A stretch of DNA of 64,000 bases from Rudaea cellulosilytica DSM 22992. Its GTDB lineage: Bacteria > Pseudomonadota > Gammaproteobacteria > Xanthomonadales > Rhodanobacteraceae. Shown here in pieces: positions 1 through 64,000 of this stretch. Both the position numbers and the translations under genes were made by a program. The notes under the pieces were generated by a model, which saw only the letters and a list, made by a program, of their open reading frames with translations, was not told the origin of the DNA and did no database searches. The DNA lies in the NCBI RefSeq assembly GCF_000378125.1, contig NZ_KB899241.1, positions 1,091,652 to 1,155,651 of the forward strand. The letters are read 5' to 3'. Each line of letters begins with the position of its first letter. The first letter of the stretch is position 1.

Positions 1-1909
<1,909 letters not shown>

Positions 1910-1917
<8 letters not shown>

Positions 1918-2989
1918 CTTTGCGCACGCGGCCCTGTTCCACGTGGAACGTGCGCTGGGCGGGAAAGCGCTCCAGCAAACTCGGAGAGATTTCCGTGCCG
2001 GTCAACAGAATCTGCGCTCCGCTTTCGATCAATGCTGCCAATGCGGCGGCCTGATGCGCGGCGTCGAGTTCGGAACAAAGATCATCGAATGCGATGATGG
2101 GATTCTCCCCGCGAGCAGACCGATATAGCGACACCTGAGCCAGCGTGCAGGCAATGGCGCAGAGTTTTTCCTGGCCACGAGACAACTGCTCATGGCTGGG
2201 AGCCTTGGCGAAAACCAGGCTCCAATCTGCGCGGTGCAAGCCCCGCGTGGTGTGGCCAAGCGCCCGGTCACGCTGCCTCACCTCCCTCAGCGCCTCGACC
2301 AACGGCGCGCTTCGATTCCATCCCGGGCGAAAACGCAGACCCGCCCCCGCCAGCTCCGGCAGGTAGTCATCGAGTAGTGGGATCAGTTGTCGCTCGAAGC
2401 GCGCGATATAGGCCTCTCGTGCCTCTGCCAGAGGTTCGGCGGCTTGTGACAACTCCTCGTCCCAGATCGACAATTCCTCTTCATCAGCAGCCTGTTTGAG
2501 CAAGGCGTTGCGCTGACGCAGCGCACGTCGATAGCGGCGCATGCGCGGGGCGAAATCCTGTTCCACGTGGAACACGCCCCAGTCAAGGAAGCGGCGGCGG
2601 CCATCGGCAGAGCCCGAAATCAGCGCGTGGCTGCCGGGTTCGAAACAGACCACTGCGCAAGCGGCGAACAAATCGGTGAGCTTCGCCGAGGCGTCGCCAT
2701 CGAGCTTTGCGATCCAGCGCGCGCCATGACGCAACAGGCCAAGCCGGTGTGTCAGCGAATCGGTCTGGATCTGCGCAAACAAGGCCAGCGGCTCGGCACC
2801 GCGACGCTGCAGATGTTCGGCCTGATAGGTGCGAAAACTGCCGCCATGCGAAAGCAGGTAGGCAGCCTCAAGAATGCTGGTCTTGCCTGCCCCGTTCGCG
2901 CCGACGAACAAATTGAGACCGGGCGCCAAATCGATTTGTTCGCCATCGATATTCCGCAGGTTCTGGATGCGCAACTCGGTCAGGTGCAT
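1910..2989 (-). CDS. recF: DNA replication and repair protein RecF
   Basis: SMC-like ATPase that loads RecA at single-strand gaps as part of RecFOR. The 359-residue protein has the expected length. It shows the Walker A motif GANGAGKT at residues 30-37, the ABC signature LSRGQEKL near 269, and Walker B IIAFDDLCSELD near 300. The protein contains the pentapeptide FHVEQ twice, and both copies are encoded by the parS-like palindrome described separately. It lies between dnaN and gyrB in the classical order. dnaN, upstream, ends in its own hairpin terminator, so recF may have a separate promoter in 2990-3094, though none is obvious. Confidence 0.97.
1935..1950. promoter_or_regulatory. parS: Candidate parS site 1 (in 3' end of recF)
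   Basis: The sequence TGTTCCACGTGGAACG contains the 14-bp perfect palindrome GTTCCACGTGGAAC (1936-1949), the parS core recognised by chromosomal ParB in pseudomonads and relatives. It differs from a perfect 16-mer only at its last base. It encodes FHVEQ near the RecF C-terminus. parB is not in this window. The location a few kb from oriC is where parS clusters normally sit. Confidence 0.7.
2559..2574. promoter_or_regulatory. parS: Candidate parS site 2 (inside recF)
   Basis: TGTTCCACGTGGAACA is a perfect 16-bp palindrome matching the parS consensus of Pseudomonas-type ParB exactly. It lies 624 bp from the first site and also encodes FHVEQ, in the conserved RecF segment around WGVFHVEQ. No other exact copy was noticed elsewhere in the window. 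Confidence 0.75.
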
Positions 2990-3030
2990 GGCGTCGAATC
3001 ATTCACCGCGGAGCAATCACGCATGGCCCG

Positions 3031-3060
3031 AAAACAAACGCGCGGCATTTCTGCCGCGCG
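3031..3060 (-). terminator. Rho-independent terminator of dnaN
   Basis: Read on the minus strand, a 9-bp perfect stem CGCGCGGCA with a GAAA tetraloop (3039-3060) is followed by TTTGTTTT. It lies 35 nt past the dnaN stop codon and before recF. Confidence 0.8.
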
Positions 3061-3094
3061 CATGACTCACTAACCGCTTCCGCGACAGGCGCAA

Positions 3095-4195
3095 TCAGAG
3101 TCGCAGCGGCATGATCACATGCCGTGCCTGTTCGCTCTCGGGCGCGCGCAGCAAGCAACTTGAGTTGCCGTCACGCAGACACATCAACACTTCTTCGCCG
3201 CCGAGCGCGTTCAGGGCATCGAGCAGGTAATTGACATTGAAGCCGACCCCGAGCTCCGCAACTCCGGTCTTCGCTTCGATCTCCTCGATGGCCTCTTCCT
3301 GCTCGGGATTGTGCGCGATGATGCGCAGCTTATTCGGGCTGACCTCAAGTTTGACGCCGCGATACTTCTCGTTGGAAAGAATTGCGGCGCGCTGCAGGGC
3401 GCCGCGCAACGCCTCTCGGGCCACGCGCACTTCCTTGTCGGCACCGATCGGCACGACAGCCTCGTAGTCCGGGAAGCGGCCATCGATCAGTTTCGAGGTG
3501 AACGTGACGTCGCCGCGTTTCACGCGCAGGTGGGCGCGGCCGAACTCGAGCTCGACTGTGCCGTCGCCGGCTTCAAACAGGCCTTGCAGTTCGAGCACAC
3601 CTTTGCGCGGAATCAGTATCTGGCGCTGCGCCGCAACTCCAGCAGTGAGAGTCGTCTCGACAACAGCGAGACGATGCCCGTCGGTAGCGACGCTGCGCAG
3701 AGCATGCTCGCGCAGATCGAGCAGCAGGCCGTTTAGGTAATAACGCACGTCCTGCTGCGCCATCGCGAACGCGGTACGATCCATCAAACCCTTCAACGTC
3801 GCTTCGGGCAGGCTGACACGCTCGACCAAGTCAATGTTCTCGATGACCGGGAATTCACTGGCCGGCAAGGTTGCGAGGGTGAACCGGCTGCGCCCAGATT
3901 TGACCTCGACGCGATCGCCATTGAGTTTGAATTCGATCTTGCTGCCGTCAGGCAAAGCGCGGCAAATATCAAACAGCTTGCGCGCCGGAATCGTGATTTC
4001 GCCCGCCTCGATCTGATCAGCCTGGGTCGTGGCGGACATTTCAACTTCGAGATCGGTGCCGGTAAAGCTCACCTGCTGTGGCGTCGCCACGACCAGAAGG
4101 TTGGCCAGAACCGGCAATGTCTGCCGCCGTTCAACGACGCCGACGACTTGCTGCAAGGGTTTGAGGAGCACTTCGCGCTGAATGGAAAACCGCAT
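3095..4195 (-). CDS. dnaN: DNA polymerase III subunit beta (sliding clamp)
   Basis: Ring-shaped processivity clamp for Pol III, dimeric, made of three repeated clamp folds. The 366-residue length is standard. The N-terminus (MRFSIQREVLLKPLQQVVGVVE) and the C-terminal VIMPLRL tail are typical. It lies between the candidate oriC and recF and is followed by a hairpin terminator. It probably shares the dnaA transcript, but the 221-bp dnaA-dnaN gap may carry its own promoter. Confidence 0.98.
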   Translation of the reverse strand: MRFSIQREVLLKPLQQVVGVVERRQTLPVLANLLVVATPQQVSFTGTDLEVEMSATTQADQIEAGEITIPARKLFDICRALPDGSKIEFKLNGDRVEVKSGRSRFTLATLPASEFPVIENIDLVERVSLPEATLKGLMDRTAFAMAQQDVRYYLNGLLLDLREHALRSVATDGHRLAVVETTLTAGVAAQRQILIPRKGVLELQGLFEAGDGTVELEFGRAHLRVKRGDVTFTSKLIDGRFPDYEAVVPIGADKEVRVAREALRGALQRAAILSNEKYRGVKLEVSPNKLRIIAHNPEQEEAIEEIEAKTGVAELGVGFNVNYLLDALNALGGEEVLMCLRDGNSSCLLRAPESEQARHVIMPLRL

Positions 4196-4365
4196 AGGTC
4201 GTCAGTCCTTCGGAGTCACTGCTTCTGGGCTGTTTGTAAAAAACGAATAAGCTAGTAGCGGTTGGTCCTGTGCATAGTGCAGAAAAGCACTAAAAGACCA
4301 AATTAATCAATTGTTTATGACAAATAAAATGTAGGGATATCTGGCCGCGGCCGTTGTGCTTTTTC

Positions 4366-4374
4366 TGTGGATAA
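4366..4374 (-). promoter_or_regulatory. DnaA box (perfect)
   Basis: Reads TGTGGATAA on the plus strand, the exact complement of the consensus TTATCCACA, inside the candidate oriC. Confidence 0.8.
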
Positions 4375-4400
4375 GTGTGTCTGCGGGAATCCGTCACAAA

Positions 4401-4409
4401 CTATCCACA
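4401..4409 (+). promoter_or_regulatory. DnaA box (one mismatch)
   Basis: CTATCCACA differs from the consensus TTATCCACA only at the first base. It lies 8 nt beyond the dnaA stop codon, in the opposite orientation to the box at 4366. Confidence 0.65.
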
Positions 4410-4416
4410 GGATATC

Positions 4417-5760
4417 CTATTCCGTAAGCACACGAAGCAGTTTTTCCCAATCCTGGCGTAATTTTCCGTCGGTCGCGCGCAGGTCGCGGATCGTGCGGCA
4501 AGCGTGCATTACGGTGGTGTGATCGCGTCCGCCGAAACCGCGTCCGATCTCGGGCAGGCTATGTTCGGTGAGCTCTTTTGCCAACGCCATCGCGAGCTGA
4601 CGCGGCCTTGCCAGCGAACGGCTGCGGTTCATCGACAAGAAGTCGGATAGGCGCAGTTGGTAGTAGTCGGCGACGGTCTTCTGGATATTCGAGATCGTGA
4701 TCGCCTGCGCGTGCACAGTCAAAAGATCGCGCAGCGTTTCCAGCGCGAACTCGGTGTTGATCGTGCTGCCGAGGAAGTTCGCGCGTGCGACGAGCGTATT
4801 GAGTGCGCCTTCGAGATCACGCACGTTCGAGCGCATGCGCTTGGCCATGAGTTGCGCCACCTCGATTGGCAGCTCCACGCCCTTGGCCTGTGCCTTGGCC
4901 AGCACGATCGCTGCGCGCGTTTCGAAGTCGGGTGGCTCGATGGCGACGCTCAGGCCCCAACCGAGGCGCGATTTCAGGCGCGGCTCAAGGTTGTCGACCT
5001 CCTTCGGATAGCGATCGCAAGTCATGATCAGCTGCTGCTTGCTCTCGACCAGCGCGTTGAACGTGTGGAAGAACTCCTCCTGGGTCGTATCTTTGCCGGC
5101 AAAGAACTGGATGTCATCGATCAGGAGCGCGTCGACCGCGCGGAAGCGGCGCTTGAAATCGTCCATGCTCTTGGTGCGCAGCGCCTGGATCATTTCGGTG
5201 ACGAATTGCTCCGAGCGCAGATACATCACCTTGGTCGCCGGATTGAGCGTGCGCATCAGGTTGCCGGCAGCATGCATCAAGTGGGTTTTGCCCAGACCGG
5301 TGCCGCCATAGAGCAGCAGCGGGTTGTAGGCGCGACCTGGGTTATTCGCGACCTGCATCGCCGCTGCTTTGCCGAGCTGGTTCGACTTGCCTTCGACGAA
5401 AAGATCGAAGGTGTAATTGGGGTCGAGGTTGGATTCGAACGAATCCGATTCGTTCCCGCCCCTGCCGACGCGTGCCGAAGCGCCGTTGTGTGCAGGCTTG
5501 CGTGGGTTCGCGGTCGGCCGGTTGAGCGTGCCGACATCGAAACGTAACGTGACCGGCGCGCCATTCAAGTGCTGCAATACCGCGGCAATGCGCGGCTGGA
5601 AACGCTCGCGCACCACATCCAGGGTGTAGGCGTTCGGCGCAAGCACGCGCAAACCCTCGGCATCTTCGGTTGCCTGCAAGGGGGCAAGCCAGGTATGCAG
5701 GTCTTCGACGCTGAATTCGGCTTCAAGGCGTTCCAGGCAGCGGCGCCACAGGTCAGTCAT
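4417..5760 (-). CDS. dnaA: Chromosomal replication initiator protein DnaA
   Basis: AAA+ initiator that binds DnaA boxes and melts oriC. From the ATG at 5758-5760 it has 447 residues and begins [16 protein letters not shown], the normal domain I start. A longer reading from TTG at 5790 would add ten unconserved residues and is not preferred. The order is domain I, a short linker, then AAA+ with Walker A GGTGLGKT and Walker [10 protein letters not shown]. Domain IV carries the DnaA signature FGGRDHTTV. It is divergent from rpmH and adjacent to the candidate oriC. Confidence 0.98.
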
Positions 5761-5856
5761 GCTTTGAGAAATTCCACGGATGGCGCCCAAGCGGTTCTCA
5801 CTCGAACGGCCCGGCAGTCTACGCCCGCATGCTATCTGACGCCAAGCTCAAGCGAC

Positions 5857-5886
5857 TTGACCTTAGCGGAACCTGAGGGTTAAAAT
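5857..5886 (+). promoter_or_regulatory. Sigma-70 promoter of rpmH-rnpA
   Basis: TTGACC (5857-5862) and TAAAAT (5881-5886) are separated by 18 bp, close to the sigma-70 consensus, and lie 35 nt upstream of the rpmH start codon. This is the position of the strong rpmH promoter in many gammaproteobacteria. Confidence 0.7.
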
Positions 5887-5920
5887 TCCGCTTCTTTGTC
5901 CCTACAGTTTCGATAACGCC

Positions 5921-6061
5921 ATGGCCACCAAGCGTACGTTCCAGCCCGGCAACCTCAAGCACGCCCGCACTCACGGCTTCCGTGCGCGCATGAAGACGCG
6001 CGGCGGTCGCGCCGTCCTCAACGCGCGTCGTGCCAAGGGCCGCAAGCGCCTGATCCCGTAG
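5921..6061 (+). CDS. rpmH: 50S ribosomal protein L34
   Basis: Small basic protein of the large ribosomal subunit. Direct translation gives 46 residues beginning [20 protein letters not shown] and ending [10 protein letters not shown], the full L34 family sequence. It is preceded by a good sigma-70 promoter and followed 40 nt later by rnpA, the universal rpmH-rnpA pairing. It is divergent from dnaA. Confidence 0.98.
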
Positions 6062-6101
6062 TCGCGGTTCGCCCCGCGCGAACCCGGCTTCATCCTGCGC
6101 G

Positions 6102-6554
6102 ATGAGCGATTCATCGCCAAGCCTTGCCTTCCCGCGCGCCGCACGTCTGCTGCGGCCCGCCGACTTCAGCGCGCTGCGTGGTTCGAGCAAGCGCATCTCC
6201 CTGAAGCACTTCCAGTGCGAATACCGGCTCAATGCAGGCGCGACCGCGCGCCTCGGCATGGCCGTGTCGCGCCGTGTCTCCAAGCTAGCCGTCGTGCGCA
6301 ACCGCATTCGCCGGCAGATCCGCGAAAGTTTCCGTTTGCATCGCCCGGGCTTGCCGGCCTGTGATGCGCTGGTGATCGCGCGCAGCTCGACTGCCTTGCT
6401 TGACAACGTCGTTTTGCGCGCGGAACTCGAACAGCTCTGGCGCAAGCTCATCGCACGGATCGCGGACGAACCCGCGCGCGCCGCCGAAGCTTCGCCCACG
6501 CCGGAATTGTTGAACGCGGTCGAGGCTCCCGGCACAATGCGCGACCACGTTTGA
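6102..6554 (+). CDS. rnpA: Ribonuclease P protein component
   Basis: Protein cofactor of RNase P, which removes 5' leaders from tRNA precursors. The 150-residue product has the basic RNR signature (VVRNRIRRQIRESFR, residues 64-78) and the N-terminal L-R-x-A-DF motif that contacts the pre-tRNA leader. A C-terminal extension of about 25 residues after the conserved core is poorly conserved in the family. It lies in the rpmH operon. The yidD gene that often follows rnpA is absent: only 88 nt separate rnpA from yidC. Confidence 0.96.
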   Translation: MSDSSPSLAFPRAARLLRPADFSALRGSSKRISLKHFQCEYRLNAGATARLGMAVSRRVSKLAVVRNRIRRQIRESFRLHRPGLPACDALVIARSSTALLDNVVLRAELEQLWRKLIARIADEPARAAEASPTPELLNAVEAPGTMRDHV

Positions 6555-6642
6555 TCGACGTATCTGCAATCATCGCGCCTTGAATCGCCGCAGTTGCGGC
6601 CGCATCGCTGCCACGCGCGTCCCCTTTTCCTCCGAGTCATCC

Positions 6643-8337
6643 ATGTCCAGCACCCGCTCGTTTCTGCTGCTCGCCCTGCTCGCCATCAGCTACATGCTCT
6701 ACTCCGCCTGGGAGCAGGACTACGGCCTGAAACCCGCGGCGCCGACTCCGGCCGCTGCTACCGGCAGCAGCGCAACTCCGGCGACAGCCGCCGCCGGCAA
6801 CGACGTTCCAGCCGCCGCGACTCCGGCGAATGCGGTGTCCACGCCATCCGCTGCAGACGCAGGCAAGGAACCCGCGGTGCAGACGATCAGCGTGGCGACC
6901 GACGTGCTGCACGTCGAGATCAGCACGCTCGGCGGCAGCGTCGTGCGCGCCGACCTGCTCGCCTATCCGATCGATCCCAAGGACAAGACCAAGCCGGTGC
7001 GCTTGCTCGATGACGGCAACGCCCACTACTTCGTCGCCCAGACCGGCCTCGTCAGCAGCAGCGGCGCCGCGCCGAGTCACAAGACGCCGTTCAACGCCGA
7101 GAAGACGAACTACGACCTGGCGGCAGGAACCGACAAGATCGAAGTGCCACTGACCTGGACCGATGCGTCGGGGATCAGCGTGCGCAAGGTCTTCGTCTTT
7201 ACGCGCGGCAGCTATCTGATCGAAACGCGCGAAGAAGTCGCGAATACGGGCACCGCGGCATGGACCGGCAATGAATACCGCCAGCTGCAGCGCACCGCGC
7301 CTCCGGCACAGAGCGGCGGCTTGTTCTCGGTCTACAACTCCGAGGCCTATGCCTTCGTTGGCGCTGCGTGGTACGCGCAGGGCAAGTTCAACAAGCTCGC
7401 GTTCGCGAAGTTCTCCGAGTCACCGCTCAACAATACCGAAGTGAGCGGAGGCTGGGTCGCGTTGCTGCAGCATTACTTCTTCGCAGCTTTCATTCCGACT
7501 ACCGGCGAAGCCGACCAGTATTCGACCAGCGTGCTGCAGGACCATTATCTGATCCGCGCGTTGTCGCCCGCGCTCACGGTCGCGCCGAACGCGACCGGCA
7601 CGTTCGCAACGCGCCTCTACGTCGGTCCGAAGCTGCAGAGCGAACTGGCCAACGTCGCGCCCGGCCTCGAATTGACCGCTGACTACGGCATCCTCACCTT
7701 CATCGCCCAGCCGATGCACTGGGTTCTCGTCCAGTTGCACAAGCTCACCGGCAACTGGGGCGTCGCGATCATCCTGCTCGTGCTGCTGCTCAAGCTCGCG
7801 CTGTACAAGCCGTCCGAGGCGCAGTACCGCTCGATGGCCAAGATGAAGCAATTCCAGCCGCGCCTGGAGGCGCTCAAGGAGCGCTACGGCGACGACAAGC
7901 AGAAGCTCAACGCGGCGACGATGGAGCTGTACAAAAAGGAAAAGATCAACCCACTCGGCGGCTGCCTGCCGATCCTGATCCAGATGCCGATCTTCTTTGC
8001 CCTGCTCTGGGTGCTGCAGGAAAGCGTCGAGTTGCGCCAGGCGCCGTTCTTCGGCTGGATCCAGAACCTGTCGGCGCCCGATCCGCTGTTCATCCTGCCG
8101 ATCTTGAACGGTGTCGCCATGCTCGCCACGCAGTGGCTGTCGCCCGCGTCGCCCGGGATGGATCCGATGCAGCAGCGCATGATGAAGTTCATGCCGCTGA
8201 TCTTCGCGGTGATGTTCGCGTTCGCTCCCGCCGGTCTGACCCTGTACTGGACGGTCAACGGCTGGCTGTCGCTGCTGCAGCAGTGGATCATCACCAAGCG
8301 CGTCGGCGCGGCGACGACGGCGCCCGCCAAGGCGTGA
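6643..8337 (+). CDS. yidC: Membrane protein insertase YidC
   Basis: Inner-membrane insertase that works alone or with SecYEG. From ATG 6643 (MSSTRSFLLLALLAISYM) it has 564 residues; an in-frame TTG at 6580 would add 21 unsupported residues. It has an N-terminal transmembrane anchor, an Ala/Thr-rich linker and a large periplasmic domain. The C-terminal five-helix core contains the conserved LYKPSEAQYRSM arginine region and GGCLPILIQMPIFFALLWVL. Its stop codon is one base from the mnmE start, which indicates one transcript. Confidence 0.97.
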   Translation: MSSTRSFLLLALLAISYMLYSAWEQDYGLKPAAPTPAAATGSSATPATAAAGNDVPAAATPANAVSTPSAADAGKEPAVQTISVATDVLHVEISTLGGSVVRADLLAYPIDPKDKTKPVRLLDDGNAHYFVAQTGLVSSSGAAPSHKTPFNAEKTNYDLAAGTDKIEVPLTWTDASGISVRKVFVFTRGSYLIETREEVANTGTAAWTGNEYRQLQRTAPPAQSGGLFSVYNSEAYAFVGAAWYAQGKFNKLAFAKFSESPLNNTEVSGGWVALLQHYFFAAFIPTTGEADQYSTSVLQDHYLIRALSPALTVAPNATGTFATRLYVGPKLQSELANVAPGLELTADYGILTFIAQPMHWVLVQLHKLTGNWGVAIILLVLLLKLALYKPSEAQYRSMAKMKQFQPRLEALKERYGDDKQKLNAATMELYKKEKINPLGGCLPILIQMPIFFALLWVLQESVELRQAPFFGWIQNLSAPDPLFILPILNGVAMLATQWLSPASPGMDPMQQRMMKFMPLIFAVMFAFAPAGLTLYWTVNGWLSLLQQWIITKRVGAATTAPAKA

Positions 8338-8338
8338 G

Positions 8339-9709
8339 ATGACGCGCGTCCGCGCCGGTGAAGTGGACGCGACCGATACCATCGCGGCGATTGCCACGGC
8401 CGCCGGTGCGGGCGGCGTCGGCATCGTGCGCATCAGCGGGCCGCGCAGCCGCGAGATCGCGCATGCGCTGATCGGAAAATATCCACAAGCGCGCAAAGTA
8501 CACGTTGCAACGGTTCGTGATGCCAACGGCGAGGTGCTGGACCGCAGCATCGCCCTCTACTTCGGCGCACCGAAGTCCTATACCGGCGAAGACGTGCTCG
8601 AACTGCAGGTTCACGGCAGTCCGGTCGTGCTCGACTTGATCCTGCGCCGAGTGATTGCGCTCGGCGCCCGTCTTGCTCGACCCGGCGAATTTTCCGAGCG
8701 TGCCTACCTCAACGGCAAGCTCGATCTCGCCCAGGCCGAGGCCGTCGCCGATCTGATCGCGAGCGGCTCGGAATCGGCCGCACGCGCAGCGATGCGCAGC
8801 TTGGAAGGCGATTTCTCGCGCGCCGTGCAGGAATTGTTCGAGGCACTCGTGCACCTGCGTGCGTGGCTCGAGGCAGCGCTTGATTTTCCCGAAGAGGAAA
8901 TCGATTTCCTCAGCGCACCACAGCTGCACGATCAGCTTGCAGCGTTGCGAGCGGGAATCGCCGACCTGCTGCAAGCGGCACGCCGCGGCGTCGTCCTGCG
9001 TGATGGCCTGCACGTCGTCATCGTTGGCCGGCCGAACGCGGGCAAGTCGAGTTTGCTCAACGCGCTTGCGCAGAGCGAACGCGCGATCGTCACGCCTATC
9101 GCCGGCACTACGCGCGACGTGTTGCGCGAAAGTGTGGCCCTCGACGGCATCGGCCTGACCTTGGTCGACACGGCCGGCCTGCGCGAGTCGCACGACCTCG
9201 TCGAGGCCGAAGGCATCCGCCGAGCGCGCGCGGAACTCGCGCGCGCTGATGTCGCCATTCTTGTCACCGATGACGAGCATGCGGACATCGACCATGAATT
9301 GTTGAGCGAATGCAATGCTGGCGCCGTGCGCCTAGCCGTGCACAACAAGATCGACCTCTCCGGTAACTCACCGAGCCGCCGGGTCGACGCTCATGGCGAA
9401 ACGCGAATCGCCCTATCGGCGCACACCGGCGCAGGTCTCGACTTGCTGCGCGCGGAACTCGCCCGTCTCGCAGGTCGCGGTGACGGCACACATGGCGCAT
9501 TCAGCGCGCGCCGTCGACACGTCGACGCGCTGGCGCATGTCGCCAACCACCTCGAGCGCGCCGAAACGCATCTGAATATTGGGCGCGCTGGCGAACTCGC
9601 TGCGGAGGAATTGCGGCAGGCGCAGCGTGCACTCGGCGAGATTACCGGCGAATATTCGAGCGACGACCTGCTCGGTGCGATCTTCTCGGCCTTCTGCATC
9701 GGCAAGTGA
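8339..9709 (+). CDS. mnmE: tRNA modification GTPase MnmE (TrmE)
   Basis: GTPase that, with MnmG, makes the cmnm5U modification at the wobble uridine of some tRNAs. Its 456 residues comprise an N-terminal folate-binding domain and a G domain inserted in the helical domain, with the P-loop GRPNAGKSS at about 230 and DTAG at about 278. The family-defining C-terminus is CIGK. It follows yidC almost directly, as usual. The partner mnmG is not in this window. Confidence 0.97.
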   Translation: MTRVRAGEVDATDTIAAIATAAGAGGVGIVRISGPRSREIAHALIGKYPQARKVHVATVRDANGEVLDRSIALYFGAPKSYTGEDVLELQVHGSPVVLDLILRRVIALGARLARPGEFSERAYLNGKLDLAQAEAVADLIASGSESAARAAMRSLEGDFSRAVQELFEALVHLRAWLEAALDFPEEEIDFLSAPQLHDQLAALRAGIADLLQAARRGVVLRDGLHVVIVGRPNAGKSSLLNALAQSERAIVTPIAGTTRDVLRESVALDGIGLTLVDTAGLRESHDLVEAEGIRRARAELARADVAILVTDDEHADIDHELLSECNAGAVRLAVHNKIDLSGNSPSRRVDAHGETRIALSAHTGAGLDLLRAELARLAGRGDGTHGAFSARRRHVDALAHVANHLERAETHLNIGRAGELAAEELRQAQRALGEITGEYSSDDLLGAIFSAFCIGK

Positions 9710-9728
9710 CGCAAGCACATCGCGTATC

Positions 9729-10484
9729 ATGACGAAAAAGTATATTTTTTTTATCGCCTTTCTTCTTTTCCTGCATGCCCCGCTCGCGCGCGCCGAGCAT
9801 GCCGATCGGAGCCCGACGCAGCAGGACCTCGTCGAACGGCTCGAGGCGGACGAGAAGCGCCTCGCCGACTGGCCCGACCTCGCACGCTATCGCGACGACA
9901 ATGCCCGGCTCGGCACACCCAAGCCCGGCGAGGCCCGCGTGGTCTTCCTTGGCGATTCGATCACCGATAGTTGGGGCCGTGATGCGGGCGAATTCTTTCC
10001 GGGCAAGCCCTACGTCAACCGCGGCATCAGCGGTCAGACCACGCCACAGATGCTGCTCCGTTTCCGCGCCGACGTGATCGCGCTCAAGCCGCGCGTCGTC
10101 GTCATCCTCGCCGGCACGAACGACATCGCCGGCAACACCGGGCCGAGCACGCCGCGGATGATCGAGGACAACCTCACCTCGATGGCCGAGTTGGCTCGTG
10201 CCAATGGCATCAAGGTCGTGTTCGCCTCGATCCTGCCGGCGATCGACTATCCATGGCGTCCCGGTATGCGGCCGCCCGATACGATCCGCGAACTGAATGC
10301 CTGGCTCAAAGCGTATTGCGTCCGCGCAGGCTTGGTCTACCTCGACTACTACGCTGCGCTGGTCGCGACCGATGGTGGCTTGCGTGCCGGGCTGAGTGCG
10401 GACGGTGTGCATCCGAACGCCGCGGCCTATGCAGTCATGGCACCGCTTGCGCAGAAGGCGATCGAGCAGGCGCTGCGGCATTGA
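9729..10484 (+). CDS. Secreted SGNH/GDSL-family hydrolase
   Basis: Probable lipase, esterase or acetylhydrolase exported by Sec. The start chosen at 9729 gives a clear signal peptide (MTKKYIFFIAFLLFLHAPLARA); the frame stays open further upstream but overlaps mnmE. All SGNH blocks are present: GDSITDSW near residue 75 (nucleophile Ser), the Gly block GISGQTTP, GTNDI near 127, and DGVHPN near 224 with the catalytic Asp and His. Mature length is about 230 residues. It resembles the single-domain secreted GDSL enzymes common in this order. Substrate is unknown. Confidence 0.88.
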   Translation: MTKKYIFFIAFLLFLHAPLARAEHADRSPTQQDLVERLEADEKRLADWPDLARYRDDNARLGTPKPGEARVVFLGDSITDSWGRDAGEFFPGKPYVNRGISGQTTPQMLLRFRADVIALKPRVVVILAGTNDIAGNTGPSTPRMIEDNLTSMAELARANGIKVVFASILPAIDYPWRPGMRPPDTIRELNAWLKAYCVRAGLVYLDYYAALVATDGGLRAGLSADGVHPNAAAYAVMAPLAQKAIEQALRH

Positions 10485-10506
10485 CCATTCTTTTCAGGAA
10501 GGTGAC

Positions 10507-11199
10507 ATGATCGAACTGTTCTATTGGCCGACGCCGAACGGCCGCAAGATTCCGTTGCTTCTCGAGGAAGCCGGTCTGGAGTACAAGATCACCCACGTCG
10601 ATATCGGCAAAGGCGACCAGTTCAAGCCCGCGTTCCTCGCGATCTCGCCGAACAGTCGCATGCCGGCAATCATCGATTACGCTCCGGCCGATGGCGGCGC
10701 GCCGATCAGCGTGTTCGAGTCGGGCGCGATCCTGCAGTATCTCGCCGAAAAGACCGGTAGATTCTTGCCGCAAGACGTCCGCGGTCGCGCCGAGTGCATG
10801 GAGTGGCTGTTCTGGCAGATGGCCGGCCTGGGACCGATGACCGGCCAGTACGGCCACTTCCACGTCTACGCACCCGAGCAGATTGCGTATGCGAAGGAAC
10901 GCTATGCGCGCGAGGTCGGCCGCCTGCTCGGCGTGCTCGAGCGCCGCCTCACCGGGCGCGAGTACATTTGTGGAAAAGAATACACGATCGCCGACATGGC
11001 CTGCTGGCCGTGGATCGATGCCTATGACAAGGCGCCGTTCGACCTTGCACCTTATGCGCAAGTGCGCCGCTGGCGCGCAACTATCGCGGCGCGGCCGGCT
11101 ACGGCACGCGCCGAGGCGCTGCGCGAGTTCCGCAAGTCGGCAGCGCCGATGAGCGAGGAAGAACGCAGAATCCTGTTCGGGCCGCAAGACAACAGTTGA
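10507..11199 (+). CDS. Glutathione S-transferase, YfcG/YghU-like
   Basis: Cytosolic GST-fold enzyme, 230 residues. The N-terminal thioredoxin fold begins MIELFYWPTPNGRKIPLLLE, with TPNG at the usual active-site position of the Nu-class (YfcG) enzymes. The cis-Pro SRMPAI and ESGAILQYLAEK glutathione-binding motifs follow, then an all-helical C-terminal domain. Members of this class typically have disulfide-bond oxidoreductase activity with glutathione. Start: ATG 10507 behind AGGAAGG; the longer open frame runs into the upstream hydrolase gene. Confidence 0.9.
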   Translation: MIELFYWPTPNGRKIPLLLEEAGLEYKITHVDIGKGDQFKPAFLAISPNSRMPAIIDYAPADGGAPISVFESGAILQYLAEKTGRFLPQDVRGRAECMEWLFWQMAGLGPMTGQYGHFHVYAPEQIAYAKERYAREVGRLLGVLERRLTGREYICGKEYTIADMACWPWIDAYDKAPFDLAPYAQVRRWRATIAARPATARAEALREFRKSAAPMSEEERRILFGPQDNS

Positions 11200-11296
11200 T
11201 CCGCGAGTAGATCGGCGCGAATCCGGCAAAAAAAGCAACTCCAAACCGGGCTCGTTCGCGAAAATCGGCGTCGGGAATTCTTTTGGGGAGAAGCAG

Positions 11297-13537
11297 ATGC
11301 GAGCTTGGATTTTGGGAATGGTGATGATGGTCGTGATGGGCAACGCGCAGGCAGAACAGTTGACGATCGAGCGCATCTTCGACGGCTCGAGCCTATCGGG
11401 ACCGACGCCGGTCAAGCTCAAGGCCTCGCCCGATGGCACGCGCGTGACTTTCCTGCGTGCCAAGCAGGACGACCAGAATGCCTACGATCTTTGGGAATAC
11501 AACGTCAACTCGAATCAGACGCACTTGCTGGTTGACTCCAGTGTGATCGAACCGAAGGCGGCCGAACTGTCCGACGCGGAAAAGGCGAGGCGCGAGCGAG
11601 CACGCATTGCCGGCCGCCGCGGTATCGTCGACTACCAGTGGTCGCCCGACGGGAAAAAGCTGCTTTTTCCACTAAGCGGCAAATTATACCTTTACGATCT
11701 CACCGGTCTCGGCGACAAGGCGTTGCGTCTTCTCGATACACAGGGCGAAGCAATCGATCCGAAGATCTCGCCGCTCGGCCACTATGTCGCCTACATCCAC
11801 GGCCAGAACTTGTGGGCGATCGACCTGCGCGACGGCAAGGCGCGCCAGCTGACTCAGGACGGTGGCGGTACCGTACACAACGGCGAAGCCGAATTCGTCG
11901 CGCAGGAGGAAATGTCGCGCTTCACCGGCTACTGGTGGTCACCCGATGATTCCGCGATTGCGTTCGAGCGCTATGACGAGGCGAAGGTGCCCATCGTCAA
12001 GCGCAGCGAGGTCTATGCCGATCGCACCGACACGATCGAGCAGCGCTATCCGGCCGCAGGCAAGAACAACGTCGAAGTGAAACTCGGCCTCGTTTCGCCC
12101 GGCGGCGGCGAGGCGCGCTTCGTCGATCTCGGTGGCAATCCGGATATCTATCTGGTGCGCGTCGACTGGCTGCCCGATGGCAAGCGCCTGAGCTACCAGT
12201 TGATGCAGCGCAGCCAGCAAAAGCTCGATCTGAACCTGGTCGAGGCGAATACGCTGCAGCAGCGCACGCTGCTGAGCGAGGAAGCAAAAACCTGGATTAA
12301 CCTCAATGACGACCTGCACTTTCTCAAATCGCAGGACGCGTTCGTCTGGGCGAGCGAGCGCAGCGGTTGGAAACATCTGTATCTCTACCGCCTCGACGGT
12401 ACGCTCAAGCATGCGATCAGTGCGGGCGACTGGAACATCGACGGCCTGCTCGGTGTCGACGAAAAACTCGGACTCGCCTACGTCGACTCGAACCACGATT
12501 TCGTGCCCGACCGCCAGGTCTACGCACTCAAGCTCGACGGCACGACCGCGAACGCCCCGCGCCGCATCAGCCGTGGCGATGGCCTGCACCACGCCGAATT
12601 CACCAAGAACGCCGAGTACTACATCGACACGTTCGCCGATCCGACCACTCCGCCGCAGGTGAGTCTGCACCGGGCCGTCGACGGCAACTTCGTTGCCTGG
12701 ATTGAGCGCAACGAGCTTGACGCGAAGCATCCCTACTGGCCGTACCGCGACGCGCACATCGTGCCCGAATTCGGCACGATCAAGGCCAGCGACGGTCAGG
12801 ACCTCTATTACCGGATCTACAAGCCGCGCGGATTCGATCCGACCAAACGCTATCCCGTATTCGACTTCTATTACGGCGGCCCGCATTCGCAGATGGTCGC
12901 ACGCGGTTGGATCGACTACTTTTGCGAATACATGGCGCAACAGGGCTATGTCGTGTTCACGCTCGACAACCGCGGCATGGCGCGACGCAGCCGTGTCTTC
13001 AGCGATGCGATCTACAAACAACTCGGTAAGGTCGAAGTCGAGGACCAGGTCGCCGGCATCCGTTGGCTCAAGTCGCAGCCTTGGATCGATCCCGCGCGCA
13101 TCGGCGTGTTCGGCTGGAGCTACGGCGGCTACATGACGACGATGATGCTGGCCAAGGCTTCGAACGAGATCGCCGCGGGCGTCGCCGTCGCGCCGGTCAC
13201 CGACTGGGCGCTGTACGACACGTTCTACACCGAGCGCTATCTCGATACGCCGCAACACAACGCCGAAGGCTACAAACTGTCAGGCACGTTGCACTGGCTC
13301 GACGGCATGAAGTCGCCGCTGTTGCTCGCGCACGGCATGGCCGACGACAACGTGCTGTTCGCCAACTCGACCGCGCTGATGGCCGCGTTGCAGGACCGCG
13401 GCACGCAATTCGAATTGATGACCTATCCCGGTGGCAAGCACGGCCTGTCCACGCCGGCGATGAAGAAGCATGTCTACCACCTGATCGCGGATTACTTCGA
13501 TGCGAAGGTGAAACATGCTAAGGCGCGCGCGCCGTAG
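11297..13537 (+). CDS. S9 family prolyl oligopeptidase / dipeptidyl peptidase IV
   Basis: Secreted or periplasmic serine peptidase that removes X-Pro dipeptides. Its 746 residues comprise a signal peptide (MRAWILGMVMMVVMGNAQA) and a beta-propeller DPPIV N-terminal domain (about 35-520) with the EExxR-type loop (QEEMSRFTGYWWSPDD). The alpha/beta hydrolase domain has nucleophile GWSYGGYM near 604, Asp in HGMADDN near 680 and His in GGKHGL near 713. A strong ribosome-binding site (GGGGAGA) precedes the ATG. Monocistronic in appearance, and convergent with the next gene at only 8 bp. Confidence 0.94.
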   Translation: MRAWILGMVMMVVMGNAQAEQLTIERIFDGSSLSGPTPVKLKASPDGTRVTFLRAKQDDQNAYDLWEYNVNSNQTHLLVDSSVIEPKAAELSDAEKARRERARIAGRRGIVDYQWSPDGKKLLFPLSGKLYLYDLTGLGDKALRLLDTQGEAIDPKISPLGHYVAYIHGQNLWAIDLRDGKARQLTQDGGGTVHNGEAEFVAQEEMSRFTGYWWSPDDSAIAFERYDEAKVPIVKRSEVYADRTDTIEQRYPAAGKNNVEVKLGLVSPGGGEARFVDLGGNPDIYLVRVDWLPDGKRLSYQLMQRSQQKLDLNLVEANTLQQRTLLSEEAKTWINLNDDLHFLKSQDAFVWASERSGWKHLYLYRLDGTLKHAISAGDWNIDGLLGVDEKLGLAYVDSNHDFVPDRQVYALKLDGTTANAPRRISRGDGLHHAEFTKNAEYYIDTFADPTTPPQVSLHRAVDGNFVAWIERNELDAKHPYWPYRDAHIVPEFGTIKASDGQDLYYRIYKPRGFDPTKRYPVFDFYYGGPHSQMVARGWIDYFCEYMAQQGYVVFTLDNRGMARRSRVFSDAIYKQLGKVEVEDQVAGIRWLKSQPWIDPARIGVFGWSYGGYMTTMMLAKASNEIAAGVAVAPVTDWALYDTFYTERYLDTPQHNAEGYKLSGTLHWLDGMKSPLLLAHGMADDNVLFANSTALMAALQDRGTQFELMTYPGGKHGLSTPAMKKHVYHLIADYFDAKVKHAKARAP

Positions 13538-13545
13538 TCAAAAGG

Positions 13546-14484
13546 TCAGAGCAACGGCCACGGCGCCATGAATAAAACCCATAGCGCAACCAGAATCGCC
13601 GGATACTTGATGATGCGGTACAGGCGCGGATGGCGCTTGCGGAAGGTCACGCCGCGTTGGTTGCCGCCGCGCAGGCGCGCATAGAGGCGATTGACTGCGC
13701 CGGTCTTTTCACTCGCCACGTCGTTCGGCGAAGCGGTGATTGCGCCCATGAAGGCGCCGACGCGGCGATTGATCGCGCGCATCCACGGCGTGCGCAACGG
13801 GCGCTCGACGTCAGCGAACAGGATCACGCGCGTGACGTCGCTCTTGTTCTCGGCCCAGTGCACGAAGGTTTCGTCGAAGACGATGTCGCCGCCGTCGCTC
13901 CAGGCGTATTCATCGCCGTCGACGAAGATGCGGCAGTCGCGCGAGTTCGGCGTGATCAGGCCGAGGTGATAGCGCAGCGAGCCGGCGAACGGATCACGAT
14001 GCGGCGTCAGCCGGCTGTCCGGCGGCAGCAGTGCGAACATCGCCGCCTTGACCTCGGGAATCGAACGCAGCAGCGCCACGGTCTGCGGACACAGCGCCTG
14101 CGCCGTCGCCAGCGGCTCGCCATACCATTTGAGGTAGAAACGCTTCCAACCCTGCTTGAAGAAGCTGTCGAACGACAGGTCGTTGCGTTGCTCGGCCGCG
14201 CGGATATGGCCTTCGTCGAACAACGCGGACGCTTCGCTGCGGATCGCCTGCCACTGCTCGCGCAACGGATCGAGATGCGGAAAACCGCCGCGATCGAGAA
14301 TTGGCCGCGCCGGCACGCGCGAGAACGCGTACATCAGCAGGTTGTACGGCGCGAACAGCGCCGAGTGATCGGCGAGCTGGCGGTCGAAGCGCAGGCGCAC
14401 GCGACCGCGCAGGTGCACGAGCAGCACGCAGAGCACAAAGAAGGCAAACAGGCCGAAGAAGATCAGGCGTAAGGTCAACAACAT
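13546..14484 (-). CDS. Aspartyl/asparaginyl beta-hydroxylase, LpxO-like
   Basis: Fe(II)/2-oxoglutarate dioxygenase of the Asp/Asn hydroxylase fold. LpxO relatives hydroxylate secondary acyl chains of lipid A. Its 312 residues have an N-terminal transmembrane helix (about 1-24) and a second hydrophobic helix at the C-terminus. The catalytic domain has HRDPF near 161 and ETFVHWAEN near 205, with RYHLGL between, which are the metal and co-substrate ligands. An arginine for 2-oxoglutarate is plausible in TRVILF. LpxO is the best match, but a peptide substrate cannot be excluded. Confidence 0.82.
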   Translation of the reverse strand: MLLTLRLIFFGLFAFFVLCVLLVHLRGRVRLRFDRQLADHSALFAPYNLLMYAFSRVPARPILDRGGFPHLDPLREQWQAIRSEASALFDEGHIRAAEQRNDLSFDSFFKQGWKRFYLKWYGEPLATAQALCPQTVALLRSIPEVKAAMFALLPPDSRLTPHRDPFAGSLRYHLGLITPNSRDCRIFVDGDEYAWSDGGDIVFDETFVHWAENKSDVTRVILFADVERPLRTPWMRAINRRVGAFMGAITASPNDVASEKTGAVNRLYARLRGGNQRGVTFRKRHPRLYRIIKYPAILVALWVLFMAPWPLL

Positions 14485-14589
14485 CGCGATCCAGCCAAGC
14501 CTGCGGCAGGGATGGCCGCGTACCCCGCCATTCTACTGCGCCCCCGGGAAACGGGCCCCGCGGCCGTGCGCAAATATTTTTCGCCGGCG

Positions 14590-14616
14590 TGTCGATTCGC
14601 CGGATTCCCGCTCGTC
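14590..14616 (+). promoter_or_regulatory. Candidate ECF42-type promoter for the sigma/DGPF operon
   Basis: TGTCGA (14590-14595) and CGTC (14613-14616) are separated by 17 bp, 50 nt upstream of the VOC gene. ECF42 promoters described in Streptomyces have TGTCGA at -35 and CGA/TC at -10. No second match was seen in front of the other genes of the cluster, so one autoregulated promoter could drive 14667-17705. The -10 lies in a short segment (14606-14621) that recurs inverted with one mismatch at 24237-24252, so it may belong to a dispersed repeat. Confidence 0.5.
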
Positions 14617-14666
14617 ATTCCAGCAAGAGGCCGCAACGAGGCTTCATCACCCCACCGGAGAGAATC

Positions 14667-15080
14667 ATGTCGCAGTCCATACGCCCCTATCTGTCCTTCG
14701 AAGGCCGCGCCGAGGAGGCGATCGAGTTCTACAAGCGCCAGCTCGGGGCGCAGGTCAAGCTGCTGATCCGCAACAAGGATGTCGAGGAAAGCAGGGCTGC
14801 GCCCGGCAACGAAAACAAGGTGCTGCACGCGGACGTGAGCATTGGCGACACCACGATCGGCATTTCCGATGGCTTCTGCTCGGGTGCGCCGAAGTTCGAG
14901 GGCATCACCCTCGCCTTGACTTGCGCGGACAAGGCCAAAACCGAAAAGGCCTTCGCCGCGTTGAGCGACGGCGCTCAGGTGCACCAGCCGCTGACCGAGA
15001 CCTTCTTCTCGCCCGCGTTCGGCATGCTCGTGGACAAGTTCGGCGTGTCGTGGATGGTCACGTCGGCGCCGGCCGCCTGA
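14667..15080 (+). CDS. VOC-family protein (PhnB/glyoxalase-like)
   Basis: 137-residue vicinal-oxygen-chelate protein of the PhnB-like type (SIRPYLSFEGRAEEAIEFYK, then FGMLVDKFGVSWMV near the C-terminus). PhnB proteins usually lack a demonstrated reaction. It is the first gene of a co-directional set that continues with YCII/DGPF proteins and an ECF42-type sigma factor, the standard neighbourhood of such proteins. Start: ATG 14667 behind GGAGAG. Probably transcribed from the ECF42-like promoter 50 nt upstream. Confidence 0.88.
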   Translation: MSQSIRPYLSFEGRAEEAIEFYKRQLGAQVKLLIRNKDVEESRAAPGNENKVLHADVSIGDTTIGISDGFCSGAPKFEGITLALTCADKAKTEKAFAALSDGAQVHQPLTETFFSPAFGMLVDKFGVSWMVTSAPAA

Positions 15081-15120
15081 ACCCGGAATCGTTCTGCAAC
15101 TCGATCCAAGGAGAACTGTC

Positions 15121-15555
15121 ATGCGCTTTGCCGTGCTGGTCCGCGCCACCCAACAATCCGAAGCGGGCGTGATGCCCAGCGAACAACTGCTCGCCGACAT
15201 GGGCCGCTTCAACGAGGAGCTGGTCAAGGCCGGCATCATGCTCGCCGGCGAAGGCCTGCAGCCAAGTTCGAAGGGCGCGCGCGTGCGCTTCAAGAACGCG
15301 TCTCGCATTGTCATTGACGGACCATTCGCCGAGGCCAAGGAGCTGATCGCCGGTTTCTGGATCTGGCAGATGAAATCGCTCGAGGAAGCGATCGAATGGG
15401 TCAAGCGCTGCCCGAATCCGTTCGACGGCATCGAGTCGGAAATCGAAATCCGCCAGATCTTCGAGGCCGAGGACTTCGGCGCCGAATTCACTCCCGAACT
15501 GCGCGAACAGGAAGAACGCCTGCGCGCGCAGATCGACCAACGCAAACCCAACTGA
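15121..15555 (+). CDS. YCII/DGPF-domain protein 1
   Basis: 144-residue protein of the YCII-related (DGPF) family, with the eponymous DGPFAEAKELIAGFW motif near residue 66. A charged C-terminal tail (ELREQEERLRAQIDQ) looks helical. The family folds as a dimeric ferredoxin-like alpha/beta barrel; its biochemical role is unknown, though a catalytic role has been proposed. It lies 40 nt after the VOC gene and 17 nt before a second DGPF gene. ATG 15121 has AGGAGA upstream. Confidence 0.9.
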   Translation: MRFAVLVRATQQSEAGVMPSEQLLADMGRFNEELVKAGIMLAGEGLQPSSKGARVRFKNASRIVIDGPFAEAKELIAGFWIWQMKSLEEAIEWVKRCPNPFDGIESEIEIRQIFEAEDFGAEFTPELREQEERLRAQIDQRKPN

Positions 15556-15572
15556 ACCCAATGGAGGGCACC

Positions 15573-15941
15573 ATGAAGTACTTCAGCATCTACATACCTG
15601 ACCCGAAGACCAACCCCGCGCGGCCGCCGACCGGCGCGCAGAAGGAAGAAATGGACCGCTTCGTCGGCGCGGCGATCGCACGCGGCGAATTCCTCAGCGG
15701 CGGCGGTTTCCTGCCGCTGCGCGAGCACGGCGCGGTCGTGCGTCGCAGCGACGGCGAAAGCCGCGTGGTCGACGGCCCCTATGCTGAATCCAAGGAACTC
15801 GTCGGCGGCTTCGCGATGCTGCAATACGACTCGCGCGAAGCGGCGATCGAAGGCGCCAAGCGCTTCATGGACGTGGCCGGTGACGGTGAGTGCATCACCT
15901 ACTGCATCGCCGAAGGCGGTGATCCCGATCACGGCTGCTGA
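15573..15941 (+). CDS. YCII/DGPF-domain protein 2
   Basis: 122-residue member of the same family, with DGPYAESKELVGGFAML in place of DGPF. The start at ATG 15573 is chosen because GGAGG lies 5 nt upstream; an in-frame ATG 12 nt earlier would overlap that ribosome-binding site. The C-terminus is Asp/His/Cys-rich (GGDPDHGC). It precedes the sigma-factor gene by 69 nt. Confidence 0.88.
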   Translation: MKYFSIYIPDPKTNPARPPTGAQKEEMDRFVGAAIARGEFLSGGGFLPLREHGAVVRRSDGESRVVDGPYAESKELVGGFAMLQYDSREAAIEGAKRFMDVAGDGECITYCIAEGGDPDHGC

Positions 15942-16010
15942 TCGCTAAGCACACGATCGGCAACGTCTGGCCCTTGCTCAATCGACGCGATGATGTTTTG
16001 ATCCGTCGCC

Positions 16011-17306
16011 ATGACGGCGACGGACAATCTCACCCGCACGCGGCGCACGATCGACGCGGTCTGGCGCATGGAGTCGGCCAAGGTCGTCGCCGTGCTCGCG
16101 CGTATGCTCAGCGGCGACATCGGTCTGGCCGAGGAATTGGCACAGGATGCGCTGGTCACCGCGCTCGAGCAATGGCCGGACAAAGGCATACCGGACAATC
16201 CGGGAGCATGGCTTATGGCCACGGCAAAACATCGCGCGATCGACCGCCTGCGGCACGGCAAGCTGGCCGAGGAGAAGCATGCGGAGATCGCACGCGAACT
16301 TGACGAGCAGCAGGCGGCGCGCGCCGACGACATGCTCGCCGCACTCGACGACGACATCGGCGACGATCTGCTGCGCCTGATGTTCACTGCCTGCCATCCG
16401 GTGCTGTCGCCCGAAGCGCGCGTGGCGTTGACCTTGCGCCTGCTTGGCGGCCTGGCCACCGACGAGATCGCGCGCGCCTTCCTCGTACCCGAGCCGACGA
16501 TCGCGCAGCGCATCGTGCGCGCGAAACGCACGCTCGCCGAGGCGAACGTGGCGTTCGAACTGCCGCGCGGCGAGGACCGCGCGGCGCGCCTCGCCTCGGT
16601 GCTCGACGTCATCTACCTCGTCTTCAACGAAGGCTACTCGGCGACCGCAGGCGAGGACTGGATGCGCCCAGCGCTGTGCGACGAAGCGTTGCGCCTCGGC
16701 CGCATCCTCGCCGAACTCGCGCCGTTCGATGCCGAAGTGCATGGACTCGTCGCGTTGATGGAGATCCAGGCCTCGCGCCTGCACGCGCGCACCGACAAGG
16801 ATGGCGCGCCGATCCTGTTGCTCGAACAGAACCGCGCGCACTGGGACTGGCTGCTGGTCGAGCGCGGCCTCAAGGCACTGGCACGCGCAGAAAAACTCGG
16901 TGGCGATCGCGGCACGTATCAGTTGCAGGCGGCGATCGCGGCCTGCCATGCACGCGCACGTCGCGCCGAAGACACCGACTGGGTGCGCATCGCCGCACTG
17001 TACGCCGAGCTCGCGCAGACTGCGCCGTCGCCGATTGTCGAGCTCAACGGCGCAGTCGCGATCGCGATGGCGTTCGGTGCGCAGGCCGGCCTCGACCTGG
17101 TCGATCGACTGGTCGAGGAACCCGCGCTGCGCAACTACCATTTTCTTCCGGCGGTGCGCGGCGACCTGCTCGAAAAACTCGGTCGCTTCGATGAGGCGCG
17201 CGCCGAGTTCGAGCGCGCCTCGGCGCTGACGCGCAATGCACGCGAGCAGCGCCTGATGCGCGAGCGCGCGGCAAAGTGCGGGCCGTCGGCAACGCGGGTT
17301 CACTGA
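16011..17306 (+). CDS. ECF sigma factor, ECF42-type with long C-terminal domain
   Basis: 431-residue sigma-70-family regulator. Region 2 is at about 20-85 (LAEELAQDALVTALEQW, WLMATAKHRAIDRLR) and region 4 at about 130-180 (LGGLATDEIARAFLVPEPTIAQRIVRAKR). The remaining ~240 residues form the helical extension (DUF6596/TPR-like) that begins with VIYLVFNEGYSAT. That architecture, and the linkage to DGPF proteins, define the ECF42 group, in which the C-terminal domain rather than an anti-sigma factor is thought to control activity. No anti-sigma gene is nearby. The signal is unknown. Confidence 0.93.
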   Translation: MTATDNLTRTRRTIDAVWRMESAKVVAVLARMLSGDIGLAEELAQDALVTALEQWPDKGIPDNPGAWLMATAKHRAIDRLRHGKLAEEKHAEIARELDEQQAARADDMLAALDDDIGDDLLRLMFTACHPVLSPEARVALTLRLLGGLATDEIARAFLVPEPTIAQRIVRAKRTLAEANVAFELPRGEDRAARLASVLDVIYLVFNEGYSATAGEDWMRPALCDEALRLGRILAELAPFDAEVHGLVALMEIQASRLHARTDKDGAPILLLEQNRAHWDWLLVERGLKALARAEKLGGDRGTYQLQAAIAACHARARRAEDTDWVRIAALYAELAQTAPSPIVELNGAVAIAMAFGAQAGLDLVDRLVEEPALRNYHFLPAVRGDLLEKLGRFDEARAEFERASALTRNAREQRLMRERAAKCGPSATRVH

Positions 17307-17348
17307 CGCGATCGTCCGCGACCGCGCCGTTCAATTCTGGAGACGAAA

Positions 17349-17705
17349 ATGAGCTATCTGATGCTGATCATGGAACGCGCCGACCGCCGCAACGGCCGCC
17401 CACCCGAGCAGGCCGAGATGGAATGGGAGCGCATGATCGCCTACGCCGGCAGGCTCAAGGAGCGCGGCGTGCTCGAATCCGCACAGTCGCTGAAAAGCGT
17501 CGCTCGCGGCACGCGCATCGAAAAACGCAACGGCAAGACCAACGTCGTCGACGGCCCGTTCGCCGAGGCTAAGGAAATCGTCGGCGGCTTCTACTATCTC
17601 AAGAACGTGGACCGCGACGAGGCGCTCGCGATCGCCGAGAACTGTCCCGCCGCCGAGTGGTGCAGCATCGAATTGCGCGAAGTGGGGCCGTGCAACGAAA
17701 GCTGA
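17349..17705 (+). CDS. YCII/DGPF-domain protein 3
   Basis: 118-residue YCII-family protein starting MSYLMLIMERADRRNGRPP with DGPFAEAKEIVGGFYYL in the middle. It is the closest of the three to the canonical DGPF proteins encoded next to ECF42 sigma factors. It lies 42 nt after the sigma gene with GGAGA in front of the ATG. The stop codon sits inside an 8-bp GC-rich inverted repeat (17685-17713) without a T-tract, which could end the operon weakly. Confidence 0.9.
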   Translation: MSYLMLIMERADRRNGRPPEQAEMEWERMIAYAGRLKERGVLESAQSLKSVARGTRIEKRNGKTNVVDGPFAEAKEIVGGFYYLKNVDRDEALAIAENCPAAEWCSIELREVGPCNES

Positions 17706-17723
17706 CGGCCCCGCTTCGGCGCG

Positions 17724-19544
17724 TTACTTGGTTTTGCGCTGCGCCGGAATGAACTGCTCGCGCACGGCTTTGGCGAGCTGGTCCGGCGGCAGCAGGCCCT
17801 GGTCGAGCAGGAAGTTGTTGTAGGCGCGGCGGTCGAACTGCTTGCCGAGCGCGAGTTCGGTTTCCATGCGCAGCTGCATGATGCGGCTGTAGCCGTAGAA
17901 GTAGCTGCCGGCCTGGCCGGGTGCATTGAACGTGTAGCGGTCGAGTTCCTGGCGCGCCATCGGCTCGGACAAGCCCACGTCTTCGGTCAGCACCTGCCCG
18001 GCGCGCTCGCGGTCGGTGAGGCCGAGGTTGAGCATCGGATCGAGCATCGCGCGTGCGGCGCGCAGCAGGCGCAGTTGCAGCGCGATGAGCTGGCCCTCGA
18101 GCGGCTCGTACGGCACCATCTCGGCTTCGGCATACAGCGCCCAGCCTTCGACGTTGACGCTGTTGAACGCGAACAGCGTGCGCGCGAGCGAGATGCCGCG
18201 CTCGACCATCGCGGTGAACTGCAGCTCGTGGCCCGGGCGGCCTTCGTGCGCAGCCAGGGTCCAGCCGCCGGCCTCGTAGGTGAAGTCGTCGTAGGCCGCG
18301 CTCTTGCCGTCTTTGCCGGCCGAAGCCGGATTGCCGAGTGGCAGCACGAACTGGCCTTGCTGGCCGGTATTGCCGATCAGCGGCGCCGGCAGGAAATGCG
18401 GCGCCGGCTGTGCGGCGGATTCGGCTTCGGACGCGAGGCGCATCACCATCGGTCGCTGCGGCAGGTCGACCACCTTGTTCGCGGCGATCTGCTTTTCGAG
18501 TTCCGGCATCACCGTGCCGCGGTAGTAACTCTCGATCGAGCTCTTGTCGAGCTGCTTCTTCTTCAGCGCGCGGATCACCTCGCGATAGTCGCTCGCCTGA
18601 AAGCCTTTCGCCTTGGCGACCAGCGGCGCAAGCTGCTGCATCGCGTTGCGCGTTTCCATGAATTCGAGCTGCGCGCGCTGGATCAATTGTTCGGGCGCGA
18701 TGTCGATGCCGACCTGCTTGAGCTGGAACGCGTACAGTTCGGGCGGCAGGCGCGTGTCGCTGCGCGCGTTGGGCAGCACGTCCTTCTTCATCCACTCGGT
18801 GTAGTCGCGAAGCTGCTGGTCCATCGCCGCGAGCGCCGCGTCGCCGCCTTCGATCTTGTACTTCGCGAACAGCTTGCGGATGCCGGCGGCGTAGGTATCG
18901 GCGTTGCGCAGCGCCTGCTCGACCGCAAGCTTGGTCGGTTTTACCAACGCGGGGTTCTTGAGCTGCTCCTCGTAGCGTTCACGCGCGAGCTTGGTGATTG
19001 CGGTACTGCCGGGCGTGAGCCCGACATAGCGCTGCAGTCGCTCCAACGCCTTGGCGCGGCGCGCCGGCTCGGTCTGATCTTGAAGCAAAGCCTGCTCGCC
19101 CTGGAATACGAGCTGGCCGACGTCGGTGAATGGCAGCAGGAGTTTTTCGTTGAGCTCGCTGCCCTCGATCTGCTGATCGGCCGCGTGGAGCATGATGTTG
19201 ATGTCCTGGCGGACGTTCGCGTTTTCTTCGGTTTTCAGATCCTTCTGCAGCGTTTCCTTGGCGCCGCGCAACGCGGTGCGCTGGCGCTCGCCGTTGTTCG
19301 GTCCGAGGTCGGCGACGCGATCGTCGTAGCCCGGCAGGCCGAAGAACGAGGCGAACTCGGGCGCGAAGTCGGCCTGCGCCTTGAGTAGCGGCTGGGCCAG
19401 TTCGTTGCTGCGTTTGACCCAGTCCGGCGCCGGCCGCACCGCGGTGGCGGCAGGTTTCGCGCCTTCGGCTGCGGAGACAATGGTGGGATTGCCAAACGAA
19501 ACGCAGGCGAGCGCGCAGGCGCTGGCCAGGAGCAGACGACGCAT
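17724..19544 (-). CDS. DUF885-family secreted metallopeptidase-like protein
   Basis: 606-residue exported protein. ATG 19544 is preceded by GAGGAGA and begins with a signal peptide (MRRLLLASACALACVSFG...AA); the open frame runs 459 nt further upstream but without conserved sequence. DUF885 proteins resemble thermolysin-clan metallopeptidases. Here HEGRPGHEL (about 432-440) replaces HExxH, followed about 30 residues later by NVEGWALYAEAEM, with Glu as a likely third zinc ligand. Periplasmic location is inferred. Probable peptidase of unknown substrate. It is convergent with the DGPF operon. Confidence 0.87.
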   Translation of the reverse strand: MRRLLLASACALACVSFGNPTIVSAAEGAKPAATAVRPAPDWVKRSNELAQPLLKAQADFAPEFASFFGLPGYDDRVADLGPNNGERQRTALRGAKETLQKDLKTEENANVRQDINIMLHAADQQIEGSELNEKLLLPFTDVGQLVFQGEQALLQDQTEPARRAKALERLQRYVGLTPGSTAITKLARERYEEQLKNPALVKPTKLAVEQALRNADTYAAGIRKLFAKYKIEGGDAALAAMDQQLRDYTEWMKKDVLPNARSDTRLPPELYAFQLKQVGIDIAPEQLIQRAQLEFMETRNAMQQLAPLVAKAKGFQASDYREVIRALKKKQLDKSSIESYYRGTVMPELEKQIAANKVVDLPQRPMVMRLASEAESAAQPAPHFLPAPLIGNTGQQGQFVLPLGNPASAGKDGKSAAYDDFTYEAGGWTLAAHEGRPGHELQFTAMVERGISLARTLFAFNSVNVEGWALYAEAEMVPYEPLEGQLIALQLRLLRAARAMLDPMLNLGLTDRERAGQVLTEDVGLSEPMARQELDRYTFNAPGQAGSYFYGYSRIMQLRMETELALGKQFDRRAYNNFLLDQGLLPPDQLAKAVREQFIPAQRKTK

Positions 19545-19678
19545 CGAAATTCTCCTCAGGCTGGGAAACGGAACGATCAGTCGTGAAGTTGTATCAGCAA
19601 ATGCCGATCGTAACCTGTTGCGAAAGTCATGCACCCCGGCGCGCTGCGAAATCGGCTGCGGAATGGTTCCGCGATGGC

Positions 19679-20356
19679 CTAGTGCAGCCAGCGCCCGAGG
19701 CGTTTGCGCCGCGGCTCGTTCTCGGCCGTCGCGCGATGCGGCGAACCGGCGAGCTCCTCGGGCGCCAGCGGCGCATCGATCCAGTAGTGCGCGACCGCGC
19801 CAACCGCCGCAGGCAGCTGCGCGAGGCAATCGTCGTATTCCTGTTCCGAGAGCGGCGCGAAATCCGCATCGGTGGCGAACACGCCTTCCTCGACCGCCAG
19901 CGCCATGATCGGCCCGAGCAGTTCGGTCAGGTGCGAATCCACGCCGAGACGTGACTCCCACAGGCGTGCGCGCAGATCGACGCCGCGCGAAAAGCCCTCG
20001 CACCAGCCCAGCGCAGACAACGCCGTATCGCCGTCGTCAAGCTCGATCTCGCCTAGGATGGGTTCGTAGCTGTCGGCCTCGACCTCGATCTCGACGCTTT
20101 CGGACAGGCGTGCGAGCAATTCGAGCACGCGCCGACCCTCGTCCTCGTCGGCGAAAGGCTCATGCAGGATCTCGGGCAGCCATTCGTCGGGCGACACCTT
20201 GTCCGGACCGATGCCGATCGCGGTGAGCAGGCCATGCACGCCGTCGAGCAGCAAGTGATCCTCGCCCGCGTGCGCACGCAGGAACTGGTCGAGTTCCTCC
20301 AGCTCGCTGTCGTCGAGCTCGGTGGGCCAGTCGGCGTGGTGCGGGAGTTCTTCCAT
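19679..20356 (-). CDS. UPF0149 / YecA-YgfB family protein
   Basis: 225-residue acidic protein matching the UPF0149 family: ELDQFLRAHAGEDHLLLDGVHGLLTAIGIGPDKVSPDEWLPEIL near the N-terminus and LGWCEGFSRGVDLR in the middle. YecA-like members often carry a C-terminal SEC-C zinc motif. This one instead ends in a basic tail (RRKRLGRWLH) without clustered cysteines. Function is unknown. It is transcribed in the same direction as xthA, 50 nt downstream of it. Confidence 0.85.
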   Translation of the reverse strand: MEELPHHADWPTELDDSELEELDQFLRAHAGEDHLLLDGVHGLLTAIGIGPDKVSPDEWLPEILHEPFADEDEGRRVLELLARLSESVEIEVEADSYEPILGEIELDDGDTALSALGWCEGFSRGVDLRARLWESRLGVDSHLTELLGPIMALAVEEGVFATDADFAPLSEQEYDDCLAQLPAAVGAVAHYWIDAPLAPEELAGSPHRATAENEPRRKRLGRWLH

Positions 20357-20406
20357 GGCGGAATTTTACCACCACAGGCCGGCGTACTCGCGCGCAGCCG
20401 CAGCGT

Positions 20407-21171
20407 TCAATCCAGCTCCAGCAACACCGGCGTGTGATCGGAGGGCCGCTCCCAGGTGCGCGGCACGCGGTCGATGCTCGCGGCACGGCAGCGCGCGCGC
20501 AACGCCTCGCCGGCAAGGACGAGGTCGATGCGCATGCCGAGGTTGCGGCGGAAACCGGCCTGGCGGTAGTCCCACCAGGAATACTGCCCGGCCTCGTCGT
20601 TGAACAGGCGGAACGTGTCGTGCAGGCCGAGGTCGACGATCGCCTTGAGCGCGTCGCGCTCCGGCGTCGAGCAGAGGATCTGCTCCTTCCAGGCGACCGG
20701 GTCGTAAATATCGCGGTCGTCCGGCGTGATGTTGAAGTCGCCAAGCACGACGAGATTCGGATGCCGCCGGATCTCCTCAGCGAGGAACGCGCGCACCTTG
20801 GCCAGCCAGTCGAGCTTGTACGCATATTTTTCCGTGCCGACGTCCTGGCCGTTGACTACGTAGAGATCGGCGATGCGCAGATCGCCAACGCTGGCGACCA
20901 GGATGCGCCGTTGCGGATCGTCGAGGCCCGGAAGGTCGGTGACGACGTCGCGCGGTTCCTCGCGCGCGAGGATCGCCACGCCGTTGTAGGTCTTCTGCCC
21001 GGAGAACGCGACGTGATAGCCCATGGCTTCGATCGCCTCGCGCGGAAACTTGGCGTCCTCCATCTTCGTTTCCTGCAGCGCGACGACGTCGGGCTGCGCC
21101 TCGCTCAGCCATGTCGTCAGATGCGGCAGGCGCACGTTGAGCGAATTGACGTTCCAGCTCGCAATTTTCAT
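20407..21171 (-). CDS. xthA: Exodeoxyribonuclease III
   Basis: AP endonuclease and 3'-5' exonuclease of base-excision repair, 254 residues. The exonuclease-endonuclease-phosphatase fold is seen as MKIASWNVNSLNVR, the metal-binding Glu in ALQETK, VLGDFN (Asp and Asn of the active site) and the C-terminal SDHTPVLLEL with the catalytic Asp-His pair. Length fits the family. It lies 30 nt downstream of the glycosyltransferase gene, in the same direction. Confidence 0.95.
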   Translation of the reverse strand: MKIASWNVNSLNVRLPHLTTWLSEAQPDVVALQETKMEDAKFPREAIEAMGYHVAFSGQKTYNGVAILAREEPRDVVTDLPGLDDPQRRILVASVGDLRIADLYVVNGQDVGTEKYAYKLDWLAKVRAFLAEEIRRHPNLVVLGDFNITPDDRDIYDPVAWKEQILCSTPERDALKAIVDLGLHDTFRLFNDEAGQYSWWDYRQAGFRRNLGMRIDLVLAGEALRARCRAASIDRVPRTWERPSDHTPVLLELD

Positions 21172-21201
21172 CGCAGCGCATTCCGCAGGACGGGACGTCG
21201 A

Positions 21202-22125
21202 TTATGCCTCACCCGCAGCGACAGCCTTCTGCCAAAGCGCGAGGCCGTGTTCGGCCGAGATACGTGTCGCGGCGAGCGCCTCGTTCGGCAGCGTGCCGAA
21301 ATAGAACGGCCGGCGCGGCACGCGCGCAAACGGTTTGCCGCGGATGCGCACGTATTCGTCGTGGAATTCCTTCCACGGATGCGCGGCTTTCGTCGCATTG
21401 CTGGCGACACCGCCGTGAAACTGGTGGAAGCTGCCTTCGCCGAGCAGCATCACATAGTCGCCGTGCTCGCGCGCGAGCGCGCGCTGGAAGAAATCCAGGG
21501 CGACGAGGCCGCCGCCGCGCGCGACGAAACGCTCGTCAAATCCACCCAAGGCGAGATATTCATCCTTGCTTATGCCGAAGCAACCCGCCTCGAACGCACA
21601 ACCAAACCAGCCCATGCCCGGATCGGCAAATGCACCCGCGATCGTGTACAGGCGATAGCCGTTGTCGCGCCAAGCGCTGCGCGCGAGCAAACCGTCCTCG
21701 ACTTGCTGGTTGTAACCTTCGACCACCGATTCGTTTTGTTGCTTCGGACCGAGATGGAACGACACGCTCGCGACGAACGGCGCGGCGAATTGCACGAACG
21801 CACGCTGCGCCAGCGCGTAGATGCCGGGCGACAGGATATGCGCGCCATCGATGATCACTAGCAGATGATCGCCGCGCGCCTCGCGGCAAGCTGCGTTGAT
21901 CGCAGCCGCGGGCGATACCGACTTCGTTTCGATGAACCGATATTGAAACTCCGGACCGAACGCACACACATCGGCTTCTTCGAGCGGCTGGCTTGAACCG
22001 TGGTCGAGCGCAATCACCTCGAACTCGATCGCGCCCGTATCGCGCTGGTACGCCCGCGTCAGCGAATGCAGCGTGTTCATCGCCTCGCGGCGATTGTTGT
22101 AGAAGTTGACGACGACCGAAAGCAT
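21202..22125 (-). CDS. Family 2 glycosyltransferase
   Basis: 307-residue GT-A-fold transferase beginning MLSVVVNFYNNRREAMNTLHSL, the typical nucleotide-binding start of GT2 enzymes. It continues with SVSPAAAINAACREARGDHLLVIIDGAHILSPG, where DGA stands at the DxD position. GGFDERFVARGGGLVALDFFQRA contains the acceptor-side acidic residue. The ATG at 22125 is chosen; the frame extends another 570 nt but overlaps prlC with low-complexity antisense sequence. It is 10 nt downstream of prlC. Donor and acceptor cannot be deduced. Confidence 0.85.
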   Translation of the reverse strand: MLSVVVNFYNNRREAMNTLHSLTRAYQRDTGAIEFEVIALDHGSSQPLEEADVCAFGPEFQYRFIETKSVSPAAAINAACREARGDHLLVIIDGAHILSPGIYALAQRAFVQFAAPFVASVSFHLGPKQQNESVVEGYNQQVEDGLLARSAWRDNGYRLYTIAGAFADPGMGWFGCAFEAGCFGISKDEYLALGGFDERFVARGGGLVALDFFQRALAREHGDYVMLLGEGSFHQFHGGVASNATKAAHPWKEFHDEYVRIRGKPFARVPRRPFYFGTLPNEALAATRISAEHGLALWQKAVAAGEA

Positions 22126-22135
22126 CGACGCCCGT

Positions 22136-24178
22136 CTATGCGGCCAGACCGTAGCTGCGCAGCAGCGCTTCGGGCTCCGGCTCGCGCCCGCGAAATTCGA
22201 CAAAGCTCTCCAGCGCCGGACGCGAGCCGCCGACCGCGAGCACGCTGCGGCGAAACGCATCGCCCGCAGCGCGGTCGAACACGCCGGCTTCCTCGAAGCG
22301 CGAGAATGCGTCTGCCGAAAGCAGCTCGGCCCAGAGATAGCTGTAGTAGCCCGCCGCGTAGCCGCCAGCGAAGATATGGCCGAACGCGTGCGGCATACGC
22401 TGCCACGTTGGCGGCACCACGACGGCGACTTCGTCGCGCACTTCGCGCAGGATCTCCATCGCGCGCGCTCCGCGCGCGGGATCGAATTCCAGATGCAGAC
22501 GGAAATCGAACAGACCGAACTCGAGCTGACGCACGAGGAACAGGCCGGCGTGATAATGGCGCGCGGCGAGCATGCGCTGGAACAATTCGTCCGGCAATGG
22601 CTCGCCCGTCTTCCAATGCTTGGCGAACAAGGCGAGTCCTTCGCGCTGCCAGGCGAAGTTCTCCATGAACTGGCTCGGCAACTCGACCGCATCCCACTCG
22701 ACCCCGTCGATGCCGGCGACGCTCGGCAGGTCGATCTCGGTCAGCATGTGGTGCAGGCCGTGGCCGGTCTCGTGGAACAACGTGACCACGTCGTCGTGGG
22801 TCAGCAGCGACGGCATGTCCTTGGTCGGCGGTGCGAAATTGCAGGTTAGGTAGGCGATCGGCAAATGCGTTTCACCAGCGCTCGCGTAGCGCGAGCGACA
22901 GGTATCCATCCATGCGCCGCCGCGCTTGCCCGAGCGCGCATAGAGGTCGAAGTAGGCGCCTGCGATCGTCTTGCCCTGCGCATCGACGACGTCGTAGTAG
23001 CGCACGTCGGCATGCCAGACCTCGACATCTCGACGTGCGCGGAAGCTGACTCCAAACACGCGCTCGACGATCGCGAACAGGCCGGCGATCGCCGCCTCGG
23101 CCGGAAAGTACGGTTTGAGTTCCTCTTCGCTGAGCGCGTATTTCTTCACGCGCAGTTTTTCCGCGGCGTAGGCGACGTCCCACGGTTGCAGCTCGGCGAT
23201 GCCCAACTCGGCGCGGGCAAAGTCCGCAAGCTCGGCCAGTTCGCGCTGCGCGACCGGTTTCGCGCGCGCGGCGAGATCGCGCAGGAAGGCGAGCACGCGC
23301 TCGGGCGTACCGGCCATCTTGGTCGCGAGCGAATCCTCGGCAGCATTGTTGAAGCCGATCAGCTGCGCACCTTCGTGGCGCAGCGCCATGATCTGCTCGA
23401 TGCGCTGCGAGTTGTCGAACTGGCCGGCGTTCGGACCTTGATCCGAAGCGCGTGTCTGGTAGGCCGCATAGACGCGCTCGCGCAGACCGCGATCGTCAGC
23501 ATAAGTCAGCACCGCGGTGACGCTGGGCTGCTTGAGCGTGACCAGCCATCCCTCCTGTTCGGCTTCCTCCGCGTATTGCTTGAGCAGCGCGCGCTCGGCT
23601 TCGGGCAGTCCGCAAAGCTGCGTCTCGACGATCTTTTCCGACCACGCCTCGGTCGCGTCGAGCACGGCGTTCTCGAACTCGTTCGACAGCTTCGACAATT
23701 GATTCGCAATCTCCTTGAAGCGCGAGCGCGCCGGTTCTTCGAGCGCAACGCCGGACATGCGGAAGTCGCGCAGCGCGTGCTCGACCAAGGTGTGCGCCGG
23801 ACGCGGCAGGTTCGCAAAGTCCGCGCGCTCGGCAACGGCCTTCACCGCGGCATAGAGCGCGCGATTTTGGCCGAGTTCGCTGGAAAATTCGGTGATCTTT
23901 TCCAGAGCCGCCGAATACGCTTCGCGCAGCGCCGGCGAATCGGCCACGGCGTGCAGGTGCGACACCGGCGACCAGGCGCGCTCGACGCGCATCTCGAGCG
24001 TCTCCTGCGGCAACATCGTGTTGGCGAAATCGCGCGGCGCCGAGCCCGAGGTCAGTAGGTCGATTTCGCGCTGGTAGTCCGCGAGTACCGCGTCGATCGC
24101 GGGCGCGACGTGTTCGGGCTTGATCGCGATGAATGCGGGCAGGGCAGAATCGGTGAGCAGAGGGTTGGTTTCGGTCAT
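22136..24178 (-). CDS. prlC: Oligopeptidase A (M3 metallopeptidase)
   Basis: Cytosolic zinc metallopeptidase that degrades oligopeptides, including cleaved signal peptides. Its 680 residues match the family. The zinc motif is HETGHGLHHML (HExxH), followed by GVEWDAVELPSQFMENF with the third ligand Glu. The N-terminal (MTETNPLLTDSALPAFIAIKPEHVAPAID) and C-terminal (FEEAGVFDRAAGDAFRRSVLAVGGSRPALESFVEFRGREPEPEALLRSYGL) segments are typical. It probably forms an operon with the glycosyltransferase and xthA. Confidence 0.97.
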   Translation of the reverse strand: MTETNPLLTDSALPAFIAIKPEHVAPAIDAVLADYQREIDLLTSGSAPRDFANTMLPQETLEMRVERAWSPVSHLHAVADSPALREAYSAALEKITEFSSELGQNRALYAAVKAVAERADFANLPRPAHTLVEHALRDFRMSGVALEEPARSRFKEIANQLSKLSNEFENAVLDATEAWSEKIVETQLCGLPEAERALLKQYAEEAEQEGWLVTLKQPSVTAVLTYADDRGLRERVYAAYQTRASDQGPNAGQFDNSQRIEQIMALRHEGAQLIGFNNAAEDSLATKMAGTPERVLAFLRDLAARAKPVAQRELAELADFARAELGIAELQPWDVAYAAEKLRVKKYALSEEELKPYFPAEAAIAGLFAIVERVFGVSFRARRDVEVWHADVRYYDVVDAQGKTIAGAYFDLYARSGKRGGAWMDTCRSRYASAGETHLPIAYLTCNFAPPTKDMPSLLTHDDVVTLFHETGHGLHHMLTEIDLPSVAGIDGVEWDAVELPSQFMENFAWQREGLALFAKHWKTGEPLPDELFQRMLAARHYHAGLFLVRQLEFGLFDFRLHLEFDPARGARAMEILREVRDEVAVVVPPTWQRMPHAFGHIFAGGYAAGYYSYLWAELLSADAFSRFEEAGVFDRAAGDAFRRSVLAVGGSRPALESFVEFRGREPEPEALLRSYGLAA

Positions 24179-24313
24179 TGCGGGACAGGTTCTTTGTGCG
24201 AGGTCTTTTGCTCTTCATTGCGGCAGGTTTGCAGCCGGAATGACAAGCGGGAAACATGCAACGTGAAGCGTTGTTTCAGGAAAATCAAGTCACCACGGCG
24301 TTAGCATAAACGA

Positions 24314-26086
24314 ATGGGCAACACCGATCCGGCAGTTCCGTCCGTTGACTTGCAGGCATTCCTGCGCGGCATCGACCTGTTTGCTCCGCTGGGCGCCGCG
24401 GGTATAGCCGAACTCGCCGGCGAGCTGGAAATACGCACGTTGCCGGGCGGTGCGGTCCTGTTCGATCAGGGCGACGCGGCTGATGCGCTGTACATCGTGC
24501 GCAGCGGCGGCCTGGCGGCATATCGGCGCGACGCCGAGGCCGCGTTGACTCTGCTTGGCATGATCGGCAGCGGCGAGGTAGCCGGCGAGATCAGCCTGAT
24601 TGCGCGCACTGCACGCACCTCGCTGGTGCGCGCGTTGCGCGACAGCATCGTCCTGCGCCTGTCGGCCGATGCCTTCCATCGCCTCGTCGGGAAGTATCCG
24701 CAGGCGATGCTGCACACGGTCGGCGTCACCGCCCGGCATCTGCTCGAACGGCCCGGGCAAGTGCACTACTCGACGCCGCGCACGTTTGCGATCCTGGCCC
24801 ACGATGCCGGCGTCGACGCGCAAGGTTTTGCCCGCGATCTTGCCGCGGCATTGTCGCGTTATGGTTCATGCGCGCTGATCGATGCGACTGCTGCGCGCAG
24901 GCGCGATGTCGCCTGGCTGCATGAAATCGAAGCCACGCATCGCTACGTGCTGCTGCTCGGCGATGCGGGGCAAACGGCTTGGCGCGAGCAGTGTGCACGT
25001 CAGGCCGACGCATTCCTGCTGCCGGTCAACGCCGCAGATACGGCGAGCGCGTGGCCCGAAGTCGCCTTCATCAACGCCGAGCGCGTGGCGCTGCGTACGC
25101 GCCATCTCGTGCTCCTGCATCAGGGCGACATCGGCCTCGGCCGTGCGGCTGCCTGGCTGGCTCAGTTGCGCGGTGCGCGCCACCATCACGTGCGTGGCGG
25201 CAGCGCGGTCGCCGACACCGAGCGCATCGCGCGCCTGCTGATCGGGCGCAGCATGGGCCTGGTTCTGTCCGGTGGCGGCGCGCGCGGTTTCGCCCAGATC
25301 GGCATCGTCCACGCGTTGCGCGAAGGCGGCCAACAGATCGATTGCGTCGGCGGCACCTCGATCGGCGCAATCATCGGCGCTGGTGTGGCGTTGGACTGGT
25401 CGGGCGAGGAAATGTTCTACAACTACCGGCGCGCCTTTGTCGAAGGCCGGCCGCTGCGCGACTACACTTTTCCATTCGTATCCCTGACCCGCGGCCGTCG
25501 CGTCGCGCGCCTGCTGCGCGAAGCGTTCGGCGAGCGCGATGTCACCGACCTGCCGCTACCGTTTTACGCGGTCACCGCGAACCTGACCGCTGGCGCGGCG
25601 CAGGTGCATCAAGCCGGGCCGCTCTGGCTGTGGCTGCGCGCGGCGAGCGCGATTCCCGGGGTGCTGCCGCCGGTGTTCCATCGCGGCGAGGTATATGTCG
25701 ACGGTGCAGTGATCAACAATCTGCCGGTCGATCCGATGCGCGCAATGCAGGTCGGCGACGTCATCGGCATCGACATCGGCGCCGATGACGTGTTGCGCGC
25801 GCAGGTCGAGGAATTCGCCTTGCCCTCGGCGTTGCGGCTCGCCTGGCAACGCCTGCATCGACGCGGCCTGCGACCGGGCATCCTCAACATCCTCCTGCGC
25901 GCAGGCATGGTCAATTCGGAAGCCGCTAGCGCGGCGCGGCGCGCACAGACGAGCCTGCTGCTGGCCCCGCCGATGCACGACATCGGCCTGCTCGACTGGG
26001 ACGAATATGAGCGCGCGATCGCCGCCGGCTACCGCTATGCGCGTGAAGTACTCGGACGCGGCGCCAAGCCGCGCAGCCTGCCGTGA
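24314..26086 (+). CDS. Patatin-like phospholipase with cyclic-nucleotide-binding domain
   Basis: 590 residues, NTE-like architecture. The N-terminal Crp/cNMP-binding domain (about 15-130) has LPGGAVLFDQGDAADALYIVRSG and GEVAGEISLIARTARTS. A linker of about 180 residues follows. The patatin domain has the oxyanion motif SGGGARGF (about 318), GGTSIGA (about 345, nucleophile Ser) and VDGAVINN (about 462, catalytic Asp). It is likely a lysophospholipase at the membrane face, regulated by a nucleotide. It is convergent with the kinase gene; the hairpin at 26161-26182 separates them. Confidence 0.92.
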   Translation: MGNTDPAVPSVDLQAFLRGIDLFAPLGAAGIAELAGELEIRTLPGGAVLFDQGDAADALYIVRSGGLAAYRRDAEAALTLLGMIGSGEVAGEISLIARTARTSLVRALRDSIVLRLSADAFHRLVGKYPQAMLHTVGVTARHLLERPGQVHYSTPRTFAILAHDAGVDAQGFARDLAAALSRYGSCALIDATAARRRDVAWLHEIEATHRYVLLLGDAGQTAWREQCARQADAFLLPVNAADTASAWPEVAFINAERVALRTRHLVLLHQGDIGLGRAAAWLAQLRGARHHHVRGGSAVADTERIARLLIGRSMGLVLSGGGARGFAQIGIVHALREGGQQIDCVGGTSIGAIIGAGVALDWSGEEMFYNYRRAFVEGRPLRDYTFPFVSLTRGRRVARLLREAFGERDVTDLPLPFYAVTANLTAGAAQVHQAGPLWLWLRAASAIPGVLPPVFHRGEVYVDGAVINNLPVDPMRAMQVGDVIGIDIGADDVLRAQVEEFALPSALRLAWQRLHRRGLRPGILNILLRAGMVNSEAASAARRAQTSLLLAPPMHDIGLLDWDEYERAIAAGYRYAREVLGRGAKPRSLP

Positions 26087-26160
26087 CGGCAAATCGGCAT
26101 GCACTTTGTCATAACTCTCGGCCCATCGGCTTGGCGGATACGAGTCTGATCGTGTTCGAA

Positions 26161-26182
26161 AGGCGCCGGCGAACCGGCGCCT
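26161..26182. terminator. Hairpin terminator between patatin and kinase genes
   Basis: A 9-bp perfect stem AGGCGCCGG with a CGAA loop lies between two convergent stops. On the minus strand it is followed by TTTC, so it probably serves mainly the kinase gene; the plus-strand side lacks a T-run. Confidence 0.6.
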
Positions 26183-26197
26183 GATCCGATCGGCAGA

Positions 26198-28249
26198 TCA
26201 GTAGCGGGTGGAACCAGGGCGGTACTCGCGCAGCCGCGACTCGATCTTCGGCGCCATTTCCTGCACTGCTTCCTCGGCTTGTCCCTTCGCGGCAAGACCG
26301 GTATAGACGATCGATTCGCTGAAGCCACTCAGCTCGCGGCCGCTTTTCATTTCGAACACGTTTACGTTGAGCACGGCGGTCGTTGCCGTGTTGGCCTGAC
26401 CGTAAGCCGAGACATCCATCTGCCCGGTAGGCTCGGCGGCGACGGCGACGAGTGCGTCGACACGGCCGCGGGCGCTGGCGCGCGAGGCGACCATTTCGAC
26501 GACATAGCCTTGCTGCATCAATTGCGCCTTTAGCATGCGCGCGGCGGGTTCCGCGGCGCGCCGATCGCCGCTGAAGGTAATACCTATCGTGGGAATGTGC
26601 GGCTTCGGTGGCGCCACGGGCGGTGGTGGCGGCGTTACCTTGGCGATCTGTGCGGCAGTCGGTGGCACGGGCGGCGTTTGCGGTTCGACCGCAGTGGTCG
26701 TTGCACCGGCAGCGGTGGACGTAGTTGAAGTCGCCGGCGCCCCCGCCGAGGCATTGCCGCCAGTCAGTTCAGCCAGCGAGGCGCCGCCTGCGGTTGTTGC
26801 CGCAGAGGTGGAATTTGTCGCATTTGCCTCTTTTGCCGCATTTTCCACATTTGCGGATGCCGCTGTGGTGGAGGCCGTGGCCGGCGCTGTCGCCGCTTGC
26901 GAGTCGATTGGCGTCGTCGTCGTGGCGACAGTCGCCGCCGCGGGCGCGGTTGCCGCAGCTGCGGCAGGCACCGTGCTCGGCGGGGTTGCCGTCGCAACCT
27001 GTGCCGGCAGCGTCGTGACTTGCGCCGTTGCGGCCGACGAGGTTGAGCCGGCCAGACTCGACGGCAGCCATTGCTTCACGAAGCCGAGCTGGTCGCGGTA
27101 GGCCCAGGCACCGCCGCCGAGGCCGAGCAGCAGCAGCGCGGCGATCGCAAGCGGCAGCGCAGGCGAACTGGAGGACTTCTTCTTCGCAGAGGCGGCCTGG
27201 CGCTCAAGCAGCGATTGATGCGCGCCGTCCGGCAGCGTGACCGCCGGCAGCGTCGCCTGCGCACGCGGCGGCGTGGCCACGGATGCCGGTGCGGGCGTCA
27301 CGTTCGGCAGCGGGCGCGGTGTCGGCGGTGTGTTCGGCAATGCGCTCTGGCCGGAGACCGGAGTCTTCATGCCGACCACGGTCGCCGCGGCCGGCGAGGG
27401 CTGGGTGCGCAGTTGTAGTGTCGCTCCGTTGGCGAGCAGCGGATTGCGGGCGAGGTCGGCAGCGAGGTCCTGGCAGCTCTGGTAACGGTCGGCCGGTTCC
27501 TTGGCGATCATGCGCGACAGGATGCGCGAGAGTTCCGGATCGACGTCGGCGTTGAGCGCACGCACGTCCGGGATCTCGGCCTTAACCACTTCGAGCATGA
27601 GGCCGAGCGGTGATTCGTCGGTGAACGGCATGCGCCCGGCGAGCATCTCGAACAGCACGATACCGAGCGAGAAAATATCCGAACGTTGGTCGACGATCTT
27701 GCCGAGACAGACCTCGGGCGAGAGGTAGCCCGGCGTGCCGACGAACTCGCCGGTCGAGGTCAGTTTCTTCGAGATGTCGGCGCTCGACAAGGCGATGCCG
27801 AAGTCGGCGATCTTCACGTTGCCACGGCTGTCGATCATGATGTTGCCGGGCTTGATGTCGCGGTGGATCACGCCGCGGTCGTGCGCGGTGGCGAGGCCGA
27901 GTGCGGTCTGGTAGATCACCTTCGCGGCCTGATCGGGCTTGAGCTGGTGCTCGCGCTTGAGCAAGGAACTCAAGGATTCGCCGTCGACGAATTCCATGAC
28001 GAAGAACGTCTGCCCCTCGTCCTCGCCGATGAAATAGATCTGGATGATGTGCGGATCGTTGAGCGCGGCCATGCTGCGCGCCTCGCGCAGGAAGCGCTCC
28101 TTGATCCCCGGATCGTGCGCGAGCGAATCGGCGAGGACCTTGATCGCGACGTAACGATGCAGCGACGCCTCGAAACCCTTGTAGACCACACCCATGCCGC
28201 CGCGGCCGAGTTCGGCGACCAGATCGTAGTGCCCCAGTTGCTGCTTCAT
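26198..28249 (-). CDS. Membrane-anchored Ser/Thr protein kinase
   Basis: 683-residue Hanks-type kinase. The start is ATG 28249 behind GGAGGGG; an upstream extension of 56 codons is unconserved. Kinase domain at about 8-265: Gly-rich loop GRGGMGVVY (15-23), Lys37 in AIKVL, HRDIKPGN (129-136), DFG (149-151) and GTPGYLSPE (171-179). A Pro/Ala linker leads to one transmembrane helix (about 366-384). A long Ala/Thr low-complexity stretch follows, then a ~110-residue C-terminal domain (GITFSGDRRAAEPAARMLKAQL...) of unknown type. The topology puts the kinase inside and the C-terminal domain in the periplasm, as for PknB-like sensors. Confidence 0.93.
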   Translation of the reverse strand: MKQQLGHYDLVAELGRGGMGVVYKGFEASLHRYVAIKVLADSLAHDPGIKERFLREARSMAALNDPHIIQIYFIGEDEGQTFFVMEFVDGESLSSLLKREHQLKPDQAAKVIYQTALGLATAHDRGVIHRDIKPGNIMIDSRGNVKIADFGIALSSADISKKLTSTGEFVGTPGYLSPEVCLGKIVDQRSDIFSLGIVLFEMLAGRMPFTDESPLGLMLEVVKAEIPDVRALNADVDPELSRILSRMIAKEPADRYQSCQDLAADLARNPLLANGATLQLRTQPSPAAATVVGMKTPVSGQSALPNTPPTPRPLPNVTPAPASVATPPRAQATLPAVTLPDGAHQSLLERQAASAKKKSSSSPALPLAIAALLLLGLGGGAWAYRDQLGFVKQWLPSSLAGSTSSAATAQVTTLPAQVATATPPSTVPAAAAATAPAAATVATTTTPIDSQAATAPATASTTAASANVENAAKEANATNSTSAATTAGGASLAELTGGNASAGAPATSTTSTAAGATTTAVEPQTPPVPPTAAQIAKVTPPPPPVAPPKPHIPTIGITFSGDRRAAEPAARMLKAQLMQQGYVVEMVASRASARGRVDALVAVAAEPTGQMDVSAYGQANTATTAVLNVNVFEMKSGRELSGFSESIVYTGLAAKGQAEEAVQEMAPKIESRLREYRPGSTRY

Positions 28250-28456
28250 GACCCCTCCAAGGCGCGTGGCGCCTGATTCAGAACGAGAGCGTTCCAGTGC
28301 GAAAAAGTCTAGCACTGCACATTCCACGCGTCCGCGTTGCGATTGGCGGGAACGACCGTGCAGAATCGACGCCACATCTGCGCATTGGATCACATTTCCA
28401 TCCAGGTTACGGGGCAATTGTTCCCGTCACAAAGCGCCCCTAGACTTCCCGCCCTT

Positions 28457-29932
28457 ATGCCCGCTTCGATCCCAACCAAGTCCCGTTCCGCCGCGCGCCG
28501 TCTCGCAGCCACGCCGCGCTGGCTGTGGTGGGCGTTGGCGGGCTGCCTGCTGATCGGCCTTTGGCGGCTCGGTGCACTGATCGTGCACGACCCGCTGATT
28601 GCGCTGGCCAACAGTTACGACGAGGTGCGCTACAGCGCCTGCTTCGGCCTCTACCCGGATCGGCCCGAATCGGTGCCGCCCGACCGCAACAGCCCCGCCG
28701 CGCCGTATTCGCGCTACCGCTTCGTCGCCGCGAAAGATCCGATCTGCTACTGGTCGACCGAACTGTTGTTCCAGGGCGCAGCGGCGGCCCTGTTCCATAC
28801 CGAGGAAGCCGCGAGCGGCGCGAAGGCGCATTCGGTGCGCTGGATTGGCGCATTCAAGATCTTGGCAATGCTCGCGCTTTGGTTCGCTTTCAGCATTGCC
28901 TGGCTGCGCCGACGCGAGCCATGGTCAGCGCTCGCGAACGGCCTGTTACTGCCGCTGCTGTTCGCCGATCCGGCAAACACGATCTATCTGAACACGTTCT
29001 ACGCCGAATGGACCGCCCTGCTCGCACTCTACGCCGTCGCCGGGCTGATCCTGATCCACGAGGGCAAACCCGCGCGCGGCCATGCGTTCGCCCTGCTCGC
29101 GCTCGCCGCGGCGGCACTCGCGGTGAGCAAGATTCAGCATATCGTGCTGCCGTTCGGCATCGCCGTGGCCATGCTCGCGCTCGGACGCTGGCGCGACCGC
29201 GTCTGGCTGTGGAAGGGCAAGGCGCTGCTGATCGGTGCGCTGGTCGGCATCATCGTCCAGGTCGTGCAGTTGCAGCGCGACAGCGACGCGATCCGTGCGA
29301 TCAACGTGTTCAATCAGGCCGACGTCGTGTTCACCGCGATGCTGCCGAATTCGAGCGACCCGGCCGCGACCGCGCAGTTTCTCGGTCTGTCGCCGCAGTG
29401 CCTGCAATACTCGGGCAAGCGCGCCTGGCAGATGCCGGGCTTTCCGGCTGATCTGTGCCCCGAGCTGGCGAAAGTGTCGCGCTCGCGCGAACTCCTCGCC
29501 CTGCTGCACGAACCCGGTATGACGCTGCGCATCGGCTGGGCCGGCCTCGCCAACCTGCATCCGTGGGTCGCGCCGGGGCTTGGCCTCGTCGAGGGCGGCG
29601 ACTTCGCGCCGCTACCGGCACAGTTTTTCTCGTGGAGCGATCTGTTCGCCGAACGGCCGTTGCTGCGCACGTTGCTGTTCGGCGCACCGTTCGTGGCGTT
29701 GATTGCCCTGCTCTGGCGTCAGCGCTGGCGTGCCTGGCCGCGCCTGCTCACCGTCACCGTGCTCACGATCGTCGTCACCCTCGGCACGCTCACCGTTACC
29801 GTGCTCGGCGACGGGCTCGCCGACGTGCCCAAGCAGGGCCATCTCGTCTACAACGCCGCGCTGGTGTGGTGGATCGGCGCGCTCGTTGTCGGCTGGCGTT
29901 CGCTGTTTCCGGCGACGCGGCGACGTGCTTGA
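28457..29932 (+). CDS. Polytopic membrane protein of unknown function
   Basis: 491-residue integral membrane protein starting at ATG 28457; an upstream in-frame start would run into the kinase promoter region. Hydrophobic segments are near residues 20-42, 110-135, 150-170, 175-195, 210-230, 250-270 and in three helices at the C-terminus. Conserved-looking soluble loops hold ANSYDEVRYSACFGLYPDRPE and NVFNQADVVFTAMLPNS. The pattern of a first helix, a long periplasmic loop and a cluster of helices resembles GT-C-type glycosyltransferases, but no diagnostic motif was recognised. It is divergent from the kinase. Confidence 0.75.
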   Translation: MPASIPTKSRSAARRLAATPRWLWWALAGCLLIGLWRLGALIVHDPLIALANSYDEVRYSACFGLYPDRPESVPPDRNSPAAPYSRYRFVAAKDPICYWSTELLFQGAAAALFHTEEAASGAKAHSVRWIGAFKILAMLALWFAFSIAWLRRREPWSALANGLLLPLLFADPANTIYLNTFYAEWTALLALYAVAGLILIHEGKPARGHAFALLALAAAALAVSKIQHIVLPFGIAVAMLALGRWRDRVWLWKGKALLIGALVGIIVQVVQLQRDSDAIRAINVFNQADVVFTAMLPNSSDPAATAQFLGLSPQCLQYSGKRAWQMPGFPADLCPELAKVSRSRELLALLHEPGMTLRIGWAGLANLHPWVAPGLGLVEGGDFAPLPAQFFSWSDLFAERPLLRTLLFGAPFVALIALLWRQRWRAWPRLLTVTVLTIVVTLGTLTVTVLGDGLADVPKQGHLVYNAALVWWIGALVVGWRSLFPATRRRA

Positions 29933-29988
29933 GTAAACCGGATTCGACTCAACGGCATCCAAACTGCCATTCGTTGCGGGAGATAGCC

Positions 29989-31515
29989 ATGCTCAAGAAC
30001 GCGCTGTTCGCGCTGCTCGTGTTGTTGCCTGCCACATTCGTATCCGCCAATGAGCCGCAATTGCTGCCGGCAAAGGCCGACGCGATCGATTCGGCGCTGC
30101 TCAAGCAGAAACGGCCGATCGAGGTGTATCTGCCGGTCGAATCGGCGAAGGAACCGACGCAGCGCTACGAGACGCTGTACGTGCTCGACGGCGACTGGAA
30201 CGCGAAGATCGTCGTCGACGTGGTGACCTTCATGCGCAGCGTCGGTTTCATGCCACCGGTGATCGTGGTCAGCGTGCCGAACGTATTCGACGCGAAGGGC
30301 GTGAACAGCCGCGATCACGATCTGACTCCGACCGTGATGGCCGGCCAGCCGCGCTCCGGCGGGGCGAAGGAGTTTCTCGCCTTCCTGAAAACCGAATTGC
30401 TGCCGTACGTCAACGCGCATTACCCGGCGAGCGGGGTGAACTTGGTCCACGGACATTCGTTCGGCGGCACGTTTCTGATGTACGTGCTGGCGCACGAGCC
30501 GGCTCTGTTCGACGGCTATGCGATCCTCGACCCGGCGATGTGGTGGGACGATCACGCGCTCGATCCGGTGCTCGCGGCGACGCTGTCCGCGCTACCGACG
30601 CAGGGCAAGGCGATCTTCGTCGGCGCGCGCGCCGGGCAGATGTACGAGGAAATGGGTATGGCCAAGGTCGAGCCGATCTTCAAGGCGAAAGCGCCGGCCG
30701 CGCTGCACTGGACCGTCACCCAGTATCCCGGCGAGAGTCATGATTCGCTCAAGCTCAAGGGCACGTACGATGCGTTGAAGTACGCCTATCAGGGTTACCC
30801 GGCGAGGCAGATGGAGCTAATCCCGTCTGCCGGCATCGTGCTCAAGGACAAGCCCGTCTATCTCGGCCTGAACGGTGACGGCGATTCCGCCGATGCACAC
30901 TACACAACCGATGGTACAGCGCCGACCGCGGCCTCGCCGAAGTTCGCGCCGCAGGTCGCAATCACTGATCCGACGAAGACGACGATCGCACTGCTGTCCA
31001 ATCGCGGCATTTACGATCGCGTGCTGGTACATAGTCTGAAAAGCGGAGACGTGCTGGAGCCGCCGGCGCATGCCGTGGGCGCGGATAGAAAGTGGCGTCT
31101 GGCGTTCTACGCGGCCGAGGCGTGGCCCGAACTTGCGCGCGCCAGGCCGTTCAAGACCGGCACGGCCGAGAAGGAAATCGACTTCGACGGCGGCGGCCGC
31201 GATGCGTTCGCCGGGATCGCCGGGCGCAATCTGGCCATCCCGGCCGAGGGCTACTACGTGATCGGCGTCGGTACGTCCGGCCAGGTGCGCGTGTCGCTCG
31301 CCGGCACGACGCTGTTCGAGCACGACGGCGCGCACGGCCAGCGCCAGCATGCCTTCGTCGTGCCGCTACGCCGCGGGGTGTATCCATTGCGCGTGGAATT
31401 CCGGCCGGCGGCGAAAACACCGGATCTGGATGTCGTCGTTTTTCAATGCAAAGACGGCGAACCGGAATGGTGGAAAAACCAGCTGATCCTGCTGTCGAGC
31501 AAATCGCGGCCCTGA
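29989..31515 (+). CDS. Secreted esterase-like alpha/beta hydrolase with C-terminal accessory domain
   Basis: 508 residues with a signal peptide (MLKNALFALLVLLPATFVSA). The N-terminal ~265 residues are a Fes/IroE-like esterase: LYVLDGDW, nucleophile GHSFGGTF, and His in YPGESHDSLK. The C-terminal half has YTTDGTAPTAASP, a motif of chitobiase/hexosaminidase C-terminal domains, and a terminal beta-rich segment resembling PA14-like sugar-binding modules. This suggests an enzyme acting on glycans or siderophore-like esters outside the cytoplasm. It follows the polytopic membrane protein by 56 nt. Substrate unknown. Confidence 0.78.
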   Translation: MLKNALFALLVLLPATFVSANEPQLLPAKADAIDSALLKQKRPIEVYLPVESAKEPTQRYETLYVLDGDWNAKIVVDVVTFMRSVGFMPPVIVVSVPNVFDAKGVNSRDHDLTPTVMAGQPRSGGAKEFLAFLKTELLPYVNAHYPASGVNLVHGHSFGGTFLMYVLAHEPALFDGYAILDPAMWWDDHALDPVLAATLSALPTQGKAIFVGARAGQMYEEMGMAKVEPIFKAKAPAALHWTVTQYPGESHDSLKLKGTYDALKYAYQGYPARQMELIPSAGIVLKDKPVYLGLNGDGDSADAHYTTDGTAPTAASPKFAPQVAITDPTKTTIALLSNRGIYDRVLVHSLKSGDVLEPPAHAVGADRKWRLAFYAAEAWPELARARPFKTGTAEKEIDFDGGGRDAFAGIAGRNLAIPAEGYYVIGVGTSGQVRVSLAGTTLFEHDGAHGQRQHAFVVPLRRGVYPLRVEFRPAAKTPDLDVVVFQCKDGEPEWWKNQLILLSSKSRP

Positions 31516-31586
31516 CCTGCGTCGAAATTCGCTCGGCAGGCAGGCGACACGACCAGGCAATCGTCCTTGCGCGAGCGAATGCAAAG

Positions 31587-32600
31587 CTACGCGCTTTGCA
31601 CGCCGTCGATTTCGACCAACAATTCGCCGCGGCAGATATCGCCGTGCAACAGCAGCAGGCACGTGTGCGCGGGCAATTTGCCGCGCAGCAGCGCGTGCGC
31701 GCCGGCGACGTCTTCACTGCGCCGCACGTAGACCTTGAGCACGGCGCCGGCGCTCAGGCGTTCGGCCGGCGCGACTTGCGCGGCGGCGAGCACGCTGTCG
31801 ATGTTGGCGAGCGTTTCGGCTATCTGCGCTTCGAGGTCGTCGTGATGGTGCGAGACATGGCCGACGATCGCAGCGGTACCGGAAATGTATACTTGTACAC
31901 TTCGCGTCGGCGCGCGCGTGGCACGCGCAAACGTCGGCGCCTTGATGCCGTACTGACGCGGGTAGCGCCAGGCACTGACCTGACGCGGGTTTTCGAATCC
32001 GATGCCGGCTGCGCGCGCGGCCAGCCAATACACCTGCAGCACGCGGCGGCCGTCGCGCACGCCGATGCCGGTGGCAGCGGGGTAGGCGTCGACGAAGCCT
32101 TGTTCGAGCCCCGCGGCACGACCGACGCAGAAGCGGCGGTAGCGCTCGTCGTCGCCCGCGCCGAGATTGATCGCGTCAAGGTAGTTCCAGATGCGCAGCA
32201 CGTGCGGCGTATCGCTCGCGGCAACCGCGGCCAGCAGTTTGCGATAGGCGACCGCGGCGGCGTTTTCGATGCCGCCGTGCGCGGCCTCGTCGACCTCGAT
32301 CGCGCCGAACGCGTAGTCGCCGTCGAAGGACTGAGCGATGCCGTCGTCGCGCCTTGCGTGAACGCTGCCTTGCACGCGCCAGACCTCGAACGGCGCGGTT
32401 GCATCCGCGGGCTCGAGGTTGACGCGCAGGTAGCGCGGATCGGCATGAGCTGCAGGCGCCTGCGCGCCGAAGCCGAACACCGCGAGCACGCGGTCGTCGC
32501 CGAGGATGGTGTCGAGTTCCATGGCTTCGTAGCGGATGCCCAACGGTGGCAGGCCATCCGTGGCGGGATGCGGGGAGATGTCTGGTTTCGCTGAAGACAA
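31587..32600 (-). CDS. xanB2: XanB2-type chorismatase (hydroxybenzoate synthase)
   Basis: Member of the FkbO/Hyg5/XanB2 family, which hydrolyses chorismate to 3- and 4-hydroxybenzoate; in Xanthomonas this supplies the xanthomonadin starter and ubiquinone. The conserved blocks are RVLAVFGFGAQAP, DPRYLRVNLEP, SGTAAIVGHVSHH and LLLLHGDICRGELLVEIDGVQ. TTG 32600 gives 337 residues, close to the 331 of XanB2, and has GAGG 6 nt upstream. ATG 32519 would remove conserved sequence, and an ATG at 32666 would use codons inside the repeat element. It is divergent from the pigment-type genes and separated from them by that repeat. Confidence 0.85.
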   Translation of the reverse strand: MSSAKPDISPHPATDGLPPLGIRYEAMELDTILGDDRVLAVFGFGAQAPAAHADPRYLRVNLEPADATAPFEVWRVQGSVHARRDDGIAQSFDGDYAFGAIEVDEAAHGGIENAAAVAYRKLLAAVAASDTPHVLRIWNYLDAINLGAGDDERYRRFCVGRAAGLEQGFVDAYPAATGIGVRDGRRVLQVYWLAARAAGIGFENPRQVSAWRYPRQYGIKAPTFARATRAPTRSVQVYISGTAAIVGHVSHHHDDLEAQIAETLANIDSVLAAAQVAPAERLSAGAVLKVYVRRSEDVAGAHALLRGKLPAHTCLLLLHGDICRGELLVEIDGVQSA

Positions 32601-32603
32601 AGG

Positions 32604-32742
32604 GGACCTCTGATTAAACCTACTGCGCTCGATAACTTGCGCGCCGGCGGTGCTCGGAATCCTCATGAACCAGTAAACTCCGGTTCCTGCGCTCCGGCGA
32701 CGCGCGAATTCTCTTCGCTCGCTACGGTTAATCAGAGGTTCC
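32604..32742. repeat. MITE-like palindromic repeat, copy 1
   Basis: 139-bp element whose ends are inverted repeats: ACCTCTGATTAA on the left (32606-32617) matches the complement of TTAATCAGAGGT on the right (32728-32739). The interior, from CTACTGCGCTCGATAA to CTTCGCTCGCTAC, is also imperfectly self-complementary and is shared with the copy at 39606-39750. No coding capacity. It lies between the chorismatase start codon and the acyl-carrier-protein gene. Confidence 0.85.
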
Positions 32743-32788
32743 GAAGACAGGTCGCCGCCTGCGTGGCGCGAGGTTTTCGATGGCGCAA

Positions 32789-32797
32789 TGATACACT
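32789..32797 (+). promoter_or_regulatory. Candidate extended -10 for the acyl-carrier-protein operon
   Basis: TGATACACT matches an extended -10 (TGnTAnAnT) 52 nt upstream of the ACP start, with no convincing -35. It is just outside the repeat element, so the operon could be transcribed from here without the repeat. Confidence 0.35.
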
Positions 32798-32849
32798 GCG
32801 CGGCCGCCGCGACCGCACTCGGACCGCGCCCGCATACGGAAAACCGACC

Positions 32850-33119
32850 ATGTCACAGCAGACGCCCGCCGAGCACGAGCTCGCCAGCCTCATCGTTTCG
32901 AGTCTGAATCTGGAACATCTCAAGGCCGAGCAATTTGCGCCCGAGGCACCGTTGTTCGGCACCGAAACCGGACTCGATTCGATCGACGCGCTCGAACTCG
33001 CGCTGGCGGTGTCCAAGCGCTACGGCTTCCAGCTGCGTTCCGACAACGCCGACAATAAGCGCATCTTTTCCAGCCTGCGCGCCCTTTCGCAACACATCGA
33101 GAGCCATCGGGCGCATTGA
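32850..33119 (+). CDS. Acyl carrier protein of a pigment (aryl-polyene type) locus
   Basis: 89-residue ACP with the phosphopantetheine attachment motif LDSIDALEL; Ser44 is the predicted 4'-phosphopantetheine site. The sequence is shorter in acidic content than fatty-acid AcpP and resembles the XanC/ApeE-type carriers. ATG 32850 is chosen; the upstream open frame passes through the repeat. It heads a rightward operon with a membrane protein and hotdog dehydratases. Its starter would be the hydroxybenzoate made by the chorismatase, if an aryl-ACP ligase exists elsewhere. Confidence 0.88.
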   Translation: MSQQTPAEHELASLIVSSLNLEHLKAEQFAPEAPLFGTETGLDSIDALELALAVSKRYGFQLRSDNADNKRIFSSLRALSQHIESHRAH

Positions 33120-33129
33120 AGAGCTGCGC

Positions 33130-33744
33130 ATGCGCGTCGCGGTCTGGCTCGCAATACTCGCGCTCGCGCTGGGCGGTGTCCTGCTGCACAACGAAACCCT
33201 CACTGCGGCGATCGCCCCGCTTGCGCTCGCGTACCTCCTGATCGTCTCGCCGCGTATGCTGCGTGTTGCGCTCGCGGCGATCGTGGTTGTCGAAGCCGCG
33301 GCATGGTGGATCGGCGGTGCGCGCCTGATGCTCGATCTGCTGCCCGCAGCGATCGCCGCCTTCGTCGGCTGGCTGTTCGCGCGCAGTCTCATAGCGCCGC
33401 GCCGGCCGCTGATCGCGCGCGCGATCGCGGCGATCGACGGCCCGGCACGATTGGACGAGGTCGCGGTTGCGCGCTACGCACGCCGGTTGACTGTGCTTTG
33501 GGCCGCGTTCCAGGCGTTGCTCGCGACGTTCGGCTTGCTCTGCGTGCTGCACGATCATGGCGCGATCGCCGTACCCATGCCGTCAGCGCGCGCCTACGAT
33601 CTGATCCTGCCGCTGGCGGTGGCGATGTTGTTCTTCGGCGAATTCCTGCTGCGCCCGCGTCTGTTGCCGCAGGTGCCACGACATACACTGGTTGGTTTTC
33701 TGCGCGAGCTCGCCAGCGTTTGGCCGGAACTGATCGAGAAGTAA
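33130..33744 (+). CDS. COG4648-type membrane protein of pigment locus
   Basis: 204-residue membrane protein with about six hydrophobic helices, starting MRVAVWLAILALALGG 10 nt after the ACP stop. The order ACP then COG4648 protein is typical of xanthomonadin and aryl-polyene clusters. Its role there is undefined. Conserved-looking soluble segment RPLIARAIAAIDGPARLDEVAVARYARRLT. The C-terminus PRHTLVGFLRELASVWPELIEK is cytoplasmic if helices are counted from an inside N-terminus. Assignment rests on context and hydropathy. Confidence 0.75.
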   Translation: MRVAVWLAILALALGGVLLHNETLTAAIAPLALAYLLIVSPRMLRVALAAIVVVEAAAWWIGGARLMLDLLPAAIAAFVGWLFARSLIAPRRPLIARAIAAIDGPARLDEVAVARYARRLTVLWAAFQALLATFGLLCVLHDHGAIAVPMPSARAYDLILPLAVAMLFFGEFLLRPRLLPQVPRHTLVGFLRELASVWPELIEK

Positions 33745-33797
33745 ACCGGCACGAACCGCATCCGCGGGAAGCAATGTGTTCCGGCTATTATCGACGC

Positions 33798-34091
33798 ATG
33801 ATTGCCACGCGCCTGCGCATCGCTGCCGACCATCCTGCATTGCCCGGCCATTTTCCCGGGCGGCCGGTCGTGCCCGGCGTGGTCGTGCTTGACCGCATCG
33901 CCGCGGCGATCGAACGCGAATATGGTGCGCGCATCGTCGCGCTGCCACAGGTGAAGTTCGCCGCGCCGCTGCTGCCGGAGGAGGAAGCCGAGCTGCATAT
34001 CGAGGAAAAGGATGGCCGGCTGCACTTTCAGGTGCTGCGCGCCGGCACTCCGGTTGCGAGCGGCATCGCCGAGACGGAGCCGACGGCGTGA
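33798..34091 (+). CDS. Hotdog-fold 3-hydroxyacyl-ACP dehydratase, ApeI-like
   Basis: 97-residue single-domain hotdog protein with LPGHFPGRPVVPGVVVLD at about residues 14-31, the FabA/FabZ-type active-site helix (His and the VVPG turn). It is shorter than FabZ, as ApeI-type dehydratases of aryl-polyene clusters are. It would dehydrate the 3-hydroxyacyl intermediates of polyene extension. Its stop overlaps the GTG start of the next gene (GTGA), indicating coupled translation. Confidence 0.82.
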   Translation: MIATRLRIAADHPALPGHFPGRPVVPGVVVLDRIAAAIEREYGARIVALPQVKFAAPLLPEEEAELHIEEKDGRLHFQVLRAGTPVASGIAETEPTA

Positions 34092-35038
34092 GTGCGCAAT
34101 GGAGCGAGCGGCGCGAGGCCGGCGGCCGCTTCGCGATTTGGCTGATCCGTGGCGCCGGCCTCTATGCGGGCCGCGGCTTCGCGCGCCTGGCGCTGTATCC
34201 GATCACGCTGTACTTCTATTTCCGCCGCGCGCGCGAACGGCGCGATTCGCGCGAGTTCCTGACTCTGGCGCTCGGCCGCCCGGCACGCGCGTGGGACATC
34301 CTCAAGCACATCCACAGCTATGCGGCGACGATCCTCGATCGCATCTACTTGCTTCATGATGCGAAGCTGGATCGTTTCGCGTTCCGCGTGCATGGCCTCG
34401 AACAGCTCGAAGTCGAGATGGCGCGCGGCCGCGGCGTGCTCCTGCTCGGCTCGCATTTCGGCAGCTTCGAAGCACTGCGCGCGCTGGCCATCCGCCGGCC
34501 TGAGGTGCGGCTGTGCGTGGTCATGGACCTCAAGCAGACGCGCGCGCTCAACGAGCTGCTGCACGCGCTCAATCCCGGCGTCGCCGCAAACGTGATCGAC
34601 GCGGGCGTTGATCCGGGCGCGCTGGCACTGGCCCTGCACGAGGCCGCGCAGCAGGGCGCGCTGATCGGGCTGCTTGCCGATCGCGCGCGCGCGCAGGAGT
34701 CGACCGCAGCGGTCGAATTCTTCGGCCGTACCGCACACATCCCCGTCGCTGGCTACCAGATCGCCTCGATGCTTGACCTGCCCGTCGTGCTCGCGTTCGG
34801 CGTTTATCTTGGCGGCAACCGCTACGATCTGCACTTCGAGACATTGGCGCAAAACATGAAAATCCCACGCGGCGATCGCGCCGCGCAATTGCAGGTATGG
34901 GCGCAACGCTACGCCGCGCGGCTCGAAGACTATGCGCGCCGATATCCGTACAACTGGTTCAACTTATATGATTTCTGGGATTCTCCTCGCGAGCGCGCTG
35001 ACATTCGTCGCGACTCCGTCGCCTCCGCCGCCGGCTGA
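34088..35038 (+). CDS. Lysophospholipid acyltransferase (LpxL-like)
   Basis: 316-residue integral-membrane acyltransferase of the LpxL/HtrB family. GTG start in a GTGA overlap with the upstream gene. The HX4E motif is HFGSFE near residue 125 (LLLGSHFGSFEAL), followed by the LADRARAQES loop and VEFFGRTAHIPVAGYQIASML. The C-terminal WFNLYDFWD is typical of this family. In aryl-polyene loci such enzymes are proposed to transfer the polyene to a lipid or glycerophospholipid anchor. The last 71 nt overlap the next gene. Confidence 0.87.
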   Translation: MSAQWSERREAGGRFAIWLIRGAGLYAGRGFARLALYPITLYFYFRRARERRDSREFLTLALGRPARAWDILKHIHSYAATILDRIYLLHDAKLDRFAFRVHGLEQLEVEMARGRGVLLLGSHFGSFEALRALAIRRPEVRLCVVMDLKQTRALNELLHALNPGVAANVIDAGVDPGALALALHEAAQQGALIGLLADRARAQESTAAVEFFGRTAHIPVAGYQIASMLDLPVVLAFGVYLGGNRYDLHFETLAQNMKIPRGDRAAQLQVWAQRYAARLEDYARRYPYNWFNLYDFWDSPRERADIRRDSVASAAG

Positions 35039-35615
35039 ACTCGCGCCGGAAACGGCGGCACTGGTTGTCTCGCTGCGCCGCCCGGTGCCGGCCGACACGG
35101 TTTACGCCGAGGTGCGCTTCGTGCACATGCTGCGCCGGCCGATCCTGTTGCGGGGCGAGCTGCACTATGGTGGCGCAGGGCAGCTGGGCAAGCGCGTCGA
35201 TGCGCCGTATCAGGAGACGACCACGATCGCCGGCGCTGATGTTCGCGTGCAGCGCGAAGGCAAGAACGAACGTACGTTCTCGCTCGAACGCGCGCCCGAA
35301 CTCGGCGCGTTGCTGTCCGGGTTCTCCGCCCTGCTCGGCGGCGACGCGCAAGCGCTCAACCGCGATTTCAGCGTCGAGGCGACGCGTCGCGGCGAAAGCT
35401 GGCAATTGAAACTCACCCCGCGTTCGGCTGCGCTGGTCAAGCAACTCTCGACGATGATCGTCGATGGCCGCGGCAACGAGCCGAGCTGTTTCACCTTGCG
35501 CGAGGCCGACGGCGATTCGAGCACGATGCTGCTCGGCAGCCTCGCGCAAGCCAAATTCGGCGATCCGCTGACGCGCGAGTCTGTCGAAAAACTCTGTGTC
35601 GGTCCCACGCCTTGA
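34968..35615 (+). CDS. LolA-like outer-membrane lipoprotein carrier homologue
   Basis: 215-residue secreted protein resembling the LolA-like component of aryl-polyene clusters. From ATG 34968 it has a signal peptide (MISGILLASALTFVATPSPPPPA). The mature part has VYAEVRFVHMLRRPILLRGELHYGG and SLERAPELGALLSGFSALLGGD, consistent with an open beta-barrel lipid-binding fold. The start overlaps the acyltransferase gene by 71 nt, which is long, but a later start would lose the signal peptide. It probably carries the polyene lipid across the periplasm. Confidence 0.78.
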   Translation: MISGILLASALTFVATPSPPPPAELAPETAALVVSLRRPVPADTVYAEVRFVHMLRRPILLRGELHYGGAGQLGKRVDAPYQETTTIAGADVRVQREGKNERTFSLERAPELGALLSGFSALLGGDAQALNRDFSVEATRRGESWQLKLTPRSAALVKQLSTMIVDGRGNEPSCFTLREADGDSSTMLLGSLAQAKFGDPLTRESVEKLCVGPTP

Positions 35616-37948
35616 GCCGCGGCGCCATCGCAAATCGCTGGTTGCTGCTCGGCGCCTGGATTTTCGCCCTCGCCGCGCTCGGTTTTGTCGTTCAGCGCAG
35701 CCTCGTTGTCACCAGTGATCTGCGCGCCTTCATGCCGCCGCCGCGCAATACGGACCAGAAGCTGCTGCTCGATCAGATCGGCGAGGGGCCGGCATCGCGC
35801 CTGTTGTTGCTCGAAATCGCGGCGAAGCAGGAGTCGTTCGAGCACTTTGCCGAGCTCAGCCGCGGCCTCGCCCAGGCGCTGCGCGGAGACCCGCATTTCA
35901 CCCGCGTGCTGAACGGCGAGGTTGACCTCACTGCACTTGATCCGGCGCTGCTGCCGTATCGCTACCTGTTATCTCCAACGCTCGATGCGCAGCCGCTCGA
36001 TGCCGATTTCCTGCGCGATGAATTGCACCAGCGCGTCGAAGACCTGGCCTCGCCCGCGGCGGGCATGCTGAAGCCGTGGCTCGCGCGCGACCCGACCCTG
36101 GAAATGCTCAAGCTCGCGCAGCGCTGGACGCCGGCCAAGGCACCGCAGATGCGCGACGGCGTGTGGGTGGCGCCCGACGGTGGCGCGCTGCTGCTCGTCG
36201 AAACCGCTGCACCGGCGTTCGATCCGGCGGCGCAGGGCGCGGCGATCGATGCGCTGCGCGCGAAGTTCGACGCGTTGGCCGACAGCAAGCAAGCGCACTT
36301 GGAAATCAGCGGACCGGGTTACTTCAGCGTGCTCGTCAATGCGAACACGCGCGCCGAAGCCGAGTGGCTCAGCGCCATCGGCACGCTTGCATTCGCCGTT
36401 CTGCTGCTCCTCGCCTACCGTCATCCGGGCGTGTTGCTTTCGGCCGCGCTGCCGATCGCCAGTGGCGCGCTCGCCGGCATCGCCGCTACCGTGTTCGTAT
36501 TCGGGCCGATTCACGGCATTACGCTTGCGTTCGGCTTCACCCTGCTCGGCGTCGCCCAGGAATATCCGTTGCGCCTGCTCAGCCACCGGCGCGCGGGTGT
36601 CAGCGCGCAGGAAAGCCTCGCCGGCGTCTGGTCGCTGTTGCGCCTGGCGATCGCCTCGGCTTGCATCGCCTATCTCGCCTTCTTCGCCTCGGGCGTGACC
36701 GGGCTGCAGCAGCTCGCTGTGTTCACGATCGCCGGCTTGATCGTCGCCGGTTTCGTCACCCGCGCCCTGTTGCCCGCAGTTCTGCCCGAGCGCTTCACCG
36801 ATGTGGCCGACTCTGCGTGGCTGGAAAAACTACGGATCACGCTCGACGCGGCGCCGCGTCTGCGCGTGCTGCCGTGGCTGCTGCTCGTGCTCGCCTGTGC
36901 CGCGATCGGCTTTGCGCCGACGCCGCTGTGGCAGAACGATCTCGCCGCGTTGACACCGGTGCCGCCGCAGCTGTTGCAGCGCGAAGGCGAGCTGCGCGCC
37001 GCGCTCGGCGCTCCCGATGTGCGCTACCTGCTCCTGCTCGACGCGGCGGATGCCGACGGCGTGCTCGCCTTGTCGGAGAAAATTTCTCCACGAGTGGAAA
37101 AGTGGATTGCCGACAAGCTCGTCGACGACGTCGAATTGCCAAGCCGCTGGTTGCCGAGTCTCGGCACGCAGACCGCACGTCAGGCGAAGCTGCCCGACCG
37201 CGTCACGCTGCAGGCCGCGCTTGACCACGCCTCGCAGGACAGCGAATTCCAGCCCGACCTGTTCGTCCCATTCCTCGATGACGTCGAAGCTGCACGCAAA
37301 TTGCCTCCACTGACACCAAAAACGTTTGGCGCCTCGCTGCTTGGCGCGCGGCTCAATGCGATGCTGGCTGAACGCGACGGCCGCGGCCTGGGCCTCGCCA
37401 CGCTCAGCGGTGTGCACGACGCAGATGCGCTGGCGAAGGCAGTCGCGCAACTCGGCGACAACGTCAGGCTGCTCGACTTGAAGGGCGCCTCCGAATCGCT
37501 AGTCGCTGATTACCGTGCGCGCATCGGCATCGCCCTGCTCGTCGCACTAGCGCTGCTCGCCGTCGCCGTCGCCCTCGCCTTCCGCGATCTGCGCCGCGCC
37601 TGGCACGTGATCGCGCCGATGTCGCTCGCCACCCTGCTCGCGCTCGCGATGCTGCGTCTTGGCGGCGTGTCGCTGTCGCTGTTCCATCTCGTCGCGTTGA
37701 CCCTAGCCGCCGGCCTTGGCCTGCACTATGCGCTGTTCTTCGAACGCCGCGTCGACGATCCGGCCGAAGCGCGCCGCACCCTGCACGCCACCTTGGTCTG
37801 TGTCGTCTCCGCCGTATTCGTGTTCGGGCTGCTCGCGACGTCGAGCGTGCCCGTGCTGCGCGCGATCGGGCTGACCGTGGCGCTCGGCGTCGCCTTCCAT
37901 TTCTGCCTGTCGACGATCATGGCGAGGAATTCGCAGCATGATCGTTAA
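35612..37948 (+). CDS. MMPL-family exporter of pigment locus
   Basis: 778-residue RND-superfamily (MMPL) transporter with two repeats of one plus five helices and two large periplasmic domains. TTG start in a TTGA overlap with the LolA-like gene. Transmembrane blocks are near 10-30, 250-375, 400-420 and 640-770. Where MMPL proteins often carry GxxxDY in the fourth and tenth helices, the first repeat here reads GVAQEYPLRLLSH and the second GLGLHYALFFERR, so the proton-relay acid may differ. In xanthomonadin clusters the equivalent exporter moves the polyene lipid outward. Confidence 0.86.
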   Translation: MSRGAIANRWLLLGAWIFALAALGFVVQRSLVVTSDLRAFMPPPRNTDQKLLLDQIGEGPASRLLLLEIAAKQESFEHFAELSRGLAQALRGDPHFTRVLNGEVDLTALDPALLPYRYLLSPTLDAQPLDADFLRDELHQRVEDLASPAAGMLKPWLARDPTLEMLKLAQRWTPAKAPQMRDGVWVAPDGGALLLVETAAPAFDPAAQGAAIDALRAKFDALADSKQAHLEISGPGYFSVLVNANTRAEAEWLSAIGTLAFAVLLLLAYRHPGVLLSAALPIASGALAGIAATVFVFGPIHGITLAFGFTLLGVAQEYPLRLLSHRRAGVSAQESLAGVWSLLRLAIASACIAYLAFFASGVTGLQQLAVFTIAGLIVAGFVTRALLPAVLPERFTDVADSAWLEKLRITLDAAPRLRVLPWLLLVLACAAIGFAPTPLWQNDLAALTPVPPQLLQREGELRAALGAPDVRYLLLLDAADADGVLALSEKISPRVEKWIADKLVDDVELPSRWLPSLGTQTARQAKLPDRVTLQAALDHASQDSEFQPDLFVPFLDDVEAARKLPPLTPKTFGASLLGARLNAMLAERDGRGLGLATLSGVHDADALAKAVAQLGDNVRLLDLKGASESLVADYRARIGIALLVALALLAVAVALAFRDLRRAWHVIAPMSLATLLALAMLRLGGVSLSLFHLVALTLAAGLGLHYALFFERRVDDPAEARRTLHATLVCVVSAVFVFGLLATSSVPVLRAIGLTVALGVAFHFCLSTIMARNSQHDR

Positions 37949-38369
37949 GGCAGACTGGGAATATTTGATTCCGCATCGTGGCGCGATGAGTCTGCTCGAC
38001 AGCGTCGTCGATTGGGATGACGAGCACATCCATCTGACCGCGATCTCACACACGCACACCGACAACCCGCTGCGCAGCGATGGCCTGCTGCGCGCAGTGC
38101 ACTTGTGCGAATACGGCGCGCAGGCGATGGCCGTGCATGGCGGCCTGTTCGCGCAGCGCGAAGGCAAGGTTGCGGCGCCGGGTCTGCTTGTCTCGCTGCG
38201 CAGCGTGCGCCTGCATGTCGCGCGCGTCGACGAGCTGCCCGGCCCGCTCGACGTGCACGCAATCAAGCTGCTCGATGGCGGTGCGAGCTGGCAATACGAA
38301 TTCCGCGTCGAGCATCGAGGCCAGGTGCTCGCCGAAGGTCGCGCGGCGGTGATCCGCGCCGCGCCCTGA
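37938..38369 (+). CDS. ApeP-like 3-hydroxyacyl-ACP dehydratase
   Basis: 143-residue hotdog protein that overlaps the exporter by 11 nt. It has the ApeP-type N-terminal block WEYLIPHRGAMSLLDSVVDWD and the central helix LCEYGAQAMAVHGGLFAQREG. In characterised clusters ApeI and ApeP are hotdog dehydratases acting on extending aryl-polyene chains. It is the second dehydratase of this locus, although no ketosynthase is present to supply substrates. Confidence 0.84.
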   Translation: MIVKADWEYLIPHRGAMSLLDSVVDWDDEHIHLTAISHTHTDNPLRSDGLLRAVHLCEYGAQAMAVHGGLFAQREGKVAAPGLLVSLRSVRLHVARVDELPGPLDVHAIKLLDGGASWQYEFRVEHRGQVLAEGRAAVIRAAP

Positions 38370-38374
38370 CGAAA

Positions 38375-38773
38375 TCAGGCGTTGCCGAGACTGGCGGTGC
38401 GTGCGGCGAGGAGACGCCCGAGGTAATGCCAGGCGAGGATTCCCGCGCCGATGCAGAACGGAATCAGCGCGAACTGCCTGCCAGTGACGCCGTGCCACAG
38501 TGCGGTTTCGTCGAACTCGAAGAATTCTGCGATCATCCACCACGCGTTCGCCGTGATCCAGAACACCACGGCAAGGTTGTGCGCGAGGTCCTCACGCTGA
38601 TGGCGCGCGCGCCAAGTGATGAAGATCGCCGCGCCGAGCGTCGGCACGATCATGATCATGCCGAGTGTGCGCCACATCAGGCACCAGCTGATGTCCTTGA
38701 CCAGCCAGAACACGATATGCAGATTCTCCGTGCGCCGGTGTGCCAGCGGGATGGAGTACATAGGTGTGGACAT
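38375..38773 (-). CDS. Small membrane protein of unknown function
   Basis: 132-residue hydrophobic protein, encoded against the direction of the surrounding pigment genes. Three hydrophobic stretches: about 27-53 (DISWCLMWRTLGMIMIVPTLGAAIFITW), 66-86, and 100-118. It is rich in Trp and aromatic residues (WFLVKDISWCLMWRTL, NAWWMIAEFFEFDE). ATG 38773 is a clear start. No family was recognised. It is squeezed between ApeP and FabG genes with only 5 nt to the ApeP stop. It could be an inserted unrelated gene. Confidence 0.65.
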   Translation of the reverse strand: MSTPMYSIPLAHRRTENLHIVFWLVKDISWCLMWRTLGMIMIVPTLGAAIFITWRARHQREDLAHNLAVVFWITANAWWMIAEFFEFDETALWHGVTGRQFALIPFCIGAGILAWHYLGRLLAARTASLGNA

Positions 38774-38860
38774 GGCGGTTCCTGTTCCCGGCAGCCGGTG
38801 TGCGATAAAGGTTCAAGGCCAGCGTAATTGGCCGGAGCCGCGCTGTGCAAGAATGTCTGC

Positions 38861-39607
38861 ATGACAGAGAACGCTATGCATGCAAAGCCACGCCGCGCCC
38901 TCGTCACCGGGGCCAGCGGCGACATCGGCGTGGCAATCTGCGCGGCGCTCGCCGATGCGGGCCATTTCGTCTATGCACAGGCGCATGCGAATCCGGCGCG
39001 CGCGCAGACGGCGATCGACGAAATCCACAAGAACGGCGGCGCAGGCGAAGTGCTGACGTTCGATATCGTCGACGCCGCGGCGACGCGCGCGGCGATCGAG
39101 GCGAAGCTTGAATCCGGACCGATCGACATCCTCGTGCACAATGCCGGCATCCACGACGATGCTCCTCTGGCGGGCATGAGCGAGGCGCAATGGCATCGCG
39201 TGATCGATGTGTCGCTGCACGGGTTCTTTCATGTGACGCAGCCGCTGATGCTGCCGATGGCGCGGGCGAAATTCGGGCGTATCGTCGCGGTGTCGTCGGT
39301 CGCCGCGCAGCTCGGCAACCGCGGCCAGGTCAACTACGCGGCGGCGAAGTCGGCGCTGCACGGCGCGGCGAAATCGCTGGCGCGCGAAATGGCTTCGCGT
39401 GGGGTCACGGTCAACGTGGTCGCGCCGGGCGTAGTCGCGGGGCGTCTTACCGACGCGGCATTCGACGCCGCGCAGATCCGCCAGCTTGTCCCCGCCGGGC
39501 GCGCGGGCCGACCCGAGGAGGTCGCCGCGCTGATCGCGTTCCTGTGCTCGGATGCGGCCGGCTACGTCAATGGTCAGGTCATCGGCGTCAACGGCGGCAT
39601 GGCCTAG
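38861..39607 (+). CDS. 3-oxoacyl-ACP reductase (FabG/ApeQ-like)
   Basis: SDR-family NAD(P)H-dependent ketoreductase, 248 residues from ATG 38861. An in-frame ATG at 38876 would remove five residues. Rossmann motif TGASGDIG, NAG in HNAGIHDD, and the catalytic Ser-Tyr-Lys (VSSVAAQ and NYAAAK) with the substrate tail VNVVAPGVVAGRLTD. In aryl-polyene clusters such a reductase acts on the 3-oxo intermediates. The stop codon TAG overlaps the first bases of the second repeat element. Confidence 0.85.
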   Translation: MTENAMHAKPRRALVTGASGDIGVAICAALADAGHFVYAQAHANPARAQTAIDEIHKNGGAGEVLTFDIVDAAATRAAIEAKLESGPIDILVHNAGIHDDAPLAGMSEAQWHRVIDVSLHGFFHVTQPLMLPMARAKFGRIVAVSSVAAQLGNRGQVNYAAAKSALHGAAKSLAREMASRGVTVNVVAPGVVAGRLTDAAFDAAQIRQLVPAGRAGRPEEVAALIAFLCSDAAGYVNGQVIGVNGGMA

Positions 39608-39750
39608 AACCTGTCCTTAAAGCTACTGCGCTCGATAATTTGCGCGCCGGCGGTGCTCGGAATCCTCGTGTACACCTGAGCACACTCCGGTTCCTGCGCT
39701 CCGGCGTCGCGCAAATTCTCTTCGCTCGCTACGCTTTAAGGGCAGGTTCT
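39606..39750. repeat. MITE-like palindromic repeat, copy 2
   Basis: 145-bp element. The left end AGAACCTGTCCTTAAAG (39606-39622) pairs with the complement of CTTTAAGGGCAGGTTCT at the right end (39734-39750), with one mismatch. The interior is nearly identical to copy 1 at 32604-32742 (CTACTGCGCTCGATAA, GCGCGCCGGCGGTGCTCGGA, CTTCGCTCGCTACG). No coding capacity. It follows the FabG stop codon directly. Confidence 0.85.
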
Positions 39751-39786
39751 TGGGGTGCCCGCCTTCCGCGCGAAGGGACTCGCCGC

Positions 39787-39792
39787 TATACT
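39787..39792 (+). promoter_or_regulatory. Candidate -10 for the cytochrome c gene
   Basis: TATACT lies 80 nt upstream of the GTG start of the cytochrome gene; the -35 is not convincing. A 5-bp hairpin (39840-39853, CCGGC-TGTG-GCCGG) followed by TTTTT sits in the resulting leader and could act as a leader terminator, but this is speculative. Confidence 0.35.
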
Positions 39793-39872
39793 TTGCGGCC
39801 TTGTGCATGGCCCGTCGCCGTGCGGATCGTTTCCCTCGGCCGGCTGTGGCCGGTTTTTACAGGTATTGACCC

Positions 39873-40403
39873 GTGACCAATCCCGTTACCGACGCCGACC
39901 GGACCTTCCTCAAGCACTTTTCGCAGCTGATCGGCTTTCTCGTCGTGGTCATGTTCGCGCTGATCGGCGTGGCGCTGTATCTGTATTCAAAGAATCCGCC
40001 GCCGACCAATCCCTCGCATGTCGACGAAGTGCAGCAGCGCATCGCGCCCGTCGGCGGCGTCTATGCCGGCGACACCGGCAAGGCCGCGCTCGCCGAGGCG
40101 CAGGCCGCAGCGGCCAAGGCCGCGGCTTCGCAGGTCGCCTACGGCGGCACCACCGACGGCAAGACGATCTTCGGCAACCTGTGTCAGACCTGCCACACCA
40201 ATGCCGCGACCGGTGCACCGGTGATTACCGACAAGGGCGAATGGGCACCGCGCGTCGCCCAGGGCCTCGACACGCTGGTCAAGCACGCAACCGAGGGTTT
40301 CACCGGCAAGAAGGGCGTGATGCCGGCGCGTGGCGGCAATCCGTCGCTGAGCGATGCGCAGGTCAAGGCCACGGTCGAGTGGATGGTTAGTCAGGTAAAG
40401 TAG
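39873..40403 (+). CDS. Membrane-anchored cytochrome c (c5-type)
   Basis: 176-residue protein starting at GTG 39873. It has a short cytoplasmic N-terminus and one transmembrane helix (about 16-38). A periplasmic Ala/Pro-rich linker follows, then a single c-type heme motif CQTCH near residue 107. The second axial Met would be in KKGVMPARGG. This is the cytochrome c5 family layout, an electron carrier to terminal oxidases. It is the next gene after the pigment locus and the second repeat. Confidence 0.9.
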   Translation: MTNPVTDADRTFLKHFSQLIGFLVVVMFALIGVALYLYSKNPPPTNPSHVDEVQQRIAPVGGVYAGDTGKAALAEAQAAAAKAAASQVAYGGTTDGKTIFGNLCQTCHTNAATGAPVITDKGEWAPRVAQGLDTLVKHATEGFTGKKGVMPARGGNPSLSDAQVKATVEWMVSQVK

Positions 40404-40405
40404 GC

Positions 40406-40443
40406 GTTATTGCCGACAGGCTTCGCCTGCAGCAATAACTTTC
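40406..40443. terminator. Bidirectional hairpin terminator
   Basis: An 8-bp perfect stem GTTATTGC/GCAATAAC (40406-40413, 40432-40439) with an inner AGGC/GCCT stem, followed by TTTC, lies just past the cytochrome stop and between convergent genes. The minus-strand side also has a short T-rich stretch. Confidence 0.65.
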
Positions 40444-40471
40444 GCCGTTCGAGCGGCAGCTTTGCCGCCGC

Positions 40472-41092
40472 TCAACGCCGAGGAACGGGGCGGTTCTTGA
40501 TTCTGTTGCGGTCGTTGTGGAACGATTTCGCGAAAGCGATCAGATCCGGAAAAAATTCCTCGAATCCTGCATCCAGCAGCTGCGCATTTCCCCACAGTGC
40601 CGGTCCCGCTTCGGCCAGCGGATTCGCATGCCGTAAACGGCTGCCGACGCCGACCAACACTTTTTCGATCATCTCTTGTCGTGCATATGTAATGAACAGT
40701 CCGTTCGCGCGCATGTACGCCGCGAAGCGCAGGAGGTCGGGCGGCAGCCAGTGGCGATTCTCCTCGACCAGACGCAACGCTCGTTCGGACACGGCGTCGA
40801 TCGCCTCGTCGTGAGCATAGTCGCCCCAGCGCCGCGCGAGCGCATGATCGAAATAGATGTCGATGAGAATGCCGGCAAAGCGGCGCCATGGCGGATCGAA
40901 GGCTTCGCGCAGGCGCGCGACGACCGCGTGGCCGTCCGTGTAGCTGTCGATCTTACGATGCAGAGCGATGCCATCGCGCACGCCTTCGCGCCATGCCGAG
41001 TCGGGCGCGCCGCGATGGAAGTCCGCGAGCAGGCCACCGAGCTGCAGGTCGGGATCGCGGCCGGCGAGGAAGACGTGAGCGAGGTGGTTCAT
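40472..41092 (-). CDS. acpH: ACP phosphodiesterase (AcpH family)
   Basis: Hydrolase of the DUF479/AcpH family, 206 residues, that removes the 4'-phosphopantetheine arm from holo-acyl carrier protein. The conserved opening MNHLAHVFLAGRDPDLQLGGLLADFHRG is clear. Metal-type motifs are DGIALHRKIDSYTDGH near 43-58, DIYFDHALARRW near 100 and FITYARQEMIEKVLVGVGSR. Position about 1 kb past an ACP-containing pigment locus may be coincidental. It is convergent with the cytochrome gene. Confidence 0.85.
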   Translation of the reverse strand: MNHLAHVFLAGRDPDLQLGGLLADFHRGAPDSAWREGVRDGIALHRKIDSYTDGHAVVARLREAFDPPWRRFAGILIDIYFDHALARRWGDYAHDEAIDAVSERALRLVEENRHWLPPDLLRFAAYMRANGLFITYARQEMIEKVLVGVGSRLRHANPLAEAGPALWGNAQLLDAGFEEFFPDLIAFAKSFHNDRNRIKNRPVPRR

Positions 41093-41176
41093 GTACTTCT
41101 TATCCGGTCGCGCAGGCCAAAGATCAAGGCGCGCGCACCTATCCTGTCACTCCGCCTCGGCTATGATGCGCGTCCG

Positions 41177-41863
41177 ATGACGACCGCCAGCACGCCCGAT
41201 ACGTTTCCATCCGCTGCCGATACGTTCCTGCTACAGGGACCTGCAGGCGTGCTCGAAGTCGCCACCGACATGCCGACCGCGGCCGCGGCGCGCGCGGGTA
41301 CCGCCGTGATTTGCCATCCGAATCCGGTCCAAGGCGGGACGATGAGCAACAAGGTCGTGACCACGCTCGAACGCACGCTGCGCGAACTCGGTCTCGCCAC
41401 GGTGCGCTTCAATTTCCGTGGCGTCGGCAGATCGAACGGCGAATACGATCATGCGCGCGGTGAAGTCGACGACGCGCTCGCGGTCGCCGACTGGGCGCGA
41501 CGCGTGCGCCCGCAGGCGGCCTTGTGGATGGCCGGGTTTTCGTTCGGCGGCTACGTCGCAATGCGCGTGGCCGCGCAGCGCGAGACGGCGCAATTGATCA
41601 CGATCGCACCTGCAGTCAAACGCTTCCACACGGGCGAGCTCGCAGCGCCGACTTGCCCGTGGCTGATCGTGCAGGGCGAGGCCGACGACGTCGTGCTGCC
41701 CGACGAGGTGTACGCATTCGCGGCGCAGATTGCGCCGCCGCCCGATCTGATCAAGGTGGCGGACACCGGGCATTTCTTCCACGGCAAGCTGATCGAATTG
41801 CGCGGCATCGTGCAGGCACGCGTGCGCGCAAACCTGCCGCCAATGGAAGGCGCGAGCGCATGA
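41177..41863 (+). CDS. Alpha/beta-fold hydrolase
   Basis: 228-residue soluble hydrolase with HPNPVQGGTM near the oxyanion region. The nucleophile elbow is GFSFGGY (about residue 119). Asp is in EADDVVLPDEV and His in DTGHFFHGKL. The sequence resembles the small 'dienelactone/BioH-like' hydrolases found next to zapE in this order. ATG 41177 is used because upstream sequence overlaps the divergent acpH. It ends in an ATGA overlap with zapE. Confidence 0.88.
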   Translation: MTTASTPDTFPSAADTFLLQGPAGVLEVATDMPTAAAARAGTAVICHPNPVQGGTMSNKVVTTLERTLRELGLATVRFNFRGVGRSNGEYDHARGEVDDALAVADWARRVRPQAALWMAGFSFGGYVAMRVAAQRETAQLITIAPAVKRFHTGELAAPTCPWLIVQGEADDVVLPDEVYAFAAQIAPPPDLIKVADTGHFFHGKLIELRGIVQARVRANLPPMEGASA

Positions 41864-42966
41864 ACAAAGCCGCAGGGACGCAGGCCGGCACGCCCAGCGC
41901 GCTTTACGCGCAAGGCGTGGCCGACAAGCGTTGGGAGGACGATCCCGCACAGCGCACCGTGCTCGTGCAGCTCGACCGCATCCAGGCCGAACTGATCGCC
42001 GCGGAAAAGACCAAGTGGTGGCAGCGCCTGCGCGCGACGCCGCCGGTGAGAGGCCTGTACCTGTACGGCTCGGTCGGGCGCGGCAAGACATTTCTCGTCG
42101 ACCTGTTCTTCGAGTCGCTGCCGTTCGAAGCCAAGTTGCGCCGGCATTTTCATCGCTTCATGCAAGAAGTGCATGCTGAATTGCACCGGCTCAAGGGCCA
42201 CGAGGATCCGCTCGTCGCGGTCGCCGCGCATTTCGCCGCCGAGGCGCGTGTGTTTTGCCTCGACGAGTTCTTCGTCACCGACATCGGCGATGCAATGATC
42301 CTCGGCAATCTGCTCAAGCATCTGTTCGCGCGCGGCGTCACCCTGGTCACGACCTCGAATATCGTGCCGAAGGAGTTGTACAAGGACGGCCTGCAGCGCG
42401 AGCGCTTCTTGCCGGCGATCGAACTGCTCGAGAAGAACTGCGAGGTAGTGAATCTCGATGCACAGCAGGACTATCGCCTGCGCGCGCTGACCCAGGCGGG
42501 CGTCTACTTCACGCCGCTGGGCGACGCTGCTGAGCGTGAACTGGCGGCCTGTTTCGAGCGCATCGCGCCCGAGCCGCCGCCGGCTGCGACTGCGATCGAG
42601 ATCAACGGCCGCGACATTCCGCTCAAGCGCGCCGGCGACGGCACGATCTGGTTCGAATTCGCTGCGCTCTGCGAAGGCCCGCGCGCGGTCGCCGACTACA
42701 TCGAGATCGGCAAGAGTTTCCACACCGTGCTCGTCTCGAACGTGCCGCAGTTCGTCGATTTTTCCGCGAGCGAGGATGCGGCGCGGCGCTTCGTCAACCT
42801 CGTCGACGAATTCTACGACCGTGGCGTCAACCTTGTGCTCTCGGCCGCAGTGGAGATTACCGAGCTGTACCGCGGTCGCCGCCTGAAATTCGAGTTCGCC
42901 CGAACCGAAAGTCGCCTGATCGAAATGCAGAGCCGGGAATATCTTGCCGGTGGCCATCGGCATTGA
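41860..42966 (+). CDS. zapE: Cell division protein ZapE (AFG1-like ATPase)
   Basis: 368-residue P-loop ATPase that affects Z-ring constriction in E. coli. Walker A GSVGRGKT at about 70-77, Walker B VFCLDEFFVTD at about 130, then HLFARGVTLVTTSNIVP and the C-terminal LVDEFYDRGVNLVLSAAVEITELY. This matches AFG1/ZapE proteins throughout. It is translationally coupled to the upstream hydrolase. Confidence 0.94.
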   Translation: MNKAAGTQAGTPSALYAQGVADKRWEDDPAQRTVLVQLDRIQAELIAAEKTKWWQRLRATPPVRGLYLYGSVGRGKTFLVDLFFESLPFEAKLRRHFHRFMQEVHAELHRLKGHEDPLVAVAAHFAAEARVFCLDEFFVTDIGDAMILGNLLKHLFARGVTLVTTSNIVPKELYKDGLQRERFLPAIELLEKNCEVVNLDAQQDYRLRALTQAGVYFTPLGDAAERELAACFERIAPEPPPAATAIEINGRDIPLKRAGDGTIWFEFAALCEGPRAVADYIEIGKSFHTVLVSNVPQFVDFSASEDAARRFVNLVDEFYDRGVNLVLSAAVEITELYRGRRLKFEFARTESRLIEMQSREYLAGGHRH

Positions 42967-43154
42967 AAACGGATTGCAGGGCCACGGGAATTACCCGCTC
43001 GCCGCGGCCATGACTTCCGGCCGATGGTGTTGCACCGACGATTTTTTACATACTCGGCGGTACAATAATCAGCCGTCAACGGGCTTGCCTTCAGGCTGAA
43101 ATTGCGCGAGCTTCTTTACCGGTCCCTTGCTGTTCAACTCGTTACGAGGCTCCC

Positions 43155-44336
43155 ATGCCCCTGATCCCCGTGCGTCCCCTAGTTCTTGCAGCAGCCATTG
43201 CCCTCATCGCCGGCTGTGGTAAATCCCAGCAGCAGCAACAGACTCCGCCGCCGCCCGAAGTCGGCGTGGTCCAAGCCAAGTCCGAAAGCGTGCCGTTGAC
43301 GCAGGATCTGGTCGGGCGTCTCTCGGCCACGCGCAGCGCCGACGTGCGCGCGCGCGTCGCCGGCGTGCTGCTCAAGCGCGTCTACACCGAAGGCAGTGAC
43401 GTCAAAGAAGGCCAGGCGATGTTTGAAATCGACCCGGCGCCTTTGCGCGCCGCGCTCAACGTGCAACTGGCCAATCTCGCTTCGGCCCAGGCGACCTACA
43501 CGAACAATCATGTCGCCGCCGAGCGTGCCCGCTCGGTCGGCGCCAAGGGACTGCTGTCGAAAAGCGACGTCGACAACGCGATCGCCGCCGAGCGCACGTC
43601 CGCCGCCGCCGTGCAGCAGGCGCAGGCCAATGTCGAAACGGCCAAGATCAACCTCGGCTACGCGAACGTGACCGCACCGATTTCCGGTCGCTCGGGGCAG
43701 CAGCAGGTGACCGAGGGCGCGCTGGTCGGCCAAGGCGAGGCGACCCTGCTCACGACGGTCGAGCAGGTCGATCCGATCTACGTGAATTTCAGCCAGGCAG
43801 TCGGCCAGATCGACGCGCTGCGCCAGGCCGCAGCCAAGGGCAGCGTCCAGCTTGCCGATCAGGACAAGGCCAAGGTCGAGCTGCTCGGTCAGGGCGGCAG
43901 TCCCAACGGCGTTGCCGGCGTGCTCAGCTTTTCCGACACGGCGGTCGATCCGTCTACCGGTGCCGTCACCCTGCGCGCGACCGTGGCAAATGCCGAACAT
44001 CGGCTCTTGCCTGGCCAGTACGTCAACGTGCGTCTGACCATGGGCGATCTCGCGCACGCATGGCGCGTGTCGCAGGCGGCCGTGCAGCGCGATTCGCAGG
44101 GTCCTTACGTCATGGTCGTGGGCGGCGACGGCAAAGTCGTGCAGAAGCGGATCACCGCCGACACGCTCAAAGGCAGCGAATGGATCGTCACCGACGGTCT
44201 TGCCGACGGTGACCAGATCGTCGTCTCCGGCGTGCTGAAGGTGAAGCCCGGCGCTCCGGCCAAGGCGATTCCCTATCAGCCTGCCGCAGCGGGCGCGCCG
44301 GCGCAGGCAGCGGCGGCACCGAGCGACAAGCACTGA
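43155..44336 (+). CDS. RND efflux periplasmic adaptor (MFP) lipoprotein
   Basis: 393-residue AcrA/MexA-type membrane fusion protein. The signal peptide ends in a lipobox LIAGC, so it is anchored to the inner membrane by lipid on the Cys. The order is a lipoyl-like barrel (LVGRLSATRSADVRARVAGVLLKRVYTEGSDVKEGQAMFEID), an alpha-hairpin with coiled coil around 105-175, then beta-barrel and membrane-proximal domains. It lies 59 nt upstream of the RND pump gene. No local regulator gene precedes it. Confidence 0.94.
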   Translation: MPLIPVRPLVLAAAIALIAGCGKSQQQQQTPPPPEVGVVQAKSESVPLTQDLVGRLSATRSADVRARVAGVLLKRVYTEGSDVKEGQAMFEIDPAPLRAALNVQLANLASAQATYTNNHVAAERARSVGAKGLLSKSDVDNAIAAERTSAAAVQQAQANVETAKINLGYANVTAPISGRSGQQQVTEGALVGQGEATLLTTVEQVDPIYVNFSQAVGQIDALRQAAAKGSVQLADQDKAKVELLGQGGSPNGVAGVLSFSDTAVDPSTGAVTLRATVANAEHRLLPGQYVNVRLTMGDLAHAWRVSQAAVQRDSQGPYVMVVGGDGKVVQKRITADTLKGSEWIVTDGLADGDQIVVSGVLKVKPGAPAKAIPYQPAAAGAPAQAAAAPSDKH

Positions 44337-44395
44337 TTCACCACGTGGCTCAATCCGCAACGACGCGCACAGCCTGAGGTACGTAGGAATTCCCC

Positions 44396-47300
44396 ATGCC
44401 CAGATTCTTCATCGACCGTCCCATCTTCGCCTGGGTCATCGCCATCCTGATCACGATGGGCGGCCTCATCGCGATACTCAATCTCAGTATCGCCTCGTAT
44501 CCGGCGATCGCGCCAACCCAGGTCGCGATCAGCGCCTCCTACCAGGGCGCCGATGCGGACACGGTGCAGAAGACCGTCACCCAGGTCATCGAACAGCAAC
44601 TGACCAGCATCGATAACCTGATGTACTTCAGCTCGAGTTCGAGTGCGAACGGGTCGGCGTCGATCACGCTGACGTTCCAACCCGGCACCGATCCCGATAT
44701 CGCCCAGGTGCAGACGCAGAACCGCGTCTCGCTGGCGACGCCGCGCCTGCCGTCCGAGGTGACCCAGCAGGGCATCACGGTGGTGAAGACCAATCCGGAC
44801 TTCCTGATGTTCTTCTCGCTCGTCTCCGAGGACGGACGCTACGATTCGGCGGCGTTGAACAACTTTCTCTCGCAGAGTATCGCCGATCAGATTGCGCGCA
44901 TCCCGGGCGTTGGCAGCACGCGCCAGATCGGTTCCGAATATGCGATGCGCGTCTGGCTCGACGCGGACAAGCTGCACGGCTACAGCCTGTCGGCGGCACA
45001 GGCGCTGGCCGCGGTGCGCGCTCAGAACGTGCAGATCGCGGCCGGTTCGGTCGGCTCGGAACCGGCGCCGGAGGGCAGTGCGTTCACCGCGCCGGTGATC
45101 GCCGAAGGTCGCTTCACGACGCCGGAAGAATTCCGCAATATCATCCTGCGCACCAACTCCGATGGCACCTCGGTGCGTCTCGGCGACGTCGCCCGCATCG
45201 AACTCGGCCCGTTCAACTACGGCCTGCGTTCGACCTTCGACGGCAAGGGCGTGGCCGGCTTCGGCGTGCAGCTCGCCGGCGACGCGAACGCGTTGACCGT
45301 GCGCAAGGCGGTCATCGCCAAGCTTGAGGAACTGAAATCGATCTTCCCGCCCGGGGTGAACTACGTCGTGCCCTACGACACGACCGACTTCATCAAGATC
45401 TCGATCCAGGAAGTCGTGCAGACGTTGCTCGAGGCGATCGTGCTCGTGTTCCTCGTCATGCTGATGTTCCTGCAGAACTTCCGCGCAACGATCATAGCGA
45501 CCCTGGTCATCCCGGTTGCGCTGATGGGTGGTTTCCTGTCGATGTGGATGGTCGGTTTCTCGATCAACCAGCTCACCCTGTTCGGCATGGTGCTCGCGAT
45601 CGGCATCGTCGTTGACGACGCCATCGTCGTCATCGAGAACGTCGAGCGCATCATGACCGAGGAAGGCCTCGATCCAAAGGAAGCGACGAAGAAGGCGATG
45701 GACCAGATCTCCGGCGCCGTGGTCGCGATCGCGCTCGTGCTCATGGCCGTGTTCATCCCGAGCGCGCTGCAGTCCGGTTCGGTCGGCGTGATCTACAAGC
45801 AGTTCGCGCTGACCATCGCGCTGTCGACCGCGTTCTCGGCTTTCCTCGCGCTCGCGTTCACGCCGGCGCTGTGCGCGACGATCATCAAGCCGGTGCACGA
45901 GCACGGCAAGAAGAACATCGCGTTCCGCGCCTTCGACAAGGTGTTCAATTGGGTGCGCGGCACCTACGTCGGCCACGTCACTGGTGCGATCCGCCACATG
46001 CCGGCGTGGATGGGCGTGTTCCTCGTCGTCGGCGTCATCTGCGGCTGGCTGTTCAAGGTGCTGCCGACGAGCTTCGTGCCTGAGGAGGACCAGGGTTACG
46101 CGCTCGTCATCGCGGGACTGCCCTCGGGCACCGGTATCCAGAGCACCAACAAGGTGATGGATCAGATCTCCGAGACGCTGCGCAAGGATCCCGAAGTCGA
46201 CCACGTTTTCGCGATCTCCGGCTTCAGCTTCGTCGGCGCCGGCGAGAACGTCGGCATGGCGTTCACCAAGCTCAAGCCGTGGGACGAGCGCTCGCACACC
46301 GCGATGGACCTGATCCACAAGTTTCAGGGCCAGCTGTTCGGCGGCGTCAAGGATGCGCTGGTGTTCGTCGTCAACCTGCCGACGATCCGCGGCCTGTCGC
46401 AGTTCGGTGGCTTCGACTTGTATCTGCAGGACCGCGGCGGCCAAGGCCACGAGGCGCTGATCGCCGCGCAGAACACGCTGCTGGCCAAAGCGGCAGAGAA
46501 AAAGAACCTGCTTGCCAACGTGCGTCCGAACGTGCTGCCGAGCGCGCCGCAGTTGAAAATGTCGGTCGACCGCGTGCAGGCGCAATCGATGGGCCTCTCG
46601 CTTTCGGACGTCTATACGTCCATCCAGCTGATGCTCGCACCGGTCTACGCCAACGATTTTTTCTACGGCGGCCGCGTGCTGCGCGTGAACATGCAGGCCG
46701 ACGCGCCGTTCCGCGCCTCGACCGAGGGACTGACCCATTTCTACGTGCCGAGCGCGACGCAAAGCACCACGACCGCGTTGAGCGGCGGCGGCACCGCGAC
46801 GACGCCCGCGATGATTCCGATATCGAACGTCGTCAAGACTCAATGGAGCTTCGGCTCGCCCGCGCTGACCCGTTACAACGGCTTCGAGGCGATCGAAATC
46901 GTCGGCGCCGAAGCGCCGGGCGGCAGCTCGGGTGCGGCGATGGATGCGATCGCGAGCATCGTCAAGGACGACCTGCCGACCGGCTTCGGCTTCGACTGGA
47001 CCGGTCAAAGCCTGCAGGAAATCATCTCGGGCAACCAGGCGCCGATGCTGTATGCGCTATCGATCCTCGTCGTGTTCCTGTGCCTGGCCGCACTGTATGA
47101 GAGCTGGTCGATCCCGTTCGCGGTGCTGCTCGTCGTGCCGCTCGGCATCACCGGCGCGCTGCTCGCGACCTGGGGCCGCGGACTGACCAACGATGTTTAT
47201 TTCAAGATCGGCATTCTCACGATCATCGGCCTCGCGGCGAAGAATGCGATCCTGATCGTCGAATTCTGCGTCGACGAACAACGCCGCGGGCGCCCGCTCG

Positions 47301-47590
47301 GCGCGGCAGTCATCGACGCCGCACGCCTGCGCCTGCGGCCGATCCTGATGACCTCGTTCGCGTTCATCCTCGGCGTGTTCCCGCTCGCGATCTCGACCGG
47401 CGCCGGCGCCAACTCGCGCCACGCGATCGGTACCGGCGTCATCGGCGGCATGCTGTTTGCGACCTTCCTTGGCCTGCTGTTCATTCCTGTGTTCTACGTG
47501 TTCGTGCGTCGCCTGCTCGGCGACAAGATGGAATCGCGCGAGGAAACTCAAGCGGCGCTCGCAGAAGCGGAACAGCACGGCGCGCACTGA
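44396..47590 (+). CDS. RND efflux pump inner-membrane transporter (HAE1 type)
   Basis: 1064-residue AcrB/MexB family transporter. It begins MPRFFIDRPIFAWVIAILI. It has twelve transmembrane helices, with the essential Asp pair in GIVVDDAIVVIENV, and two large periplasmic loops (porter and docking domains). The motif GLAAKNAILIVEF contains the Lys that pairs with the Asp residues. Multidrug-type substrate is inferred. No outer-membrane channel gene follows, so a distant OprM/TolC must serve. A hairpin terminator follows the stop. Confidence 0.96.
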   Translation: MPRFFIDRPIFAWVIAILITMGGLIAILNLSIASYPAIAPTQVAISASYQGADADTVQKTVTQVIEQQLTSIDNLMYFSSSSSANGSASITLTFQPGTDPDIAQVQTQNRVSLATPRLPSEVTQQGITVVKTNPDFLMFFSLVSEDGRYDSAALNNFLSQSIADQIARIPGVGSTRQIGSEYAMRVWLDADKLHGYSLSAAQALAAVRAQNVQIAAGSVGSEPAPEGSAFTAPVIAEGRFTTPEEFRNIILRTNSDGTSVRLGDVARIELGPFNYGLRSTFDGKGVAGFGVQLAGDANALTVRKAVIAKLEELKSIFPPGVNYVVPYDTTDFIKISIQEVVQTLLEAIVLVFLVMLMFLQNFRATIIATLVIPVALMGGFLSMWMVGFSINQLTLFGMVLAIGIVVDDAIVVIENVERIMTEEGLDPKEATKKAMDQISGAVVAIALVLMAVFIPSALQSGSVGVIYKQFALTIALSTAFSAFLALAFTPALCATIIKPVHEHGKKNIAFRAFDKVFNWVRGTYVGHVTGAIRHMPAWMGVFLVVGVICGWLFKVLPTSFVPEEDQGYALVIAGLPSGTGIQSTNKVMDQISETLRKDPEVDHVFAISGFSFVGAGENVGMAFTKLKPWDERSHTAMDLIHKFQGQLFGGVKDALVFVVNLPTIRGLSQFGGFDLYLQDRGGQGHEALIAAQNTLLAKAAEKKNLLANVRPNVLPSAPQLKMSVDRVQAQSMGLSLSDVYTSIQLMLAPVYANDFFYGGRVLRVNMQADAPFRASTEGLTHFYVPSATQSTTTALSGGGTATTPAMIPISNVVKTQWSFGSPALTRYNGFEAIEIVGAEAPGGSSGAAMDAIASIVKDDLPTGFGFDWTGQSLQEIISGNQAPMLYALSILVVFLCLAALYESWSIPFAVLLVVPLGITGALLATWGRGLTNDVYFKIGILTIIGLAAKNAILIVEFCVDEQRRGRPLGAAVIDAARLRLRPILMTSFAFILGVFPLAISTGAGANSRHAIGTGVIGGMLFATFLGLLFIPVFYVFVRRLLGDKMESREETQAALAEAEQHGAH

Positions 47591-47610
47591 AACGGTTGCA
47601 TGCCTAGAAC

Positions 47611-47636
47611 AAACGGCCCGGCGTTCCGGGCCGTTT
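47611..47636 (+). terminator. Rho-independent terminator of RND operon
   Basis: An 11-bp perfect stem AAACGGCCCGG with CGTT loop lies 20 nt after the transporter stop codon, followed by GCGTTT. The symmetric A/T arms allow it to work in both directions. Confidence 0.75.
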
Positions 47637-47705
47637 GCGTTTGCGCGTGAAGAACGCCGAGGCCGGCGGCTTGCATAGCCTTCGCCGCGCACCCATCCTA
47701 GGCGC

Positions 47706-47996
47706 ATGGCTGCGACAAAAATCAAACTCGACGACCGCCAGTTCGAGCGCATCGCGCGCGCGCTGGCCGAACCGCGTCGCGTCGAGATCCTCAAGCAGAT
47801 CGGTAGCTGCGATTCGTCGATGCCGTGCAGCGCGCTGCAGGACACGCATCAAGTCAGTGCGGCGACGATCTCGCATCACATCAAGGAGCTGGAGACGGCC
47901 GGCCTGGTCGAACTCGCGCGCGAGGGCAAGTTCGTCCGCCTGAGCCTGCGCCGCGACGTTCTGGCCGCCTATCTGGCTCGGCTCGCGGCGATCTGA
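47706..47996 (+). CDS. ArsR-family transcriptional regulator
   Basis: 96-residue winged-helix repressor ([20 protein letters not shown], then [20 protein letters not shown] as the recognition helix). Two cysteines, Cys35 and Cys41 (SCDSSMPC), lie just before the DNA-binding helices; they could bind metal or form a redox pair but are not the CxC of classic ArsR. It is followed 124 nt later by an SDR gene with a 7-4-7 inverted repeat in between, which is probably its operator. Confidence 0.88.
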
Positions 47997-48076
47997 ACCG
48001 TTCGCCGGTTTCTCTCCAAAAATTCATTTTTGAATCCCTTGAAACGGTGTGCCGCGCACCCCTTATCACTTAGACG

Positions 48077-48094
48077 ATTAGATAATCATCTAAT
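48077..48094. promoter_or_regulatory. Candidate ArsR operator
   Basis: ATTAGAT and ATCTAAT are perfect 7-bp arms around AATC, a typical size for ArsR/SmtB operators. It lies 26 nt upstream of the SDR start codon and in an AT-rich stretch unusual for this genome, between the regulator and its presumed target. Confidence 0.65.
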
Positions 48095-48120
48095 TGATAT
48101 TCTTCCAACGGGATAAGCAT

Positions 48121-48870
48121 ATGAGCAAGTTGCAGGGCAAAGTGGCAGTGGTGACGGGCGCATCCAAGGGTATCGGTGCCGGCATCGCCAAGGGTCTGGC
48201 CGCGGCTGGCGCCGCGGTCGTGGTCAATTACGCATCGAGTCGCGAGGGCGCCGACCGCGTCGTCGCGGAAATCACCCGGGCCGGCGGCAAGGCGGTCGCG
48301 GTGCAGGGCGACGTTGCCAAGGCGGCTGACGTCGAGCGGCTGTTCGCGGAAACGAAAAAGGCCTACGCCAAGCTCGACATCCTCGTGAACAACGCGGGCG
48401 TCTACCAGTTCGCGCCGCTCGAGGAGGTGACCGAGGAGTTGTTCCACCGCCAGTTCAACACCAATGTGCTCGGCTTGCTGCAGGCCACGCGCGAGGCGGC
48501 CAAGCACTTCGGCCCCGAGGGCGGCAACGTCATCAACATCAGTTCGGTCGCCAGCCAGCTCGGCCTGCCCGGCTCGTCGGTCTACGCGGCGACGAAGGGC
48601 GCGGTCGATACGATCACTCATGTACTGTCGAAGGAATTGGCGCCGAAGAAGATCCGCGTCAATTCGATCAATCCGGGTGGCGTGGAGACCGAGGGCACGC
48701 ACGCGGCGGGCATCATCGGCAGCGACTTCGAGAAGCAGATGGTCGCGCAGACCCCGCTCGGCCGCCTCGGCCAACCCGAAGACATCGCTACCATCGCGGT
48801 CTTTCTCGCCTCCCCAGACTCAGCCTGGCTGACCGGCGAGAAACTGATCGCCTCGGGCGGCACGCGCTGA
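48121..48870 (+). CDS. SDR-family oxidoreductase (ArsR-regulated)
   Basis: 249-residue short-chain dehydrogenase. NAD(P)-binding [14 protein letters not shown], catalytic Ser in ISSVASQ and Tyr-Lys in YAATKGAV, and the C-terminal IASGGTR. Most similar in layout to glucose/3-oxoacyl-ACP reductase-like SDRs; a precise substrate cannot be read from sequence. ATG 48121 is preferred; a TTG 27 nt earlier sits in the operator repeat. Probably induced when the ArsR protein releases the site just upstream. Confidence 0.87.
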
Positions 48871-48927
48871 GGTCCAACGCCCGCGGTCCGTGGCAAAATC
48901 GGCGTTCGACGAACCGTTCGAACGCCG

Positions 48928-50361
48928 ATGAACCTATTTCCGATCTTCGCCAATCTCGCCGGCCGCCGCGCCTTGATCGTCGGCGGCGGCGTCGTCGCCG
49001 AGCGCAAGGCAGCTTTGCTGCTGAGCGCGGGCGCGCAGCTGGACGTCGTCGCGGCCGATGTGACGGCGCTGTTCGGCAAATGGATCGCTGCCGGCAAAGC
49101 GCGGCATTGCGCCGAAGCATTCGATGAACAACAGCTCGACGGCTGCTGGCTTGCCGTTGCCGCCACCGACGATCGCAGGTTGAATGCGCGCGTTGCCGCG
49201 GCAGCAAATGCGCGGCGCATCTTCGTCAACGTGGTCGACGATCCGTCCCTGTGCACGTTCCAGGTGCCGTCGATCGTCGACCGTTCGCCGCTGATGATCG
49301 CGGTCTCCACCGGCGGCGCCGCGCCGATGCTCGCGCGCCTCGCGCGCGAGCGCATCGAAACCCTGTTCGACCACAGCTGGGGCACGCTCGCCGGACTGCT
49401 CGAACGCGCACGGGCGCGCATCCGCGAGCGCTACGCCAGCCTGCCCGCACGGCGGCGCTTCTACGAAACCTTGCTGCGCGGGCCGGTCATGCGGCTCGCT
49501 GCGGCGCGGCGCTTCGACGAGGCGAACGCCGCCCTCGACGCCGAATTGGCCGGATCCTCATCCTCTAGCGGCGAATCGCAGATTCCGGATTCCGATCTGC
49601 ATCCGCTACCCGAGAACGGTTCGGTCACGCTGGTCGGCGCGGGGCCTGGCGATCCGGGCCTGGTCACGCTCAATGCGCTGCGTGCGCTCAACGAAGCCGA
49701 TGTAATCCTGCACGATCGCCTGGTCAGCCCCGACGTGCTCGACCTCGCCCGCCGCGATGCCGAACGCATCGATGTCGGCAAAATCGTCGGCAAGCACCAC
49801 ACGCCGCAGGCGCAGATCAACGAGCTGATGCTCGCCGAGGCGCGCAAGGGCAAGCGCGTCGTACGCGTCAAAGGCGGCGATGCTTTCATCTTTGGCCGCG
49901 GTGGCGAGGAAATCGAATTCCTGCGCGAACATGGAATTCGCTATTCGATCGTGCCGGGCATCACCGCGGCGATCGCCTGCGCCGCTTACGCCGGCATTCC
50001 GCTCACCCATCGCGACTACGCGCAAAGCGTGCGCTTCGCTACTGCGCATCGGCGACGCAGCGAGAGCGATGGCGATGCCTTGACCGCCGCCGGCGAAACG
50101 CTTGCGATCTATATGGGCGTGGCCGAAGCCGCACCGTTGCGCGACCGCCTGTTCGCCGATGGCTGGCTCGCCGATACACCATTCGCGATCGTCGAGAACG
50201 GCACGCGGCCCGAGCAACGCGTCGTGCTCGGCACGCTCGCCGAGCTCGTCGAGCGTGTGCAGGCGCACGACGTGCACGCGCCGGCGCTGTTGATTCTCGG
50301 CGCGGTCGCCGCGTTGGCGGCGCAGAACCATTGGTTCGCCGCGACACCCGTCGACAAATAG
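48928..50361 (+). CDS. cysG: Siroheme synthase CysG
   Basis: 477-residue multifunctional enzyme making siroheme from uroporphyrinogen III. The N-terminal part is a precorrin-2 dehydrogenase/ferrochelatase (LIVGGGVVAERKAALLLSAGA, Rossmann). The C-terminal part is a SAM-dependent uroporphyrinogen methyltransferase (LVGAGPGDPGLVTLNALRAL, RVKGGDAFIFGRGGEE). It supplies the siroheme of NirB, encoded 8.5 kb away. It is slightly longer than E. coli CysG because of a Ser-rich linker between the halves (SSSSSGESQ). Confidence 0.95.
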   Translation: MNLFPIFANLAGRRALIVGGGVVAERKAALLLSAGAQLDVVAADVTALFGKWIAAGKARHCAEAFDEQQLDGCWLAVAATDDRRLNARVAAAANARRIFVNVVDDPSLCTFQVPSIVDRSPLMIAVSTGGAAPMLARLARERIETLFDHSWGTLAGLLERARARIRERYASLPARRRFYETLLRGPVMRLAAARRFDEANAALDAELAGSSSSSGESQIPDSDLHPLPENGSVTLVGAGPGDPGLVTLNALRALNEADVILHDRLVSPDVLDLARRDAERIDVGKIVGKHHTPQAQINELMLAEARKGKRVVRVKGGDAFIFGRGGEEIEFLREHGIRYSIVPGITAAIACAAYAGIPLTHRDYAQSVRFATAHRRRSESDGDALTAAGETLAIYMGVAEAAPLRDRLFADGWLADTPFAIVENGTRPEQRVVLGTLAELVERVQAHDVHAPALLILGAVAALAAQNHWFAATPVDK

Positions 50362-50375
50362 TCGGGCGGAACGAT

Positions 50376-51551
50376 CTAGCGCGCGGCCGCGCGCTTGTCG
50401 TCTTTCGGCCAGAAGTCGCGTTCGATGATCGTGTACAGCGCGGCGGTGAAGCGCTCCGAGTCGGCCAGCGACAGGTGCGACCATTCCGGCAGGTTCCAGG
50501 CCTGATTGAGCTCGGGGTAGTCCTGGAAATGGATGCCCGGCGCACCGGTACGCGCAAGCAGCACGTCCCAGGTCTTCGCGCGCGGGAACACTTTGTTGTC
50601 GAATTCGAGGTACGGTCCGCTCGTCGGCGGGCGTACGAACAGCACCTGCACCCCGCGCGCACGCAGTTTCGCCACCGCATCGACCGCGCGCTGGATCTGC
50701 GCGTCGATCACCTTCTGCAGTTTCTCCGGCGTGTCGACGTTCGGTGGCGGCGGCGCATTGAGACGTTGCGTCCAGATGCCGCGCGCGATCTCGCGGTAGG
50801 CCGCGTCGGTCTCAACCTTACTCCAGATGTGGGTGTTTCGGTCGGCCCCCTGCTCCATCAGCTTGCGCACCGGATCGATCGCCGGGATGCCCGGGCGGCG
50901 CGGCCAAGCCTGGCGCTTGACCACCGCCGCGAGCGCGAAATCGAAATCGTAGAACGCGAACCACGGTTCGACGAACATGCGCGACAGCCAGTTGCCCATG
51001 CGCTGCGACGGCGTCTCCTTGTGATAGAACGGTACGACTTCGCCACGATAGGCGAAGCCCGTGAAAAACAGGTCGGAGGCGACGCCCGCGAGCACGCGCC
51101 CGGTGAAATTCGGGTCAGCTGCGAGATCCTCCAGGACGATCACACCGGAGGTGCCTTCGATCGCGAGCTGGATCGGCCGCTCACCGGCAAGTTTCTCCCA
51201 GACCGGCAACTGCACGTCGAACAGCACGCGCGAGGATCCCTCGAGCACGGTCTTGCCGCCTTCGCCCGTATCGATGCGGCGGCGCTGCTGCGCCCATTCG
51301 GCGTTGCTGTTGTAGTAGCCGGGCGTCGCGCCGAACGCGCGCCAGTAGAACTCCCAGCCCGCTACCAGCAGAACGAACAGCACCAACGTAGCGACGAAGA
51401 TCGGCCCCCACGGCCGTTCGGGTATGTCGCGCTCAGGCACCGGCTGCGCGACGCCGGGACGGTCAGACGCGGTCAGCCGCTCGGCGCCCGAGCTGCTGAC
51501 ACGGCGCAATGCCGGATCGGGAAGATCAGAACTGGAAGTAGATGAATGCAC
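50376..51551 (-). CDS. AlgJ/AlgX-like O-acetyltransferase partner (SGNH-type, membrane-anchored)
   Basis: 391-residue protein with one transmembrane helix (about 50-70) after a Ser/Pro-rich N-terminus. The periplasmic domain has GSSRVLFDVQLPVW, like the Ser block of SGNH enzymes, and EWSHLSLADSERFT near the C-terminus, which may hold the His/Asp. GTG 51551 is chosen for the AGGGAG ribosome-binding site 6 nt upstream; a TTG at 51569 would add six codons. It overlaps the end of the MBOAT gene by 26 nt. The pair is the usual two-component O-acetylation system for an exopolysaccharide. Confidence 0.8.
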   Translation of the reverse strand: MHSSTSSSDLPDPALRRVSSSGAERLTASDRPGVAQPVPERDIPERPWGPIFVATLVLFVLLVAGWEFYWRAFGATPGYYNSNAEWAQQRRRIDTGEGGKTVLEGSSRVLFDVQLPVWEKLAGERPIQLAIEGTSGVIVLEDLAADPNFTGRVLAGVASDLFFTGFAYRGEVVPFYHKETPSQRMGNWLSRMFVEPWFAFYDFDFALAAVVKRQAWPRRPGIPAIDPVRKLMEQGADRNTHIWSKVETDAAYREIARGIWTQRLNAPPPPNVDTPEKLQKVIDAQIQRAVDAVAKLRARGVQVLFVRPPTSGPYLEFDNKVFPRAKTWDVLLARTGAPGIHFQDYPELNQAWNLPEWSHLSLADSERFTAALYTIIERDFWPKDDKRAAAR

Positions 51552-52941
51552 TGCCTTCTCCCTGAGCAATGACGATCGCGAATGCCATCAGCGCCCATGC
51601 CGCGCACAGCGCAGCCGGATGGGTGCGTGCCACGACTGATTCGAGCGTGCGCCCGCGCATGAACCAGTGCGTGGACACGATCGCGCCGACGATCGCGGCC
51701 GCCGCGATCAACGAGAAATACGAAAGGATCGGACGCGCGTCCGCATGCTGGCCGAACATGCCGCCGAGCACGAGCCACGCCTTGCCGAATGTCTTCGCGC
51801 GGAAGAACACCCAGGTAAGGTTGACCAGCATGTAGGTGAGCAGGCCGAGGCAGACGAATGCGAGCGGCCCTGGGCGATAGCCGCCGAAACGCCCGCGCAG
51901 GAAGCGCTCAACCGCGAGATACAGGCCGTGCAGTCCGCCCCAGGCGACGAAGGTCCAGTTCGCGCCGTGCCAGAGGCCGCCGAGCAGCATCGTCAGCATC
52001 AGCGCGACGTAGGTGCGTGCGACGCCGTGGCGGTTGCCGCCGAGCGGGATGTAGAGATAGTCGCGCAGCCACGACGACAGCGTGATGTGCCAGCGCCGCC
52101 AGAAATCCGAGAAGCCGACCGCCGCGTACGGGAAGCGGAAGTTGTCGGGCATCGCGAAGCCGAGGCACAGCGCGGCGCCGATCGCGGTCGTCGAGTAGCC
52201 GGCGAAGTCGCAGAAGATCTGGCCGCTGAACGCGAGCGTCGCCGCCCACGCGTCGAGTGCGCCGGGGATCTTGTCGGCGTCGTAGACGCGTTCCGCGATG
52301 TCGGACAGGAAGCTATCGGCGAGCACGATCTTGTTGAACAGACCGAGCGTCATCAGTGCGAGCCCGAAGCGCAGCTGTGCTCCGGTCGCGCGCCGCGGCT
52401 GCTCGAACTGCGGCACGAGTTCGGTCGGGCGCATGATCGGCCCCGCGACGAGATGCGGGAAGAAGGTCACGAACAGCGCGTAGTCGAGCAGGTTGCGCGC
52501 CGGCGCCGCACGGCGCAGATAGACATCGAGCGTGTAGGACATCGTCGCGAACGTATAGAACGAGATGCCGACCGGCAGCACGATGTCGTACTTGGCGGGG
52601 TGGTAGGCCCAGCCCATCGCGGTCATCAGAGCGGTGAAGTTGTCGAGCATGAACTGGCCGTACTTGAAGTAGGCCAGCATGCCGAGGTTGGCGACGACCG
52701 AGAGCAGCATCCAGGCGTGACGCGCGGCCTCGCGCTTTGCCTTGACGAGCCCCTGCGCCGCGTACCAGTCGACGACGGTCGATACCCAGAGCAGGACGAT
52801 GAACGGCGGATTCCACGCGGCGTAGAAGATGTAACTTGCGATCAGCAAGTTGACCTTTTTCGTGGTCCAGGACAGCGGCAGGTTGTGCAACACCAGCACG
52901 CAGGCGAAGAACACGACGAACGTGAGCGAATTGAAGACCAT
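51526..52941 (-). CDS. MBOAT-family O-acyltransferase (AlgI-like)
   Basis: 471-residue polytopic inner-membrane acyltransferase. MVFNSLTFVVFFACVLVLHNLPL begins with the first helix; SYTLDVY, HLVAGPIMRP and FWRRWHITLSSWLRDYLYIPLGGN are MBOAT hallmarks, and LLGGLWHGANWTF contains the invariant active-site His. AlgI moves acetyl groups across the membrane to a periplasmic acetyltransferase, here probably the downstream AlgJ-like protein. No alginate or other polymer biosynthesis genes are near, so the acetylated glycan is unknown. Confidence 0.92.
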   Translation of the reverse strand: MVFNSLTFVVFFACVLVLHNLPLSWTTKKVNLLIASYIFYAAWNPPFIVLLWVSTVVDWYAAQGLVKAKREAARHAWMLLSVVANLGMLAYFKYGQFMLDNFTALMTAMGWAYHPAKYDIVLPVGISFYTFATMSYTLDVYLRRAAPARNLLDYALFVTFFPHLVAGPIMRPTELVPQFEQPRRATGAQLRFGLALMTLGLFNKIVLADSFLSDIAERVYDADKIPGALDAWAATLAFSGQIFCDFAGYSTTAIGAALCLGFAMPDNFRFPYAAVGFSDFWRRWHITLSSWLRDYLYIPLGGNRHGVARTYVALMLTMLLGGLWHGANWTFVAWGGLHGLYLAVERFLRGRFGGYRPGPLAFVCLGLLTYMLVNLTWVFFRAKTFGKAWLVLGGMFGQHADARPILSYFSLIAAAAIVGAIVSTHWFMRGRTLESVVARTHPAALCAAWALMAFAIVIAQGEGSAFIYFQF

Positions 52942-53073
52942 GGTTCCCCCGACCGACGATCTGGATCGCTGTTGCGCGGCGGAGCATGCGCCTGTTCGCG
53001 CCGTACTGCAATCAAATGTATTTCGCTTGAGCCCGCGCCTTTCCCCCGCGGACGGGGAAAAGGCGGGCAGGGC

Positions 53074-54495
53074 TTACTCCGCTACCGCAACCGGCTCGCC
53101 CAGCATGGTTTCCGTTTCTTCGCGCGGCTGCGCCCACACCAGCCAAGGCGCCCGCAATAGCAACAGCGAGACGCAGGCGAGCGCTGCGACGGTCGCGAGG
53201 AACAGGAATCCCGAGCCGTAGTTGCCGCTCGTATCGCGCGCGATGCCGAGTACGACCGGCAGGTAGAAACCGCCGATGCCGCCGGCCGCGCCGATGATGC
53301 CGGCCATCGTGCCAGTCTTGTCCGGCCAGCGCAGCGGCACGAGCTGGAACGTTGCGCCGTTGCCGAGGCCGAAGCAGAAATAGAGCACGAATAGCAGCGC
53401 GATGCCGCCGGCCAGCGGCGGCTGCCACAGCGCAAAGGCGAGGTCGGCGAGTGCGATAACGGGCAACAGCACGCCGAGTGTGCGCACGCCGCTGACGCGG
53501 TCGGCGAGCGCACCGCCGAGCGGCCGCACCATCGCACCGGTGAATGCGAGCGCTGCCATCCACAAACCCGCATCGATCTTGCTCATGCCATACAGATTGG
53601 TCAGCAGCAGCACCACGTAGGAGGACATGCCGACGAAACCGCCGAACGTGATCGAATAGATCAGCATCATCGCCCAGGTGTCGCGCTCGGCGAACACGGC
53701 GCGATAACGCGAAGGCAGCACCGCGATCGCGAGCAGCGAGCCGAGCACCGGCAGCAGCATCAGGCCGGTCTTGCCGCCGAGGCCGAACAAGCCGGCATTG
53801 ACCGCGAGCACGAGGACGACGAGGAACACGAGGCTGGCCGCGAACGCGAACACGGCGGCGCGCGCGTCGCCCGACTTCGGCGCGCGGTCCCGCGACCAGG
53901 CGACGACCGCGGCCGCGGTCAGCGCAAGCAGCGGCAGCGATGCCGCGGTCGCCCGCTGCCAGCCGAAGTGTTCCGCCAGACTCGGGAACAGGAAGCCGTC
54001 GAGCACCGCGCCGATGTTGCCCGCCGCGGCGAGACCGAGCACGAGGCCCTGCACGTCGCGCGGATAGTTGCTGCCGGCCATCGGCAGCGCGACCGCGAAG
54101 CTGGCACCGCCCATGCCGAGCAGCACGCCGAGCAGGAGCAGTAGCGAAAGCGACGGCGCACCCGGCATCAGCAGCAGCACCGCAGGTGCAATCGCCGACA
54201 GCGCGATGCCGAGCAGAGCGAGGCGCCTGCCGTCGATGGCCTGATACATGTTGCCGAAGGTCACGCGCAGGATCGCCGCGGCCAGCACCGGCACGGCGAC
54301 GAGAAAGCCTTTCTGCGCGTCGTTGAGCGCATAGTCCTTGGCGATGCCCGGCGCGAGTGGGCCATACATCACCCACACGGTGAAACCGGTGTCGAAGTAA
54401 AGAAAGCTCGCCAGCAGCGCGCGCCAGTCGCCGCTTTTGAGTGAGGCCAATATGTTATTCCGCGCGCCTTGCGCAAAAGCAGTTGGTACGTTCAT
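53074..54495 (-). CDS. narK: Nitrate/nitrite MFS transporter NarK/NasA-type
   Basis: 473-residue NNP-family transporter with twelve helices. Characteristic segments are FDTGFTVWVMYGPLAP in the first helix, and the two Gly-rich nitrate signature stretches (GMGGASFAVALPMAG in the first half, GLGNGATFQLVPLRW in the second). It begins at ATG 54495 (a GTG directly upstream is less likely). It is on the strand and end of the nitrate assimilation operon and would bring nitrate into the cell for NasA. The 186-nt gap to ybiB may contain a promoter. Confidence 0.94.
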   Translation of the reverse strand: MNVPTAFAQGARNNILASLKSGDWRALLASFLYFDTGFTVWVMYGPLAPGIAKDYALNDAQKGFLVAVPVLAAAILRVTFGNMYQAIDGRRLALLGIALSAIAPAVLLLMPGAPSLSLLLLLGVLLGMGGASFAVALPMAGSNYPRDVQGLVLGLAAAGNIGAVLDGFLFPSLAEHFGWQRATAASLPLLALTAAAVVAWSRDRAPKSGDARAAVFAFAASLVFLVVLVLAVNAGLFGLGGKTGLMLLPVLGSLLAIAVLPSRYRAVFAERDTWAMMLIYSITFGGFVGMSSYVVLLLTNLYGMSKIDAGLWMAALAFTGAMVRPLGGALADRVSGVRTLGVLLPVIALADLAFALWQPPLAGGIALLFVLYFCFGLGNGATFQLVPLRWPDKTGTMAGIIGAAGGIGGFYLPVVLGIARDTSGNYGSGFLFLATVAALACVSLLLLRAPWLVWAQPREETETMLGEPVAVAE

Positions 54496-54681
54496 CACAC
54501 GCTCCGAAGGCTCGCCGCGAACAGCGCGGCTCTGCCCTCCCCTTGCCGGGATCCGTCCGCACGCGGCGGTCCCTTCGGATGCTGCCCGCTCACGGCGAAG
54601 TCGACGGCTGCGGTGCGCGGCGGTGACCGCGCGTGGCCTGCGGCCTTCGCGCAGGCGGCCGAGCCGAAGTCGCGACGTGCG

Positions 54682-55671
54682 CTAGGCAGCACCTCCGCGC
54701 GCGATCGATGTCACGCGCGTTTTGTTGTTCGGTTTGCAAATGTCCACGATCGTGTCGATCTGCCGCACGAGCGGCGGCGGCAGCAACGACTCATCCGCGA
54801 GCGCACGCTCGATCCAGCGCGCGGTCGGCTCGGCCTCGCGCGACGCTGGCAGTTCGGGCAGCGCGCCATCACCGGGCGCGGCCTCGACCAGCGTCGTCGC
54901 CCTCCCGTCGCGCAGCCATTCGATCGCGACCTGACGGCGCGAATCGGCCACGGCCTCGCCTTCGCTGCCGCGCGCGAGCAGCACGCCGGCCTCACCGGCG
55001 ATGCGCGCATCGAGGAACAGACGCGTCATCTCGTCGCGATATTGCGGATGCGTGTAATTGACCAGGCGCAGCGCGGGCGGCGCAAACGGCTGAATCAGTT
55101 TGACCAACGTGTGCGCCGGACCGCGCACGCCGAGGCGGTCGCGCAGCGCGATCAGGCGCGCGAGTGCGGGCGAGAGCACCTCGATCGGCGCAAATGCGAC
55201 GCCGCGCGCCTGCAAGCCGAGTTCGATGTCGGCCGTGTCGCTGCATGCGGGAATGCCAAGCGCGGCGAACACCGAGGCGGTCGCGACACGGCCCCAACCG
55301 TCGGCGGCATCGCCGTGAACGAGAACGGGAATGCCGCGCCGCGCGAGCGCGAGCGCAAGCAACGGGGTCAGGTTCGGCAGCTTGCGCGCGCCGTTGTAGC
55401 TCGGGATCACGACCGGCGTCGCGTGCGCGGCGGTCGGTGTTGCAATGCGCACGAGATTCGCCTGACAGGCATCGAGCATGCCGGCGAGTTCGTCGGCGGT
55501 TTCGCCCTTGATGCGGTAAGCGATGAGAATTCCGCCGAGTTCGAGATCGGGAATCGCACCGTCGAGCATCGCCGCGAACAGATCGCGCGAATCGTCGCGC
55601 GACAGCGGCCGCGCGCCACGTGCGCCGCGGCCGAGCTCGTGGATCAGATTGGGCAGGTCTAGCACTCTCAT
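54682..55671 (-). CDS. ybiB: TrpD2/YbiB-family protein in nitrate operon
   Basis: 329-residue protein of the anthranilate-phosphoribosyltransferase-like TrpD2/YbiB family. E. coli YbiB binds nucleic acid and has no known TrpD activity. Conserved stretches: LFAAMLDGAIPDLELGGILIAYRIKGET near the N-terminus, VIPSYNGARKLPNLTPLLA (the TrpD glycine-rich PRPP-loop counterpart) and VLVHGDAADGWGRVATASVFAALG. Its start overlaps the nasA stop by 4 nt (ATGA), so it is a member of the assimilation operon. Why a YbiB protein is coupled to nitrate reductase is unclear. Confidence 0.85.
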   Translation of the reverse strand: MRVLDLPNLIHELGRGARGARPLSRDDSRDLFAAMLDGAIPDLELGGILIAYRIKGETADELAGMLDACQANLVRIATPTAAHATPVVIPSYNGARKLPNLTPLLALALARRGIPVLVHGDAADGWGRVATASVFAALGIPACSDTADIELGLQARGVAFAPIEVLSPALARLIALRDRLGVRGPAHTLVKLIQPFAPPALRLVNYTHPQYRDEMTRLFLDARIAGEAGVLLARGSEGEAVADSRRQVAIEWLRDGRATTLVEAAPGDGALPELPASREAEPTARWIERALADESLLPPPLVRQIDTIVDICKPNNKTRVTSIARGGAA

Positions 55672-58484
55672 GCCGGCACCGCCTGTGCCGTGGCATTCGC
55701 CGCGATCAGGCGCTTCAGTTCGGGCACGCACGAGCCGCAGCCGGTCCCGCAGCGCAGGCGGGTCTTGAGTTCGTCGAGCAGCGCATCGACGCCGGATTTT
55801 GTGGATTTTTGTACCTTCTCCACGATGTCGTTCTCGTGGACGCCGATGCAGGTGCATACCATGCGGCCTTTCGATACGAGTGACTTCGGCGGCGTGCGCG
55901 AAGGCAACAACAGCAGGCGCCCGAGCGCGGAGATAGCGACCCCGGCTTCAAGATATTCGCGCAGCCAGCCAGCCGCGGCGACGTCGCCCGCGAGCGAAAA
56001 CGCCTTGAGGCGGTCGCCGGTCAGGCGCAGCCGGCGCGTACTCGCGCGCCGCGGATCGCTGTAGCTCAGCACCGGCTCGCCGGCACCGAGGCCAAACAGT
56101 GTTTCGATTTCCTGCTTCAGCTCGGGCGAGCACGCATCGTGTGCCGCGACGCGCCAAATCAGCCCAGGCCGATCGCGTCCGATCGGCACGCAGCTCGCAT
56201 ACGGAAAGCGCGCGAAGTAGCGGCGCAGCCGTGTCTGCACGACAAACCAGCACTCTGGCGCGAACTCTGCGCAGGCGACCCATTGCCAAGGCAGGTCAGC
56301 GCGGCGCACGACGACCGCGGCGTGTTTCAGCTCGGGCTGCTTGGAGATCGGATCGAACGCACGCGGCAGCAACGCGTTGATGCCGTGTGCAACGGACGTC
56401 GTCGGCTGTCCGGAGACGAATTCCTCGCCCCAATGCATCGCGACGAAGGTTTGTCCCGGAGCTTGGGCAGCGCTCGTGTGTACCGGCAACACGATGCTCG
56501 CACGCCGCGAGGTGACGTGGACAAAGTCGCCGTCAGCGACACCGAGGCGCCGTGCATCGGCCGGATTGATCTCGATCGCAGGCTCGCCCGCGTGGCCGAA
56601 CAGCTGCGGCAGCGTGCCGGTGCGGCTCATGCCGTGCCAATGGTCGCGCAGGCGGCCCGTGGTCAGCGTGAGGGGATAATGCCAATCGGTCGTCTCGGCC
56701 GGCGCGCGCACTTCGATCGCGGCAAAGCGCGCGCGGCCGCTGGCGGTGGCGAAATGTCCATTTGTATACAAACGTGCAGTGCCGAGCGTGTCGCCGACGC
56801 GAAATGGCCACTGTTGCGGACCCCGTGCTTCGAGCATCGAGTAGTCGAGTCCGCCGATGTCGAGATCGCGGCCGCGCGTCGTTTCGCGGTGTTCGTTCCA
56901 GACGCTTTCCGGCGTCGCGTAGTCGAACAGGGGAGTCTTGCCGGGACGCAGGATCGCCTCGAGTCGCTGCGCGACGTCGCGCGCGATGCGCCAGTCCGCG
57001 CGCGCCTCGCCCGGTGGCGCGATCGCCGCGCGCACGCGCGAGATGCAGCGTTCGGAATTCGTCACGGTGCCTTCTTTCTCGCCCCACGACGAGGCCGGTA
57101 GCAGCACGTCGGCATACGGCGCCGTGGCGGTATGCGCGTAGGCCTCCTGCAGTACGACGAACTCGCACTTTTCGAGTGCACGGCGCACCGCGCGCTGGTC
57201 GGGCAGCGATTGCGCCGGATTCGTGCAGGCGATCCACAGCGCCTTGATTTCGCCGCGTTCGATCGCGTCGAACATTTCCACCGCGGTCTTGCCGGGCGTA
57301 GCGGGCACGGCATCGACGCCCCAGAGTCGCGCGACTTCGGCGCGATGCTCGGCATTCGCCAGATCGCGATGCGCGCTGAGCAGGTTGGCCATGCCGCCGA
57401 CTTCGCGGCCGCCCATCGCGTTCGGTTGGCCGGTCAGCGAGAACGGGCCGGCGCCGGGCTTGCCGATCTGCGCGGTGGCGAGATGCAGATGGATCAGTGC
57501 GGCGTTCTTCGCCGTACCCGAAGTCGATTGATTCAAGCCCTGGCAATACAGCGACAGCGTCGGCCCCTCGGCGAACCAGCGTGCGGCAGTGACAAGATCG
57601 TCGACCGGGACGCCGCAGATTCCGCTGGCGCGTTCGGGTGGATATGCGAGCGCCAGTTCGCGCGCCGCATCGAAGCCTTCGGTGTGCGCCGCGATGTAGG
57701 TCTCGTCGGTCAAGCCTGCGACGATCAGCACGTGCAGCATGCCGAGAAACAGCACGACATCGCTACCGGGTGTCAGGCGCAGGTGCAGATCGGCGCCTTC
57801 GGCGCTGTCGGTGTGGCGCGGATCGACGACGACGATGCGCAGGTCCGGGTTGCGCGCTTTCGCGTCTTCGAGGCGGCGGAACAGGATCGGGTGCGCGAAC
57901 GCGGGATTGGCGCCGGCAATGAACACGCAGCTTGCATGATCGAGGTCTTCGTAAGAACACGGCGGCGCGTCGGCGCCGAGCGTCTGCTTGTAGCCGGCGA
58001 CCGCCGAGCTCATGCACAGGCGCGAGTTCGTGTCGATGTTGTTCGTGCCGACCAGGCCCTTGGCGAGCTTGTTGAAGACGTAGTAGTCCTCGGTCAGCAA
58101 TTGCCCGGAGATGTAGAACGCGACCGCATCCGGGCCGTGCTCACGTACGACCGCGGCGAAACGTTCCGCAACGAGATCGAGCGCCTCGTCCCAGCTTGTG
58201 CGCGTGCGCGCATCCGCGCGTGCGCGGCGCAACTCGGGATGCAGCGCACGCGCCTGCTCACGCAGCGCGAGCGTCGCGGTGAGGTGCAGGGTGCTGCCCT
58301 TGCTGCACAGGCGGCCGAAGTTGGCCGGGTGTTGGGGATCGCCTTGGACGCCGACGATCGTCTCGATGCCGTTGTCGTCGAGCGCCGTTTCGATCAGCAC
58401 GCCGCAACCCACGCCGCAGTAGCAGCAGGTCGACCGCGTCGTGCGCGCCGCAAGCTTGGGCGAGGCTTGCAGCGAGGCGTTCAT
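55668..58484 (-). CDS. nasA: Assimilatory nitrate reductase, catalytic subunit with fused [2Fe-2S] domain
   Basis: 938-residue molybdopterin enzyme that reduces nitrate to nitrite in the cytoplasm. ATG 58484 (MNASLQASPK) is chosen; the first cofactor is a [4Fe-4S] cluster with Cys20/21/23/27 and Cys in RLCSKG. MoCo-binding blocks include SSWGEKEGTVTNSERCISRVR and TTGRLRDHWHGMSRTG. The last ~62 residues are a BFD-like [2Fe-2S] domain (CTCIGV, CGTGCGSC; Cys877, 879, 916, 919) that would receive electrons. It overlaps nirD by 4 nt upstream and ybiB by 4 nt downstream. No NasB-type diaphorase is in the window. Confidence 0.95.
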   Translation of the reverse strand: MNASLQASPKLAARTTRSTCCYCGVGCGVLIETALDDNGIETIVGVQGDPQHPANFGRLCSKGSTLHLTATLALREQARALHPELRRARADARTRTSWDEALDLVAERFAAVVREHGPDAVAFYISGQLLTEDYYVFNKLAKGLVGTNNIDTNSRLCMSSAVAGYKQTLGADAPPCSYEDLDHASCVFIAGANPAFAHPILFRRLEDAKARNPDLRIVVVDPRHTDSAEGADLHLRLTPGSDVVLFLGMLHVLIVAGLTDETYIAAHTEGFDAARELALAYPPERASGICGVPVDDLVTAARWFAEGPTLSLYCQGLNQSTSGTAKNAALIHLHLATAQIGKPGAGPFSLTGQPNAMGGREVGGMANLLSAHRDLANAEHRAEVARLWGVDAVPATPGKTAVEMFDAIERGEIKALWIACTNPAQSLPDQRAVRRALEKCEFVVLQEAYAHTATAPYADVLLPASSWGEKEGTVTNSERCISRVRAAIAPPGEARADWRIARDVAQRLEAILRPGKTPLFDYATPESVWNEHRETTRGRDLDIGGLDYSMLEARGPQQWPFRVGDTLGTARLYTNGHFATASGRARFAAIEVRAPAETTDWHYPLTLTTGRLRDHWHGMSRTGTLPQLFGHAGEPAIEINPADARRLGVADGDFVHVTSRRASIVLPVHTSAAQAPGQTFVAMHWGEEFVSGQPTTSVAHGINALLPRAFDPISKQPELKHAAVVVRRADLPWQWVACAEFAPECWFVVQTRLRRYFARFPYASCVPIGRDRPGLIWRVAAHDACSPELKQEIETLFGLGAGEPVLSYSDPRRASTRRLRLTGDRLKAFSLAGDVAAAGWLREYLEAGVAISALGRLLLLPSRTPPKSLVSKGRMVCTCIGVHENDIVEKVQKSTKSGVDALLDELKTRLRCGTGCGSCVPELKRLIAANATAQAVPA

Positions 58485-58852
58485 GCCACCGCGCAGGTTT
58501 CGCGTTCGGCCACGGCAGTAGTGCCGCGCGCGTCGGCGCGGTGCAGGAATACCTCGCCGTTCTCGCAGCGCACACGAAAACACGTCGCAGCTCCGACATC
58601 GGGTTCGACCGCACGACCGCTGTCGAGGTTGATCACCCAGGCGTGCAGCGGACAGGTCACGCGCGCGCCGTGGACGATGCCCTGCGACAGGGGTCCGCCG
58701 CGGTGCGGGCAGCGGTCATGCAGTGCGAATACTCGATCGTCGAGCGTGCGGAACAACGCGATGTCGGGCCGCCCCTCGATGCGCACGACGCGTGCGCCGG
58801 ACACCGGAATATCGTCAAGGCGGCAGATGTACAGCCAATCTCTCTTGATCAT
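58481..58852 (-). CDS. nirD: Nitrite reductase small subunit NirD
   Basis: 123-residue Rieske-fold protein that partners NirB. It has both Rieske motifs CPHRGG and CPLHAWV, so a [2Fe-2S] cluster is likely, unlike E. coli NirD which lacks the cluster ligands. Starts at ATG 58852 with a 4-nt ATGA overlap with nirB and ends with a 4-nt overlap with nasA. It would help NADH-driven nitrite reduction to ammonia. Confidence 0.93.
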   Translation of the reverse strand: MIKRDWLYICRLDDIPVSGARVVRIEGRPDIALFRTLDDRVFALHDRCPHRGGPLSQGIVHGARVTCPLHAWVINLDSGRAVEPDVGAATCFRVRCENGEVFLHRADARGTTAVAERETCAVA

Positions 58853-61308
58853 GCCGATTCCTCGACGAGCACGGCCTTGATCGGCGCGAACTGGCGCAGG
58901 TCGACCGCGGCCTTTTGCGGCTCGTGCCACGGATCGGCCTCGTCGCGCAGCGCGTCCTGCAGTCTCGCCCACAATGCGCGGCGGCCTTCGGTGTCGTCGA
59001 GCACGCGGCGTTTGCAGTAGTCGAGGCCGACGCGACCGACGTAGTGCACGGTGCGTTCGAGGTAGTGACCTTCCTCGCGATAGAGCTGCAGGAACGCGCC
59101 CGCGTATTCGAGCACTTCTTCGTGCGTCTTCAGCTTGCAGAAAAACTGGGCGACGTCGGTCTTGATGCCGCCGTTGCCGGCGACGTAGATCTCCCAGCCC
59201 GAGTCGACGCCGATCACGCCGACGTCCTTGATGCCCGACTCCGCGCAGTTGCGCGGGCAGCCCGACACGGCCAGCTTGACCTTGTGCGGTGCATACATGC
59301 GCCACAGCGCTTTCTCGAGCTCGATACCCATGCGCGTGGAATCCTGCGTGCCGAAGCGGCACCATTCGGAGCCGACGCAGGTCTTCACCGTGCGCAGCGC
59401 CTTCGCGTAGGCATGGCCCGAGGGCATGTCGAGGTCGCGCCAGACGTTCTGCAGGTCTTCCTTCTTCACCCCGAGCAAATCGATGCGCTGGCCGCCGGTG
59501 ACCTTGACCGTGGGAATCTGGTATTTGTCGACGACGTCGGCGATGCGGCGCAGCTCGCTCGCGTTGGTGATGCCGCCCCACATGCGCGGGACCACCGAAT
59601 AGGTGCCGTCCTTCTGGATATTGGCGTGCGCGCGTTCGTTGATGAAGCGCGCCTGCGGATCGTCCTTTGCCGCGTGCGGCCAGGTCGAGATCAGGTAGTA
59701 GTTGAGCGCGGGACGACACGTCGCGCAGCCGTTCGGCGTAGCCCATTCCATGAACGCCATCGCCGCCATCAGGCTGGTCAGCTTGTTCTCTCGAATGGCG
59801 GCGCGCACTTCCTCGTGCGAGTAGCTCGTGCAAGCGCAGATCGGCTTTTTCGCGGGCGTTGCCGAGTAGTCGCCGCCAAGCGTCGAAGCAAGAATCTGTT
59901 CGACCAGACCGGTGCACGAGCCGCACGAACTGGATGCCTTGGTGTGCTTGCGCACGGCGTCGACCGTGAACAGGCCCTGGTTCTTGATCGCCTTGACGAT
60001 CGTGCCCTTGCACACACCGTTGCAGCCGCAGACTTCGGCATCGTCGGCCATCGCGACCGCGCGGTTTTCGCCGGCGTGGCCGGCGTCGCCGAGGTTGGCC
60101 TCGCCGAACATCAGCGTGTCGCGGATGTCGTCGATCTTGCGGCCTTCGCGCAGCAGCTTGAAGTACCACGCGCCGTCGGTCGTGTCGCCGTAGAGGCAGG
60201 CGCCGATGAGCTTGTCGTCGCGGATGACAAGTTTCTTGTAAACGCCGCCGATCGGATCGGCAAGAGTGATTTCCTCGGTGTCGGCGCCGCCGTTGAAGTC
60301 GCCGGCAGAGAACAGGTCGATGCCGGTGACCTTGAGCTTGGTCGAGGTGACCGAGCCCGAGTAGATGCCGATACCGAACTCGGCCAAGTGATTCGCGCAG
60401 ACTTTGGCCTGCTCGAACAGCGGCGCGACGAGGCCGTAGGCGATGCCGCGGTGCGCGGCGCATTCGCCGACCGCGTAAACGCGCGGATCGTAAGTCTGCA
60501 TCGTGTCGGAGACGAGGATGCCGCGGTTGCACTGCAGTCCGGCGGATTCGGCCAGCGCCGTGTTCGGGCGGATGCCGATCGCCATGACGACGAGTTCGGC
60601 CGGAATCTCCTCGCCGTCGGCGAAGCGCACCGCGCGCACGCGACCGTGTTCGTCGCTGAGCAGTTCCTGCGTCTTTTTGTTCATTGCGAACGTCAGTCCG
60701 CGCTGTTCGAGCGAGAGCTTGAGCAGCGCGGCCGCGCTTGCATCGAGCTGGCGTTCCATCAACGCGTCGAGCACATGGACGACGGTGACGTCCATACCTC
60801 GCGCTCTCAAGCCATTCGCAGCTTCCAGCCCGAGCAAACCTCCGCCGATCACGACGGCATGCTTGTACTTCTGCGCAGCGCCGATCATCGCATGCGTATC
60901 GGCGATGTCGCGGTAGGCGAGCACACCGTCGAGATCCTTGCCGGGAATCGGCAGCATGAACGGGTTCGAACCGGTCGCGAGCAACAGACGATCGTAGGCC
61001 GCCTCGGTGCCGTCTTCGGCGATCACGCGCCTGCGCACGCGATCGATCTTCACGATCTTCTTGCCGGTATGCAGGGTGATGCCGTTATCGCGATACCAAT
61101 CCCAATCGTTGAGCACGATCTGCTCGACGGTCTGCTCGCCGGCAAGCACGGGCGACAGCAGAATGCGGTTGTAGTTCGGATGCGGCTCGGCGCCGAACAC
61201 GGTGATCTCGTAGAGGTCGGGTGCGAGCTTGAGCAATTCCTCCAGCGTGCGCACACCGGCCATGCCGTTGCCGATCAACACGAGCTTCTGTTTCGCCTTG
61301 GCGTTCAT
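58849..61308 (-). CDS. nirB: NAD(P)H-nitrite reductase large subunit NirB
   Basis: 819-residue cytoplasmic enzyme that reduces nitrite to ammonia with NADH. The order is an FAD/NAD domain with VLIGNGMAGVRTLEEL and VVIGGGLLGLEAANGLRARG, a BFD-like [2Fe-2S] domain (CGCNGVCKG, CGSCTGLVEQ), then the ferredoxin/sulfite-reductase domain with siroheme-[4Fe-4S] ligands CVGSEWCRFG and CPRNC. ATG 61308 has GAGGTG 6 nt upstream. First gene of nirB-nirD-nasA-ybiB, with a sigma-54 promoter and NtrC site in front. Siroheme comes from CysG. Confidence 0.97.
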   Translation of the reverse strand: MNAKAKQKLVLIGNGMAGVRTLEELLKLAPDLYEITVFGAEPHPNYNRILLSPVLAGEQTVEQIVLNDWDWYRDNGITLHTGKKIVKIDRVRRRVIAEDGTEAAYDRLLLATGSNPFMLPIPGKDLDGVLAYRDIADTHAMIGAAQKYKHAVVIGGGLLGLEAANGLRARGMDVTVVHVLDALMERQLDASAAALLKLSLEQRGLTFAMNKKTQELLSDEHGRVRAVRFADGEEIPAELVVMAIGIRPNTALAESAGLQCNRGILVSDTMQTYDPRVYAVGECAAHRGIAYGLVAPLFEQAKVCANHLAEFGIGIYSGSVTSTKLKVTGIDLFSAGDFNGGADTEEITLADPIGGVYKKLVIRDDKLIGACLYGDTTDGAWYFKLLREGRKIDDIRDTLMFGEANLGDAGHAGENRAVAMADDAEVCGCNGVCKGTIVKAIKNQGLFTVDAVRKHTKASSSCGSCTGLVEQILASTLGGDYSATPAKKPICACTSYSHEEVRAAIRENKLTSLMAAMAFMEWATPNGCATCRPALNYYLISTWPHAAKDDPQARFINERAHANIQKDGTYSVVPRMWGGITNASELRRIADVVDKYQIPTVKVTGGQRIDLLGVKKEDLQNVWRDLDMPSGHAYAKALRTVKTCVGSEWCRFGTQDSTRMGIELEKALWRMYAPHKVKLAVSGCPRNCAESGIKDVGVIGVDSGWEIYVAGNGGIKTDVAQFFCKLKTHEEVLEYAGAFLQLYREEGHYLERTVHYVGRVGLDYCKRRVLDDTEGRRALWARLQDALRDEADPWHEPQKAAVDLRQFAPIKAVLVEESA

Positions 61309-61339
61309 GCTTGCACCTCGCGGTCTTGTGTTGCAGAGC

Positions 61340-61356
61340 AGCAAGTCACATGCCAA
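61340..61356 (-). promoter_or_regulatory. Candidate sigma-54 promoter of nirB operon
   Basis: On the minus strand TTGGCATGTGACTTGCT has GG and GC separated by exactly 10 bp, as required for RpoN (-24/-12 promoter TGGCAY-N5-TTGCW). The predicted start is about 20 nt before the nirB ATG and the ribosome-binding site lies between them. Nitrate assimilation operons are often RpoN/NtrC-dependent. Confidence 0.7.
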
Positions 61357-61410
61357 CTGGAAAAACAAAGCTGAAACAATAAGATGGGTCTTTCGTTCCT
61401 TGGCTCGGGC

Positions 61411-61425
61411 GCACGATTCTGGTGC
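61411..61425. promoter_or_regulatory. Candidate NtrC-binding site
   Basis: GCACGATTCTGGTGC is an inverted repeat of GCAC and GTGC separated by 7 bp, matching the NtrC consensus GCAC-N7-GTGC. Its centre is about 64 bp upstream of the GG of the sigma-54 promoter, a normal enhancer distance. ntrC itself is not in the window. Confidence 0.6.
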
Positions 61426-61709
61426 AAAAAGGTGTGATCGAGCCCCGACATCGTGCGCCAGCCAAGCAAACGCACGATCCAGAACGCCGCTTCCGTCTTT
61501 CTGCGCGTACGGTCCGCGCTGTTTGCCAAGGCGCAGGCAACGACAGCCGGGTGCGGCCTGTATCGCTGCGCGGCGAACGCGGGTTTTTGCTACGCTTACG
61601 CGCTTTTTTCTTCCATTTGTCGATTCGACCGTCGAGGCCTTCGGGACTTCCTCGTCTCCAAGGGACCGCTGATCAGCGGCGGCGGCCGAAACAGCCCGCA
61701 AGAGAACCC

Positions 61710-63947
61710 ATGACCGCCGCAAACTCCAGAATCATCTACACCCTCACTGACGAAGCGCCGCGCCTGGCCACGGCTTCGCTGTTGCCGATCATCCAGACTT
61801 TCGCGAAGCCGGCGGGTATCGAAGTGGCGACCAGTGACATTTCGGTGGCCAGCCGCATCCTTGGCCAGTTTCCCGAGGCGCTGAGCGAGGCGCAGCGCGT
61901 ACCCGACAATCTGGCCGAGCTGGGCAAACTCACGCTCAAGCCCGAGGCCAACATCATCAAGTTGCCCAATATCAGCGCCTCGGTGGCGCAGCTCAAGGCG
62001 GCGATCAAGGAACTGCAGGACAAGGGCTACAAGATCCCCGACTATCCCGAGAACCCGACCACGGACGCCGACAAGGAGATCCGCGCGCGCTACAACAAAT
62101 GCACCGGCAGCGCGGTGAACCCGGTGCTACGCGAAGGCAACTCCGACCGGCGCGCGCCCAAGGCGGTCAAGGAATACGCGCGCAAGAACCCGCACCGCAT
62201 GGACGAGTGGAGCCAGGCTTCGCGCTCGCACGTGTCGCACATGCACGGCGGCGACTTCTATCACGGCGAAAAGTCGATGACGCTGGATCGCGCGCGCGAC
62301 GTGAAGATGGAGCTGATCACCAAGAGCGGCAAGACCATCGTGCTCAAGCCCAAGGTCTCGCTGCTCGATCGCGAGGTGATCGATTCGATGTTCATGAGCA
62401 AGAAGGCTCTGTTAGCCTTCTATGAAAAAGAGATCGAAGACGCGCGTAAGACCGGCGTGATGTTCTCGCTGCACGTCAAAGCCACGATGATGAAGGTATC
62501 CCATCCGATCGTGTTCGGCCATTGCGTGCGCATCTTTTACCGCGAGGCCTTCGACAAGCACGGCAAGCTGTTCGACGAACTGGGTATCAACGTCAACAAC
62601 GGCATGGTCGACCTGTACAACAAGATCGCCACGCTACCGCAGAGCACGCAGGACGAGATCAAGCGCGACCTGCACGCCTGCCACGAGCACCGCCCCGAGT
62701 TGGCGATGGTGGACTCGGCCAAGGGCATCACCAATTTCCACTCGCCCAACGACGTCATCGTCGATGCCTCGATGCCCGCGATGATCCGCAGCGGCGGCAA
62801 GATGTACGGCCCCGACGGCCGCCTCAAGGACGTAAAGGCCGTAATGCCCGAATCGACCTTCGCCCGCATTTACCAGGAGATGATCAACTTCTGCAAATGG
62901 CATGGCGCGTTCGACCCGCGCACGATGGGCACCGTGCCCAACGTCGGCCTCATGGCCCAGCAGGCCGAGGAATACGGTTCGCACGACAAAACTTTTGAGG
63001 TTCCCGAGGACGGCGTAGCCAACATCACCGACCTCGCCACTGGCGAGGTGCTGATGAGCCAGGACGTCGAGCAAGGCGACATCTGGCGCATGTGCCAGGT
63101 CAAGGACGCCGCGATCCGCGATTGGGTCAAGCTCGCGGTCACGCGCGCGCGCAACTCGGGCATGCCCGTGGTGTTCTGGCTGGACGCTTACCGTCCGCAC
63201 GAGGCCCAGCTGATCACCAAGGTCAAGATGTACCTGCACGAGCACAACACTGCTGGGCTCGACATTCAGATCATGAGTCAAGTGCGCGCGATGCGTTACA
63301 CGTTGGAGCGCGTCATCCGCGGGATGGACACGATCAGCGCCACCGGCAACATCCTGCGCGACTACCTGACCGACCTGTTCCCGATCATGGAGCTGGGTAC
63401 CTCGGCCAAGATGCTCTCGATCGTGCCGCTGATGGCCGGCGGGGGCATGTACGAGACTGGTGCCGGCGGTTCCGCGCCCAAGCACGTGCAGCAGCTGGTC
63501 GAGGAAAATCACCTGCGCTGGGATTCTCTCGGTGAGTTCCTGGCCCTGGCCGTGAGCCTCGAGGACATGGGCATCAAGAACAACAACGCCAAGGCCAAGG
63601 TGCTGGCCCGCGCGCTCGACGCTGCCACCGGCAAGCTGCTGGACAACAACAAGGGTCCCAGCCCCAAGACCGGCCAACTCGACAACCGCGGCAGTCATTT
63701 CTACCTCGCGCTGTACTGGGCTCAAGCACTTGCCGCACAGACCGAGGACAGCGAACTCGCCGCGCGTTTCAAGCCGCTGGCCGATGCCCTGGCCGCCGGC
63801 GAAACGAAGATCGTGGACGAACTCGCGAGCGTACAAGGCAAGCCGGCCGACATCGGCGGCTACTATCTGCCCGATGCGGGCAAGACCCACGCGGTGATGC
63901 GGCCCAGCGCCACTTTCAACGCGACGCTGGCGGCGTTCGCCGGCTGA
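61710..63947 (+). CDS. icd: Isocitrate dehydrogenase, monomeric NADP type
   Basis: 745-residue monomeric isocitrate dehydrogenase of the TCA cycle, converting isocitrate to 2-oxoglutarate with NADP+. The family is about 740 residues and unrelated at first sight to the dimeric Icd. It starts at ATG 61710 with AGAGAA upstream; the frame extends further upstream as low-complexity sequence. Typical blocks are [20 protein letters not shown] near the start, [14 protein letters not shown] near 132, [17 protein letters not shown] near 172 and [20 protein letters not shown] near 655. It is divergent from nirB; 2-oxoglutarate is the carbon acceptor for the ammonia that NirB makes. Confidence 0.96.
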
Positions 63948-64000
63948 GGCGAGTTGGCGAGAACCAGCAAGCGCCGCGTTGAGGCGCGTCGATTCGATCC

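Follow-up and report, generated by a model that had tools for sequence, protein, structure and literature searches.

Chain-building genes of a probable xanthomonadin-type pathway lie about 400 kb from its exporter arm in Rudaea cellulosilytica

We analyzed a window of 64,000 nucleotides from Rudaea cellulosilytica DSM 22992, a member of the Rhodanobacteraceae (positions 1091652-1155651 of contig NZ_KB899241.1, here C1; genome of 4.34 Mb in 6 contigs). As the first-pass annotation had described, genes typical of aryl polyene clusters lie beside a chorismatase. All nine named genes, the chorismatase and eight others, were found between 31587 and 39607, each as an open frame. In whole-stretch coordinates, the features are:

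31587..32666, minus strand: XanB2/ArcB-like chorismatase (PF21168, 2.6e-37; PDB matches to FkbO and a related chain)
32601..32745, no strand: first copy of a dispersed repeat (an imperfect palindrome), between chorismatase and ACP
32850..33119, plus strand: acyl carrier protein, ACP (NCBIfam PRK09184, 131 bits, cut-off 70; serine in a GLDSI motif)
33130..33744, plus strand: membrane protein at the Lysobacter ORF7 position (62-70% identity and same position in relatives G008, G046 and G100)
33798..34091, plus strand: DH1, FabZ/ApeI-like (FabA/FabZ-like) dehydratase (HxxPGxPxxPG-type motif; NCBIfam fabZ under cut-off)
34088..35038, plus strand: LpxL/HtrB-like acyltransferase, AT (PF03279, 5.5e-11)
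34932..35615, plus strand: LolA-like carrier, start codon uncertain (PF19574, 4.9e-38)
35612..37948, plus strand: MMPL/RND exporter (PF03176)
37938..38369, plus strand: DH2, ApeP-like dehydratase in the position of Lysobacter ORF12 (PF22817, 17.3 bits, under the cut-off of 27)
38375..38773, minus strand: 132-aa ORF between DH2 and KR, at most a possible pathway member (85-88% identity in G008, G046 and G100)
38861..39607, plus strand: FabG-like ketoreductase, KR (PRK05653, 310.7 bits, over cut-off; Ser and YxxxK present)
39609..39752, no strand: second copy of the dispersed repeat, directly after KR

The start of KR was set at 38861 within the ORF 38828-39607. Motifs were sought in ACP, DH1, DH2, KR and AT, and were present in all five. 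Frames overlap between DH1 and AT (4 bp), LolA and MMPL (4 bp), and MMPL and DH2 (11 bp), and the coupled overlaps reported earlier for 33798-38369 are thus real. The arm has its own ACP, a KR and two dehydratases, of which DH2 is assigned by position. The ApeP-like label of DH2 stayed sub-threshold, and Pfam and NCBIfam searches with the membrane protein at 33130..33744 gave no family match, so that its COG4648/ApeG label reflects position only. A Pfam search with the 132-aa ORF at 38375..38773 was likewise without a match. The chorismatase, which adjoins ACP in every fetched stretch from a relative that holds both, scored 220.6 bits with TIGR04444, under the cut-off of 325. The LolA-like protein scored 20.5 bits with the flexirubin LolA2 family, under cut-off, and is the least conserved of the arm genes (47-50% identity in G100 and G008). 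Since loss of the LolA-like ORF10 in Lysobacter left pigment production on (PMC3691225), LolA conservation says little either way.

Ketosynthase (KS), chain-length factor (CLF), glycosyltransferase and ligase genes had been described as absent from the window, and tblastn searches of the window (E up to 1e-4) with the genome's own KS, CLF, glycosyltransferase (GT2) and ligase candidate found none there. The genome, however, does contain them, the ligase as a candidate. A search with PF00109 led to four places, three of which also matched PF02801. The KS at C1:1528625-1529887 scored 491 bits with PRK09185, over cut-off, and its Cys-His-His motifs are present. KS, CLF (a PF13723 protein) and GT2 form overlapping open frames, with hemF divergent at the other end of the unit. 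KS and CLF found their best PDB matches in 6qsp_A and 6qsp_B, chains of the ApeO-ApeC complex of Xenorhabdus doucetiae (PMC8358021). Outside the window, then, lies a KS with a KS-like chain-length-factor partner, about 400 kb from the arm (401 kb start to start) on the same contig; with GT2, the genome holds an acyltransferase, a glycosyltransferase, a LolA-like protein and an MMPL/RND exporter. The first-pass wording "without ketosynthases" is accurate for the window and wrong for the genome.

The two other KS proteins, one on C4 beside fabG and one on C5 (TIGR03150, 454.6 bits against a cut-off of 493.75; PRK07314 over cut-off), are FabF-like, so that replacement of the pathway KS by a fatty-acid KS was rejected; it is also superfluous given the PRK09185 protein. 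The match on C2 is a thiolase, not a KS. As to a possible halogenation of the product, the genome has five Trp_halogenase-family matches, the closest of them some 92 kb away from the KS unit.

A ligase candidate occupies a third place, at C1:1162321-1163682, 31 kb from the arm. It has an AMP-binding domain with a P-loop, its best NCBIfam matches are under their cut-offs, and it is flanked by polA (with one small ORF) on one side and a Sua5/topA pair on the other; it likewise lies near polA in G008, G046 and G100. A match occurs in 112 of 117 family genomes, which is near universal and hence weak evidence of partnership with the pathway. On its domain and this distribution we treat it as a candidate. 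Another AMP-binding protein, encoded upstream of the window at C1:1079578, was excluded as aryl ligase by its acetyl-CoA synthetase N-domain. These two proteins were taken from the AMP-binding hits, which include five others.

The 117 family genomes were a sample drawn from the larger family, and only strong matches were counted: KS matches of at most 46% and MMPL matches of at most 33% identity were left out, no best match falling between these values and 50%. In 87 of the 117, MMPL had a match with 50% identity or more. Strong KS and MMPL matches occurred together in 86 genomes, KS alone in 24, MMPL alone in 1 and neither in 6. Measured start to start, with G045 treated as circular, the two lay at most 12 kb apart in 49 of the 86, 13-60 kb in 8, more than 60 kb in 6, and on different contigs in 23. 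The undivided order runs from hemF through KS-CLF-GT2 to the opposite-strand genes KR, DH2, MMPL, LolA, AT, DH1, membrane protein and ACP, followed by the chorismatase. We found it complete in G038, G001 and G087, which answers the suggested synteny comparison: the same genes form one cluster there, in the order of ORF5-ORF17 of Lysobacter enzymogenes OH11. In that closely clustered yellow-pigment (xanthomonadin-like) locus, the order is chorismatase homologue, ACP, an unknown, dehydratase, acyltransferase, LolA-like protein, exporter, dehydratase, ketoreductase, a second unknown, a glycosyltransferase-like protein (ORF15), a CLF-like protein (ORF16) and KS (ORF17) (PMC3691225). The word "ligase" is not used in the text of that paper (PMC3691225).

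The Lysobacter locus is in one piece (PMC3691225), whereas its Rudaea counterpart is broken between GT2 and KR, the last arm gene ahead of the break point. A genus search found KS in 15 of 16 genomes, MMPL in 15 of 16 and both in 14; the two share a contig in the window genome and G008 and lie on different contigs in the other 12, which alone proves nothing about a split. Around the eight closest loci (L032-L039), six of them with at least 3 kb beyond GT2, no KR, DH2 or MMPL match was found. The separation might instead be an assembly artefact, the assembly being in 6 contigs, or the arm might be decaying. Both units, however, lie inside a single 2.25 Mb contig, G008 shows the same split within one contig, its halves 453 kb apart (401 kb in the window genome), and the frames are open with low dN/dS for most genes; we consider this explanation very improbable. 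The titles and abstract openings among the best literature matches do not treat the Rudaea arrangement.

Selection was estimated as pairwise dN/dS among four genomes of the Rudaea group, for four of the six possible pairs. In the distant places, values were 0.09-0.11 for KS, 0.16-0.24 for CLF, 0.05-0.07 for GT2 and 0.07-0.11 for the ligase candidate. In the arm, they were 0.03-0.09 for ACP, 0.08-0.11 for MMPL, 0.08-0.09 for KR, 0.11-0.13 for the chorismatase, 0.10-0.14 for AT, 0.17-0.20 for DH2, 0.20-0.31 for the membrane protein and 0.09-0.40 for DH1, the value of 0.40 coming from one of four pairs. For LolA, the two long pairs gave 0.17-0.30, and two further pairs, of 41-42 codons from a fragment, gave 0.47-0.89. 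Controls were similarly estimated at 0.10-0.13 (polA), 0.06-0.10 (hemF) and 0.04-0.12 (neighbouring cytochrome c). With dS between 0.4 and 2.9, the values are rough estimates and not formal tests of neutrality. By these estimates, most genes have a low dN/dS, KS and the ligase candidate included.

These data bear on the two alternatives raised earlier, that the chain-building genes lie elsewhere or that the arm was kept for a different lipid. For the second, the distant KS-CLF-GT2 unit would serve a separate product; the units are about 400 kb apart here, and they part company in some relatives (G115, G021, G112, G044 and G069). Yet at the thresholds used we found a single KS and a single MMPL of the pathway type in the genome, and their orthologues in relatives belong to one cluster; most genes in either unit show low dN/dS; and in Azoarcus sp. 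BH72 a single pigment needs both of two unlinked loci (PMC3949708). We therefore regard a different lipid as improbable. The first alternative is supported: KS, CLF, GT2 and the ligase candidate are intact in the same genome. With a probability of about 0.9, the arm is the transport, anchoring and reducing part of a xanthomonadin-type (aryl polyene) type II PKS pathway that is complete but distributed over three sites of the chromosome. Counting against this reading are the membrane protein without a family match, the sub-threshold match of DH2, the poor conservation of LolA, the upper dN/dS values of LolA and DH1, and the near-universal occurrence of the ligase candidate.

By analogy with the named homologues, the parts would act jointly as follows. 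The chorismatase would make a hydroxybenzoate starter, its exact product not being predictable from sequence; the Azoarcus paper likewise holds that the chorismatase reaction type cannot be read from sequence (PMC3949708). The ligase candidate near polA would load the starter onto the window ACP, the KS-CLF pair beside hemF would extend it with malonyl units, and KR and the two dehydratases would process each added unit. AT and GT2 would help to attach the polyene to a lipid, and the MMPL and LolA-like proteins would move the product towards the outer membrane. As a whole, the pathway would make a pigment; xanthomonadin has been predicted in Luteibacter, of the same family (PMC9965599).

Location of all pathway genes in one cluster is usual, though not required, and is not found here. 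The xanthomonadin-type arcuflavin pathway of Azoarcus sp. BH72 lies in two physically unlinked arc loci, and insertion in arcK or arcT, one per locus, abolishes pigment (PMC3949708); the splitting of such a pathway therefore has a precedent. As in Rudaea, its KS, CLF-like and glycosyltransferase genes (arcK, arcJ, arcE) are apart from the exporter, LolA, one acyltransferase and ACP; arcP, Q, R, T and V encode exporter, LolA, acyltransferase, ligase and ACP (PMC3949708). In Azoarcus, however, KR, one dehydratase and the chorismatase accompany the KS locus and the ligase accompanies the exporter locus, whereas in Rudaea KR, both dehydratases and the chorismatase belong to the exporter arm and the ligase candidate is in a third place (PMC3949708). 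The ape clusters of E. coli, Acinetobacter and Xenorhabdus share a KS-CLF of ApeO-ApeC type, ACP, KR, two dehydratases, an RND exporter and Lol-like proteins, but carry a second KS, ApeR; in Rudaea, the two KS proteins besides the pathway KS are classed as FabF-like. Rudaea has a dedicated chorismatase, whereas for E. coli use of the UbiC product is described (PMC8253772, PMC8358021).

On this reading, the split in Rudaea stems from a rearrangement at the observed GT2/KR junction, where two convergent gene sets meet, and this rearrangement was probably harmless. Recombination between copies of the dispersed repeat (110-145 bp, at least 41 match rows in 4.34 Mb) could have caused it, a proposal that concerns the origin of the split and not the nature of the genes. 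One copy lies directly 3' of KR, on the window side of the break, and the end of the locus as first annotated, 39750, falls inside it; G046 also has a copy after KR, and a further copy (C1:1518746-1518886) is some 8 kb away from the KS unit. However, no copy was detected (E up to 1e-5) in a 19.5 kb stretch surrounding the KS unit, or after KR in the stretches of G008 and G100, and with so many copies such nearness can be chance. The positions are suggestive, and a repeat-driven split appears doubtful.

Breaks were also found beyond Rudaea. The GT2/KR junction is broken in G084, and in G031 and G045, which have an undivided genus-mate, G087. In G057 and G086, KR has remained with GT2, the break falling between KR and DH2; in G026, KR is likewise still with GT2, and DH2 is in neither fetched stretch. 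Other relatives lack matches to parts of the set: the stretch of G081 gave no KR or membrane-protein match, and G006 had none for the membrane protein or the chorismatase, its sole KR match, at 33%, lying beyond hemF. In G115, G021, G112 and G044, KS-CLF-GT2 is present and MMPL, LolA and KR were not detected, and in G069 the 19 kb fetched contain the unit but no arm gene. In a tree of 22 of the 117 family genomes and two Variovorax loci, read for groupings only, the broken genomes, Rudaea among them, form about four groups with undivided genomes in between, which is a count of groups and not a formal reconstruction of breaks; the drawn root is not trusted because the Variovorax outgroup loci group with Rudaea (support 0.71). 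We tentatively suggest, as a possibility somewhat short of even odds, that the hemF-linked KS-CLF-GT2 unit and the ACP-to-exporter arm behave as cassettes that in this family separated on several occasions, where the two convergent gene sets meet or close to that point, leaving the clusters of some genera without detectable exporter, LolA and KR, where a second aryl-polyene-like locus could export in trans.

In summary, the split of the cluster is real, and the cluster itself is of an ordinary kind. Intact KS, CLF and ligase genes elsewhere, together with normal production, had been named as the outcome that would overturn the idea of an incomplete cluster; as regards the genes, such a set is present, the ligase as a candidate, so the locus looks like an ordinary xanthomonadin-type pathway, rearranged. 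The "missing" core genes of a cluster can thus be a window effect, and in such a genome, methods that seek adjoining genes only may fail to recognize a complete aryl-polyene pathway. With its several breaks, the family could serve as a natural series for the question whether the pathway needs co-location or co-regulation.

The arm, which runs from the acyl carrier protein (ACP) gene through the LolA-like carrier and MMPL exporter genes to the ketoreductase (KR) gene, has a copy of a dispersed imperfect palindrome of 110–145 bp on either side. Within it, a small open reading frame lies between the dehydratase gene DH2 and KR.

32601-32745: imperfect palindrome
38375-38773, (-): 132-aa ORF
39609-39752: imperfect palindrome

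Further palindrome copies occur elsewhere, and a search of the whole genome gave at least 41 matches, a lower bound with 40 of 108 candidates scored; in the relative G046 a copy is likewise present 3' of KR. The 132-aa ORF found no match in a Pfam search, is kept in the Rudaea-group genomes G008, G046 and G100 at 85–88% identity, and has a pairwise dN/dS of 0.03–0.07.

In G069 (L113), the order hemF, ketosynthase (KS), chain-length factor (CLF), glycosyltransferase (GT2) was observed, and the fetched stretch of 19 kb showed no arm gene. The chorismatase of this genome lies about 115 kb distant. In G115, G021, G112 and G044 (L112, L114, L115, L116), the cluster is reduced to KS-CLF-GT2, DH2, AT, DH1 and ACP, accompanied by a chorismatase in three of the four. 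MMPL, LolA, KR and the membrane protein had no match within the fetched stretches, and the sole MMPL matches in these genomes, weak at 28–30%, are located outside the reduced cluster. In G115 and G021 a second KS (40–43%) lies at a distance of about 9 kb from them.

Loci mostly from Variovorax and kin (L040-L109, minus L100, L106 and L108) carry a KS 62–69% identical to that of Rudaea, accompanied by CLF in most. MMPL, LolA, AT and ACP had no match in these stretches, which cover at most 10 kb either side of KS and are sometimes much shorter. In the tree, two Variovorax loci cluster with Rudaea (support 0.71), a grouping that might reflect gene transfer.
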